Below are positions 1-43,236 of a stretch of 43,236 nucleotides of DNA, in pieces (positions within the stretch are counted from its first letter, which is position 1; every line of letters begins with the position of its first letter). A model generated the notes under the pieces. It made no database searches. It was not told the origin of the DNA and was given only the letters and a program-made list of their open reading frames with translations. The position numbers and the translations under genes are program-made. Source of the stretch: Desulfobacterales bacterium (GTDB lineage: Bacteria; Desulfobacterota; DSM-4660; Desulfatiglandales; Desulfatiglandaceae); NCBI GenBank assembly GCA_014382905.1, contig JACNIU010000486.1, positions 1 through 43,236 on the forward strand. Direction: 5' to 3'.

Positions 1-133
1 AAGACAACATAGTTGAGGCGATGGCTTGGATAGACAAAACAAAACCAACGAATATAGGAGCAGATACATCAATGCTCTTCAAGAGGCGGACAATGGGAAC
101 TACATTCCCCTTCTGGAGTTTGCAAAATCGTAG
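1..133 (+). pseudogene. C-terminal remnant of a Fic-family protein, frameshifted, cut by the window edge
   Basis: The frame that ends at the TAG at 131-133 gives a tail reading YRSRYINALQEADNGNY followed by IPLLEFAKS. This is the usual ending of Fic/DOC-family proteins, in which a YIxALxxADxGDYxPLLxF helix closes the fold. Upstream of about position 45 the matching reading (DNIVEAMAWIDKTKPTN) lies in a different frame, so the gene appears frameshifted or the sequence has an error. Fic domains transfer AMP or other groups to target proteins, but the catalytic HxFxxGNG motif would lie outside the window, so activity cannot be judged. Confidence 0.5.
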
Positions 134-263
134 AGAGCATCGAACAATGGCATGAAGATGGACGGGCTTTATCTTGCGGTTTCGATCTAAACTGGTTTGA
201 TCCAATTGGCGGGGTTTGTGGGTTATATGCTACTAAAACTTAAAAAATATGGCGGGATGAGAA

Positions 264-986
264 TTGTCTGATCCCTCAACAATTTTCCCTATCTGGCTTA
301 CCGAGTGGATGGAAGTACACGAGGTGACCCTATGGGGTGCGGCAGATCTTTGGGATTTTTCCACACCCCAGGATGAGACAGGGCAGAGATATCCTTTCGC
401 TATTTCATGGGCTATTCCAATGAATCCCCAAATAATGGCCAGCATCCAGAACGGGCCTAACCAAGCATATGCTGATGAGTATGCCAAAGTGAACAATCGT
501 ATCAATGAATTATCAGGAGCATTAGCAGCCGAAATCAAAGTCAGAGGTTTTCGATCTAAACCGCTGGCGGCTTCGGATCGTACCGATACGGTTAATATCA
601 AAGGGGACTTTCCTCACAAAACTGCAGCAACAAGAGCAGGGTTGGGCTGGGTAGGTCGTCATTGTCAGCTTATTACGCGCCCGTTCGGATCATGGATTCG
701 ATTGGGAACTGTTTTCACCGACATTGAACTTCCATGTGGGACACCAATAGAAAGAAACTTCTGCGGTAGTTGTACGCGCTGCGTAGAAGTCTGCCCTGCA
801 AAGGCATTGACAGGTAACGCATGGTATCCAGGATTGCCGCGCGAAGAGATATTGGATGTACGAGCATGCGATCAATGGAAAAAGGAACACTACTTTCAGT
901 ATCACAATGGGCACAACTGCGGAATTTGCTCAGCAGTCTGTCCCTATGGATTAAAAGTGCTGAAAAAGAAGCCTATTACAGCATAA
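264..986 (+). CDS. QueG-like 4Fe-4S double-cluster protein
   Basis: The protein has 240 residues and a TTG start at 264, preceded by a GGGATGAG stretch; no upstream ATG is available in frame. Its C-terminal third carries two ferredoxin-type cysteine sets. The first is CGSCTRCVEVCP (CxxCxxCxxxCP). The second is CGICSAVCP, with an earlier cysteine about 17 residues upstream. The middle contains KTAATRAGLGWVGRH, close to the GLGWxGKN segment of epoxyqueuosine reductases, which reduce epoxyqueuosine in tRNA using cobalamin and Fe-S clusters. It is shorter than QueG (about 350 residues) and lacks the HEAT-repeat tail, so it belongs to the broader QueG-like reductase group; its substrate is unknown. 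An attC-like site begins about 30 bases after the stop, which suggests the gene may be an integron cassette. Confidence 0.75.
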   Translation: MSDPSTIFPIWLTEWMEVHEVTLWGAADLWDFSTPQDETGQRYPFAISWAIPMNPQIMASIQNGPNQAYADEYAKVNNRINELSGALAAEIKVRGFRSKPLAASDRTDTVNIKGDFPHKTAATRAGLGWVGRHCQLITRPFGSWIRLGTVFTDIELPCGTPIERNFCGSCTRCVEVCPAKALTGNAWYPGLPREEILDVRACDQWKKEHYFQYHNGHNCGICSAVCPYGLKVLKKKPITA

Positions 987-1014
987 CATTTTGTATATAC
1001 AATTAATATTCATA

Positions 1015-1079
1015 TAACAAGTCGCTGGAGATTCGACGGGAAAACGCTGGCGCGTTTCCCGCGTCTCAGTTCCGCGTTA
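1015..1079 (+). other. attC-like integron recombination site (candidate)
   Basis: The segment starts with TAACAAGTCGCTGGAG and ends with CTCAGTTCCGCGTTA. These are the classic TAACAA and GCGTTA ends of attC (59-base element) sites. The two arms fold on each other around GGGAAAACGC and GCGTTTCCC with a TGGC loop, giving the imperfect stem with unpaired bases typical of attC. It lies directly downstream of a single gene on the same strand, as expected for a gene cassette. The outer R box fits the RYYYAAC consensus only in part, and no integrase gene is visible, so this remains a candidate. Confidence 0.5.
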
Positions 1080-1142
1080 TTTAACTATTTAAGGATGTCC
1101 CTCTAGATAACAAAGTGTTTCTTTGTAAACGTCAGTAGGTAA

Positions 1143-1251
1143 TATTGCTGAACCGTTGTCTTCTTTTTAGGCCCGAGAGGGAAAGAGGATTAAAGATGGC
1201 TCGTGACCACCCAAAACCCCGTTACTCTAATCAGATAGAGAGCGGGGTTTT
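1143..1251 (+). repeat. Repeat family A, copy 1, ending in a terminator hairpin
   Basis: About 109 bases are shared with a second copy at 3191-3300. Common blocks are TATTG near the start, GTTCTTC-like sequence, GGGAAAGAGGATT, an ATG, GACCACCC or GGTCACCC, then ACCCCGTTACTC and GAGAGCGGGGTTT. The family could be a small RNA gene or leader with its own terminator, or a mobile terminator-bearing element. I do not recognise it as a named riboswitch class. The upstream part (1112-1155) also resembles 6198-6239. Confidence 0.6.
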
Positions 1252-1254
1252 TTC
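1213..1254 (+). terminator. Rho-independent terminator
   Basis: AAAACCCCG and CGGGGTTTT pair perfectly, with an inner ACTCT/AGAG pairing, and a run of T residues follows on the + strand. It lies upstream of the flavoprotein gene and would end transcription coming from the left. It forms the 3' end of repeat family A. Confidence 0.75.
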
Positions 1255-1381
1255 TTCTTCCGGTACTCAAAGTAATAGCACTTTTTTAGATAGGTGCTGA
1301 ATTTTATAGTTTTATGGACGACCCAGAGGCCCACGGAAATCAAGAACTGCATCATCACATGACAACGAGAGGAGAAATAAA

Positions 1382-1948
1382 ATGAAGGTGGTCGGATTCA
1401 ATGGCAGCCCCAGGAAAGATGGCAACACCGGTATTCTGATCCATAAAGTTTTTCATGAACTGGAGAAGGAAGGAATTGAAACAGAGCTTATTCAGCTTTC
1501 TCACAAGAGAATCCATGGATGTATAGCGTGTTACAAATGTCTGGAGAATAGAGATCAGCGCTGCGTTGTAAACGATGACGATGCAAACGAGTATATTGAG
1601 AAGATGACTCAGGCCCAGGGTGTCGTCCTGGGATCACCTGTTTATTTTATGGATGTGACACCCGAAATGAAAGCATTGATTGACCGGGTCGGTTTTGTTT
1701 CCAGATCGAACGGGGGGATCTTTAGGAACAAGATTGGCTCCCTGGTGGCTGTGGCCCGTCGGACAGGCGCTGTGCACACGCTTGACACCATGAGTCATTT
1801 TTTCCTGAGTATGGAGATGATCATTGTCGGCCGTGCCATTGGAGTGGGCCGGGACGAGGGTGATGTTGAGAAGGATGAAGAAGGTCTGATGCTGGTGAAT
1901 GCTCTTGGGCAAAGGATGGCCTGGCTGCTGAAGAAGCTCTACGGGTGA
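1382..1948 (+). CDS. Iron-sulfur flavoprotein, NADPH-dependent FMN reductase family (Isf-like)
   Basis: The protein has 188 residues and an ATG at 1382 behind a GAGAGGAGAAATAAA ribosome site. The N-terminus MKVVGFNGSPRKDGNT is the flavodoxin-like FMN phosphate loop. Cysteines 47, 50, 53 and 61 form C-x2-C-x2-C-x7-C, the compact 4Fe-4S motif of archaeal and anaerobe iron-sulfur flavoproteins (family rule Cx2Cx2Cx4-7C). Such proteins shuttle single electrons between ferredoxin and acceptors, including oxygen or peroxide detoxification in anaerobes; that role is inferred here. After the TGA stop the same frame stays open for 41 more codons to a TAA at 2072-2074, which may be a lost extension. 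A terminator sits about 130 bases upstream, so it is probably transcribed alone. Confidence 0.85.
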   Translation: MKVVGFNGSPRKDGNTGILIHKVFHELEKEGIETELIQLSHKRIHGCIACYKCLENRDQRCVVNDDDANEYIEKMTQAQGVVLGSPVYFMDVTPEMKALIDRVGFVSRSNGGIFRNKIGSLVAVARRTGAVHTLDTMSHFFLSMEMIIVGRAIGVGRDEGDVEKDEEGLMLVNALGQRMAWLLKKLYG

Positions 1949-2070
1949 ACCGGGGGGCTTGGGGTCGGACCAAGGCAAGTTGTTGAATTAAAGGTTGAAG
2001 GTCGGACATACCACGCTCGTTTTACTCACATGGTTTACCCTCAAGCGTATTTGAATGGGAGATCAGCAGA

Positions 2071-2787
2071 TTAAAAGGCAGATTCCCCGGCCCTTCGGAT
2101 CCTTGCATCCTCTGCCTCTCTTCGGGCTTCTTCCGCGGTCAGCATTTCTTTAAGATTGTCCACATAGTAGATGCAGAAGAGATATTCCGGGGTATCCCAT
2201 CTGGTTTTGTATGAAGAAACGATGAAAACATTGTCACCATCTTCCCAGTATTGTGTCCTGCCTTCTTTCTGCTCCCACTGAAATTCCTTTGGAGAGCCGT
2301 ATTTTTTGCGTATTGTCTCCAGAATGGCGTCGCCATCAGGTCCGGCTACAATCCTGAACAGCAGCGGTTTCAGAGTATCGTCTGAGAAAAGAAGCTCCAC
2401 ATAAATGAACGGAGTATTCTTCATGCGGGCTTGGCGGTACATGAGTTTGGTGGTGTTGTGTTCAACACGTTGCCCTGCGGGCCAGTTGAGCTGCCGGTTC
2501 AGGTCTGCAAGTCCGGGAAACCATTTTTCGAGGAATCCGTTATCGTGTATGGAAAGATCAATGGTGTTTTTCTGCGAGATGGCGTCCGAGCCCAGTTTCT
2601 CGCCCAGGCTGTTCCTCAGCGATCGGGAGTATTTTGAATTGGCGCCCAGGTCAAAAAAGGTGAACCCCTGAATGGGATCTGTTTCGGCCCTGCTGTCTGG
2701 TTTCTCTTCTGAACAGCCCAAGGCAAGGATGCCCAGAATCCCGATAATCCACAAGACCGCTCGGAACGATCGTCTGCTTTTCTCCAT
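2071..2787 (-). CDS. Hypothetical lipoprotein
   Basis: The chosen ATG at 2787 is preceded by GGAGG with seven bases of spacing; a longer frame exists but lacks a ribosome site. The product is 238 residues. It begins MEKSRRSF with a hydrophobic helix and a lipobox LALGC, so it should be lipid-anchored after cleavage before that cysteine. The mature part is a soluble domain with no motif I recognise. It contains the phrases FRIVAGPDGDAILETIRKKY and YWEDGDNVFIVSSYKTRW, which suggest a beta-rich fold. The C-terminus is a charged helix (EEARREAEDARIRR). It is convergent with the flavoprotein gene, and the two meet at about 2071. Confidence 0.7.
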   Translation of the reverse strand: MEKSRRSFRAVLWIIGILGILALGCSEEKPDSRAETDPIQGFTFFDLGANSKYSRSLRNSLGEKLGSDAISQKNTIDLSIHDNGFLEKWFPGLADLNRQLNWPAGQRVEHNTTKLMYRQARMKNTPFIYVELLFSDDTLKPLLFRIVAGPDGDAILETIRKKYGSPKEFQWEQKEGRTQYWEDGDNVFIVSSYKTRWDTPEYLFCIYYVDNLKEMLTAEEARREAEDARIRRAGESAF

Positions 2788-2896
2788 CTGTTTTCCTCCG
2801 GAACCTGTCCACCACAGGACGTACGGGAAAAAGAGCCCTGGGTTTTTGTATTGCATTCATCAAAATTCCAGAATTGTGCCTGAACAGGGTTTTCGT

Positions 2897-3124
2897 TCAA
2901 ACGAGACCGTAATACCCTTCGCTCCCGGCGTAGGCCCTTGCCGACTCAAAGTAGGTGATTCCGGCGGCAAACGCTTCTTCAATAACCGTGGTGGCCTCTT
3001 CCTCGCGACAGTATGTTCTCAGCACTCCTTCTCCGCCCAGCCCGACAATCGTGACGGGTGGTCCTGTGCGGCCAAACGATTTCTTGAGAATTGAATTGAG
3101 CGTTATGGATCGGACCTCATTTTC
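2897..3124 (-). pseudogene. Remnant of an aldo/keto reductase (N-terminal fragment)
   Basis: The minus strand reads LKKSFGRTGPPVTIVGLGG, then EGVLRTYCREEEATTVIEEA, then GITYFESARAYAGSEGYYG, and stops at the TGA at 2899-2897. This matches the start of aldo/keto reductases (GxTGxxVSxIGLGG ... AxxxGITYFDTAxxYGxSE). No ATG, GTG or TTG start is present between the upstream TGA at 3127-3125 and the conserved region, and about 250 residues of the barrel are missing. It is a decayed fragment and not a functional gene. Confidence 0.7.
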
Positions 3125-3190
3125 TCAGGGATCCAGCACATTCTAAACAAAAAACCGAATGAAGGCAATACCTCAGCAGGGAGACGGCCG

Positions 3191-3300
3191 TATTGGCTGT
3201 ACCAGCGTTCTTCTTTCAACCTGATAGGGAAAGAGGATTCAAAATGCTCCACGGTCACCCAGAAACCCCGTTACTCCGAACAAAAGGAGAGCGGGGTTTT
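3191..3300 (+). repeat. Repeat family A, copy 2
   Basis: This is the second copy of the element described at 1143-1251, in the same orientation and with the same order of blocks, including GGGAAAGAGGATT and ACCCCGTTACTC. A short open frame crosses it, but the two copies are not conserved in any shared reading frame, so they look like RNA or DNA elements and not genes. Confidence 0.6.
3263..3300 (+). terminator. Terminator hairpin of repeat family A copy 2
   Basis: AAACCCCG at 3263-3270 pairs with CGGGGTTT at 3292-3299, with an inner ACTCC/GGAGA pairing. A-rich and T-rich flanks on both sides suggest it can work in both directions. Confidence 0.65.
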
Positions 3301-3344
3301 GTATTTTGTAGCCCCGGGAAAAACGCATGGCAAAAGATATGGGA

Positions 3345-3456
3345 TCAGGACGTGGGGATAAATCACGACAGTTTACAATTAACAGCGAGGCTAAAAACCA
3401 CATAAAATAAGATAGTTGGATTCGTTATTTACTTACAAATGGATGTCCCGTATACC
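3345..3456 (+). repeat. 112-bp direct repeat, left copy
   Basis: It begins TCAGGACGTGGGGATAAATC and matches 4554-4665 over 112 bases without gaps, with about six mismatches. The two copies are 1209 bases apart and bracket the AbiEi antitoxin gene. No gene crosses this copy convincingly. Confidence 0.9.
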
Positions 3457-3478
3457 GTACGATCAGTCCGGAAATTGC

Positions 3479-3521
3479 TTGACGATTCTATTCATAACAC
3501 GTAAAAAATTTGCGGGTTATG
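3479..3521 (+). promoter_or_regulatory. Upstream copy of a duplicated promoter/operator
   Basis: TTGACG at 3479-3484 is followed after 17 bases by TAAAAA at 3502-3507. The imperfect palindrome CATAACACG...CGGGTTATG spans 3493-3521. The same layout recurs 87 bases downstream at 3566-3607. AbiEi proteins are known to repress their own operon by binding two inverted repeats, which fits this pair; the binding itself is inferred. Confidence 0.55.
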
Positions 3522-3565
3522 GCAACCGGAATCAAGTTTGAGTTTGGCTGGCCTCAAGAATCGAC

Positions 3566-3607
3566 TTGACAATATCTTTTGTTACACGTAGAACAATTGC
3601 GTGTTAT
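3566..3607 (+). promoter_or_regulatory. Promoter with overlapping inverted-repeat operator for the AbiEi gene
   Basis: TTGACA at 3566-3571, a 17-base spacer and TAGAAC at 3589-3594 form a plausible sigma-70 promoter 40 bases before the gene. The inverted repeat GTTACACG...CGTGTTAT (3581-3607) covers the -10 box, so a bound repressor would block RNA polymerase. It is the near-twin of the element at 3479-3521. Confidence 0.6.
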
Positions 3608-3634
3608 TCGAATAAATATCAAAAGTGATCGATA

Positions 3635-4441
3635 ATGAAGCTGATGCCTTTTTTCCGCACACATCCTGTTTTTAACGTCGAGGAGTTTGCCGGGTTTCTG
3701 TCTTCCGATGGAACTCACAACGTAAGAACCCAGGAATCTCTCCTTGCCTACCATGTGAAAGCGGGTAATATTGTCCGGGTCCGCCGTGGGCTCTATGCAT
3801 CCGTTCCCCCAGGGGCATCGCCGGAAAACTTCCCCATAGACCCATTCCTCCTTGCCGCCCGAATATCGAAAGGCGCTGTTTTGGCTTACCACACGGCGCT
3901 GGAGGCCCATGGAAAGGCCTATTCGGTGTACGAACACTTTACTTATCTTGTAAACAAACCCATACCCCTGATAACCTTTCGCTTTCATTTGTTCAAAGGG
4001 GTAAGATTTCCGCAGGCCCTCGTAAGAAAGAAGGTGGAATTTTTTGACGTGATGCAAGCCGATCGTTCGGGAATGGAAATACGCATTACTGGACTTGAGA
4101 GGACCTTCGTAGATGTACTGAACCGTCCCGGCTTGTCGGGAAGCTGGGAAGAAATATGGCGGTCCCTGGAAACCGTTGAGTATTTCGATCTCGATAAGGT
4201 TACGGAATACACATTACTTTTGGGAAACGCCACTGCCGCTGCAAAAGTGGGCTTTTTTCTGGACCAGCACCGGGAACCTCTGATGGTTGAAGACGTCCAT
4301 TTAAAGGCAATCCATGATCTTTGTCCGCGCCGACCCCACTACATGGAAAGAAGCCTACGAAAATCCGGTCGCTTTGTTTCCGCCTGGAACCTGGTTGTTC
4401 CCGAAGAAATCATCCATCGGTCATGGGAGGAATCGTGGTGA
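3635..4441 (+). CDS. abiEi: Type IV toxin-antitoxin AbiEi-family antitoxin, orphaned
   Basis: The protein has 268 residues and starts at ATG 3635. It has an N-terminal winged-helix DNA-binding part (about residues 1-75, ending VRRGLYASVPPG) and the conserved AbiEi body with LAARISKGAVLAYHTALEAHG and RITGLERTFVDVLNRP. AbiEi proteins neutralise the AbiEii nucleotidyltransferase toxin without direct contact and repress their own operon through paired inverted repeats; two such repeats lie upstream. The partner toxin gene overlaps its stop codon but is cut off after about 40 codons, so this antitoxin has no working partner here. The gene sits inside 112-bp direct repeats. Confidence 0.88.
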   Translation: MKLMPFFRTHPVFNVEEFAGFLSSDGTHNVRTQESLLAYHVKAGNIVRVRRGLYASVPPGASPENFPIDPFLLAARISKGAVLAYHTALEAHGKAYSVYEHFTYLVNKPIPLITFRFHLFKGVRFPQALVRKKVEFFDVMQADRSGMEIRITGLERTFVDVLNRPGLSGSWEEIWRSLETVEYFDLDKVTEYTLLLGNATAAAKVGFFLDQHREPLMVEDVHLKAIHDLCPRRPHYMERSLRKSGRFVSAWNLVVPEEIIHRSWEESW

Positions 4442-4614
4442 GGATATCCTCTGAAATGCTGATCACCCAGGCTGAGGCTACAGGTTTCCGAACGGATATT
4501 CTGGAAAAAGTCGGCCTTCTGATCCATCTGCTTGAAGCCTTGCGCAGTCGTTCTCAGGACGTGGGGATAAATCACCACAGTTTACAATTAACAGCGAAGC
4601 TAAAAACCACATAA
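4438..4614 (+). pseudogene. Truncated AbiEii nucleotidyltransferase toxin
   Basis: A GTG at 4438 overlaps the antitoxin stop (GTGA) and has GGGAGG seven bases upstream. The product begins with ISSEMLITQAEATGFR and continues DILEKVGLLIHLLEALRS, the typical start of AbiEii toxins. At 4554 the sequence runs into the right 112-bp repeat and ends at 4614. The nucleotidyltransferase core (GGTAL and the DxD motif) is absent, so it cannot be catalytic. The break falls exactly at the edge of the repeat. Confidence 0.85.
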
Positions 4615-4665
4615 AATAAGATAGTTGGATGCGTTACTTACTTACAAATGGACGTCCCGCATACC
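4554..4665 (+). repeat. 112-bp direct repeat, right copy
   Basis: This is the right copy of the repeat at 3345-3456, same orientation and no gaps. Its first base marks where homology of the AbiEii toxin stops. A short GC-rich hairpin (CCCCCGAC...GTTGGGGG) follows at about 4735-4753. Confidence 0.9.
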
Positions 4666-4811
4666 CACACGGGATAGTAGCGTGAGGCGGCGTTTAAGTG
4701 ATGGATTAGCTGTTCACAAATATTAGACAGCAGACCCCCGACAGTTGGGGGAGGGGTGAACGACGGTTGGGAGTTTTAAGATCTCTCAATTTTTCGTAGG
4801 TGGAGAAAGTT

Positions 4812-5723
4812 ATGGGTGAAAAGACTTATGACGTGATAATCATGGGATCCGGGCCTGCAGGACTTCAGGCAGCCATTCACGCGGCAAGAAAAAAAGTGTC
4901 GGTGCTGGTTATGGGCCGGGATCATAAGAGCAGCGCCTACGGTGCCCACATCGAGAACTACTGCTGCATGGACGGGATAAGGGGAGAGGAGTTGCTGCGG
5001 CAGGGGCGGTCTCAGGCGGAAGGATACGGGACAAGGTTCCTTAATGAGGATGCCGTCGACCTTAATCATGACGATGGGTGGTTCATTGTCGGGGCCGAAA
5101 GCGGCAGTGAATTCAGGTGCAGGGCCTCTGTTCTTGCAATGGGTATTTCACGGAAAAAGCTGAAGGTCCCCGGCGAAAAGGAATTTCTGGGCCGGGGAGT
5201 CAGCTACTGTGTTGAATGTGATGCCAATTTCTTTAAAGGGATGGTGGTCGCAGTGGCAGGCTGCGGGAGCGCGGCAGTATCAGGGGCAATGACACTTCTA
5301 TTTTATGCAAGCGACGTGTATCTGGTCTGCGAAAACCTGGATGTTTCGGAGTCCTTGGCCGAGCAGGTAAGGAGGGGGGCTATCCATCTGTATGAAGGCC
5401 GTAATGTCAAGGAAATTACGGGAAAGGAGGGGGTGGAAAGCATCCTTTTGGATGACGGGTCCCGACTCGAGGTATCCGGAATCTTTATAGAGTTGGGCGC
5501 GAAAGGTGCCGTTGAGCTGGCGGGAAAACTTGGTATTGAACTTGACAGCGAGACCATGCAGTACATTGCGACAAACAAGAAGCAGGAGACCAACATCCCG
5601 GGGCTCTATGCGGCAGGTGATATCTGCGGCCCCCCGTGGCAGGTGGCCAAGGCCGTGGGGGAAGGGTGCATTGCGGGGATCGAGGCAGCCGGCTTTGCAA
5701 AAAAGGACCCCGATAAGGCATAA
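4812..5723 (+). CDS. Thioredoxin reductase-like FAD/NAD(P) disulfide oxidoreductase
   Basis: The preferred start is the ATG at 4812, which has GGAGAAAGTT just upstream; a GTG at 4800 is possible but has a poor ribosome site. The 303-residue product has an FAD loop GSGPAG (residues 12-17), a redox pair CVEC (133-136), an NAD(P) loop GCGSAA and a C-terminal GLYAAGDICG FAD motif followed by QVAKAVGEG. Order and length match bacterial thioredoxin reductases. The redox motif differs from the usual CATC/CAVC and the NAD loop lacks GGGDSA, so the hydride donor and partner may be unusual (ferredoxin-type or a specific thioredoxin). No thioredoxin gene lies next to it. Confidence 0.8.
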   Translation: MGEKTYDVIIMGSGPAGLQAAIHAARKKVSVLVMGRDHKSSAYGAHIENYCCMDGIRGEELLRQGRSQAEGYGTRFLNEDAVDLNHDDGWFIVGAESGSEFRCRASVLAMGISRKKLKVPGEKEFLGRGVSYCVECDANFFKGMVVAVAGCGSAAVSGAMTLLFYASDVYLVCENLDVSESLAEQVRRGAIHLYEGRNVKEITGKEGVESILLDDGSRLEVSGIFIELGAKGAVELAGKLGIELDSETMQYIATNKKQETNIPGLYAAGDICGPPWQVAKAVGEGCIAGIEAAGFAKKDPDKA

Positions 5724-5843
5724 GACCGGAATACCCGACGATAAGGTAACCGAGCTCCGCGGTAATACCCGGAGCAGTCTCTGGTTTTGTAAAGGCGCAC
5801 ACCTCAACAAAACGGCTCTCGAAGTGGCCATGAGATTGGCGGC

Positions 5844-6062
5844 ATGAAGCACCGGTACACTATAAAACTGCACTACCTCTTCCGGGACACCCTGGAGATC
5901 GTCGGTTCCCGTGCCCTCAAACTGGTACCGGCCACCTGCGGAATATTCTATGTGAACAAATCAAGCCCTTTTTCCGGCGGTACGGGTCACACCATAAGGG
6001 TCTGCGGGAAGAACGGTTTCCCCGTGGAAGATCAGAAAGCCTGGCCTGCATGGGATTTATAA
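5844..6062 (+). CDS. Small hypothetical protein or gene fragment
   Basis: The 72-residue frame starts at an ATG overlapping the stop of an upstream open stretch (ATGA at 5844-5847). That stretch encodes LWFCKGAHLNKTALEVAMRL without a clear start. The product contains SSPFSGGTGHTIRVCGKNG and ends PVEDQKAWPAWDL, a tail that looks like the end of a larger conserved domain. I do not recognise the family. The two pieces may be two halves of one gene broken by a frameshift behind the reductase gene. Confidence 0.35.
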   Translation: MKHRYTIKLHYLFRDTLEIVGSRALKLVPATCGIFYVNKSSPFSGGTGHTIRVCGKNGFPVEDQKAWPAWDL

Positions 6063-6551
6063 CCCTACAATCAGCAGACTCAGGTGGCTGAAAGGATCGT
6101 TATCTATGCAGAATCATGTGCACAGGGTCCGGCATCCAGCATCAAGTATCCAGAAACCAGCATCCGGTTCTAACCGGTCCGATTTTCATTGACTTTCAAA
6201 GTAGTTCTTTGTAAACAAAATTAGGCAATATTGCGGTTCATACATGCTGGCAGTCATGTAAGCGTGAGACAATATTCGGTCCCAGCAAAGGGCAAGGCCC
6301 TATTTGACACGAAACAAGAGGCAATAGAACAATCCTTTGTAGCAGGGGCTCAGATTATCGAAAGAGGCGTTGGCCTTGACGATCTTTAGGGACACTGAAT
6401 GAGAATGGGCCGATTATTTGAATGAACTCCCGAAATGAGAGATGGTGGATTTCATTCTACAGGGGCATCCGCTTTGGCAAAGGTGAGACAATAGTCGCAC
6501 TACCTTCGACGAGTTGAACACCTCATCAGACAGGGGGCAAAGGCTGCTGCT
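6063..6551 (+). other. Gene-poor stretch with degraded fragments and a CCAG-type repeat
   Basis: No intact gene is visible. At 6125-6165 there is a run of related units (CATCCAGCATC, AGTATCCAG, ACCAGCATCC), a motif that recurs in degenerate reverse form near 20765-20805. Positions 6198-6239 resemble the upstream part of repeat family A (TTCTTTGTAAAC, then TAGG, then AATATTGC). The + frame ending at the TAG 6387-6389 encodes LFDTKQEAIEQSFVAGAQII followed by ERGVGLDDL but has no convincing start. Around 6410-6470, EWADYLNELPK is followed by stops. These look like decayed small genes ahead of the defence module. Confidence 0.45.
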
Positions 6552-9500
6552 ATGTCATCTGACCTGACTTTCATTACCAATGAGGCTGGGAAGAGTCTTC
6601 GTGACCGCTTTTCGGTCTTGCTTAGTGACGACACACGATTCTTTGACTGCCTGGTAGGATACTTCTTTATTAGTGGATTCTATAAACTCTACCCAGCCTT
6701 AGAAAGCGTTGAGAAGATTCGGATTCTAATCGGTCTTCAGACCGACAGAACAGCTTATGAGCTCTTGGAAAGGGCCAGACAACAAGGCGAGCTTCCGCTG
6801 GAGTCTCACGCGGCGGTAATGAACCAGACGCCCAAGAACGTTCTTGCCGAATTCGAAAAATCCGCCGACAGCATAGAGATCGAGACAGGGGTCCACAAGT
6901 TCGTCGAGTGGGTACGTTCAGGCAAGCTGGAAATCAAGGCATATCCTGGCGAAAGGCTCCATGCAAAAGTCTACATCATGACTTTCGCCGAAGGAGACCG
7001 GGACAAGGGGCGCGTCATCACCGGTTCAAGCAACCTTACCCAATCCGGGCTGCAGGACAATCTTGAGTTCAACGTCGAGCTGAAAAACCGGGCCGACTAT
7101 GATTTCGCTATCGCCAAGTTCAATGAACTCTGGGCTGTTGCTGTGGATGTCTCGCAGCCCTATGAAGACACTATCGTCAACCGTTCGCCTTTCGCTCATT
7201 TCACACCCCAGGAGCTTTATCTCAAATTCCTGTACGAGTATTTCAAGGATGAATTGAACCGCCCCGCCGAACTTGAAGACATCTACGTTCCGGACGGATT
7301 CAAGAGGCTGAAGTATCAGGAGGAAGCCGTTCTCAGCGCCCGCAAAGTGCTCCAGGAATACGGAGGTCTCTTCCTATCCGACGTCGTGGGTCTGGGTAAG
7401 ACTTACATGGCAGCCTTACTCGCCCAGCAACTGGAGGGCCGTTCTCTTGTGATTGCTCCACCCCATTTACTGGACAAGCACAATCGCGGATCATGGCGGA
7501 ACGTTTTCGGGGACTTCCGTGTGCCGCACACCGACTTTGAATCCATCGGGAAATTGGAGGATCTGCTGCAGCGCGATGTGGCAAAGTACTCCAATGTCTT
7601 TATCGACGAGTCCCATCGCTTTCGCACCGAAACGAACCAAACATACGAGATGCTGGCCCAGATCTGCCGCGGCAAGCGAGTGATCCTGGTCTCGGCAACG
7701 CCATTGAACAATACGCCACGAGACATTCTCAGCCAGGTTAAGCTCTTCCAAAACGGCAAGAACAGCACCATCCCGAACGTTCGAAACCTCGAAGCCTTCT
7801 TTGGGCGCCTTGATAAGAACCTCCATGGCCTAGATCGTCAGACCGACCGGGAACAATACTTTTCCGCGGTCCAAGCTAACGCCAAGGCAACACGAGAGCA
7901 CATTCTCAAGCACTTGATGATCCGGCGCACGCGAAATGAAATCATGAAATACTATGGGCAAGACCTGAGCGCCCAAGGGTTTAAATTCCCCGAGGTTGCT
8001 GATCCTCAACCCCTTTTCTATAAGTTCAGCAAGAGCGAGAACGACATCTTTAACGAGACAGTTCGTTTGATAGCTCAGGCCTTTGCATACGCCCGGTACA
8101 AGCCACTGATCTACTACGAGGGCAAGCGCGAACAACGCGAGGTGCAAAGCCAGCGAAACCTTGCAAAGTTCATGAAAATCCTCCTGATCAAACGCCTGGA
8201 GAGCAGCTTCCACGCCTTCCGCCTGACTCTCGATCGTTTTATCCGCTCCTATGACCGCGTCATTGAGGAGTACCATAAGGGCTACGTTTACATCAGCAAG
8301 AAACACATCAACAAGATCTTCGATTTGCTCGAAACCGACGATCAGGAAGCCATTGATCTGCTGCTCGAAGGGGATAAGGCTGAGAGGCTGGACGCAAAGG
8401 ACTTCAACAAAGACTTCATTCGAGACCTGGAGAATGACCAAGAGATCTTGCGTAGCATTCAGGCCTTCTGGAAAAAGGTGAAGCGGGACCCTAAGTGGGA
8501 GACCTTCGGAGAGGTTCTTCGAAAGGAATCCATGCTGAAAAAGGGAAAGGTTATCATCTTCACAGAATCGAAGGAGACGGCCGAATACCTTGCAGGACAT
8601 ATCGCAGACGAAGTTGAGGCCAAGGTGCTGTTGTTCACCGGCAGTTCAGATGAATCGGTGCGGAAGGAGGTCATCGCCAATTTTGATGCACGAGCTTTTC
8701 AATCCAAGGACGAATACCGGATTCTGGTCGCTACCGAAGTGCTTTCAGAAGGCGTCAACCTGCACCGATCCAATATCGTAATCAACTATGACATCCCGTG
8801 GAATCCCACCCGTTTGATTCAGCGGGTCGGTCGCGTTAATCGTGTGGACACAACTTTCGATACCATCCATACCTACAACTTCTTCCCGACCGAAGAGAGC
8901 AACGACCTGATCAAACTCAAGGAGGCTGCTGAAGCCAAGATCCATGCCTTCATCGAAATGCTCGGGGCAGACGCCCGGTTGCTTACCGAAGGCGAGGAGA
9001 TCAAATCGCATGACCTGTTTGCCAAATTGATCTCCAGGAAAACAATCACCGGCGAGGATGAAGAGGAGGAAAGCGAGCTGGAGTATCTCACCGAAATCCG
9101 TGAGGTGCGCGACAAAGAACCTGATCTTTTCACCCGCATCAAGCGTCTCCCCAGAAAGGCCCGCTCCACCAGGCTTGTGACGCAAGAGAATACCGCAGGT
9201 GCAAAAGCATTTCCGTCGCTGTTGACCTATTTTCGCCAGGGAAGGCTGGACAAATTCTTCCTGGCTCCACCGGATGCAGCCGAACCTGTCGAGCTCGACT
9301 TCTTCACCACAGCCAAAGCCCTCAAACCGGTCGATCCATCTGAAGAGCGCCAAAGCATTCCCGCTGACTTTTACACGCTATTGGAAAAGAACAAGCGCGC
9401 CTTTGAGAGGGCAACCACCCCTGACCTGGACCACGCCACACCCAAACACCGAGGCGGAGCGAACGATGCGTATATCCTGAAGCGCTTGAAGGCAAGAGAG

Positions 9501-9770
9501 ATTCGCCGATACCATGGCTTCACGGAGGACGACGAGCTTTACATCCAGAAGGTCTTCCAACTCCTCGCCGACGGTGCACTCCCGCGACCCACGACAAAAA
9601 AGGTGGCCGATGCACTAAGGAAGGAAATCGATCCATTAAAGGTGCTGGGTATTTTGCGGCGTGATATCCCTGCACTTTTCTTCCAGGCAACTCGCGCCCA
9701 GATGACGGCGCATGCTTTCAGCCCCCGTGAGGTGATCCTCTCATCATACCTGTTGGAGGATATCCAATGA
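6552..9770 (+). CDS. PLD-nuclease/SNF2-type helicase fusion of a restriction-like defence module
   Basis: The protein has 1072 residues; ATG 6552 is the only start codon after the upstream in-frame TAG. Residues 1-200 form a phospholipase D-like nuclease domain with LHAKVYIM (HxK at 137-139) and VITGSSNLTQSGL. A superfamily 2 helicase follows: Walker A VVGLGKT (to residue 284), DESH at 352-355, SAT at 381-383, then a second RecA-like lobe with LVATEVLSEGVNLH and the arginine-finger motif QRVGRVNRVD. A roughly 250-residue C-terminal region lacks a motif I know. Its stop overlaps the methyltransferase start (ATGA at 9767-9770), so the two are translationally coupled. I infer an ATP-driven translocase with its own PLD nuclease that cuts unmodified DNA. 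Confidence 0.85.
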   Translation: MSSDLTFITNEAGKSLRDRFSVLLSDDTRFFDCLVGYFFISGFYKLYPALESVEKIRILIGLQTDRTAYELLERARQQGELPLESHAAVMNQTPKNVLAEFEKSADSIEIETGVHKFVEWVRSGKLEIKAYPGERLHAKVYIMTFAEGDRDKGRVITGSSNLTQSGLQDNLEFNVELKNRADYDFAIAKFNELWAVAVDVSQPYEDTIVNRSPFAHFTPQELYLKFLYEYFKDELNRPAELEDIYVPDGFKRLKYQEEAVLSARKVLQEYGGLFLSDVVGLGKTYMAALLAQQLEGRSLVIAPPHLLDKHNRGSWRNVFGDFRVPHTDFESIGKLEDLLQRDVAKYSNVFIDESHRFRTETNQTYEMLAQICRGKRVILVSATPLNNTPRDILSQVKLFQNGKNSTIPNVRNLEAFFGRLDKNLHGLDRQTDREQYFSAVQANAKATREHILKHLMIRRTRNEIMKYYGQDLSAQGFKFPEVADPQPLFYKFSKSENDIFNETVRLIAQAFAYARYKPLIYYEGKREQREVQSQRNLAKFMKILLIKRLESSFHAFRLTLDRFIRSYDRVIEEYHKGYVYISKKHINKIFDLLETDDQEAIDLLLEGDKAERLDAKDFNKDFIRDLENDQEILRSIQAFWKKVKRDPKWETFGEVLRKESMLKKGKVIIFTESKETAEYLAGHIADEVEAKVLLFTGSSDESVRKEVIANFDARAFQSKDEYRILVATEVLSEGVNLHRSNIVINYDIPWNPTRLIQRVGRVNRVDTTFDTIHTYNFFPTEESNDLIKLKEAAEAKIHAFIEMLGADARLLTEGEEIKSHDLFAKLISRKTITGEDEEEESELEYLTEIREVRDKEPDLFTRIKRLPRKARSTRLVTQENTAGAKAFPSLLTYFRQGRLDKFFLAPPDAAEPVELDFFTTAKALKPVDPSEERQSIPADFYTLLEKNKRAFERATTPDLDHATPKHRGGANDAYILKRLKAREIRRYHGFTEDDELYIQKVFQLLADGALPRPTTKKVADALRKEIDPLKVLGILRRDIPALFFQATRAQMTAHAFSPREVILSSYLLEDIQ

Positions 9771-12700
9771 ATCGCGACCAGGCTTACTCCCTAATTCGGC
9801 AGACCTTCACCCAAAGCTTCGACAAAGCCCGGTTCCGCAACTTTGCTATAAACCTTTTGAACCGGATGGATGAGTCCAAGGCATCTGCATGGAATAGCCA
9901 ATACGTCAAGGATGCCTTTAAGGTGCATGTAAGCCGTTTCGAGCGCATAGCCACATACACCTCGCCTGAAAATGAAAAACTGGATGTTCTGATTGTCCAC
10001 CTGACGAAAGAGTCCAAACTGGAACGCGCCCGCACCGCCATCCGCAACTTTGTCGCTGACCACCTCAAGACACGGGACGAAAAGGACGCCGCCCTTGTAG
10101 CGTTCGTTTCTCCCACCGAAAAGCAGTGGCGCTTCTCATACGTGAAAATGGAATACGCTACTGTGGAAAAGACCTCCGGCAAAGTGGGGGTTCAAAGCCG
10201 CCTTACTCCGGCTCGACGGCTCTCTTATATCGTGGGAGAGGGCGAAAGCTGCCATACCGCTCAAACCCGGTTCGTTGGCCTGCTCCAGGACACGACAAAG
10301 GATCCCAAGCTCGCTGACATTGAAGGTGCCTTCAGCGTTGAGGCAGTCACCAAGGAATTCTTCAAGCGTTATGTAGAGCTTTTCGAAAACATTCATCAGG
10401 CGCTCGAAAAACTCATCAAGAAGGACCGGTTCGTTCGCGACGAATTCCTGTCGAAGAACGTCAACGCCGTGGACTTCTCCAAGAAACTGATGGGTCAGAT
10501 CGTCTTCCTTTACTTCCTGCAGAAAAAGGGCTGGCTCGGCGTGGCCAAGGGACAGGACTGGGGCACAGGTCCGCGCGATTTTCTGCGACGCTTGGCCAAT
10601 GGGGAGTGGGGTAAATATGACAACTTCTTCAACGACATCCTCGAACATCTCTTTTATGACACGCTGGCCACCGACCGCGGCCACGAGGCGTGGTGCAACC
10701 ATTTCAAGTGCCGCATTCCCTTCTTGAACGGCGGTCTGTTTGAGCCACTCGGTGACTACGACTGGCGCCGGATCGACATTCCCTTGGCCAATCGGCTTTT
10801 CACAAACGCTGATTTCGTGGAGGAGGGCATAACCGGAACCGGAGTTCTCGACGTGTTCGACCGGTACAACTTCACCGTCAACGAGGCCGAGCCGTTGGAG
10901 AAAGAAGTCGCCATTGACCCGGAAATGCTCGGCAAGGTCTTTGAAAACCTGATCGAGGAGAACCGCCGTAAAGGGCTTGGAGCGTACTATACTCCTCGTG
11001 AGATCGTCCACTACATGTGCCAGGAAAGCCTCATCAACTACCTCGATGCAGCAATGAATACGGGCGAAGAACCTGTCCTTCCTGTCAAGCCGAGGCAGGA
11101 TAAAATGTTTGGCGAACCCGAGCCGGAACAAATGGCGCTCAGGGCCATGACCCGCCGCGAACTGGTCCCCCGCGAGGATATCGTGGCCTTTGTGCAGCTT
11201 GGCGACCAGGCTTCACATTATGAAGCGGCGAGGATGTCCGGTACGAAAAGCTACAAGGCTGAATTGCCAAAAAGCATCGAAACGACTGCTCGTTTGATTG
11301 ACGAAAAGCTACACGACATTACAGCCTGTGACCCGGCCGTTGGTTCAGGCGCCTTCCTTGTGGGCATGATGACCGAGATTGTGCGCTCACGCTCTGCCCT
11401 TACCCCGTACTTCAATGACGTGCACGAACGCACTCCATATCACTTCAAGCGCAACGCAATACAGAACTGTCTTTATGGTGTCGATATAGACCCTGGTGCG
11501 GTGGAGATCGCCAGGCTTCGCCTCTGGCTTTCGCTGGTGGTGGACGAGGAAGACGTCAAGCAGATTAAGCCGCTGCCGAACCTCGACTACAAGGTGGTAC
11601 AGGGAAACAGTCTGCTTGGTCTTCCGTTTAAGTCAAATAGGCTGCAGAAGATTGAAAGGCTGAAACAGGAGCTTTTCGATGAGACACGCCAAGAAAAAAA
11701 GAGAAAGTTGAAGGCCAACATTGATCAGGAGATCCTAAAATGTTTTGCATCTTCAAAAAGTAGCTTGGGCTATGAGGTAAATTTCGACTTTGAGCTTCAT
11801 TTCTCTGAGGTGTTTCACAACAACGGTGGGTTTAATATTGTAATCGGAAATCCTCCGTATCTCCGCGTCCAAGGGCTGCAGGAGACGCAGCCCAATCTAG
11901 TCCCTGTATATAAACAAAAATACAAGGCTGCGTGTGGAAGTTTCGACCTATATGGGCTATTCATCGAACGAGGATTTGGATTGCTCAAACAAAACGGGAA
12001 TTTTGCATATATCGTTCCCCATAAATTTTTCCGCGCGAGTTTTGGGAAGGGCTTGCGGGCACTCCTAAACGAACGAAGGGCGTTGACCCAGATAATGCGT
12101 TTCGGCGCGGAACAAGTATTCGATGAATCAACGACCTACACATGTCTTCTCTTCCTTTCGAGGTTACGACAGGATTCGTTTGACCTATTTGAAATTAAGG
12201 ATTTTTCACAACCTGACCGCATTTTATCATTGATATGCAGTAAGCAAGAAAATGACTCGTACATGCACTGCCAGCTTCCCGTTCCGACAACCGATGATTG
12301 GAATTTCCATGCGGGTGGAGGGGAGAAGCTGCTAAGAAAGCTCAGACAACAGAATCTCACTTTAGGGGACATCACCCGAAAAATATTTGTTGGGCTGCAA
12401 ACAAGCCTGGACAGAGTCTATGTTCTCAATGTTCTAAAATGGGGAGAGCAGACCGTTCTCTGTCATTCGAAGATGCTGGAAAGAGAAGTGGAGATTGAGA
12501 GAGGCCTCGTGAAGCCCTTTCTTTTGGGGAAAAACGTTCATCGTTACCAGGAGCCGATCGCCAAAAACGTTGTGGTTTTCCCTTACGTAGTCGAAAATGG
12601 TCACGCTAAATTGATGACACCAAAGTTCATTCGCGAGAATTTTCCACTCGGATGGGAATACCTTAAGAAAAACAAAGAGAAGATGAGCGATCGAGAACAC

Positions 12701-13210
12701 GGGAAGATGAGAGGTGAGAGATTCTACGCATATGTCTACCCAAAAAACCTTGTCGAATTCGAGGTATCCAAAATCATGACACCAGATATCTGTGATGGGC
12801 CACAGATGACTTTGGATCAATCTGCAGAATTTTATCACACGACCACGCTATATAGTTTTGTTTTCAAGGATATCGTTAGGAATAGCCCAAAATATTTTCT
12901 CGGAGTCCTCAATTCGCGCTTGCTCTGGTATTTCATGAATGTTACGGGTACGGTTTTGCGAGGGGGCTTCCTGCGTTTCAAAACCGAATACCTAAGACCA
13001 TTTCCCATTCCATGTTCTTTATCCCAAAAGCCCCCTCTGGAAGGGCAGGAAAACCGTATTGTGGGATTGGTTGATCAAATCCTTTCCGCGAAAAAGCTAG
13101 ACCCTGAAGCAGACACCTCGAAGTGGGAGGCTAAGATTGACCGGATGGTCTATGAGCTTTACGGCCTGACGGAAGAAGAAATTGCCATCGTAGAGGGCAA
13201 ATCCTCTTGA
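9767..13210 (+). CDS. Eco57I-type N6-adenine DNA methyltransferase with target-recognition region
   Basis: The protein has 1147 residues and its ATG overlaps the helicase stop. Residues 1-380 are a helical extension. The catalytic domain has GAYYTPREIVHYMC (about 405-418), the S-adenosylmethionine loop CDPAVGSGAF (521-530), GVDIDPGAVEIARLRL (571-586) and the catalytic NPPY (695-698). From about residue 700 to the end it resembles the target-recognition half of type IIG, BREX PglX-like and Type ISP enzymes. No nuclease motif is visible, so cleavage would come from the coupled PLD helicase. Base composition becomes clearly more AT-rich after about 11,630, where the recognition part begins, which suggests that half was exchanged independently. 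Confidence 0.88.
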   Translation: MNRDQAYSLIRQTFTQSFDKARFRNFAINLLNRMDESKASAWNSQYVKDAFKVHVSRFERIATYTSPENEKLDVLIVHLTKESKLERARTAIRNFVADHLKTRDEKDAALVAFVSPTEKQWRFSYVKMEYATVEKTSGKVGVQSRLTPARRLSYIVGEGESCHTAQTRFVGLLQDTTKDPKLADIEGAFSVEAVTKEFFKRYVELFENIHQALEKLIKKDRFVRDEFLSKNVNAVDFSKKLMGQIVFLYFLQKKGWLGVAKGQDWGTGPRDFLRRLANGEWGKYDNFFNDILEHLFYDTLATDRGHEAWCNHFKCRIPFLNGGLFEPLGDYDWRRIDIPLANRLFTNADFVEEGITGTGVLDVFDRYNFTVNEAEPLEKEVAIDPEMLGKVFENLIEENRRKGLGAYYTPREIVHYMCQESLINYLDAAMNTGEEPVLPVKPRQDKMFGEPEPEQMALRAMTRRELVPREDIVAFVQLGDQASHYEAARMSGTKSYKAELPKSIETTARLIDEKLHDITACDPAVGSGAFLVGMMTEIVRSRSALTPYFNDVHERTPYHFKRNAIQNCLYGVDIDPGAVEIARLRLWLSLVVDEEDVKQIKPLPNLDYKVVQGNSLLGLPFKSNRLQKIERLKQELFDETRQEKKRKLKANIDQEILKCFASSKSSLGYEVNFDFELHFSEVFHNNGGFNIVIGNPPYLRVQGLQETQPNLVPVYKQKYKAACGSFDLYGLFIERGFGLLKQNGNFAYIVPHKFFRASFGKGLRALLNERRALTQIMRFGAEQVFDESTTYTCLLFLSRLRQDSFDLFEIKDFSQPDRILSLICSKQENDSYMHCQLPVPTTDDWNFHAGGGEKLLRKLRQQNLTLGDITRKIFVGLQTSLDRVYVLNVLKWGEQTVLCHSKMLEREVEIERGLVKPFLLGKNVHRYQEPIAKNVVVFPYVVENGHAKLMTPKFIRENFPLGWEYLKKNKEKMSDREHGKMRGERFYAYVYPKNLVEFEVSKIMTPDICDGPQMTLDQSAEFYHTTTLYSFVFKDIVRNSPKYFLGVLNSRLLWYFMNVTGTVLRGGFLRFKTEYLRPFPIPCSLSQKPPLEGQENRIVGLVDQILSAKKLDPEADTSKWEAKIDRMVYELYGLTEEEIAIVEGKSS

Positions 13211-13312
13211 AAATATAGAAGACAGTGCCCTCATTTGAAGAGAGGTGCTTCATGATGATTGAAGTTACTGCAGCGGGCGCCGCATAGGGCTGGGAGTAGA
13301 GGGGTATGCATT

Positions 13313-14956
13313 GTGACCGATTTTGACTGGATTCTCCACCAGCAGGAAGGGCAGTTCTTCGAGCGGAAGAGCTGTTTTGATCGTTCGCAGGGCAGGGTAA
13401 GGCGGCGTCCAATGCGTGATGTGGCGCGGGACGTGGCCGAGACGTTGGCGGCGATGGCGAATGCAGACGGCGGCACGCTGGCCCTCGGCATCGAGGATGA
13501 TGGCGTCGTTTCCGGTGCGGACTACCCGGAAGACCGGCTGAAAATTCTGCGTATGGCCCCGAAAACGCATATAAAACCGGCAGTGAAGGCCTGGGTTCGG
13601 GAAGGCAGACTCGACGAAAAGTTGATTGTCATTTTCGAGGTGGACTGGAGTATGGAAGCGCACCAGCTTACTGACGGACGCTATCTCCTCCGCATAGATG
13701 ACGAGAATGTTCCTTTTCCTGCCGGCGATATCGAAGCTATGAAGGAAGGCAAGCGACGCCGTGTAACCGAAATGCACTTCGTCGTCGAGGCGACGCTTGC
13801 TGACCTTGATCTTTCGCTCATCAAAAGGCTTGGCGAGCGGCAGGGGATGAAGATCTTGCCTGAAGAACTCCTGACCCATTACCGCCTTGCTGAAGGCCGC
13901 AACGGCAAGACGGTCCTCACGCTCGCTGCGCTTCTTCTTTTCGGCAAGGACCCGGGGCGCTGGCATCCGCGATGCGGCATCGATTTCGTCAAGTACGAAG
14001 GGACCGAGCGCCGTGTGGGCGCGCATCTCAACATCATCAAACGGGAACGGATCGAGAGGCCGCTTGTGCTTCTCATCGAGAAGGCCTACGAGGCCATCCT
14101 GCCGCATCTGCGGGAACGCCAGCGCCTTGTCGATCTTTTCTTCGAGGAAAAGCTGGAGTACCCGACCTTCGCATGGCAGGAGACCATCGTCAACGCCGTC
14201 GCCCACCGGGACTATCGCTACGAGGGACTGGGCATCGAGATCTGGATGTTCGACGACCGCCTTGAGATCCGCAGCCCCGGAGAACTGGTGGAGCCGGTGA
14301 CGCTGGAGAGGCTGCTCAGGCGGGAGCGCATCCATGCCTCACGGAACCCGAGAATCGTGCGGGTGCTGAGCGATTTCGGCTATATGCGCGAACAGGGCGA
14401 GGGCATTCCCCGCATCTTCGAGACGATGGAACGTGAGGGGCTCTATCCACCCGGAATCCGGATGGAGGCGGAGGCCATCTTCACCGTGACCCTGCGGAAT
14501 ACCGTGGCCTACCAACCGGAGACGCTCCGCTGGCTGGCGCAATTCGCACCTCAGGAACTGAACGGCAACCAGAAGCGCATTCTGGTTTACGCAAAGGGTC
14601 ATAAAAACGTCTTCACCAGCAGGGAATATCAGAAGCTGGTTGGCGTGGATATTTACCAAGCGTCGCGGGATATCAAGGATCTGATCCGCAAAGGTCTCGT
14701 GAAATTGCCCAGAAAAGGCGGTCGGATTTATGAGCTTTTCCCTGTCGCTTCCGGAGCGACCGCGGAGAAACCCAAGGAATATGCCGCACTGGAACCGGTG
14801 CTGAAGGAAAAAGGATTCATAAAAAATGAAGACATCCGCAGGGTGCTGGGGGTATCCCAGTTTAGTGCCAATCGTATAGCCAAACGGTTAATTGTGGTGG
14901 GGTTTCTTAAACCGGAGGGCAGTAAACGGGGAAGGCGTTATGTCTCCGCAGGTTGA
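13313..14956 (+). CDS. AlbA_2 (Schlafen-type) domain protein with HATPase and winged helix
   Basis: GTG 13313 is chosen because GAGGGG lies eight bases upstream; a TTG 18 codons earlier has no such site. The product has 547 residues. The N-terminal AlbA_2 domain shows QEGQFFERKS and ANADGGTLALGIEDDG (49-64). The central HATPase_c_4-like domain shows QETIVNAVAHRDY (289-301), SPGELV (321-326) and GEGIPRI (362-368). The C-terminal 150 residues look like two winged-helix segments (SREYQKLVGVDIYQASRDI; RRVLGVSQFSANRIAKRL). Such proteins are often annotated as transcriptional regulators and recur beside restriction and other defence genes. The gap to the methyltransferase is about 100 bases and the orientation is the same, so it may be a regulator or a third effector. 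Confidence 0.8.
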   Translation: MTDFDWILHQQEGQFFERKSCFDRSQGRVRRRPMRDVARDVAETLAAMANADGGTLALGIEDDGVVSGADYPEDRLKILRMAPKTHIKPAVKAWVREGRLDEKLIVIFEVDWSMEAHQLTDGRYLLRIDDENVPFPAGDIEAMKEGKRRRVTEMHFVVEATLADLDLSLIKRLGERQGMKILPEELLTHYRLAEGRNGKTVLTLAALLLFGKDPGRWHPRCGIDFVKYEGTERRVGAHLNIIKRERIERPLVLLIEKAYEAILPHLRERQRLVDLFFEEKLEYPTFAWQETIVNAVAHRDYRYEGLGIEIWMFDDRLEIRSPGELVEPVTLERLLRRERIHASRNPRIVRVLSDFGYMREQGEGIPRIFETMEREGLYPPGIRMEAEAIFTVTLRNTVAYQPETLRWLAQFAPQELNGNQKRILVYAKGHKNVFTSREYQKLVGVDIYQASRDIKDLIRKGLVKLPRKGGRIYELFPVASGATAEKPKEYAALEPVLKEKGFIKNEDIRRVLGVSQFSANRIAKRLIVVGFLKPEGSKRGRRYVSAG

Positions 14957-15510
14957 AATATCCCGCACCCAGAGAAGAATATCGAGCAGTCCCACGCAAC
15001 TGCCGCTCGTTATGAAGCTGCTCGATAAAGTCTGGAAGGCAATCCTTTGAAAACCGAGGTCATGTATGAGCGAAATCCAGCTTTTCAGATCCGAAATGGA
15101 GGCCAAAGGGCATGCACATCAAGTGCATACTTACGGTATACATGCATAAAGTGTAAAGGGGAGTGTAAAGGGGGACGCTCTTTATGAATTTAACTGGAAC
15201 AGCAGCTATCTGTCCTTTAACAGGAAATGTATGCAGACAAGCATGGCATATTGTCACTGAAGAACGGTATTATGAAAGGTTACACTACCGTATCGGAGGT
15301 AGAGCTTATAGGCAAGAAAGCACTTTTTATACCGATTAACCGAGATATTATATTTTGAAAGAGCGTCCCCCTTTCCTCCCCCGCGTAGAATTCCTCCTCA
15401 GTTTAAACCGTTACCGCGTGTTTCCTCTCGCCTCCGAACTGGAGAATCTGGAAGAAGCCCATTCCGGGCCATCAACTTAAATCGATGAGGATAACGATAA
15501 GGAGAGATCG
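14957..15510 (+). other. Stretch of gene relics around a REP/MITE element
   Basis: No intact gene is seen. The + strand holds short open pieces: MKLLDKVWKAIL near 15010-15050, MSEIQLFRSEMEAKGHAHQ from about 15066, and, at 15377-15480, PFLPRVEFLLSLNRYRVF running into PLASELENLEEAHSGPST and a TAA. None has a full domain. The middle of the stretch (15167-15374) is a miniature inverted-repeat element. The DUF2283 gene begins at its right end. Confidence 0.5.
15167..15374. mobile_element. 208-bp REP/MITE-like element with perfect 17-bp terminal inverted repeats
   Basis: The left end AAAGGGGGACGCTCTTT (15167-15183) and the right end AAAGAGCGTCCCCCTTT (15358-15374) are exact reverse complements. 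The first 73 bases recur at 16003-16075 with two mismatches. Inside is only a 28-codon open frame (MKGYTTVSEVELIGKK...), with no transposase. This structure suggests an element moved by a transposase encoded elsewhere, perhaps of the REP-associated tyrosine transposase type; that assignment is from memory of similar ends in related genomes and is not proven here. Confidence 0.7.
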
Positions 15511-15732
15511 ATGAAAATCAGTTATGATTCAGAAATCGACGCCCTTTACATCAGGCTGATTGAAGGCAAACATGAATGCCGTACCGTGAGACTGAATGAG
15601 GAAATTGCACTGAACATCGGGCCGGACGAAAAGCTTGTAGGAATCGAAATACTCGACGCCACTGAGGTCTTAGGGCAAGGCCGCTTGCCCGATGTCACCC
15701 TTGAGAATATTCACATGGCGGCTGCCGTCTAA
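15511..15732 (+). CDS. DUF2283 family protein
   Basis: The 73-residue product starts at ATG 15511 with AAGGAGAGATCG directly upstream. It opens MKISYDSEIDALYIRL and contains LNEEIALNIGPDEKLVGIEI, the hallmark of DUF2283 proteins, which are small beta-rich proteins of unknown function. In many genomes DUF2283 genes sit next to DUF4258 genes as possible toxin-antitoxin pairs; no DUF4258 neighbour remains here, although gene relics flank it on both sides. Confidence 0.85.
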   Translation: MKISYDSEIDALYIRLIEGKHECRTVRLNEEIALNIGPDEKLVGIEILDATEVLGQGRLPDVTLENIHMAAAV

Positions 15733-15783
15733 TATTGAGCAAGAGGAGCCGCCAAAAGTCAGCCCGACGCGACACATTACCCT

Positions 15784-15934
15784 ATGATCTATCGCCACTT
15801 CTCCCGCCGCAGTCCTTTGAAGGATTTCCTGGCAACACACTTGCAGGGCGCCCGCCGGTACGACCGGATTTGCCGGGTTTTTCAGCTCCTCCCTGCTGGA
15901 GGTGGCGGGCGAGGCTCTGGAACGGATGACGACG
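15784..15934 (+). pseudogene. Frameshifted N-terminal relic of a PLD-type nuclease/helicase
   Basis: One frame reads LKDFLATHLQGARRYDRI, and after a one-base shift near 15870 the next frame reads GFFSSSLLEVAGEALERM. Joined, this matches the start of phospholipase D-like proteins fused to or accompanying helicases (xYDRIAGFFxSSLLxxAxEAL). Nothing of the HxK motif or the helicase follows; a REP-type repeat begins at 16003. It is a dead fragment of a defence gene different from the intact helicase at 6552. Confidence 0.55.
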
Positions 15935-16002
15935 GATGCGGGTCGAAGGTATCGCTCGATTAAAGTAACGAAATGTGTTACTTTGCCTGCGCAATTCATT
16001 AT

Positions 16003-16075
16003 AAAGGGGGACGCTCTTTATGAATTTAACTGGAACAGCATCCATCTGTCCTTTAACAGGAAATGTATGCAGACA
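16003..16075 (+). repeat. Solo left end of the REP/MITE-like element
   Basis: It matches 15167-15239 at 71 of 73 positions, starting with the same 17-bp terminal sequence, but no right-end inverted repeat follows. Minus-strand frames across both copies share a peptide reading CLHTFPVKGQ and PVKFIKSVPLY, which is a by-product of the repeat and not a protein family. Confidence 0.8.
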
Positions 16076-16081
16076 TGTGAC

Positions 16082-16228
16082 AGGGGTCTGCTGTTGACTG
16101 TTTCGCTCTGAAACGACATATGAGCAGATCATTGAAAGTATGAAATGAGAATATCCGACAAGCCTAAACTTAAGAGCGGCGTTAAAGAGATAGAGGAAGA
16201 TGGCAACTAACAGTCACAGCAGACCCCT
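16082..16228. repeat. Near-perfect 20-bp inverted repeat around 106 bp
   Basis: AGGGGTCTGCTGTTGACTGTT at 16082-16102 and AACAGTCACAGCAGACCCCT at 16209-16228 are reverse complements with one bulged base. The enclosed DNA has only a 19-codon frame. It may be another miniature element. The core CAGCAGACCCC also occurs near 4731. Confidence 0.55.
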
Positions 16229-16311
16229 ATTTCAATTTTTAAAGGATGTAAACACTTTTGAACGTTACCAATTAATGATATCCTGGAACTCCTTAGAAGA
16301 GAGGGGATGAT

Positions 16312-16659
16312 ATGAAAGATATGATGGCATATAAAGGATACCATGGTTCGCTACATTATAGTGATGAAGATCAGGTATTTCATGGAAAGATTGAATTTAT
16401 CCGAAGCCTCGTCAGCTATGAAGGCACGGATGTCAGAAGTTTACGCACGGCATTTGAAGAGGCCGTTGATGACTATATAGAGCTATGTGAAGAGGAGGGT
16501 AAAGAGCCGGAAATGCCGTTCAAGGGCAGTTTTAATGTTCGTACAGGAACTGATTTGCATCGAAGAGCCGCTCTGGTTGCTAAATCTAAAGGTATGAATC
16601 TAAATAAAATCGTTACTGATGCGTTAGAGAATTATTTGTCCACTGTTGAAGGGGCTTAA
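16312..16659 (+). CDS. hicB: HicB-family antitoxin, no HicA partner visible
   Basis: The 115-residue product starts at ATG 16312 behind GAGGGGATGAT. The N-terminal half (YKGYHGSLHYSDEDQVFHGK ... IEFIRSLVSYEG, ending AVDDYIELCEEEG) is the RNase H-like HicB fold. The C-terminal half (FNVRTGTDLHRRAALVAKSK followed by KIVTDALENYL) is a ribbon-helix-helix DNA-binding domain. HicB normally neutralises the small HicA mRNA interferase and represses the operon. No frame of about 60 codons with HicA features is found within 300 bases on either side, so it appears orphaned or solitary. Confidence 0.82.
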   Translation: MKDMMAYKGYHGSLHYSDEDQVFHGKIEFIRSLVSYEGTDVRSLRTAFEEAVDDYIELCEEEGKEPEMPFKGSFNVRTGTDLHRRAALVAKSKGMNLNKIVTDALENYLSTVEGA

Positions 16660-16758
16660 TCGGCCATTTACGTTGAGTGAGCTGGGCTGGGGGACATCCT
16701 ACAAATTACACAAAGCATGCTATGAGGGGAAAAACAAAGTGAGAAGGGTAAGGCATGA

Positions 16759-16845
16759 ATGAGATTGCGTTATACCGGCAGAGCCAAAGACGACCTTGAT
16801 ATTGCCTTTGAGTGGTATGAGGGACAGCGCCGGTTTGTGGGTTAG
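16759..16845 (+). pseudogene. Truncated ParE/RelE-type toxin
   Basis: A 28-codon frame encodes MRLRYTGRAKDDLDIAFEWY followed by EGQRRFVG and a TAG. It matches the first helix region of ParE toxins (xxARxDLxxAxxWYExQRxGLGxEF), but the rest of the fold is missing. Just upstream, a frame ending in KLHKACYEGKNKVRRVRHE overlaps the start region and could be the tail of its antitoxin. Both look like relics. Confidence 0.65.
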
Positions 16846-16872
16846 CGCATCTGCATGTATTGAAGGAGTGAA

Positions 16873-17190
16873 ATGCAAACTACAATTGATACAAAGCAGG
16901 AAATTTTTTCTATACTCCATCAAAATCGATCTGATCTTATAGCACTGGGTGTAAGAAGAATCGGGCTATTCGGTTCTTTTGTTCGCGGAGAGCAACGTAA
17001 AGATAGTGATATTGATCTATTGGTGGAATTCCAACCCAATCGAAAGACATTTGATTCTTTTATGGAGCTATCCTTCTTTCTGGAGGACCTTTTGCGCCAC
17101 CGAATTGAACTTGTCACTTTGGAATCGCTAAGTCCCTATCTTGGCCCCCACATTCTAAAGGAGGTTGAATATGCCACTCTCCCCGCTTGA
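16873..17190 (+). CDS. mntA: MntA-type nucleotidyltransferase antitoxin (type VII TA)
   Basis: The 105-residue product starts at ATG 16873 with AAGGAGTGAA upstream. It holds the minimal nucleotidyltransferase motif [20 protein letters not shown], which fits GSx10DxD exactly. Members of this family act as antitoxins by adding AMP groups to a tyrosine of the HEPN toxin HepT. The downstream HepT gene overlaps it by 20 bases, the usual order for this pair. All catalytic residues I can check are present. Confidence 0.88.
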
Positions 17191-17527
17191 ATATCTGCGT
17201 CATATTCTTGATGAGACCGAATACCTTATATCTGAAAGAAAAGGTATGAACAAAGAGCAATTCTTTCGAGATGCAACAATCAAGCGTGCTTTTGTAAGGA
17301 GTATCGAGATCATCGGCGAAGCATCAAAGAAAGTGTCTTCTGAGTTGAAGAATCGGTATCCTGATGTGAATTGGAGGGCCATAGCTGGAATGAGGGATCG
17401 TTTAATTCACGACTACTTCGGCGTAGACTATGACATCGTTTGGGATGTCGTTCAGAATAAAATACCAATTCTTCATGATCAGGTTTTGCTGATTATAGGC
17501 CAAGAGAATGATCTGGATGCAGAATGA
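17171..17527 (+). CDS. hepT: HepT-type HEPN ribonuclease toxin (DUF86)
   Basis: ATG 17171 is preferred because AAGGAGGTTGAAT lies directly upstream; a TTG at 17165 falls inside that site. The 118-residue helical protein carries the HEPN catalytic motif in [11 protein letters not shown] (Rx4HxY), the site that cuts RNA and whose tyrosine is AMPylated by MntA. The sequence [19 protein letters not shown] is the conserved DUF86 helix. The pair looks intact, in contrast to the broken toxin-antitoxin loci around it. Confidence 0.88.
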
Positions 17528-17640
17528 TTGCGATGTATGTAATTGAAAAAGCGCTAACAACAGCTTCTATCAAACCGCCAGGCATCACATAAATGCCTCA
17601 GCCCCTTGCTGATAAAGGGATCTGTCGGACAAGGTGAATC

Positions 17641-17928
17641 ATGTGGAACTATCGAGTTGTACGGAAAAAGAATACATACATTGATCCTATAAATAGGAAA
17701 GAAAGAGTAGATTACACCTATGCTATACATGAGGCATACTACGATGAGAACGGACATGTTGGGGCCATCACTCAAGATCCGGTAAAGCCCTTTGGAGAGA
17801 ATATGGAAGAGCTTAGGCATTCATGGGTGATGATGGCGGAGGCATTTGCTCAGGCTGTAGCCCATCATTGGTTTACTCGAAAAGCGCAAAAGGACAAAAA
17901 AATCGTGGGGTATCTGATGCAGGTCTGA
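17641..17928 (+). CDS. Conserved hypothetical protein
   Basis: The 95-residue product starts at ATG 17641, preceded by AAGGTGAATC. It is rich in aromatic and charged residues (MWNYRVVRKKNTYIDPINRK; YTYAIHEAYYDENGHVG; ELRHSWVMMAEAF). I have the impression of a widespread small family of unknown function that occurs in accessory regions, but cannot name it. It has no signal peptide or membrane segment. It stands alone between the HepT gene and the next unknown gene. Confidence 0.65.
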   Translation: MWNYRVVRKKNTYIDPINRKERVDYTYAIHEAYYDENGHVGAITQDPVKPFGENMEELRHSWVMMAEAFAQAVAHHWFTRKAQKDKKIVGYLMQV

Positions 17929-18037
17929 GAAGTGCAGTTACTGGTGGCGCACAAATGGATGGTTTTATAACCCTGTTCAGGGATTTCGTAACGGCTCACG
18001 GGTCTACTGCTCTCATCGCCCAACCGAGGAAATTTTT

Positions 18038-18745
18038 TTGAAACGAAAAGGTCCATACCGAAAACATGTCTACTGGCTGACGCACGATGAAGAGACTCGA
18101 TTGAGAGATGAGCTTGCCGCAAGCGGAGTCAAAGTGGGGACGGCCAAAGGCGTCGTCTGCACCCCCTTGGATAGGATCAACAGGATCTCAAGCGTTGCCC
18201 CTGCTGTGTGGAACGATACCTGCGGCCGGCAGGGGAGCTGGTACAGGACCTCGGAAAGAAACGGTCTCTATCTGGTCGTCAGTTCATTTGAATTAAAAGA
18301 CTATGAGGGCCGTAAGTCCGCCACACTTTCAGAATCAGACTTTGTGCCATCCAGATTCGCCTCCTTAGAAGAAAAAAAAGCCCTTTTCGAAGACCCCGGG
18401 ATCAGGGAGCGGATCCCTGAAGAATGGGGGCAGGTTAAGGAAGCAGAGAAAAGGATCTACCTGAGGTGGGCCAGGAGGCTGGGTTCAGGGATCCGGGATT
18501 ATGATCTTCTGTACCTCTCCCATACGGCCAATCATGGAAACTTCATCAAACCCCGGTTCTTCATCGAGGAGGACGGCGGGATCATCCCGTATTCGATTGA
18601 CAGAAGCGCCCATCTCTGCTCCTGCTGTCTGGAGCTGTTTCAAGTGTTAGGAAGTGCGTTTGACAAGAAGTTGGTTGCGCCTTGTCCCGGGGCAACGATT
18701 TTCGCACGCCTGAAACCGGATCGCTACCTGCTCGTAGAAAGGTAA
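18038..18745 (+). CDS. Hypothetical protein with a CSCC motif
   Basis: The frame uses a TTG at 18038 with GAGGAAA upstream; no ATG occurs near the start. The 235-residue product has no signal peptide or transmembrane segment. Visible traits are a basic N-terminus, WNDTCGRQGSWYRTSERNG in the middle and SAHLCSCCLELFQVLG near the end. The clustered cysteines could bind a metal, but the pattern matches no family I recognise. Base use resembles the housekeeping genes to its right. It ends about 60 bases before the MscS gene. Confidence 0.6.
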   Translation: MKRKGPYRKHVYWLTHDEETRLRDELAASGVKVGTAKGVVCTPLDRINRISSVAPAVWNDTCGRQGSWYRTSERNGLYLVVSSFELKDYEGRKSATLSESDFVPSRFASLEEKKALFEDPGIRERIPEEWGQVKEAEKRIYLRWARRLGSGIRDYDLLYLSHTANHGNFIKPRFFIEEDGGIIPYSIDRSAHLCSCCLELFQVLGSAFDKKLVAPCPGATIFARLKPDRYLLVER

Positions 18746-18809
18746 CTGAAGAACTCCAGGGGTGACTTTCTCCGGTGGGAGTACATTATAAACAGATTGG
18801 AGAATGAAA

Positions 18810-19913
18810 ATGGAAATTCCTTTTAAGGAATACTACAACCAGATCGCTGCCAGCCCGGAACGATTCCTGAGTGCTGCTGTTCATGTCCTGGGCATATTTG
18901 TTGCCGGGGCCATCGCCTGGTGGGTCATAAATGTGGTCACGAACAAGGTCGAGAAGCGGTTTCAAGATCGCCCGTTTTTCCAGAAAAATGAACGTTTCTT
19001 TGTGCTCATAAGGCGTGCCGGGCATTACGGCGTCTTTCTGCTGGTGGGAACCGCCTTCATTAATCTGGTTGATTCGCAGCTCATAAACAGGATATTCGGG
19101 GCATTCATGATCATGCTTCTATCCTCCATCGCCTGCAGTATCGTCAACAGCCTCATTCCATATTTGGAACGAAACCTCACCACAAGAACAGATACCCACA
19201 TGGATGATGTCATCATCGACCTGACAAAGAAATTTGCAGGGATTGCCATATACGTGGCAGGCGGCATTATGGCCATGGACAGGCTCGGTCTGAATGTCAT
19301 GCCCTTTGTCGCCGGGGCAGGTGTGGCAGGCATTGCCATAGGATTTGCAGCCAAGGACACGCTTTCCAACCTTATTTCCGGGATACTTCTGATAATCGAC
19401 CGGCCTCTGAAGGTGGGGGACCGTATTGAGGTCTGGTCCGCCCCAAAGAATTCTTCCACCTGGGGTGATGTGGTCTCCATCGGCCTCAGGGCCACGAAGA
19501 TCAGAACTACCGACAACATCATCATCATCATTCCCAACAATATCCTTATGAATCGTGATATCGTCAATTACACGGCCATTTCCGATGAAATCAGGGTAAG
19601 GATCCCGATCGGGATCTCTTATGAATCAGATCTCAAGAAGGCAAAGGAGAGTATTATCAGGGTCAGTCTCGAACTGGATTGGGTTATGAAAGACCCTGCG
19701 CCGAAAGTAGTGGTCAAGAGCTTCGGGGATTCATCCGTGGACCTGCAGGCAAGGGTGTGGATTCGTGACCCCCGTAAACGGATGGATACCATTTCATATA
19801 TTACGGACCGCGTGAAAGAGGTCTTTGATGAGGAAAAGATTGAGATCCCCTACCCGAGACGGGATATCTACATCAAGAGAGAGGTCCTCTGCAATCCTCC
19901 TCCCAGCCAATAA
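18810..19913 (+). CDS. MscS-family mechanosensitive channel
   Basis: ATG 18810 is chosen because GGAG lies seven bases upstream; an ATG two codons earlier is too close to that site. The 367-residue inner-membrane protein has helices at about residues 20-45, 75-95 and 100-120, then the MscS core. The pore-lining helix and beta domain are visible in VAGAGVAGIAIGFAAKDTLS, GILLIIDRPLKVGDRIEV, GDVVSIGLRATKIRT and IIIPNNILMN. Such channels open when membrane tension rises and release solutes during hypo-osmotic shock. It is likely monocistronic. Confidence 0.9.
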   Translation: MEIPFKEYYNQIAASPERFLSAAVHVLGIFVAGAIAWWVINVVTNKVEKRFQDRPFFQKNERFFVLIRRAGHYGVFLLVGTAFINLVDSQLINRIFGAFMIMLLSSIACSIVNSLIPYLERNLTTRTDTHMDDVIIDLTKKFAGIAIYVAGGIMAMDRLGLNVMPFVAGAGVAGIAIGFAAKDTLSNLISGILLIIDRPLKVGDRIEVWSAPKNSSTWGDVVSIGLRATKIRTTDNIIIIIPNNILMNRDIVNYTAISDEIRVRIPIGISYESDLKKAKESIIRVSLELDWVMKDPAPKVVVKSFGDSSVDLQARVWIRDPRKRMDTISYITDRVKEVFDEEKIEIPYPRRDIYIKREVLCNPPPSQ

Positions 19914-19960
19914 CGAGGCTATCAGCAAGGTCTGGATTTAAGATCAAGAAGCCCTTTTGC

Positions 19961-20740
19961 TTATCCTTTCAAATGATTAATATTGTCTTGCGACTCCCAT
20001 CGGCTCAGCGGACAATCTGAGCAGAGGGGAGCCTTGCGGCAGTAGTTCTTTCCGGTCTGTACGAGCAATGCGTGAAACTCGTTGAAAAAAGGGGCATCTT
20101 CGGGGAGATGATCCATAAAGATCTCCTGCAGTTCATGATAGCTCGTCTCCTCTCCGGCCATGCCGTGCCGGTTCAGGATCCGGTGTGTATAGGTGTCAAC
20201 CACAAAGAGAGGCCTGTTGGCAGCATAAAGAATGATGCTGTCCGCGGTTTCAGGCCCCACGCCATTAACGGAAAGAAGCCCTTCCCTGAGCCTCTCAGTC
20301 TCCTCGTTAAGAAAACCTGCGAGGTCTCCATCGTATCGATCAGCAATAAAATGGATCAGATTTTTTAGTCGTTTTGCCTTGATGTTGTAGTAGCCTGCCG
20401 GCCGGATTTCCTTGGCCAAATCTCCTGTTGGTAGAGAAACAAGACGATCTAAGGAGACCAGTCCTTTATCCTTGAGATTGGAGATGGCTTTTTCCACATT
20501 CGTCCAGTTTGTGTTCTGGGTAAGAACGGCCCCGATGATCACCTCCAATTCGGTCTCGGCCGGCCACCAATCCTGCGGACCGAAATGGGCCGAGAGAAGA
20601 TGGAACATCTCCATCAGCCTTTGACCGGATGAAGTACGGGGAATGAAATGTCCAGGATCCTCGCTTCTTGTGGTATGCGATGTACGTTCCAAATCATATT
20701 CTCCGGCATTGCAGATCTTATATCTTGACACGTGAAACAA
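19961..20740 (-). CDS. Endonuclease III-family (HhH-GPD) DNA glycosylase, probably monofunctional
   Basis: The 259-residue product contains FGPQDWWPAETELEVIIGAV followed by LTQNTNW, the helix-hairpin-helix VNGVGPETADSII and VDTYTHRILNR, whose aspartate is the conserved catalytic acid. Where endonuclease III has GVGRKTA with the lyase lysine, this protein has GVGPETA, so AP-lyase activity is unlikely. The Fe-S region reads CRKAPLCSDCPLSRW: three cysteines, with no fourth after them. The first 40 residues are unlike the family and the true start may be an ATG near residue 43. It lies convergent with the MscS gene. Confidence 0.85.
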   Translation of the reverse strand: MFHVSRYKICNAGEYDLERTSHTTRSEDPGHFIPRTSSGQRLMEMFHLLSAHFGPQDWWPAETELEVIIGAVLTQNTNWTNVEKAISNLKDKGLVSLDRLVSLPTGDLAKEIRPAGYYNIKAKRLKNLIHFIADRYDGDLAGFLNEETERLREGLLSVNGVGPETADSIILYAANRPLFVVDTYTHRILNRHGMAGEETSYHELQEIFMDHLPEDAPFFNEFHALLVQTGKNYCRKAPLCSDCPLSRWESQDNINHLKG

Positions 20741-21230
20741 GATACCTTAGATTTTCGGCTCATGTCAAGGTACTGGTTACTGGGTGCTGGATTCTGGTTA
20801 CTCGATAGTGGTCGAAGCACACGTCTTTAGCGGGAATGGCGGATGGCAACGAATTTCCTCAAGGTTAAATCGCTCTGGATGAATCGAGCCGTTCTACTTA
20901 ACGACGATAAATAAAAAAAAGGTAACACTTTAGCCGTTTGAAACAAAGCGTTGGACCATGAGGGTCTCTTTCCCAAAGGACGTAACAAAAGTAGTCCAGA
21001 GCGTATAGAACGCCCCCTTGACGTTCAATACAGATTCCGGGCAGGCAGAGACGATGTCCGTTTAAATGAATACCTTTTTCTGGGGCTGTCCAGTGACGAA
21101 TTTCAAGGCCTCGCTGCCGTTCTTATGAAACGATCCACGTATTTACGTCCTTTGGGAAAGAGACCCTCATGGTCCCGGGCAACAAACGAACGATTGTTTC
21201 AAGAATCTAAAGTGATATAAGCAATCTCTT
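20741..21230 (+). other. Gene-free stretch holding a CCAG-type repeat and a MITE-like element
   Basis: No gene is convincing between the glycosylase and EF-G. Near 20765-20805 lies a degenerate run (ACTGGTTACTGGGTGCTGG...CTGGTTACTCG) whose reverse complement resembles the CCAGCATCC-type repeat at 6125-6165. The rest is dominated by the inverted-repeat element at 20953-21176. Confidence 0.5.
20953..21176. mobile_element. MITE-like element with perfect 33-bp terminal inverted repeats
   Basis: Positions 20953-20985 and 21144-21176 are exact reverse complements over 33 bases, separated by 158 bases. The left arm begins GGACCATGAGGGTCTCTTTC. Weaker symmetry extends outward to TTGAAACAA (20938) and TTGTTTCAA (21193). 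There is no open frame inside with a recognisable product. It sits directly upstream of the EF-G gene, so it could supply or alter its promoter or leader. Confidence 0.75.
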
Positions 21231-23264
21231 ATGCAAAAAGATCAAAAACTCACTAAGACGCGAAATATAGGAATTATCGCACACATTGACGCGGGCAAGA
21301 CCACAGTGACAGAGCGTGTCCTCTTTTACTCGGGTCGTGTTCATAAGATGGGTGAGGTTCATAATGGCGAAGCCACGATGGACTGGATGGTGGAAGAAAA
21401 GGAAAGGGGTATTACCATTACCTCTGCAGTCACCTCTTGCGAATGGCAGGGGCACACGGTCAACATCATCGATACCCCCGGCCATGTTGACTTCACCATT
21501 GAGGTTGAGCGTTCCCTCCGGGTCTTGGACGGCGCCATAGGTGTCTTCTGCGCTGTGGGAGGCGTCGAGCCACAATCTGAGACGGTGTGGCACCAGGCCG
21601 ACAGGTATAAGGTCCCGAAGATCGTTTTCATAAACAAACTGGACCGGATCGGGGCAGATTTTTTCCGGGCCGTCCGGATGATCAAAGAACGACTTGGCGC
21701 CGTACCCCTTGTTCTTCAGTTACCCTGGGGAGTGGAAGACAATTTCAAAGGGGTTATTGACCTTATCAAAATGAAGGCGATCCAGTGGGAGGATGAAATG
21801 TTGGGCGCAGAATTCAGAGAGGTGCCGGTCCCGGAGGAATTTGCCAAAGATGTGGCCCGCTACAGAGAGATCCTGTTTGAAACCCTGGCCGACAAAAACG
21901 ATCTTTTAATGGAGAAGTATCTGTCGGATGAGGAGATTCAGCTCACGGAGCTGAAAACGGCCATACGTGAGGCCACCATCAAGATGGATCTGGTTCCTGT
22001 TTTCTGCGGAGCTGCATTGAGAAACAAAGGGATCCAACCCCTTCTGGACGGTATAGTCGACTACCTGCCATCGCCTCTTGATGTTCCGTCTATTACCGGA
22101 AAGAACCCACTGACAGGGGAGACTGAATCACGGGCGGCAAAGACCAAGGGGCCCTTTTCGGCCCTTGCCTTCAAGGTAATGATGGACCAGGGAAGAAAGA
22201 TGACCTATCTGCGGATTTATTCCGGGAACATAAAGGCCGGAAATCCGACCTATAATCCCGGCAGGAGCATCAACGAAAGGCCCGCACGATTGTTAAAGAT
22301 GCATTCCAACAAGCGGGAGCGTATCGACCAGGCCTCTGCGGGCGATATTGTAGCTGCAATGGGGCTCAAGCTCACGACCACCGGCGACACCCTCTGCGAC
22401 GAACAGCATCCGATCCTGCTGGAACCGATTCAATTTAATGATCCGGTGATAAGTGTGGCTGTGGAGCCCAAGAGCGTACAGGACCATGACAGGCTTCTGG
22501 ATGCCTTGGGAAAGCTGTCAGATGAAGATCCCACATTTAGGTTCAGGATCGACGAGGAAACGGGTCAGACCCTTATCTCCGGGATGGGGGAACTACACTT
22601 GGAGATCATCGTCGGAAGGCTTAAGAGGGAGTTCCTGGTACCCGTGAACCAGGGAAAACCGCAGGTCGTATACAGGGAAACAGTAACCGTACCTGTGGAG
22701 CAGGAGGATGTCTTCAAGAGGGAATTGGCCGGACAGGAACATTTTGCAGGCGTGCGGATCAAGATTTCTCCGTTGCCAAGGAGTTCCGGAAATCTCTTTG
22801 TCAACCGGTGCGCAGATCCAGGGCTCACCGAGGAATTTTTGAATGCGATCAGCCACGGGATTACCGAGGCCGAGGCGGGTGGAACCTTAATGGGGTATCC
22901 GGTATCCGATGTGCGAACCACCCTTTTGGGTGTTCAGATAAAGGAGCCGCTCTCTGACGTAATGGCCTTCAAGGCCGCTGCCAACATGGCCTTCAGGAAG
23001 GCATTTCAAAAGGGCGAGCCTGTTTTCCTGGAACCGATCATGAAAACCGAGGTCCTGGCGCCCGAGGAATTTACAGGTGAGGTCATTGGTGATCTGAATG
23101 CCAGGCAGGGTAAGATCGAGCAGATTGTCAACAATGGAACGATCCAGGCCTTTACAGTGAATGTTCCCTTAGCCAAGATGTTCGGATATTCCACATCGTT
23201 ACGGTCTGTTACCCAGGGAAGGGGCACCTTCACCATGCAGTTCAGCCATTATGACAGGACGTGA
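21231..23264 (+). CDS. fusA: Elongation factor G, stand-alone copy
   Basis: The 677-residue GTPase carries all G motifs: [25 protein letters not shown] and NKLD, followed by the EF-G domains II-V ([59 protein letters not shown]). It promotes translocation of tRNA and mRNA on the ribosome, or ribosome recycling if it is the second EF-G type. It is not beside rpsL, rpsG or tuf, so it may be a paralogue of the str-operon copy. No clear Shine-Dalgarno sequence precedes ATG 21231. A MITE-like element ends 54 bases upstream. Confidence 0.93.
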
Positions 23265-23276
23265 GCCCGGGTCTCA

Positions 23277-24062
23277 TCACCTCCAGACTTGAAGGAGTGC
23301 CTGGCCCTCACCATAGTCGATAATTACCCCACCTGGTGTGATCTCTTTTAAGACAGGACCGCCTTCCCCAATCCGGTCCCCTACCTTGTAATTACGCATG
23401 TTGATGAATACCAGGCATTCAGCCGGGTCTTTGGAGTATGCGTGGACATTAATCTGCAGTCTTCCTAATTTCTCCCTGACTTCGTATGGAAGTTCGCTGA
23501 CCAAGGGAATGGGCGCTCTTCCACTCACGCTTTTAATGGGTTCTTTGGGTGGAGCCACGGGGGCTTCATCGGGTCCCTTAATGTTCACCGGTGCTTCGGG
23601 CATTTTTTCGGCCGCCTTGGGCGGGTCGGGTGTTGCAGGTTTTATCGGAGTCTCTTCAGGGACCTGGGGCAATGGTGGAGAGGATTGAACCGATTCCACT
23701 TTTTCAACTGCCGCAACTGGAGGGGGCAGAGTGGTAGAAGTTTCCCCTGATGTGGGAGCAGGCTTGGTATCCGGTGCCACAGCAGCCGGTTTGGGTTCTT
23801 CTTTTGGTGGGGCCATGGCCACTTCTGTCGCGATTCGGGCAGGCCCAATCGGTTTAGGTTCCTGGGCGGGGTCCGGTCCTTCTGGCCACAATACCAACCC
23901 AACCACCATGGCACCCACCAAAAAGGACCCGCTTAACCAGAGCCAGGGCTGGATGGTGCGCCGGGGGAGGTTATTCTCCTCATATACGGCGCTTAAATCT
24001 GGAGCCCGTTCGAGCCGCCGCTCACGTTCGGCCCGTTTCAGTGCGTCAAGGATAAATGACAT
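23277..24062 (-). CDS. gspB: GspB-like general secretion protein
   Basis: The 261-residue product starts MSFILDALKRAERER, the typical N-terminus of GspB/ExeB proteins, has one membrane helix (about residues 42-62), a proline-rich periplasmic spacer and a C-terminal GspB domain. That domain shows LQINVHAYSKDPAECLVFIN, MRNYKVGDRIGEGGPVL and ITPGGVIIDY. GspB works with GspA to help the type II secretin insert through the peptidoglycan. Its start overlaps the end of gspA by 17 bases. No other type II secretion gene lies in the window. Confidence 0.9.
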   Translation of the reverse strand: MSFILDALKRAERERRLERAPDLSAVYEENNLPRRTIQPWLWLSGSFLVGAMVVGLVLWPEGPDPAQEPKPIGPARIATEVAMAPPKEEPKPAAVAPDTKPAPTSGETSTTLPPPVAAVEKVESVQSSPPLPQVPEETPIKPATPDPPKAAEKMPEAPVNIKGPDEAPVAPPKEPIKSVSGRAPIPLVSELPYEVREKLGRLQINVHAYSKDPAECLVFINMRNYKVGDRIGEGGPVLKEITPGGVIIDYGEGQALLQVWR

Positions 24063-25878
24063 GCCTCTCTCCGTTTTGGGGCTGGCTGTACAGCAACGGG
24101 ATGGAGGAGTTTGCCGTTGCCTTATTCAACTGGATCAATGTTTGCTCACCCACAATACCATCCGCCTTTATGAAATGAGTGCGTTGAAATTCCATTACGC
24201 GCATTCTTAGCTTTTCATCAAACAATGGACCAGATGACGGGGCCTTGGTTCTGGCCTCCCCGCCATCGCTGGAATGAACGCCCTCCGCATGGTCCAATCT
24301 GGCCTTCAGCCAGAGCACCTCAGGCCCGGTATCGCCCTTTTTGAGGATAAAGGACCTGAAAGGCGGGGGTTTCCAGAGAAGGGTGAAATCGCCGAACCAG
24401 AAAGGTTCAATTTCGGCCCGATCCAAGGTGGCCTGTCGGTTACCGAAATCCAACGTAATGTTCCGGTCTTCCATTTGCACAGCCGGCACAAAATGCCGGC
24501 CTTGATGAGCGTCTATTAGCTCCAGGATCGCAGGGCGGTTCAAATGACGCAGGGTTGTCCAGTTGCCCTTCCCACTGAAACAGCGCAGGCCTGCCTTGGC
24601 TGCCCGTTCGCAGGCTGTCATTCCGGGCAAAACCGGGTATCTTGCCTGCCACCGATCGAACAGGGTTTCAAATGCAGTATCGATGTCGGTCTTTCCCTTG
24701 CCCGTCTTTAAGAATTCACCCAGCATAATAGACGCTCTACCTGTATCCGCGCCTTTTTCGCTCACTTCTTGGCTGATTTGCGATCTTGATCCCTCCCCGC
24801 CCACCTCGCGCGGGCGTTCAGGGACCATGCTTCCTTCCAGCTTCTCCGGGAGCGCGGCCCGTTGCCTCGTATTCACCTCCGGTGTGTGCAGTTTCAGGTT
24901 TCCGCCTGCCGGAGTGGCTGGGGGGGCAGACTTGGCCAGCTTCCCTTCCGTGACGAGCACTTGTTCAGGAACCATCGGTGCAAGAAGGAATTGCCATCCT
25001 GCCCATAAAAGCAGACATACCGCCAGCGCTATCGCCCATCCAAATAGTCTGCGGGTCCGCGAGAGAGGTCCCGGACCCATTACTTCCGATGCGGCCTTGC
25101 GCAGCAATCGGCTGCCGACGCTTTCGCGTTGCTTGGCATAGGCACCGAGGAGGGCCCGATCGCAAATGGTGTTGATAAGGCGGGGGACGCCTCCAGACAG
25201 CCTATGCGCCAGACGGAGCGTTCCCCTGGTAAACAGCCGCCTTTTACACCCGGCAACCTCCAGACGATGCTGGATATAAGCGGCCGTTTCATTTAGCATC
25301 AGAGGGGCTAGGTGGTAGCGGGCCGTTATCCGCTGCCCTAACTGACGCAACTCCGGCCGCGCCATCATGGTCTGTAGCTCGGGTTGACCAATGAGGAGGA
25401 TCTGCAGGAGCTTCCGGGTTGAGGTTTCAAGGTTGGTCAACAAACGAACCTGCTCTAACACATCGGTGCTCAGATTCTGGGCCTCGTCAATAATCAACAC
25501 GGTTCGACGGCCTTTGGCATGAATCTCCAAGAGATGAAGGTTAAGGCGGTCGATGAGGACCTTGAGGCTGTTTGTGCCGGGCGGATATGAAACCTTCAGC
25601 TCGTCGCAGAGGGAGGCCACTAATTCTATGGCAGTCTGTTTCGGGTTCAGAACCAGGGCTGCCTCCACCCCCTGCGGGATCTGCTCTAACAGGCTCCTGC
25701 ACAGAGTGGTCTTGCCGGTCCCCACCTCGCCGGTTAAAAGGACAAAGCCGCCCCGCTCACCTATTCCAAACAGCAGATGGGCCAACGCCTCACGGTGACG
25801 CTGGCTCATGAAGAGGAAGCGGGGATCCGGCGTGAGGGAAAAGGGATTTTCAGTGAGGCCAAAATATGCGGTGTACAT
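24046..25878 (-). CDS. gspA: GspA/ExeA-type AAA+ ATPase with peptidoglycan-binding domain
   Basis: The 610-residue inner-membrane protein has an N-terminal MYTAYFGLTENPFSLTPDP signature, Walker A GEVGTGKTT (50-58) and Walker B TVLIIDEAQN (126-135). One membrane helix lies near residues 275-300. A periplasmic C39-like segment (LPGMTACERAAKAGLRCFSG) and a C-terminal peptidoglycan-binding domain (GDTGPEVLWLKARLDHAEG; FQRTHFIKADGIVGEQTL) follow. It binds cell-wall glycan and, with GspB, assembles the type II secretin. GspA precedes GspB with overlapping reading frames, so they form one operon. Confidence 0.92.
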   Translation of the reverse strand: MYTAYFGLTENPFSLTPDPRFLFMSQRHREALAHLLFGIGERGGFVLLTGEVGTGKTTLCRSLLEQIPQGVEAALVLNPKQTAIELVASLCDELKVSYPPGTNSLKVLIDRLNLHLLEIHAKGRRTVLIIDEAQNLSTDVLEQVRLLTNLETSTRKLLQILLIGQPELQTMMARPELRQLGQRITARYHLAPLMLNETAAYIQHRLEVAGCKRRLFTRGTLRLAHRLSGGVPRLINTICDRALLGAYAKQRESVGSRLLRKAASEVMGPGPLSRTRRLFGWAIALAVCLLLWAGWQFLLAPMVPEQVLVTEGKLAKSAPPATPAGGNLKLHTPEVNTRQRAALPEKLEGSMVPERPREVGGEGSRSQISQEVSEKGADTGRASIMLGEFLKTGKGKTDIDTAFETLFDRWQARYPVLPGMTACERAAKAGLRCFSGKGNWTTLRHLNRPAILELIDAHQGRHFVPAVQMEDRNITLDFGNRQATLDRAEIEPFWFGDFTLLWKPPPFRSFILKKGDTGPEVLWLKARLDHAEGVHSSDGGEARTKAPSSGPLFDEKLRMRVMEFQRTHFIKADGIVGEQTLIQLNKATANSSIPLLYSQPQNGERHVIYP

Positions 25879-25907
25879 AAGTCCTTCAGGGTTTATTGAG
25901 CAGTGCG

Positions 25908-26693
25908 TTAAAGATTACCAAAAGCCGGTTTCCTCTTTTCCAAAAAGGCCCTTATCCCTTCTCTACCGTCGGGTTGGTCCGCGGCCCAGGATAAGAGGTT
26001 TCGCTCATTTTCCAACTGGGTTTCAAAAGGGGTATGGAAGGAATCGGTCATCAGTTTCTTTGAAGCCGCAAAGGAGCTGAGGGATCTATTTTGTATCTCC
26101 TGAACCAGTTCAACCGCCCTCTTTACCCCGTCTCCGTCATCCACTACCTCTGTCACCAATCCCCAGGATAAGGCTTTTTCTGCGTTTATGGGCGTGTCAA
26201 ATGCGGCAATCTCCAGGGCCTTTGCCATTCCGATGAGTCTCGGCAGGGTGTAGGTTCCCCCGCCGTCAATACTCAGGCCATTTGATGTATATGCCTGCCT
26301 GAGTATGGCCGAGGCCTCCATGATTCTAAAATCGCAGGCAAGGGCTATGGAAAATCCTCCTCCGGCAGCCAGACCGTTGATGGCTGCCACAACCGGCTTG
26401 GGCATACGCCGGATTTCCAGGATGGCCTGATGATACCGGGCGGCCAATTCATGAAACATGGCCCCGTAATTTTTTCCGCCTCCACTCACCCATCTTAGAT
26501 CGCCGCCCGCACAAAAGGCCTTCCCCTCTCCTGAAATCACGACGCCTGTCACACCCGGGTCAAGGGCCAATGCGATCAGGGTTTCGGCCGCCGCCTGTAC
26601 CATATCCAAATCAAATGCATTGTAGGCCTCAGGTCGGTTAAAGGTAATAAGGGCGGTCCCGTCCGTTTTTTTCAGGTTTATGGTTTGTACCAT
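25908..26693 (-). CDS. Enoyl-CoA hydratase/isomerase family protein
   Basis: The 261-residue crotonase-fold protein has the oxyanion-hole segments GEGKAFCAGGDLRW and NGLAAGGGFSIALACDF. The usual first catalytic glutamate region (PE) is replaced by QAYTSNGLSIDGGGTYTLPR, where an aspartate is the likely acid, as in PaaG- or BadI-like branches. Substrate cannot be told from sequence; roles in fatty or aromatic acid breakdown, or isomerisation of CoA thioesters, are possible. It is transcribed away from moaA. Confidence 0.87.
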   Translation of the reverse strand: MVQTINLKKTDGTALITFNRPEAYNAFDLDMVQAAAETLIALALDPGVTGVVISGEGKAFCAGGDLRWVSGGGKNYGAMFHELAARYHQAILEIRRMPKPVVAAINGLAAGGGFSIALACDFRIMEASAILRQAYTSNGLSIDGGGTYTLPRLIGMAKALEIAAFDTPINAEKALSWGLVTEVVDDGDGVKRAVELVQEIQNRSLSSFAASKKLMTDSFHTPFETQLENERNLLSWAADQPDGREGIRAFLEKRKPAFGNL

Positions 26694-26726
26694 GCCATCT
26701 GTCCCCCTTGAATGTTTATTTTGTCA

Positions 26727-26772
26727 CGCCAGGTCTCGCACCGAATTGCAAGATCTCTTCAAAAACCTGGCG
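26727..26772. promoter_or_regulatory. Inverted repeat in the divergent moaA upstream region
   Basis: CGCCAGGT (26727-26734) and ACCTGGCG (26765-26772) pair perfectly across 30 bases in the shared upstream region of the enoyl-CoA hydratase-family gene and moaA. It could be an operator or an RNA hairpin. I do not see a molybdenum-cofactor riboswitch fold. Confidence 0.35.
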
Positions 26773-26863
26773 AATTATCATTGACTCTCAGCCCTGATTT
26801 GTATATGGAAAAAGACACCTTTGCAAGACTTTGAAAATATACCTGAAACAAAGAGTTATTTCA

Positions 26864-27865
26864 ATGGAAACCGGACCACTATCCCTGATTGATAAATATA
26901 ACCGGCATCTCAACTACCTCCGCATATCCATTACAGACCGCTGCAACCTCCGATGCCTCTATTGTACACCGCGTGATGGCCTCCCGAAGCTGAGGCATGA
27001 AGACATCCTTACCTATGAAGAGATCCTCCGCTTAGCGTCCATTGCTGTGAAATTAGGGGTAGAAAAGATACGGCTGACAGGCGGTGAACCTCTTGTGCGA
27101 AAGAGCTTCCATCGACTTTTGCCCCGATTGACATCGATCCCGGGGCTCAAAGATATCTCCTTGACCACCAATGGGATTTATTTGACAGAGAACCTGGGAA
27201 AAATCAGATCCGCAGGCATCCGGCGGATCAACGTCAGCCTGGATACCCTGCGCCGGGAGAGATACAGGAAAATAACCGGCTACGATGGTTTTGAGCAGGT
27301 CCGCGAGGGGATACGGTTGGCGAGGAAACAGGGTTTTGATCCCATAAAGATCAATATGGTGGTGATGCAGGGGATAAATGATGATGAAGTCGCTGATTTT
27401 GCCAGGTTGTCTCTGGACCACCCATATCATATCAGGTTTATTGAATATATGCCGAGCGGATTTGACGATTCAGATGTGCGATTGCGGCATGTGCCAAACT
27501 CCGTTGTTAAAGAGCGACTCAGAATCGTGGGGGATCTGAACCAGGTTTCAGGACAGGAAACTGACGGCCCGACGGTCCGTTTCAGGTTTGAAGGGGCGTC
27601 CGGGGAGATCGGATTCATCAGTCCTCTGACCCATCATTTCTGCCAGGTCTGCAATCGCCTCAGGCTCACGGCAAGCGGACACCTGAGACCCTGTCTTCTT
27701 TCCGATCAAGAGATAGATCTGAAGAACCCGATGCGGGCAGGAGCTTCCGACAGTGACCTGGCGCAGATCTTCCTGAAAGCTGTCGAAAATAAACCCCGTT
27801 CCCACCGGTTGGTCTCAGGACATTCCGGCTCGCTTTCCGGGAAGATGTCCGCAATCGGGGGATAA
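26864..27865 (+). CDS. moaA: GTP 3',8-cyclase MoaA
   Basis: ATG 26864 gives the usual 333-residue size; a TTG 11 codons earlier is less likely. The radical SAM cluster motif is CNLRCLYC, and the second Fe-S site is made by FCQVCNRLRLTASGHLRPC. TGGEPL and the C-terminal GG (MSAIGG), needed for catalysis, are present. MoaA starts molybdenum cofactor synthesis by rearranging GTP to 3',8-cyclo-7,8-dihydro-GTP. No other cofactor genes lie next to it. It is convergent with the amidohydrolase gene. Confidence 0.95.
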   Translation: METGPLSLIDKYNRHLNYLRISITDRCNLRCLYCTPRDGLPKLRHEDILTYEEILRLASIAVKLGVEKIRLTGGEPLVRKSFHRLLPRLTSIPGLKDISLTTNGIYLTENLGKIRSAGIRRINVSLDTLRRERYRKITGYDGFEQVREGIRLARKQGFDPIKINMVVMQGINDDEVADFARLSLDHPYHIRFIEYMPSGFDDSDVRLRHVPNSVVKERLRIVGDLNQVSGQETDGPTVRFRFEGASGEIGFISPLTHHFCQVCNRLRLTASGHLRPCLLSDQEIDLKNPMRAGASDSDLAQIFLKAVENKPRSHRLVSGHSGSLSGKMSAIGG

Positions 27866-27879
27866 GGGCCTAAGGGATT

Positions 27880-28722
27880 TTACGCGAGCCCCAAGAACCG
27901 TGCCGCGTTGATTCCCTTGATCTGCGCCATTTGTGCGGGTGTTATTCCCGCGGTTGTCATTTCGCTGAAATAACGCTGGGGCCTGATGAGAGGATAATCA
28001 CTTCCAAAAAGGATCTTTTCGAAACCGACGATCTCCCCGCTCAGCCTGTAGATATCAGGGGTGTAAAGGAAGGGCGAGGCCGCCGTATCAAACCAGACGT
28101 TTTGAAACGCCTCCCTGACCTCCCTTTTCAGCAGGCCGTAAAACAGAAGCCCCCCTCCCCAATGGGCCAGTACGATCCGGTTTGAGGGATATGTCCTGAC
28201 AAAATCATAGATCTGTCTGAGGGTGTTGGGCGTCTTTCCCGGATAGGTGTGACCCACAGGCTCGTTGGTGTGAAGCAGGAACGGGATATGCGCCTGAGAG
28301 CAGAGGGCCATGACATCTCCCAGGGCCTTAACCACCTCGGATGTAAGCCCCGATCCATAAACAGCCAACTCCCCAACACCTGAAAGCCCATGATCCAGGC
28401 ACCGTTCCACTTCCCTGGCCCCCGCTGGTGCGAGCGGAGAAAAGGCGCAAAAGCCTGTCAATCGCTCAGGGTATTGATGGACCGACTCGATAATGTAATC
28501 ATTGTGCCTTTTATAATGTTCATCATTTTCCCAGGGGAAGCCGAAAACCACCGAGCGTTGGACGTTGTCTTCATCCATGTTCCTGATCAACTCCTCGACA
28601 CCCGCAAGTTTCGCCTTGGGAGACCCGTAGAGGGATTCAAACGCAGGTTCATGAGAAGTAGGCCTGAGCCTCCGGTCTCTGAAGTCGGGGGGAAATATGT
28701 GGGTATGGAAGTCTATGATCAT
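27880..28722 (-). CDS. Amidohydrolase family (amidohydrolase 2) protein
   Basis: The 280-residue TIM-barrel hydrolase has the metal-binding HTHIF at its start, LLHTNEP and LAHWGG in the middle, and FGSDYPLIRP near the end, the normal HxH, H, H, D ligand set of this family. Family members act as hydrolases or non-oxidative decarboxylases on small ring compounds; the substrate here is unknown. Its ATG overlaps the stop of the thioredoxin-like gene by four bases (28719-28722), so the two are co-translated. Confidence 0.87.
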   Translation of the reverse strand: MIIDFHTHIFPPDFRDRRLRPTSHEPAFESLYGSPKAKLAGVEELIRNMDEDNVQRSVVFGFPWENDEHYKRHNDYIIESVHQYPERLTGFCAFSPLAPAGAREVERCLDHGLSGVGELAVYGSGLTSEVVKALGDVMALCSQAHIPFLLHTNEPVGHTYPGKTPNTLRQIYDFVRTYPSNRIVLAHWGGGLLFYGLLKREVREAFQNVWFDTAASPFLYTPDIYRLSGEIVGFEKILFGSDYPLIRPQRYFSEMTTAGITPAQMAQIKGINAARFLGLA

Positions 28723-29234
28723 TTTATGGCAGCGGCCAGGGCTTTTTTGAGGGCGTCAGGTTGAAAGCCTACAATCTTGTCTCTGATCTTTCCGTTGCGG
28801 TCTATGATGAACATGGTAGGGACGGACAGGGCCTGGCCCGAAAAATAATCCTCCAGTATCTTTTGATTGAAGCGGAAGACCGGATAATTAATCTTTGTCA
28901 TTCTTATAAAGTGCTGCATATCCTTATCTGTAATCTGTTTGGGATCATCTATGGAAACCCCTAAGATGACCAGCCCGTTGTCTCTGTACTGGTCTTGAAG
29001 CTTGATCAAGACCGGAATCGTCATCCTGCATGGCGGGCACCATGTGGCCCAGAAGTCCAGGAGCACTACTTTGCCCTTATATTGCTCTAAGGATACGCTT
29101 TGACCGGACATATCTGAAAGGGTGAAATCCGGCGCAGTAGGCATTGCCTGAACCTCTTTCTGGCACCCTGCGGTCACTATGAAAAAACAGAAAAAAATTA
29201 ATATCCACCCTTTTAATATACCTTTGAAATGCAT
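28719..29234 (-). CDS. TlpA/ResA-like thioredoxin-fold lipoprotein
   Basis: ATG 29234 is preceded by AGGAGG with a good gap, so the longer frame upstream is rejected. The 171-residue protein has a signal peptide ending in the lipobox VTAGC, then a redoxin domain with DFTLSDMSGQSVSLEQYKGK and the redox pair WATWCPPC. LSVPTMFIIDRNGKI carries the cis-proline site. It should be anchored outside the cytoplasmic membrane and reduce disulfides, for example in cytochrome c maturation. It is coupled to the amidohydrolase gene. Confidence 0.9.
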   Translation of the reverse strand: MHFKGILKGWILIFFCFFIVTAGCQKEVQAMPTAPDFTLSDMSGQSVSLEQYKGKVVLLDFWATWCPPCRMTIPVLIKLQDQYRDNGLVILGVSIDDPKQITDKDMQHFIRMTKINYPVFRFNQKILEDYFSGQALSVPTMFIIDRNGKIRDKIVGFQPDALKKALAAAIK

Positions 29235-29321
29235 GTAGAATCCTCCTGAGTTTTGCAATGGTAGCGGCCAACAATTAATATATAGAGATAAAAAAGTCAA
29301 AAGGTTACGGAAAATTGCGTG

Positions 29322-31778
29322 TCAAAGCATATCATAAGGGTCCACATCCGAGATGAGATGAACGCCATTCGCTCTGAGCATCTTCAGGGAAGATCGCTCC
29401 AAGTCCACCAGAAGATGCCTCATAAGTGCAACGCTCCTGCTCTTGATCAGGAATTGCCACCTCTGTTTTCCCTTCAGACGTGCCATCGGCGCCTCAATCG
29501 GTCCCAATACCCGGATCTCTTTTCCCCTCCTGGGCCATCTGTTGAGGATTGATTTCAAATCTGAACTCAACTGGTAGACCGCTTCCTCGGTCTTTTTTTT
29601 GTTATTTCCCTGAAGCCTCAGGCAGGCCAGATTTGAAAAAGGGGGGTAGTCTAACGCTTTTCTAAGTTCTCTTTCTCTATCAAAAAACGATTGAAAGTCG
29701 TGCGCCATGGCAGCCCGGACAACGTAATGATCAGGATTGAAAGTCTGGATGATTACATTGCCCCTTTGATTTCCTCTACCTGCCCTCCCGGCAACCTGAG
29801 AGAGCAATTGAAAGGTCCTTTCTCCTGCCCTGAAGTCTGGAAAGCCTAAGGAAAGATCAGCGGAGATGACACCCACTAATGTGACAAGCGGGAAGTCATA
29901 ACCTTTCGTGACCATCTGGGTTCCTACGAGGATATCTGTTTCATGCCTCCCAAACCTCTTTAAAATTTGAAACGCCTCTCCTTTTCTGCGGGTAGAGTCC
30001 GCATCCATCCTTGATATCCGGGCGTGCGGGAAAAGCGCGTTGAGTTCGTGCTCCAGTTTTTCGGTCCCGAATCCGTATGCCTTCAATTTGGTGCTGCTGC
30101 AGGAGGGGCACCTAACCTTTGTCTCGGAGTTGAAACCACAGTAGTGGCAGATCAGACGGTCTTCATTAAGATGAAATGTCAGCGCCACATCGCAATTGGG
30201 GCACGATATCGCCTGTCCACATCTCGGGCACAGATAAAGGCGGTGAAAGCCTCTGCGGTTCAGGAAGAGGATGGCCTGGTTCCCTGCCGTCAGGTTTTCA
30301 TTCAGGGCCTTTCTGAGTCTTGGGCTGATCATCTCCATTTTTCCCCAGGCGTTTCTCACCCCCTTCATGTCTACGATTTCCACATCCGGCAGGGGTCGTC
30401 TTTCTACCCGATCCGGCATCAGGATCAGGTGGTATTTCCCCGTTATACTGTTCTGAAACGATTGAACAGATGGGGTGCCGGAGCCGAGGACCACCAGGGC
30501 CTTTTCCATCTTTGCCCTTACAACGGCCGCGTCTCTGGCCTGGTAGTGCGGCCCGCCCCGTCTTTCCTCCTGGACATACGCCGAATCATGTTCTTCGTCC
30601 ACAATGATCAATCCCGGTGCAGGGAGGGGGGCAAACAGGGCTGAACGGGCCCCGATAACCAGGTCCACCTCCCCTTTGACCATCCTCATCCATTGGCGAT
30701 ATCTCTCTTTATTGCTGAGCCCGCTGTGATAAACCGCAATACGATCCCCGAGGCGGGATCGGAAGACACCTTCCAGGTATCCGGCCAGGGATATCTCGGG
30801 CGCCATTAATATGGCCTGGCGGCCTGATTTTATGGCATGTACCACTGCCTGGTAATATACCTCTGTCTTGCCGCTGCCGGTTACCCCATAGAGCAGGCAA
30901 CAAGAAAACGTGCCTTTATCCATATACGTTTTGATCAGATCTAAGGCCTTGACCTGATGGCTATTCAGGGTGTGGGGGGAAGGAGGTGGAAGGATGTTCG
31001 CAATTCCCGGACTTTTATGGACCGACACGGTTTGATGTTCAAGCACACCTTTGGTCACCCATTTATTCACAAGATAAGGCCCGTTGTTGAATTTGGCTTT
31101 CATCTCACTCAAGAGGACGGTCCCGGTCTCAAAAATTTCACTCAGGAATTCAACCTCGTTTTTTACCTTTGATGATTTTGCCCTCTTTGCAAGTGCGGTC
31201 TCAAGGTCAACGTCCTTTTTCGGCCTGATAAATTTCAATTCATAAGAATCTGTGATCACTTCTTTTTTCGCCCGACTTTCGATCGATAACCACCCCTTTT
31301 TTTGAAGCGGGTAGAGCTTCTTAAGGGGCCAGGGAAGCCTCTTGTCAGGATGGTCCTTTATCCAGGAAAGAAGTTCTGATTCCTCGGAAGCGAAAAGACG
31401 GCTGTCAAGGACCGCCAATCCTTTTTTCGTCAGGTGTGCTGTCCTGAAATAGGCTTCCGGCAGGGCGGATCGGATCACCATTCCGATTGGGTGGATATAA
31501 TAATCGGCTATCCATTCAAAAAAAGGGACCGTCTGTCGCAGGAAAAGGGGTTCCGCGTCCAAAATGTCGACTATTTCCTTCAGGTTTTGATCTGACAGAT
31601 CAGGGCCAGGGATCTCCTCCAAGACATAAGCGGTAACCTTTCGATTGTTGAACGGGACGAGGACGCGGCATCCAACCCAGACCGTTGGCGCAAGCCCTTT
31701 GGGGACAGCGTAGAAAAATGTTCCTTTAACGGGAGCAGATATGGCGACTCTAAGATGTTTTGGCTTTTGGCTGGTCAT
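29322..31778 (-). CDS. priA: Primosomal replication-restart helicase PriA
   Basis: ATG 31778 overlaps the stop of the upstream small gene (ATGA), so the longer TTG-started frame is rejected; the product has 818 residues. It has a 3'BD-like N-terminal region, Walker A GVTGSGKTEVYYQ, the DEEH box in IIVDEEHD, zinc-binding cysteines in CPRCGQAISCPNCD and ICHYCGFN, and the helicase motif QVAGRAGRG. PriA reloads the replisome at stalled or broken forks. It is expressed together with the small TPR gene. Confidence 0.95.
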   Translation of the reverse strand: MTSQKPKHLRVAISAPVKGTFFYAVPKGLAPTVWVGCRVLVPFNNRKVTAYVLEEIPGPDLSDQNLKEIVDILDAEPLFLRQTVPFFEWIADYYIHPIGMVIRSALPEAYFRTAHLTKKGLAVLDSRLFASEESELLSWIKDHPDKRLPWPLKKLYPLQKKGWLSIESRAKKEVITDSYELKFIRPKKDVDLETALAKRAKSSKVKNEVEFLSEIFETGTVLLSEMKAKFNNGPYLVNKWVTKGVLEHQTVSVHKSPGIANILPPPSPHTLNSHQVKALDLIKTYMDKGTFSCCLLYGVTGSGKTEVYYQAVVHAIKSGRQAILMAPEISLAGYLEGVFRSRLGDRIAVYHSGLSNKERYRQWMRMVKGEVDLVIGARSALFAPLPAPGLIIVDEEHDSAYVQEERRGGPHYQARDAAVVRAKMEKALVVLGSGTPSVQSFQNSITGKYHLILMPDRVERRPLPDVEIVDMKGVRNAWGKMEMISPRLRKALNENLTAGNQAILFLNRRGFHRLYLCPRCGQAISCPNCDVALTFHLNEDRLICHYCGFNSETKVRCPSCSSTKLKAYGFGTEKLEHELNALFPHARISRMDADSTRRKGEAFQILKRFGRHETDILVGTQMVTKGYDFPLVTLVGVISADLSLGFPDFRAGERTFQLLSQVAGRAGRGNQRGNVIIQTFNPDHYVVRAAMAHDFQSFFDRERELRKALDYPPFSNLACLRLQGNNKKKTEEAVYQLSSDLKSILNRWPRRGKEIRVLGPIEAPMARLKGKQRWQFLIKSRSVALMRHLLVDLERSSLKMLRANGVHLISDVDPYDML

Positions 31779-32029
31779 CTCTTCCTGGTGTGCTGGAAGA
31801 CGCCGTCCCAATCTTCAGGCGGTGGCTCCTCCGAATAGGCATTGCAGCGCTCGAGCATCACTTTAGAGGGCGAATCGTCCGGCCAAAACGTCAGGGCGCG
31901 ACTGAAGTACCCGATCGACGATCCCCAGCGCTGGAGTCGGTATGCCTCCAGCCCGTATGCATAGGATCTAAGGGCCTGTTCTCTATTTTCCGAGAATCCC
32001 AGGATCTCCTCCGCGCTTTTCTCTTTCAT
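31775..32029 (-). CDS. Small TPR-like protein resembling the tail of class III adenylate cyclases
   Basis: ATG 32029 is preferred to the TTG one codon upstream; the product has 84 residues. The sequence AYGLEAYRLQRWGSSIGYFS ... RALTFWPDDSPSKVMLERC is one to two TPR helix pairs. It is followed by EEPPPEDWDGVFQHTRK, the ending typical of class III adenylate/guanylate cyclases (PPPxDWDGVxxMxxK). Here the tail stands alone, without a cyclase domain. Its stop overlaps the priA start. It may be a cut-off cyclase tail that persists, or a small adaptor protein. Confidence 0.65.
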   Translation of the reverse strand: MKEKSAEEILGFSENREQALRSYAYGLEAYRLQRWGSSIGYFSRALTFWPDDSPSKVMLERCNAYSEEPPPEDWDGVFQHTRKR

Positions 32030-32105
32030 CAAATTTGCCTTTCTCTGCCTGATACGGTTGAGGGTTCAATGGGTCGGGTGAAACAGGAAATTTGCTTGAT
32101 TTGAG

Positions 32106-32158
32106 AATTTGTAGAACAAATTTTGTGAATTGACAATATATAACATAGATGATAGATG
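32106..32158 (+). promoter_or_regulatory. Palindrome and possible promoter upstream of ppsA
   Basis: AATTTGT-AGA-ACAAATT (32106-32122) is a perfect 7+7 palindrome. Seven bases later TTGACA (32130-32135) is followed, after 17 bases, by TAGATG (32153-32158). The -35 is ideal, the -10 weak. The palindrome lies in the divergent interval between ppsA and the TPR-priA operon and could be a regulator site. Confidence 0.4.
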
Positions 32159-32234
32159 TCATACAGAAAATGCACTGCTTTGATAAGACCTGATTTGGCG
32201 GCAAAATATCGGTACAGCAAAGAGGAGGCATCAG

Positions 32235-34715
32235 ATGTCTGGAGGCAATTCGAAGAAGTTTATCCTTTGGTTTAGTGAGATCGGCATAGAAGATGTTCCC
32301 TTGGTCGGTGGCAAGAATGCATCGCTTGGAGAAATGTACCAGAACCTTCACAGCAAGGGGATCAAGGTGCCCAACGGCTTTGCCATTAGTGCCTATGCCT
32401 ATCGCTATTTCTTAAAGTACGCCGGGATTGAAGATGAAATCAAGAAAGTCTTCAAAGGCCTTGACACACATGATCTCCAAGATCTCATGAGAAGGGGGAG
32501 ACAGGCCCGGGACATCATTGTACATGCGGAGTTCCCCCCGGACCTGACCCAGGCCATTTACGGGGCCTACGATAAATTAGCTGAAGAGTTCGATCAGCAA
32601 GGATTAGATAACTTAGATGTGGCGATCCGGTCATCGGCTACTGCGGAAGACCTCCCTGATGCCTCATTTGCCGGTCAGCAGGATACCTTTCTGAATATCC
32701 GGGGTAGGCGGAGCGTCCTGGACGCCTGCAGGAAATGTTTTGCCAGCCTGTTTACCAACCGGGCCATTTCTTATCGCCATGACAAGGGGTTTGGCCAGTT
32801 TGAGGTTTCGCTTTCTATCGCGGTCCAAAAAATGGTTCGAAGCGATTCTGCCTATTCCGGGGTCATATTCTCCATCGATACGGAGACCGGTTTCAAAGAT
32901 GTGGTTTTCATTACCGCTGCATACGGTTTAGGGGAAAACGTGGTTCAAGGGGCGGTAAACCCTGATGAATTCTATGTCTTTAAGCCTACGCTGAAGATGG
33001 GAAAACCGGCGATTATCAGCCGGAAGGTGGGGGATCGGGATATCAAGATGATCTATTCCATGGATGATGACGCCACGGTCAGAAATGTTCCAACGACCCT
33101 GGCTGAGAGGCACCGTTACGTGCTGGAGGAAGATGAAATCGTCAAACTGGCGCAGTGGGCCTGCACGATTGAGGAACACTACAGTGAAGAAGCTGGATAT
33201 TTCAAACCGATGGATATTGAATGGGCGAAAGATGGAGATGGTGTCAATGTAGGCAGTGGGGAGCTCTTTATCGTTCAGGCAAGGCCTGAGACCATCCATT
33301 CGCAAAAAGACACGTCCACTTATGAAAGCTACCAGATGATAGAGAAAGGAGAGGTCCTGGTCACCGGGACCGCCGTTGGGACCAAAGTAGGGCAGGGGGT
33401 GGCGAATGTCATTCAGGCAACGGTGGAGATGCATAAGTTCAAAGAGGGCCAGGTACTGGTCACAAGTATGACCGACCCTGACTGGGAACCGGTCATGAAA
33501 ATCGCTTCGGCCATTGTTACCAATAAGGGCGGACGTACATGTCATGCTGCAATTGTATCCCGGGAGTTGGGCATCCCCTGTGTTATCGGAACCGGTAACG
33601 GTGATGAAATCATCAAGGCCGGTCAGGAAGTGACGGTCTCCTGCTGCGAGGGCGAGACCGGTCATGTTTACAAAGGGCTGATAGAGTTCAAGGTGGAGTC
33701 GTATAACTTCAAGGAACTCCCCGAAACCCGTACCCAAATCATGATGAATGTGGGGATGCCCGAAAAGGCGTTTTCCCAGGGGATGATTCCCAGTGACGGT
33801 GTGGGTCTGGCACGAGAGGAGTTTATTATTAATGCCCACATCGGGATACATCCGCTTGCCCTGCTTAATTATGACCAATTAAAGGAGAAGGCGAAGACCG
33901 ATCAGAGGATAGCGGGGGTCGTGTACAAGATTGACCAGATAACGGCTGTCTACGATGACAAGAGGCAGTTTTTCATTGAGAAACTGGCAGAGGGGATCAG
34001 TCGAATCGCTGCGGCGTTTTATCCCAATGATGTCATTGTGCGGCTGTCTGACTTCAAGACCAACGAATATGAAAACCTCCTTGGCGGATTTATGTATGAG
34101 CCTACCGAGAGTAACCCGATGATCGGCTGGAGAGGGGCTTCCCGTTACTACGACGAGAAATTTATGCCCGCTTTCGAGCTTGAGTGTCTTGCCCTCCGCA
34201 AGGCCCGAATCGAGGTGGGGCTCACCAATATAAAGGTCATGGTGCCTTTTTGCAGGACCCCTGAAGAGGGGAAAAAGGTCATCGAGCTTATGAAGAAATT
34301 CGGTCTGGTCCAGGGGGAAGATGGGCTTGAGGTATATGTCATGTGCGAAATTCCCAGCAACGTGATCTGTGCAGATCAATTTGCGGATATATTCGACGGT
34401 TTTTCAATCGGTTCCAATGACCTGACCCAGTTAGCCCTCGGTCTCGACCGGGATTCTTCCTTAGTCGCCCATCTATATGATGAGAGAAACGATGCGGTAA
34501 AACGCCTGGTGGCACAGGTCATCGAGGTCGCCAAAAAGAAGGGAAAGAAGATCGGGATCTGCGGACAGGCCCCAAGCGATTTTCCCGATTTTGCGGATTT
34601 TTTGGTTGAATGTGGCATTGATTCCATGAGCCTTATACCGGATACCGTGATCAAGACCCGCCTGGCAGTTGCGAAAAAGGAAAAGGAATTGGGTATCAGT
34701 CCGGAGAAAAAATAA
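32235..34715 (+). CDS. ppsA: Phosphoenolpyruvate synthase
   Basis: The 826-residue product starts at ATG 32235 behind AGAGGAGGCATCAG. It has the ATP-grasp pyrophosphate-binding part (VPLVGGKNASLGEMYQNL; VAIRSSATAEDLPDASFAGQ), the swinging phosphohistidine domain with GGRTCHAAIVSRELGIP (His437) and the C-terminal PEP-binding barrel (FSIGSNDLTQLALGLDRDS; ICGQAPSDFPDFADFLVECG). It converts pyruvate and ATP to phosphoenolpyruvate, AMP and phosphate, the entry to gluconeogenesis during growth on C2/C3 acids. The ketosynthase gene follows after three bases. Confidence 0.95.
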   Translation: MSGGNSKKFILWFSEIGIEDVPLVGGKNASLGEMYQNLHSKGIKVPNGFAISAYAYRYFLKYAGIEDEIKKVFKGLDTHDLQDLMRRGRQARDIIVHAEFPPDLTQAIYGAYDKLAEEFDQQGLDNLDVAIRSSATAEDLPDASFAGQQDTFLNIRGRRSVLDACRKCFASLFTNRAISYRHDKGFGQFEVSLSIAVQKMVRSDSAYSGVIFSIDTETGFKDVVFITAAYGLGENVVQGAVNPDEFYVFKPTLKMGKPAIISRKVGDRDIKMIYSMDDDATVRNVPTTLAERHRYVLEEDEIVKLAQWACTIEEHYSEEAGYFKPMDIEWAKDGDGVNVGSGELFIVQARPETIHSQKDTSTYESYQMIEKGEVLVTGTAVGTKVGQGVANVIQATVEMHKFKEGQVLVTSMTDPDWEPVMKIASAIVTNKGGRTCHAAIVSRELGIPCVIGTGNGDEIIKAGQEVTVSCCEGETGHVYKGLIEFKVESYNFKELPETRTQIMMNVGMPEKAFSQGMIPSDGVGLAREEFIINAHIGIHPLALLNYDQLKEKAKTDQRIAGVVYKIDQITAVYDDKRQFFIEKLAEGISRIAAAFYPNDVIVRLSDFKTNEYENLLGGFMYEPTESNPMIGWRGASRYYDEKFMPAFELECLALRKARIEVGLTNIKVMVPFCRTPEEGKKVIELMKKFGLVQGEDGLEVYVMCEIPSNVICADQFADIFDGFSIGSNDLTQLALGLDRDSSLVAHLYDERNDAVKRLVAQVIEVAKKKGKKIGICGQAPSDFPDFADFLVECGIDSMSLIPDTVIKTRLAVAKKEKELGISPEKK

Positions 34716-34718
34716 GAA

Positions 34719-35711
34719 ATGGAGAGAATAAGAATCTTGGGGACAGGTTCTTATGTGCCGCCGAAGGTCCTGTCCAATGCTGACCTGCAGAAAATGGGTC
34801 TGGATACCACCGACGACTGGATTGTCCAGCGAACTGGCGTGAGGGAGAGGAGGATTGCAGCCCCGGAAGTAACCACCTCTGATCTTGGCTATGAAGCAGC
34901 ACTGAAGGCCTTTGATATGGCCGGCCTAACCGCTAAGGACCTCGACCTCATTATCGTGGCCACTATTACGCCCGACACCTGCTGCCCGGCTGCAGCCAAC
35001 TGGCTTCAGGCCAAATTGGATGCGCCGCAGGCCGTCACATTCGACATTGCTGCCGCCTGCTCCGGTTTTATTTTCGCGCTTAACGTGGCAGAACAGTATC
35101 TGAAGACCGGTGCTGCCAAATGCGTCCTGGTGGTGGCAGCGGAAGTCATGACCCGAACTCTCGACTGGACCGATCGAAACTCCTGCATTCTGTGGGGGGA
35201 CGGCGCGGGTGCTGCTGTTTTGTCATTGGGTAATGGCGGGCCCGAGATCTTGTCCACCCATCTGCATACGGACGGGGTGAACGGCCAGGACCTCCTGATG
35301 CCGGGAGGCGGGTCCAAGACGACCCCCATCTCTCACGAGAGTGTCGACAAGAAGCTTCACGTCCTGAAGTTGATTGAAGCCAATGCAAGTTTCAGGGTGG
35401 CGGTAAGGCATTTTGTCAATTCCATCAAGGAGTCTGCCAAACATAACAACGTGGCGGTAGAGGACATCAACTGGTTTATTCCACATCAGGCAAACCTGCG
35501 CATGTTCCAATCGATCGCTAAAACCCTGAATCTCCCGATGGATAGATTTTACGTGACGCTTGACAGATACGGCAATATTTCGTCTGCCTCCTGCGCCATT
35601 GCCCTGGATGAGGCTGTCAGGGATGGAAGCATTCAGAAAAACGACTTGATTTGCCTTCCGGTCTTTGGTGGGGGGTTGACCTGGGGGAGTGCACTGATAC
35701 GCTGGCACTGA
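34719..35711 (+). CDS. fabH: 3-oxoacyl-ACP synthase III (FabH type)
   Basis: The 330-residue thiolase-fold protein has the catalytic triad Cys114 (AAACSGF), His256 (IPHQAN) and Asn286 (RYGNISSAS). The RTGVRERRIAA and GDGAGAAVLS segments are typical of FabH. It condenses acetyl- or other acyl-CoA with malonyl-ACP to start fatty acid synthesis. It is not beside plsX, fabD or acpP, but between ppsA and a hydrolase, so it may be a second ketosynthase III for a special acyl product. GGAG within the end of ppsA probably serves as its ribosome site. Confidence 0.92.
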   Translation: MERIRILGTGSYVPPKVLSNADLQKMGLDTTDDWIVQRTGVRERRIAAPEVTTSDLGYEAALKAFDMAGLTAKDLDLIIVATITPDTCCPAAANWLQAKLDAPQAVTFDIAAACSGFIFALNVAEQYLKTGAAKCVLVVAAEVMTRTLDWTDRNSCILWGDGAGAAVLSLGNGGPEILSTHLHTDGVNGQDLLMPGGGSKTTPISHESVDKKLHVLKLIEANASFRVAVRHFVNSIKESAKHNNVAVEDINWFIPHQANLRMFQSIAKTLNLPMDRFYVTLDRYGNISSASCAIALDEAVRDGSIQKNDLICLPVFGGGLTWGSALIRWH

Positions 35712-35746
35712 CGCGATTCTCAATACCCCAAGAAGGAGTATGAGGA

Positions 35747-36523
35747 ATGATGATGCAAACACTGAGGGATCGGGGCATTGGGTTTAAAGCGGGTTCAGAT
35801 TCTGTTTTGGAGGATCGACCCATCCTGGTTATGATTCACGGGGCAGGGGGGGATTCCCAGGTATGGCAGAATCAGACCCACCTCCTGAAAGGATCTCTCA
35901 ATACCTTGGCCGTAGACCTGCCAGGTCACGGGGCGAGTGTAGATGGGGCCAAATCGGACTTGGATGAGTATGCAAAATGGTTGATTGAAAGTCTCGAAGC
36001 CATTTTTTATGAGCCAATATTCTTGATGGGCCATTCCATGGGCGGGGCCATTGTCCAGAAGGCAGCCCTGTTGGCCCCCCATTTGATGAAAGGAATCATC
36101 CTGGTCGGCACAGGTCCCCGGCTTCAGGTGGCCCCCATGTTCTTAGAAGGGCTGCAGCAAGATTTTGAAAGTATGGTTGACAATATCATAGGGTTTGCTT
36201 ACGCGTCCGGCACAGATGCCCTGCTCATAAAAGAGGGCGCGAATTTGATGAAAAAAGCCGGACAGGACATGGTCTATGGCGATTTTTCAGCGTGCAACCG
36301 GTTTGACGTACGAAGCGAGGTGGGGAAGATCAGTCTCCCCTGTCTCATCATTTGCGGCGATGAGGATAAATTGACACCGCCCGCCCTTTCCAAAAAACTG
36401 AATGAATCTATCAAGGGAAGCAGGATGGAAATATTGCCTGATGCAGGCCACATGGTCATGATTGAAAACTACAAGGCCTTTAATGACTGCGTGCTCGGCT
36501 TTATCCTGAAAACCGGCGCATGA
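35747..36523 (+). CDS. Alpha/beta hydrolase
   Basis: The 258-residue product starts at the first of three ATGs at 35747, behind AAGGAGTATGAGGA. The nucleophile elbow is MGHSMGG (Ser97), the acid is in CGDEDKLTP and the histidine in DAGHMVMIE. The oxyanion turn is MIHGAGGDSQVW. Such enzymes split esters or thioesters; its place right after the FabH-type gene hints at action on an acyl product, which is only inference. It closes the ppsA-fabH-hydrolase run. Confidence 0.88.
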   Translation: MMMQTLRDRGIGFKAGSDSVLEDRPILVMIHGAGGDSQVWQNQTHLLKGSLNTLAVDLPGHGASVDGAKSDLDEYAKWLIESLEAIFYEPIFLMGHSMGGAIVQKAALLAPHLMKGIILVGTGPRLQVAPMFLEGLQQDFESMVDNIIGFAYASGTDALLIKEGANLMKKAGQDMVYGDFSACNRFDVRSEVGKISLPCLIICGDEDKLTPPALSKKLNESIKGSRMEILPDAGHMVMIENYKAFNDCVLGFILKTGA

Positions 36524-36610
36524 TTTCCTTTCGTTTTTGACAAAGCGTGATCTTCGAGTCATCTCTGACCGCCCTACTTCTGCCTGGCCATGAAACCGCT
36601 TGGCAACTCG

Positions 36611-37525
36611 TCATACGTACAGCTTATTAAATTTCTTTTCATCTCTCCTGCTATCAAGATCCAATGAAGTGCCTGCTCCGCTTAAGCCAACAAACTTTAA
36701 CCTTAAACCTTCATAGTCGGAAAGCATCTTTTCAAGCTCTGACATTTTTAGACCTTGCCTATATCGTCTGATCACCTTTTTCCCAAATATTGTCTTTAAT
36801 GTATCCCTTGAACTCTTCCTGTATAGTTTTCTAATATTGTATGCTTCATCGATCCTTTCTGCCGGGATATTCTCTAAATTCGCAAAAGCCATGCTTGTTA
36901 TTCTGAACCCAACTTTTCCGTCTTCTCGAACCTCTTCTTCGTCGATGTAATCATTGGGAAATATATTATCTGGCACCATTTTAAAAAACGGTCGGGGGAA
37001 TAACCTATAATATCTCTTTAACAAGGATTCTTTCACGATTGGATATATCCAATCATATTCACTATATAATTCTCGACATATTCCTATGAATTCGGACACA
37101 TCCTCTTCTCTTGTCGTAGGTGAATCCGAAGTAACAAATAGGACATATTTTTCTCCGGCATGGTTATACCCTTCTTTTACATTATGCCCAAAACTCTCTT
37201 TTTGCTCGATGAGTGTAATATTACTGTCCCCTGATAATAAGTCAGGATCAATTTTTTCCCTCATCTCCTTTTCAGGACCAACAACTATTATTCTGTCTAT
37301 CTCTTTTGTATTTCTGAGTGTATTTAATATATATTCTACCATGGGCTTTGGCTTGCCACCTACACCTCTCACGTCCTTTATCTCTTTTAACGATTTATAT
37401 CCTCTCCTGAAGTACCATTCTTTATAGGAGAATAGATCCTCCAACTGGTGCCAAAACTCTTTAAAAGAGAACTTTTTGGTGCCCCCTGCTAAAACTACTG
37501 CAACTATCTTTTCAAAAGTCATCAT
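36611..37525 (-). CDS. Nucleotidyltransferase family protein (MobA/GlmU-like fold)
   Basis: The 304-residue protein begins VAVVLAGGTKK, the nucleotide-binding start of NTP-transferases, with KPKPMVEYILNTLRN holding the lysine region and VLFVTSDSPTTREEDV the metal-binding aspartate. It is longer than MobA and lacks the LxGGxSxRMGxxK loop, so a sugar- or alcohol-phosphate nucleotidyltransferase role is as likely. The gene is clearly more AT-rich than those around it and stands alone, which suggests recent transfer. Confidence 0.7.
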   Translation of the reverse strand: MMTFEKIVAVVLAGGTKKFSFKEFWHQLEDLFSYKEWYFRRGYKSLKEIKDVRGVGGKPKPMVEYILNTLRNTKEIDRIIVVGPEKEMREKIDPDLLSGDSNITLIEQKESFGHNVKEGYNHAGEKYVLFVTSDSPTTREEDVSEFIGICRELYSEYDWIYPIVKESLLKRYYRLFPRPFFKMVPDNIFPNDYIDEEEVREDGKVGFRITSMAFANLENIPAERIDEAYNIRKLYRKSSRDTLKTIFGKKVIRRYRQGLKMSELEKMLSDYEGLRLKFVGLSGAGTSLDLDSRRDEKKFNKLYV

Positions 37526-37745
37526 TTAGGAAAACCTACACCCTTATCTAAAATTTAATATCAGCTCAATAAATATAGGAAAATGAGCCGCGGGCTCTTT
37601 CACTGGTTTCGGGGTTTGCTGACACCTGACACCTGGTTTTCAATATTATGAGCCGAATTACCGCAAGCTATTGAGAAGATATCATGAAAATAACTAAGAT
37701 GATTCTTGTTGCGCTGATCAGGTTGGGGATGGTCATGACAGTGGG
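37526..37745 (+). other. Intergenic stretch with a 21-codon open frame
   Basis: No gene of normal size is visible. A frame at 37684-37749 encodes MKITKMILVALIRLGMVMTV and stops over the end of the next gene; it could be the stump of a membrane protein or chance. The stretch includes ACACCTGACACCTGG, a short direct repeat. Confidence 0.3.
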
Positions 37746-38939
37746 TTAATCAAGGTTAAAAACGATCGCTTTTTCGTCGGTTTGCTCCAGGCGTAGTGGA
37801 AATGGAAGTTTTTGATGGTTCAGAACCCGGTTAATAAACTTTTTTCCGTCACCCTGGAATTCAACAGAAGCAGATATGGAATTACCCTTGATCTTAGATG
37901 GGACCACTGATTTTATCCCGATTACCTCCTCCCTGAGAAAATCGCTGAAGCGCCAGAACTGTTTTGGCCTGCTCATGCCTGCCAATGTGACTTCTAACTG
38001 ATAGATTTTTTCATACTCGCTGGTAACAGCCCGGATAATGCACGGGCACAACGTGGCGGCCAGCCGGTTCACAATCCCCTGGAGAACTCCGATAATTTGC
38101 TCCGTGTCTGTCAGTTCCTCCTCAATCCAGTCAGAAGTTGATCCCTGACAAATCTGGATCCCCTGGGACACGTCCAGGACATTCATAGTTAACGACATTT
38201 CCCTTTTTTCGCTGATCTTGCTCTGACCGAAAATCACGACATCGGCCGAGAAGAGCCGACCCCATTTCAGAATATCTTCATTTTGAAGGTCAGGAGATGT
38301 CAAATCGTTAAATTGTTTGGCATCAGGGGGACTCAACGCCCGGTTAATAGCCCTGAATCCCCTCTCCTGGAAGACTTTATGGAGCGCAAGCTCCACTGCG
38401 CTCAGACTCTGGAGCCCTTCCGCATCTTTCCACCAATACCGTACATTGTCTCCTTCAGCTTCAGAAACCAGGAAGAGTACTTTGACGAGAGGAACCTCAG
38501 TAAGCAGCGCCCCTGCCGATCTGAGCTTTTCCCTTATGATGCCTTCATTGACCCTGAGTCTAACGAGGACCTTGTATTTTTCATCGGCCTGATGTTCCGC
38601 CAAGATATGAAAGTTTTCAATTTCTTCCTTAGCGCCTGGTATGATTTCTTCGGTTATCCTCTCAAAACTATTTACGACACCCTGGCTTCCAAGGAGATTT
38701 ACAATATAATCTTCCACGCCTTTCATCAAGGCCTGGGCGATAGCCTTTTCTTTTGCGACAGCTGAGTTTCCCTTGAGAATGGGGCTGATGCCTATGGCCA
38801 GCAGCTCAGTTTTCTTCTGGTTCTCACCTGTTTCGGCCTGTGAAAGGGAGAGACCGAAAATGAGAAAACATGCAAGAAAAATAATAAGGATAGCTTTTCT
38901 GTTCTGCCCCACGAAAAACCTACAATTTTGGTGCCTCAA
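37746..38939 (-). CDS. Exported hypothetical protein with a FlgT-like N-terminal domain
   Basis: The first possible start is a TTG at 38939 overlapping the stop of the TPR lipoprotein gene; a GTG nine codons inside is the alternative. A signal peptide (ILIIFLACFLIFGLSLSQAE) is followed by GISPILKGNSAVAKEKAIAQ and ALMKGVEDYIVNLLG, the helix-rich opening of FlgT-like or LPP20-like outer-membrane associated proteins. The middle includes ADVVIFGQSKISEKREM, reminiscent of LpoB/CsgG-type folds. It is coupled to the TPR lipoprotein, so both probably act in the cell envelope. The exact function is unknown. Confidence 0.65.
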   Translation of the reverse strand: MRHQNCRFFVGQNRKAILIIFLACFLIFGLSLSQAETGENQKKTELLAIGISPILKGNSAVAKEKAIAQALMKGVEDYIVNLLGSQGVVNSFERITEEIIPGAKEEIENFHILAEHQADEKYKVLVRLRVNEGIIREKLRSAGALLTEVPLVKVLFLVSEAEGDNVRYWWKDAEGLQSLSAVELALHKVFQERGFRAINRALSPPDAKQFNDLTSPDLQNEDILKWGRLFSADVVIFGQSKISEKREMSLTMNVLDVSQGIQICQGSTSDWIEEELTDTEQIIGVLQGIVNRLAATLCPCIIRAVTSEYEKIYQLEVTLAGMSRPKQFWRFSDFLREEVIGIKSVVPSKIKGNSISASVEFQGDGKKFINRVLNHQKLPFPLRLEQTDEKAIVFNLD

Positions 38940-39535
38940 GAGTTATGCCCGGATTTCTGAAGGGACTTCAGCTCTTTCTCAGATTCCATGACGAGTCCTT
39001 TATTGATCGTTAGGACCTTTTTAAATGCCTTCTCTGCTTCGGATTGCCTGTTCGCTTTCTTATATGCAACGCCCATATAGTAATATGCTTCGGGGAGGTC
39101 TCCTTTGTACTGTAGGGCGTCGGCAAACCTCTCTTTTACTTTGACTAACCAGTTTTTCCCTTCCTCCATTGTATAAATTTGCATAAACCCGACGTAAGCC
39201 AACGCCTTATCCTTTTCTGTTTTGGCATGATCTCTGGCGCTGCGCATTGATTCTAAAGCATGTTCAAATTTTCTTTCTTTGCCGTAGGTCAGTCCCAGAC
39301 CCCGATATGCCCCAGGGTAGCCAGGATTAAGTTGCAAGGCCAGCTCGAACTCTCTCTTGGCATCGTAGAAATAGTTTTTCTCGAGTAGTTTTAGACCGCT
39401 GGAGACATGGTGTTCCGGGGTGTCCAGTACGCTTTCAGGCTCCCTCGGCTTAGGCGAACAGCCTGCAAAAAAGAAAGGGGCCAGGAGAAAAACCATAAAC
39501 ATGGTGTAAGAAAGCTTGAATTTAATGAATTGCAT
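38936..39535 (-). CDS. TPR-repeat lipoprotein
   Basis: The 199-residue product starts at ATG 39535 with GGAGG seven bases upstream. The signal peptide ends in the lipobox FAGC. The mature part has about three to four TPR units, for example YFYDAKREFELALQLNPGYP, AYRGLGLTYGKERKFEHALE and AYYYMGVAYKKANRQSEAEK. It should be tethered in the envelope and bind partner proteins. Its stop overlaps the start of the FlgT-like gene, and it follows miaA after about 80 bases on the same strand. Confidence 0.88.
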   Translation of the reverse strand: MQFIKFKLSYTMFMVFLLAPFFFAGCSPKPREPESVLDTPEHHVSSGLKLLEKNYFYDAKREFELALQLNPGYPGAYRGLGLTYGKERKFEHALESMRSARDHAKTEKDKALAYVGFMQIYTMEEGKNWLVKVKERFADALQYKGDLPEAYYYMGVAYKKANRQSEAEKAFKKVLTINKGLVMESEKELKSLQKSGHNS

Positions 39536-39617
39536 CAGAGTTCCTCCAGATCAAAGGCCGTCCCAAAACCCAGGGAGTAATATTAACATATGGACCGGAT
39601 AGCGAAATGCCAATAGG

Positions 39618-40553
39618 TCAAGTTCCCTTAGCCAGAAACAGGCTAATTCTATTTAATACCATATTGATATTATCGGGGTCAACCCACAGAACATCAGGTT
39701 CCGCTCTGAACCAGGTGAGCTGTCTCTTGGCATATTTGCGAGTATCCCTTTTAAGGCTGCCTATGGTTTCTTCAAGGGAGCACTCTCCCTGTAAATACCT
39801 GACCATATGTCTGTAGCCGATCGCCTTCATTGGCTTGAGATTAGCTGAGTACCCTTTGTTCATTAGATTTCGGGTCTCTTCCATGAGGCCTTTCTCGGCC
39901 ATCATCACGCTTCGCCGGTCGATCCTACGATAAAGCTCCTCTCTGTCCACGTTCAGGCAGATCTTCAAGGCGTTTAATGACCTCTCACTGAAACCATGCC
40001 TTTTCATCAGGTCCGATGAACGGTGTTTTGAAATGCGTATAATTTCGAGAGCCCTTATAAGCCTCACCCTATCATTAGGATGGATCCCCTCTGCGCACTC
40101 AGGATCAAGGCGCTTCAATTCTTCATGGAGTTTTACTGTTCCATGGATGTCACATTCCATGTTTAATTTCTCCCTCAGTTCGGGATCTGAGGGTGGGGAT
40201 TTCATAAGCCCTCCAAGCAGGCCTCTGATATAAAGCCCGGTACCGCCAACGACAAGGCAGACCTTCCCTCTTGAACAGATGTCGTTTACAATGGGAAGCG
40301 CCATACGGCGATAGATTGCAGCATTGAAAACCTCATCGGGATTGACGATGTTTAAGAGATAGTGGGGAATTCCCTTTTGTTCTTCACGCGTCGGCTTGGC
40401 CGTGCCGATATCCATCCCCCGATACACCTGCATGGAGTCGGCATTAACAATTTCCCCTGATAGAGAGAGGGCCAAATCCACTGCGAAGGCGGTTTTTCCG
40501 CTGGCTGTCGGGCCTGCAATGACAATTATCTTTGGCCTTCGATCCTGCGACAT
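39618..40553 (-). CDS. miaA: tRNA dimethylallyltransferase MiaA
   Basis: The 311-residue enzyme has the P-loop GPTASGKTAFAVDLA (13-27), NADSMQVYRGMDIGTAKPT and the family signatures LVVGGTGLYIRGLL and TRKYAKRQLTWFR. It attaches a dimethylallyl group to A37 of tRNAs reading UNN codons. It begins nine bases after mutL stops, so the two share a transcript, as in many bacteria. Confidence 0.95.
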   Translation of the reverse strand: MSQDRRPKIIVIAGPTASGKTAFAVDLALSLSGEIVNADSMQVYRGMDIGTAKPTREEQKGIPHYLLNIVNPDEVFNAAIYRRMALPIVNDICSRGKVCLVVGGTGLYIRGLLGGLMKSPPSDPELREKLNMECDIHGTVKLHEELKRLDPECAEGIHPNDRVRLIRALEIIRISKHRSSDLMKRHGFSERSLNALKICLNVDREELYRRIDRRSVMMAEKGLMEETRNLMNKGYSANLKPMKAIGYRHMVRYLQGECSLEETIGSLKRDTRKYAKRQLTWFRAEPDVLWVDPDNINMVLNRISLFLAKGT

Positions 40554-40562
40554 CGATATCCG

Positions 40563-42284
40563 TTATACAACCCTCTTAAACATCTTTTCCATTTCATAAT
40601 ATGTGAAATGTCTGAAGATGGGTCTTCCATGGGGGCAATGGGTGGGCAAGTCCATTTTCCCTAACTCGGCTATGAGCCTGTCCATTTCTTCCTGGCTCAA
40701 GGACTGTCCGGCCCGGATAGCGCCGTGACACGCCATGAGGGTTACGCCCTTATCCAGCAGGGCGTTCTCATCAGGGGCGCCTTCCTCCAGTTCGGTTATG
40801 AACTCGGAGATGAAGGAATTCCAGTCCACGTTTTTTAACAGGGCCGGGACCGCCCTCAATAAAAAGGTGTTCCCACCGAAATAGTCAAGTTCAATCCCGA
40901 AACCGCGAAAACTTTCATCTTTTTCCAGAACCACCCTTTTCTCTTTTGTCGAGAGCTCCAACTGGTGAGGGAGCAGCAGGGCCTGAAGTTCAACCCGTGA
41001 GGCAGCAACGGATTTTTTTAGATTTTCGTATACGACCCTTTCGTGGGCAGCGTGCTGATCAACCACTATGAGCCCGTCTTCTACCTGGCAGAGGATGTAG
41101 GTGTTTCCCAACTGCCCAATGACGCGAGGCCCTGCCGCGACCACGGCTGGCTCAAGAATTTCCGTCCGGGCAAGGTGCTTTCTCTCCCCTGTCTTTGAAG
41201 AATATATCGCAGGGGGCTCAAAAACAGAGAAAGAGATATCTCTCTGTACGGGCACCGCCTCACTGCCAACAGATCTCTGCCGCGGAAAGGGATGAGACGA
41301 ACGGGCCAACATTTTTTCAATAGCAGATACGATGGCCTGGAACACTGTGCGGGCGTTATGGAATCTGATTTCCTGTTTGGCTGGGTGAACATTAACATCA
41401 ATCTCGGAGGGATCGATGTTAATGAAAACGACAACCTGTGGATAACGTCCCTTCATGAGTCTCCGGCCGTAACCGTCCATGATCGCTTTTGTGATCATCC
41501 GGTCCCTTATGTTCCTTCCGTTTACGTAGGCAAAGAGGCGATCTCCCCTGCTCCTTGCGAAATCCGGGGGTGCTGCATAGATTTTCATTGAAAGACTGTC
41601 ATCTCTTTCCCCTCCCTCCACCATCGCCTCCCCCACCTGTCGGCCCATCAGGCCGGAGAGTCGGGAAAGGATCTCTGCTGATGCCGGGAAATGGACAATC
41701 TCCTTTGCGCCGTCTTCCAATCTGAAAGTTATCTTCGGAAAAGGCATGGCAATCCGGGATATAACGTCTACAATATGATCTGTTTCAGTTCGTGCGGCAC
41801 GAAGGAACTTTCGCCTGGCCGGAATATTAAAAAAGAGATCCTTCACCTCAACAACCGTGCCGGCAGGGGCACCTGTTTCCTCTATTGCCAAAAACTTTCC
41901 ACCCGAGATTCTAAGCCTGTGCCCTGTCAGCTGACCTTGAGGGAGCGATGTGATCTGCATGCGGGAAACGGCAGCCATGCTTGGGAGGGCTTCTCCCCGG
42001 AAGCCTAAGGATTTCACATTCAAAAGGTCGGCGGCTGTTTTAAGTTTGCTCGTGGCGTGCCGTTCCACGCACAGAAGAAGATCATCCTTAGACATGCCGA
42101 TGCCGTTGTCGCTGACCTTGATTAATCTCTTGCCGCCGCTTTCAATCCTGACAACAATCCGGTCTGCGCCAGCATCAATGCTGTTATCCATCAACTCTCT
42201 GACAACTGACGAAGGTCGATCGATGACTTCTCCGGCTGCAATCTGGGAAGCCAACTTTTCTGGGAGGATTCTAATCGTGTTCAT
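40563..42284 (-). CDS. mutL: DNA mismatch repair protein MutL with endonuclease motif
   Basis: The 573-residue protein has the GHKL ATPase motifs RELMDNSIDAGADRI (catalytic Glu30), SDNGIGM and GFRGEALPSM. The C-terminal endonuclease motif DQHAAHERVVYE (409-420), together with ACHGAI and CPHGRP, binds metal ions. Organisms with this motif nick the new strand with MutL and lack MutH. The start overlaps the stop of the phospholipase-like gene (42281-42284). Confidence 0.96.
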   Translation of the reverse strand: MNTIRILPEKLASQIAAGEVIDRPSSVVRELMDNSIDAGADRIVVRIESGGKRLIKVSDNGIGMSKDDLLLCVERHATSKLKTAADLLNVKSLGFRGEALPSMAAVSRMQITSLPQGQLTGHRLRISGGKFLAIEETGAPAGTVVEVKDLFFNIPARRKFLRAARTETDHIVDVISRIAMPFPKITFRLEDGAKEIVHFPASAEILSRLSGLMGRQVGEAMVEGGERDDSLSMKIYAAPPDFARSRGDRLFAYVNGRNIRDRMITKAIMDGYGRRLMKGRYPQVVVFINIDPSEIDVNVHPAKQEIRFHNARTVFQAIVSAIEKMLARSSHPFPRQRSVGSEAVPVQRDISFSVFEPPAIYSSKTGERKHLARTEILEPAVVAAGPRVIGQLGNTYILCQVEDGLIVVDQHAAHERVVYENLKKSVAASRVELQALLLPHQLELSTKEKRVVLEKDESFRGFGIELDYFGGNTFLLRAVPALLKNVDWNSFISEFITELEEGAPDENALLDKGVTLMACHGAIRAGQSLSQEEMDRLIAELGKMDLPTHCPHGRPIFRHFTYYEMEKMFKRVV

Positions 42285-43159
42285 AGATAAAGCAGTTTTT
42301 CGTCAACGTCGAATCGCAGGGCATGGCGGGGTGTCCGGAACAATTTGCGGAAGGGCCTTTTCCTTTTGGCAAGAAGTAAATTCTGCCTGCCCATCGGGTC
42401 ATAGAGAAGGCAGGCAGATGATTTGGGATGTGTCAAGAAATCGTTCGTCAGACCCCGCGAAAGGTCAAGCATAAGGGCAAGATATCCGTGAAAATGCCGC
42501 CAGCGAACCGCCCTGGTGTCAAAAAAAAGATCATGGGTGGTATGAAGGCGATCTGAGAGCTTTACGGTTTGGGAGAAAAACCCTTTTCTTGCCCTAAACC
42601 CATTTTTCCTTTTTCCCCCTATAAGCTTCAGGATGTCATCGCATATCTTGTGATCCATCTCAAGTACGCCTCTGGCTATCCTTGTATAGCCTGATCCGAT
42701 CAAATAGTCAGATTTGATCTCCCAGAACAGATGCCCCATCTTTCCTTTACCCGGGTACGCGCTCAACAAATTGGGGATGAAGAAATTGTGGGCTATGATA
42801 TCAGCGGCCAAATGAGAAAGAAACCCTAAGGCATAAGCCGTCTCACGCTCATCGTTAACCTCGTTCAGGAATTCGAAACCGCCTTCCCATGTATGCGGGT
42901 TTTTTCTCCGTTTTTTCTTCCCTTTTCCGATGAAAAAATCGGCCGACAGACAGCCGTACATGTATTCGATAGGGAATGAGGTAATTACCCGTGCGATAGA
43001 TGGGACCAACAGAGACGCTGCGTCGAGTGAACTCAGGGCAAGGGCGGTATGAACGCCGGGCCCCCATGCAAGCGCGTAGCCCGTGTCGATGAATTGTATT
43101 ACAACATAAATAACCAAGAATATGAGTAATTTCAGAAATAACATAATAACCTGTGACAC
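42281..43159 (-). CDS. Zinc-dependent phospholipase C family protein
   Basis: The start is either GTG 43159 or an ATG five codons later; the product has about 290 residues. A signal peptide-like helix ends DTGYALA, then WGPGVHTALALSS. A tryptophan right after the cleavage site and the following histidine are zinc ligands in this family. GFLSHLAADIIAHNFFIPN supplies further ligands. It is probably exported or membrane-bound and may act on phospholipids. The gene leads the mutL-miaA run. Sequence upstream to the window end has no gene. Confidence 0.8.
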   Translation of the reverse strand: MSQVIMLFLKLLIFLVIYVVIQFIDTGYALAWGPGVHTALALSSLDAASLLVPSIARVITSFPIEYMYGCLSADFFIGKGKKKRRKNPHTWEGGFEFLNEVNDERETAYALGFLSHLAADIIAHNFFIPNLLSAYPGKGKMGHLFWEIKSDYLIGSGYTRIARGVLEMDHKICDDILKLIGGKRKNGFRARKGFFSQTVKLSDRLHTTHDLFFDTRAVRWRHFHGYLALMLDLSRGLTNDFLTHPKSSACLLYDPMGRQNLLLAKRKRPFRKLFRTPRHALRFDVDEKLLYL

Positions 43160-43236
43160 CTCAGGAGCTTGGAGACCTTTGAAAAACGCCCCCTTTTGCC
43201 CGATTTCTGCGTCAGGCTCAAATTTTAATCCTCGAA

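Follow-up and report, generated by a model that had tools for sequence, protein, structure and literature searches.

Organisation of the locus

The DNA analysed here, a stretch of 43,236 nt that we call the window, is contig C479 of the genome (G000) of a sediment bacterium, whose assembly consists of 500 contigs and is 97.87% complete and 7.74% contaminated. Near the left end of the window, a single gene is preceded by a short core sequence and followed by a palindromic site. A first-pass annotation of this DNA had proposed that positions 264-1079 might form an integron gene cassette, with a TAACAA...GCGTTA site at 1015-1079 directly behind an open reading frame (ORF). Both the ORF (264-986) and the site are present, and the site folds better than its shuffles (z -2.95 on the + strand and -3.08 on the - strand). 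The boundaries given at that stage nevertheless need to be widened, because the site extends over 1012-1082 and the cassette over about 223-1076. The features are as follows.

1-133, + strand: upstream ORF, 3' end only (second frame, ending in ...NEYRSRYINALQEADNGNYIPLLEFAKS and a stop), truncated by the contig start
222-230, + strand: cassette-start core site GTTATATGC, with a single occurrence in the window, recurring in L012, L013 and L086
about 223-1076, + strand: gene cassette, 854 bp between the two crossover points, with ends inferred from the core and the attC site
264-986, + strand: cassette gene, 240 aa, TTG start; QueG/reductive dehalogenase (class III cobalamin enzyme) superfamily, two 4Fe-4S clusters
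1011-1018: inverse core CATATAAC, complementary to the start core GTTATATGC
1012-1082, + strand: attC site, found by a strict structural scan, a weight-matrix model and the Infernal model R1
1012-1018, + strand: attC R'' box ATATAAC
1019-1024 and 1070-1075, + strand: attC spacers, 6 nt each
1025-1031, + strand: attC L'' CTGGAGA
1064-1069, + strand: attC L' TCTCAG
1076-1082, + strand: attC R' box GTTATTT
1077-1101, + strand: dispersed repeat arm TTATTTAACTATTTAAGGATGTCCC, agreeing with the arm consensus at 23 of 25 positions and starting exactly at 1077

Recognition of the attC site

Within the site, L'' and L' pair over 2 bp, one extrahelical G and 4 bp (stem CT-G-GAGA/TCTCAG), with a long inner hairpin between them. 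This layout (R''-spacer-L''-hairpin-L'-spacer-R') corresponds to the classical attC architecture known, for example, from aadA cassettes. The pattern TAACAAN{35,65}GCGTTA has a single match in the window, where 0.02 would be expected. A strict scan of both strands of the window, requiring YAAC, a spacer of 5-7 nt, 2 bp plus an extrahelical base plus 4 bp, a second spacer of 5-7 nt, GTTR and an inner stem, returned 1012-1082 as its sole match. First-order Markov shuffles (n=20) yielded a mean of 0.45 and a maximum of 2 such matches, so the strict scan by itself is not decisive. These chance matches, together with the REP-like arms that are common in the host genome, would suit an alternative in which a chromosomal gene is simply followed by an intrinsic terminator or a REP-type hairpin, whose palindrome resembles an attC site by chance.

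Because the evidence from the strict scan is weak, models were built from attC sites on the array side of intI genes of the same class. At 16 intI loci, 13 structural matches lay on the side and strand of the array and 9 elsewhere, although the array side makes up only 49,597 of the 342,422 strand-bases. A position-weight and pairing model trained on 12 intI-linked sites gave 28.4 for 1012-1082 and 15.5 for the runner-up in the window; training sites scored 17.7-48.2 when left out. The maxima of 40 shuffles averaged 16.1 (sd 3.8) and reached 24.7 at the top. That the site exceeds all of these maxima, and that no T-run stands directly 3' of its stem, both argue against a terminator or REP-type hairpin.

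The second model, R1, is an Infernal covariance model of our own that stands in for the attC model of IntegronFinder and was built from nine of the 12 sites (L098b, L104a and L119 were excluded because their rows were shifted in the alignment). It ranked 1012-1082 best in the window at 19.7 bits (E 0.0082), ahead of a runner-up at 10.7 bits. A failing attC model score, combined with a lack of integron elements in the genome or in relatives, had been named at the outset as grounds for abandoning the cassette proposal; under our own model, the site tops everything else in the window. When scaled to the whole genome, its E-value is near 1, and the site does not appear in the genome-wide R1 listing, for which 150 of 295 candidates were scored. 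It is among the weaker attC sites, and its significance by score would fail in a blind genome-wide search. The scan and both model scores thus make the window site credible, yet not one of the strongest. Rfam at gathering scores has no match in the window, as is expected for a DNA site. The 70-nt attC sequence, used as a DNA query against its own genome, found no second copy, which is no counter-evidence since attC sites are alike in structure more than in sequence.

Cassette boundaries

The start core GTTATATGC is the exact complement of GCATATAAC, and its GTTATAT (222-228) complements the ATATAAC (1012-1018) of the cassette's own inverse core. Start and end words that are reverse complements have the relation expected for the two ends of one cassette, and we infer a left crossover between G222 and T223. 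Among control words, 18 of 150 also have an exact 7-nt complement no more than 2.5 kb upstream, and core complementarity therefore carries weight chiefly through its recurrence in relatives. The start core stands upstream of the gene in four of five copies (the window, L012, L013 and L086), the fifth (L011) having the altered word TTGATATGC, and (C)ATATAAC follows the stop codon in all five. Outside the segment from core to inverse core, the flanks are unrelated among close copies, and at L014-L025, neither GCATATAAC nor its complement stands beside the gene. Shared cores within unrelated flanks point to a window cassette of about 223-1076, and this comparative evidence on the boundaries is the strongest support that we have.

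The start core of L012 and that of L013 each serve also as the R' box of a complete preceding attC site (R1 scores of 32.4 and 29.8 bits). In L013, one ORF, whose product we take to resemble PNPOx-type proteins, lies between this attC site and a weaker one further upstream. An ordinary terminator or REP-type hairpin would account neither for complete attC sites beside the same gene in these two relatives nor for cores shared at both gene edges, and we regard that explanation as very improbable. No convincing attC site ending at the left core (222) was found in the window (fold z 0.07). The product of the truncated ORF at 1-133 may resemble Fic-family C-termini. A further gene copy, L089 (G057), has an attC-like match of 19.8 bits about 210 nt behind it, with no matching core pair seen.

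Integron elements in the host genome and its class

The cassette proposal called for a search for integron elements elsewhere in the genome, and this search succeeded in part: attC sites were recovered on eight other contigs, but no intI gene was. On these contigs, R1 gave at least eight attC matches at E<=10 (150 of 295 candidates scored), seven of them at E<0.04. In a collection of attC sites plus their surroundings, 13 sources yielded 16 matches at E<=5, a total that includes the window site. Pairs of attC sites are present on other contigs of the host genome. At L148 and L150, the R' box of the preceding attC site doubles as the start core of the cassette, and this core is an exact complement of the R'' box of that cassette. 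Pfam matches were obtained for three of the eight proteins scanned beside other attC sites (RtcB, a putative cyclase and a Mrr-type restriction enzyme). One such cassette (L149, 96-1448, G000:C325) carries a full-length RtcB (359.9 bits) between matching cores at 165 and 1384. Separately, attC sites at L151 (4830) and L153 (7550), on different contigs, are each followed by a nearly identical cassette start (GTTATAAAATGATAACAAC...) at the contig end.

No integrase had been visible at the locus, and the full assembly likewise has no TIGR02249 match over the cut-off, with the proviso that a gene could be missed among 500 contigs. The host genome consequently does not qualify as holding a complete integron, defined by an intI gene plus attI. 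Across the class, 38 of 85 genomes have an intI match over the TIGR02249 cut-off, and 56 of 85 have attC sites at E<=0.01 in a stricter class-wide run.

The encoded protein

The cassette protein has a Fer4_16 match of 43 bits, corresponding to a ferredoxin module with two 4Fe-4S clusters, and eight Cys residues are invariant in all 15 sequences of the protein alignment (A6, from which L022, with stops in frame, and L024 were left out). In structure comparisons (Foldseek, VIA), its AlphaFold model, of moderate quality (pLDDT 71.6, with residues 210-240 below 50), aligns with QueG and NpRdhA at Z scores of about 13; the B12 proteins CblD and CblC follow with lower values. The protein thus shows the two features that define the class III cobalamin superfamily (a cobalamin-domain fold and two 4Fe-4S clusters), at the moderate confidence of the model.

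The original description of the gene as ‘QueG-like’ is apt in that the protein is a relative within the superfamily, but needs restricting, as the protein is not QueG itself. The score against TIGR00276 (QueG) is 79.3 bits against a cut-off of 200, and that against TIGR02486 (reductive dehalogenase) is 68.8 bits against 160.35. A Tyr common to QueG and RdhA and a QueG Asp have been implicated in catalysis (PMC4646009). Judging from distance, Tyr73 would occupy the position of the shared Tyr. In the alignment to 5d08, the QueG catalytic Asp falls on Ile112 (which Asp this is rests on our own numbering argument), and no row of A6 has Asp at that position. The suggestion that this is simply the organism's QueG, lying by chance near an attC-like hairpin, can draw on a single-sequence search of solved structures, in which QueG 5d08 was the best match (1.2e-12). 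A protein of just 240 aa, far below the QueG cut-off and with Ile in place of the conserved Asp, fits this suggestion so poorly that we consider it exceedingly improbable. The protein is instead a short, class III type relative of QueG and reductive dehalogenases that is distinct from QueG. Most likely, it would reduce a small molecule, perhaps with the help of a corrinoid.

Relatives, transfer and fixation

Relatives of the protein are encoded at 25 loci in species genomes. The closest to the window are L086 (89.4% protein identity), which lies in the same genome (G037) as L011, then L011 itself (88.2%), L012 (86.5%) and L013 (81.5%). Ribosomal protein L2 of the window host is 72.8% and 66.1% identical to that of the L012 and L013 hosts, respectively, and L012 and L013 share 84.1% in the cassette protein against 63.9% in L2. 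Since the cassette protein is closer than L2 in L012 and L013, horizontal transfer is indicated, on a test that uses one marker gene and hosts that are metagenome bins, such that misbinning could mimic transfer. Within the family, L011 and L086 have 88.2% and 89.4% protein identity against 91.5% for L2. For non-cassette relatives, the corresponding protein and L2 identities to the window are 77.9% and 82.4% (L014), 74.6% and 70.0% (L016), 71.6% and 70.9% (L017), 76.0% and 82.8% (G057), and 64.5% and 66.1% (L021). Judging from identity and contig place, the L012 host (G085) and the L013 host (G086) seem to be the same as G211 and G368, which belong to the same phylum and lie outside the 85 class genomes.

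Values of dN/dS (NG86) between 0.14 and 0.26 across the six pairs computed indicate that the cassette protein is under purifying selection. Cassette copies form one clade in only 6% of bootstrap trees, and a single origin of these copies is not something that the protein tree, taken by itself, requires. The L012 host has three intI matches over the cut-off; none was found at E<=1e-50 in the hosts of L013 and of L011/L086. Viral contigs hold only distant relatives (nine loci, best 28% identity), as do plasmids (52 records, all below 60% identity); neither search thus revealed a carrier.

In genus g9, L011 (G037) retains the inverse core while its start core has decayed, and L088, the G036 copy, is without about 110 nt that hold the inverse core. 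This decay and this deletion indicate that cassette fixation has occurred in that genus. The window cassette might likewise be a former cassette that is now chromosomally fixed, with its attC site out of use, a variant compatible with our main reading. The g9 copies and an assembly with no intI match over the cut-off speak for fixation, whereas the window attC site retains its boxes, spacers and extrahelical base, and further attC sites persist in the genome. We consider this variant a real possibility, though short of probable.

The right edge and dispersed repeats

The repeat arm, of which other copies exist elsewhere in the host genome, begins at 1077, and the half of R' to the right of the crossover therefore comes from the repeat. 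This right edge would fit an event in which the cassette, or an array that has it as its last member, was inserted at the GTT of a repeat. The left arm of the repeat, however, is missing from positions 1-222, which were read by eye. Among the 15 attC sites of the host genome that were checked, only the window's adjoins a repeat arm. Secondary attG insertion has been demonstrated in E. coli (PMC12444791). That dispersed palindromic repeats serve as cassette landing sites, the GTT of the arm (GTTATTTAAC...GGACGTCCC) acting as an attG-type target, is a speculation that we think unlikely to hold. If it were true, cassettes would scatter from arrays into the chromosome and end as fixed single genes.

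Other repeats were encountered in the window. Two copies (1159-1251 and 3209-3300) of a dispersed repeat of about 110 nt end in a terminator-like hairpin (CCCCGTTACTC/GAGAGCGGGG). This repeat occurs at about 20 genomic places with about 70-93% identity and a conserved hairpin; at gathering score it matches no Rfam family, the PyrR model giving 28.5 bits where 54 are required. A 112-nt direct repeat (3345-3456 and 4554-4665), 95% identical and ending in GTTAYTTACTTACAAATGGAYGTCCC, seems to be akin to the arm that starts at 1077. The ORF between its two copies (3635-4441) has an AbiEi-like antitoxin domain (PF13338, 27.4 bits).

Interpretation and comparison with known systems

The reading that we favour, and hold to be highly probable as a whole, is that of a true integron cassette at about 223-1076, an orphan at this locus, which carries redox cargo, has spread between lineages and is under purifying selection. 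The proposal of an integron cassette is thus borne out by the model scores, the other attC sites in the genome and the cores that recur in relatives. The cassette would consist of one ORF plus its own attC site, with no linked intI, and is probably transferable. Its product would be a small redox protein that joins a two-cluster ferredoxin module to a cobalamin domain folded as in the QueG/reductive dehalogenase superfamily. Within one phylum, the cassette form would have passed between distant lineages, and purifying selection would still act on it. On this reading, the locus documents a cassette with cargo of this superfamily moving between distant anaerobic lineages, and its copies represent different stages on the way from arrayed cassette to fixed chromosomal gene. 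This suggests that the integrons of these bacteria trade redox enzymes, beyond defence or resistance genes.

The protein resembles QueG and RdhA in its cobalamin-domain fold, its two 4Fe-4S clusters and the presumed placement of Tyr73, and differs from them in its length, its scores under both NCBIfam cut-offs and its lack of the QueG Asp. Insertion of cassettes at secondary sites (attG) was reportedly described by Loot et al. in 2024. The window cassette is similar in lying outside an integron and in having its right junction at a GTT that is not known to be part of an attI or attC site; it differs in that its left junction is unseen and its putative target is a repeat arm. With CALIN elements, the locus shares the attC anatomy, the single ORF, the complementarity of core and inverse core, the lack of a linked intI and the presence of further attC sites in the genome. 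It departs from them in its QueG/RdhA-superfamily cargo and in its number of attC sites, since only one is visible on a contig that begins 222 nt upstream of the cassette, and the locus as seen here falls outside the CALIN rule of at least two clustered attC sites. The integron gene cassette is a known kind of element, and the one described here is a new instance of it.

Follow-up and report, generated by a model that had tools for sequence, protein, structure and literature searches.

AbiE modules are phage-defence toxin-antitoxin (TA) systems of type IV in which the AbiEi antitoxin, with its N-terminal winged-helix domain, is encoded in a coupled bicistronic arrangement with an adjacent nucleotidyltransferase (NTase) toxin, AbiEii; mutation of the conserved NTase motifs abolishes the toxicity of the S. 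agalactiae protein (PMC3985639). Type IV antitoxins standing without their partner have been recorded in a survey of marine metagenome-assembled genomes (MAGs), in which the route of partner loss is left unresolved (PMC12654330). A second group of described systems bears on the locus presented here, namely the REP/RAYT and TIRtron/TIRYT families of dispersed repeats, in which inverted ends placed around a Y1 transposase gene form the layout termed TIRtron (PMC3733652). The analysed window is a stretch of 43,236 nt that constitutes contig C479 of a 4.56-Mb Desulfobacterales MAG (500 contigs, 7.7% contamination). It carries an AbiE operon in which pseudogenisation of the toxin gene is confirmed: the gene breaks off next to a shortened copy of a dispersed, RAYT-type repeat, whereas the antitoxin gene is intact and now stands without a partner.

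All features of the locus lie on the forward strand. Repeat search and alignment identify two 112-nt direct copies, at 3345-3456 and 4554-4665, which are 95% identical and ungapped, with six mismatches and no more than 32 identical nt in succession; their flanks show no mutual similarity. As an earlier note on this DNA had claimed, they bracket an intact AbiEi frame; its length is 268 aa. The 1209 nt by which that note set them apart is the right figure, but it is a start-to-start distance and not a gap. Between the copies, the match to the intact AbiE operons of relatives spans exactly 3458-4549, beginning 2 nt past the end of the left copy and ending 4 nt (GTTC, 4550-4553) short of the right one, so that toxin homology is indeed lost at the right copy but four bases ahead of its first base, where the loss had been placed. 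This match takes in the abiE upstream region common to relatives (3458-3634), the antitoxin and transcriptional regulator gene abiEi (3635-4441), and a remnant of abiEii (4438-4549) recognised by PADLOC and by comparison with intact homologues. AbiE systems have inverted-repeat operators ahead of abiEi; the upstream region here contains a 13-nt inverted repeat (3493-3505/3509-3521), but a repeat search of the related locus L038 gave no such pair, though the region aligns.

AbiEi is an open frame matched by Pfam (AbiEi_4, 27.4 bits) and PADLOC (AbiEi, 378 bits, E 4.6e-114), and with these matches it has the N-terminal winged-helix domain of the type IV family; it is the single AbiEi of this type found in a search of the assembly. 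The GTG start of abiEii (4438-4440) overlaps the abiEi stop TGA (4439-4441), as had been read from the sequence earlier, and the locus thus shares with described AbiE systems (PMC3985639) the AbiEi family protein, the 4-nt start/stop overlap of the coupled bicistronic arrangement and an upstream region conserved in relatives. It differs in its toxin, of which 37 codons remain, and no adjacent NTase toxin is present. After these 37 native codons the abiEii frame runs into the repeat and stops at 4612-4614; the resulting 39-codon stub aligns to positions 1-37 of the PADLOC AbiEii profile, and the right repeat copy stands where the last ~285 codons would be. Alignment with intact homologues shows that the stub ends ahead of the LALKGGTALN segment, which we take to carry the glycines of NTase motif I, and none of the NTase motifs is left in it. 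The rest of this AbiEii is absent from the assembly, the stub (4438-4674) being the sole match in the genome search; more distant AbiEii-family genes do occur in the genome.

Ranked by protein identity, the closest AbiE relatives come for the most part from Desulfobacterales and Syntrophales-type MAGs. Three loci (L038, L039 and L071) combine an AbiEi that is 82-89% identical with a full AbiEii of ~323 aa, and many further loci carry full AbiEii operons with lower AbiEi identity. Intact AbiEii without the repeat is found in L038, L039, L040, L041, L042 and others, and no repeat match occurs in AbiE loci L037-L053, so the repeat is not a normal part of AbiE. These repeat-free loci with complete toxins bear out the proposal that the operon was broken at the right repeat, with loss of the toxin and orphaning of the antitoxin; the opposite arrangement, in which the repeat belongs to complete AbiE loci of relatives, was not encountered. 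An assembly artefact, i.e., a chimeric join at the repeat, might be suspected in so fragmented and contaminated a MAG with a dispersed repeat in it, yet we consider it very improbable: with at most 32 nt of uninterrupted identity, the two copies are unlikely to have been misjoined to each other, and the abiEii/repeat junction lies outside any shared repeat, where a k-mer misjoin would not produce it.

The repeat itself extends well beyond 112 bp. When positions 3195-3460 were searched in the genome and in relatives, 20 matching pieces were found in the genome at at least 15 separate places, with matches in 7 of 40 relatives; the repeat is dispersed and multicopy across the genome and, judging from the copies read, mostly intergenic. 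The left copy is its full form (~260 bp, 3201-3456), composed of a hairpin-bearing 5′ part (~3201-3344) followed by the 112 bp. Because the left copy belongs to this longer repeat, the length of 112 bp is set by the surviving extent of the right copy; what the earlier note had treated as a unit is instead the 3′ part of a dispersed element not tied to AbiE. The 5′ part holds a terminator-like hairpin at 3263-3299 (z -4.2, with 3258-3310 folded). The 112-bp part has no notable fold compared with shuffled sequences (z +1.5 and -0.1), and its identification as an integron attC or a classical REP was rejected on this lack of a significant fold. No RNA family was matched in Rfam at gathering thresholds or at E<=1. 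In the other copies, the 3′ parts are shortened or diverged, and the right copy is the sole one found by the genome search that has the whole 112 bp but not the 5′ part. Elsewhere in the window, the 5′ hairpin part recurs at 1172-1256, there without the 112-bp part. The closest copy of the repeat, on another contig (L004, G000:C440), contains a 255-bp insert at ~2269-2523 (contig coordinates) with perfect 22-bp inverted ends and an ~8-bp imperfect target duplication, corresponding to a nested MITE-like insertion.

A link to transposases comes from the terminal sequence of the repeat (3425-3449), which closely matches inverted ends bracketing Y1/RAYT transposase genes elsewhere. These terminal 25 bp define their own family of ends, with 19 matches in this genome and 40 when 46 genomes of the family are counted together, and 0 in either case for a reversed-pattern control. 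Genomes G025 and G054 each have such ends in inverted orientation around a 335-350-aa Y1_Tnp (IS200-like) protein (L016 and L142; E 8.7e-10 and 2.9e-11). These two Y1/RAYT genes, from the genomes of two different families, lie exactly between inverted TTACAAATGGACGTCCC copies (L016 432-1526, L142 84-1178), and solo TTACAAATGGACGTCCC ends are numerous elsewhere. The repeat resembles the REP/RAYT and TIRtron/TIRYT families (PMC3733652) in that its 25-bp end is like the inverted ends around a Y1 gene and most copies are solo and dispersed. It departs from them in its length of ~260 bp and its non-palindromic 112-bp part, which folds like shuffled sequence and is not the short tagged palindrome (GTAG or CGTC) of classical REPs. 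The transposase-end match covers only the 3′ end of the repeat, and a search of the genome itself found no transposase with these ends: none of its six Y1 matches, two of which are cut by contig ends, has them. With no RAYT bearing matching ends among these Y1 genes, the inference that a RAYT-type enzyme mobilises, or once mobilised, the element is drawn by analogy.

Other repeats were seen in the same genome. Two contigs (G000:C490 and C143; L130 1-439 and L131 1-439) begin within 98% identical Y1 transposase genes, and the assembly was probably interrupted at these points by a RAYT-like gene present in several copies. Within the window, a 74-bp direct repeat (97%) at 15166-15239 and 16002-16075 has an inverted partner arm at 15348-15382, in which GGGGGACGCTCTTTATGAATT resembles RAYT-type ends. 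A 223-bp repeat at 20953-21175, with perfect 33-bp terminal inverted repeats, has at least 40 genome copies at 90-100% identity; the flanks of two copies are alike too, and the unit may be longer.

The match to RAYT unit ends at its 3′ side would also suit the idea that the 112-bp stretch forms a transposable unit of its own, which was inserted into abiEii, the remaining toxin being removed later or simultaneously. In the three most similar copies, a GGACGT-like motif stands at the start of the stretch and, as GGAYGTCCC, at its end. The 5′-side GGACGT, however, is confined to these three, being absent from the more diverged copies on C449, C25 and C272; the genome yielded no second whole 112-bp copy lacking the 5′ part, and the stretch has no special fold. 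We regard this reading as improbable.

How the two copies came to flank the operon is best approached through their distances from each other and from the unlinked C440 copy. Left, right and C440 copies differ at 6 of 112 positions in every pair, with three private changes each. This equidistance indicates that the right copy is not a recent duplicate of the left and lends less support to the duplication or excision between repeats that the earlier note had offered as an alternative. Two separate copies of the element combined with a deletion are a better fit than a local duplication, although gene conversion could also produce equal distances. A single event can be envisaged instead, in which a 1092-bp AbiE fragment was inserted at the end of one element copy while 112 bp were re-copied by template switching during repair. 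Such an event would account for both junctions and for a full-length left copy beside a partial right one, but it predicts that left and right are each other's closest copies, against the equal distances of all three pairs, and the base at position 100 is common to the left and C440 copies and not to the right one; we hold it to be unlikely.

The reading that we consider fairly probable is that of a degenerate type IV AbiE operon that came to be flanked by two separate copies of the dispersed element, a deletion then fusing abiEii to the downstream copy and leaving an orphan antitoxin. In this deletion, abiEii would have lost its 3′ part and the downstream element copy its 5′ part, so that codon 37 of the toxin was joined to the interior of that copy. 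Neither an empty site nor an intermediate stage came to light: six relatives with the downstream oxidoreductase gene share neither its neighbouring genes nor the intergenic sequence, and the order of events is therefore not directly seen. Since the AbiEi frame and the upstream region are retained, the expected outcome would be an orphan antitoxin under its own repression, with no toxin activity left.

Toxin loss of this sort is not confined to the window. The toxin was checked at 40 AbiEi loci of the subfamily (17 from a first search, 9 further loci including the window, and 14 more), duplicates being counted once (L070 = L039, L084 = L046). It is broken in 10 of the 40, by lesions of different kinds: deletion of most of the gene (L037), pieces in different frames (L046), a cut at codon 36 (L047), loss of nearly all of the gene, with AbiEi beginning at a contig end (L048), a stop plus frameshift (L049), an internal deletion (L050), internal and 3′ loss (L074), 5′ loss (L076), a cut near codon 45 (L093) and, in the window, the junction at the repeat after 37 codons. 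An intact toxin beside a demonstrably broken antitoxin was found in none of the 40 loci. Three candidates for broken antitoxins, L097, L108 and L111, were rejected as contig ends, AbiEi in L097 running off the contig; in L113 the toxin is frameshifted and the antitoxin only partial. With gene length as the null, and for loci that are not phylogenetically independent, 10 toxin versus 0 antitoxin lesions have a one-sided probability of 0.0024. The count comes mostly from antitoxin-started searches and leaves out two toxin fragments in G119; an even phylum sample alone gives 3 versus 0. The marine MAG survey, with 118 type IV orphan antitoxins versus 9 type IV orphan toxins (PMC12654330), points in the same direction, and toxin-biased loss is thus not new in kind. 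It follows as a simple outcome if the toxin cannot outlive the antitoxin. As gene decay, the AbiE toxin loss in the window is of an ordinary kind, and its recurrence among relatives is modestly interesting.

The substitution pattern of AbiEi fits either a recent loss of the toxin or continued constraint. In pairwise comparisons, AbiEi of the window has a dN/dS of 0.13-0.22, similar to relatives, and of the changes private to it 12 are nonsynonymous and 12 synonymous, compared with 34 and 73, respectively, on the terminal branches of four relatives (Fisher p 0.10); relaxed selection was considered on these figures, which are not decisive. A 58% identical AbiEi is carried by a Desulfomonile plasmid, and a role as guard against plasmid-borne AbiE would therefore be possible. 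That differing lesions broke the toxin in a quarter of the loci while the antitoxin frame stayed undamaged suggests a broader reading, in which selection would maintain the stand-alone AbiEi proteins of these sulfate reducers and related bacteria once the toxin has been lost, as has happened repeatedly, and the proteins would either protect against plasmids that bring in AbiE or act as new regulators; we put this forward tentatively, as a rather doubtful possibility.

Like the orphans of the marine survey (PMC12654330), the window AbiEi is an antitoxin without its partner; unlike there, both the lesion and the repeat are visible here. The locus illustrates in molecular detail how a type IV antitoxin becomes an orphan, in this case at a dispersed mobile-element-like repeat. 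Together with its relatives, it forms a small natural data set, with ten toxin lesions differing in kind and no antitoxin lesion beside an intact toxin, for testing whether AbiEi orphans are relics or are maintained because they give immunity to cognate AbiE toxins.
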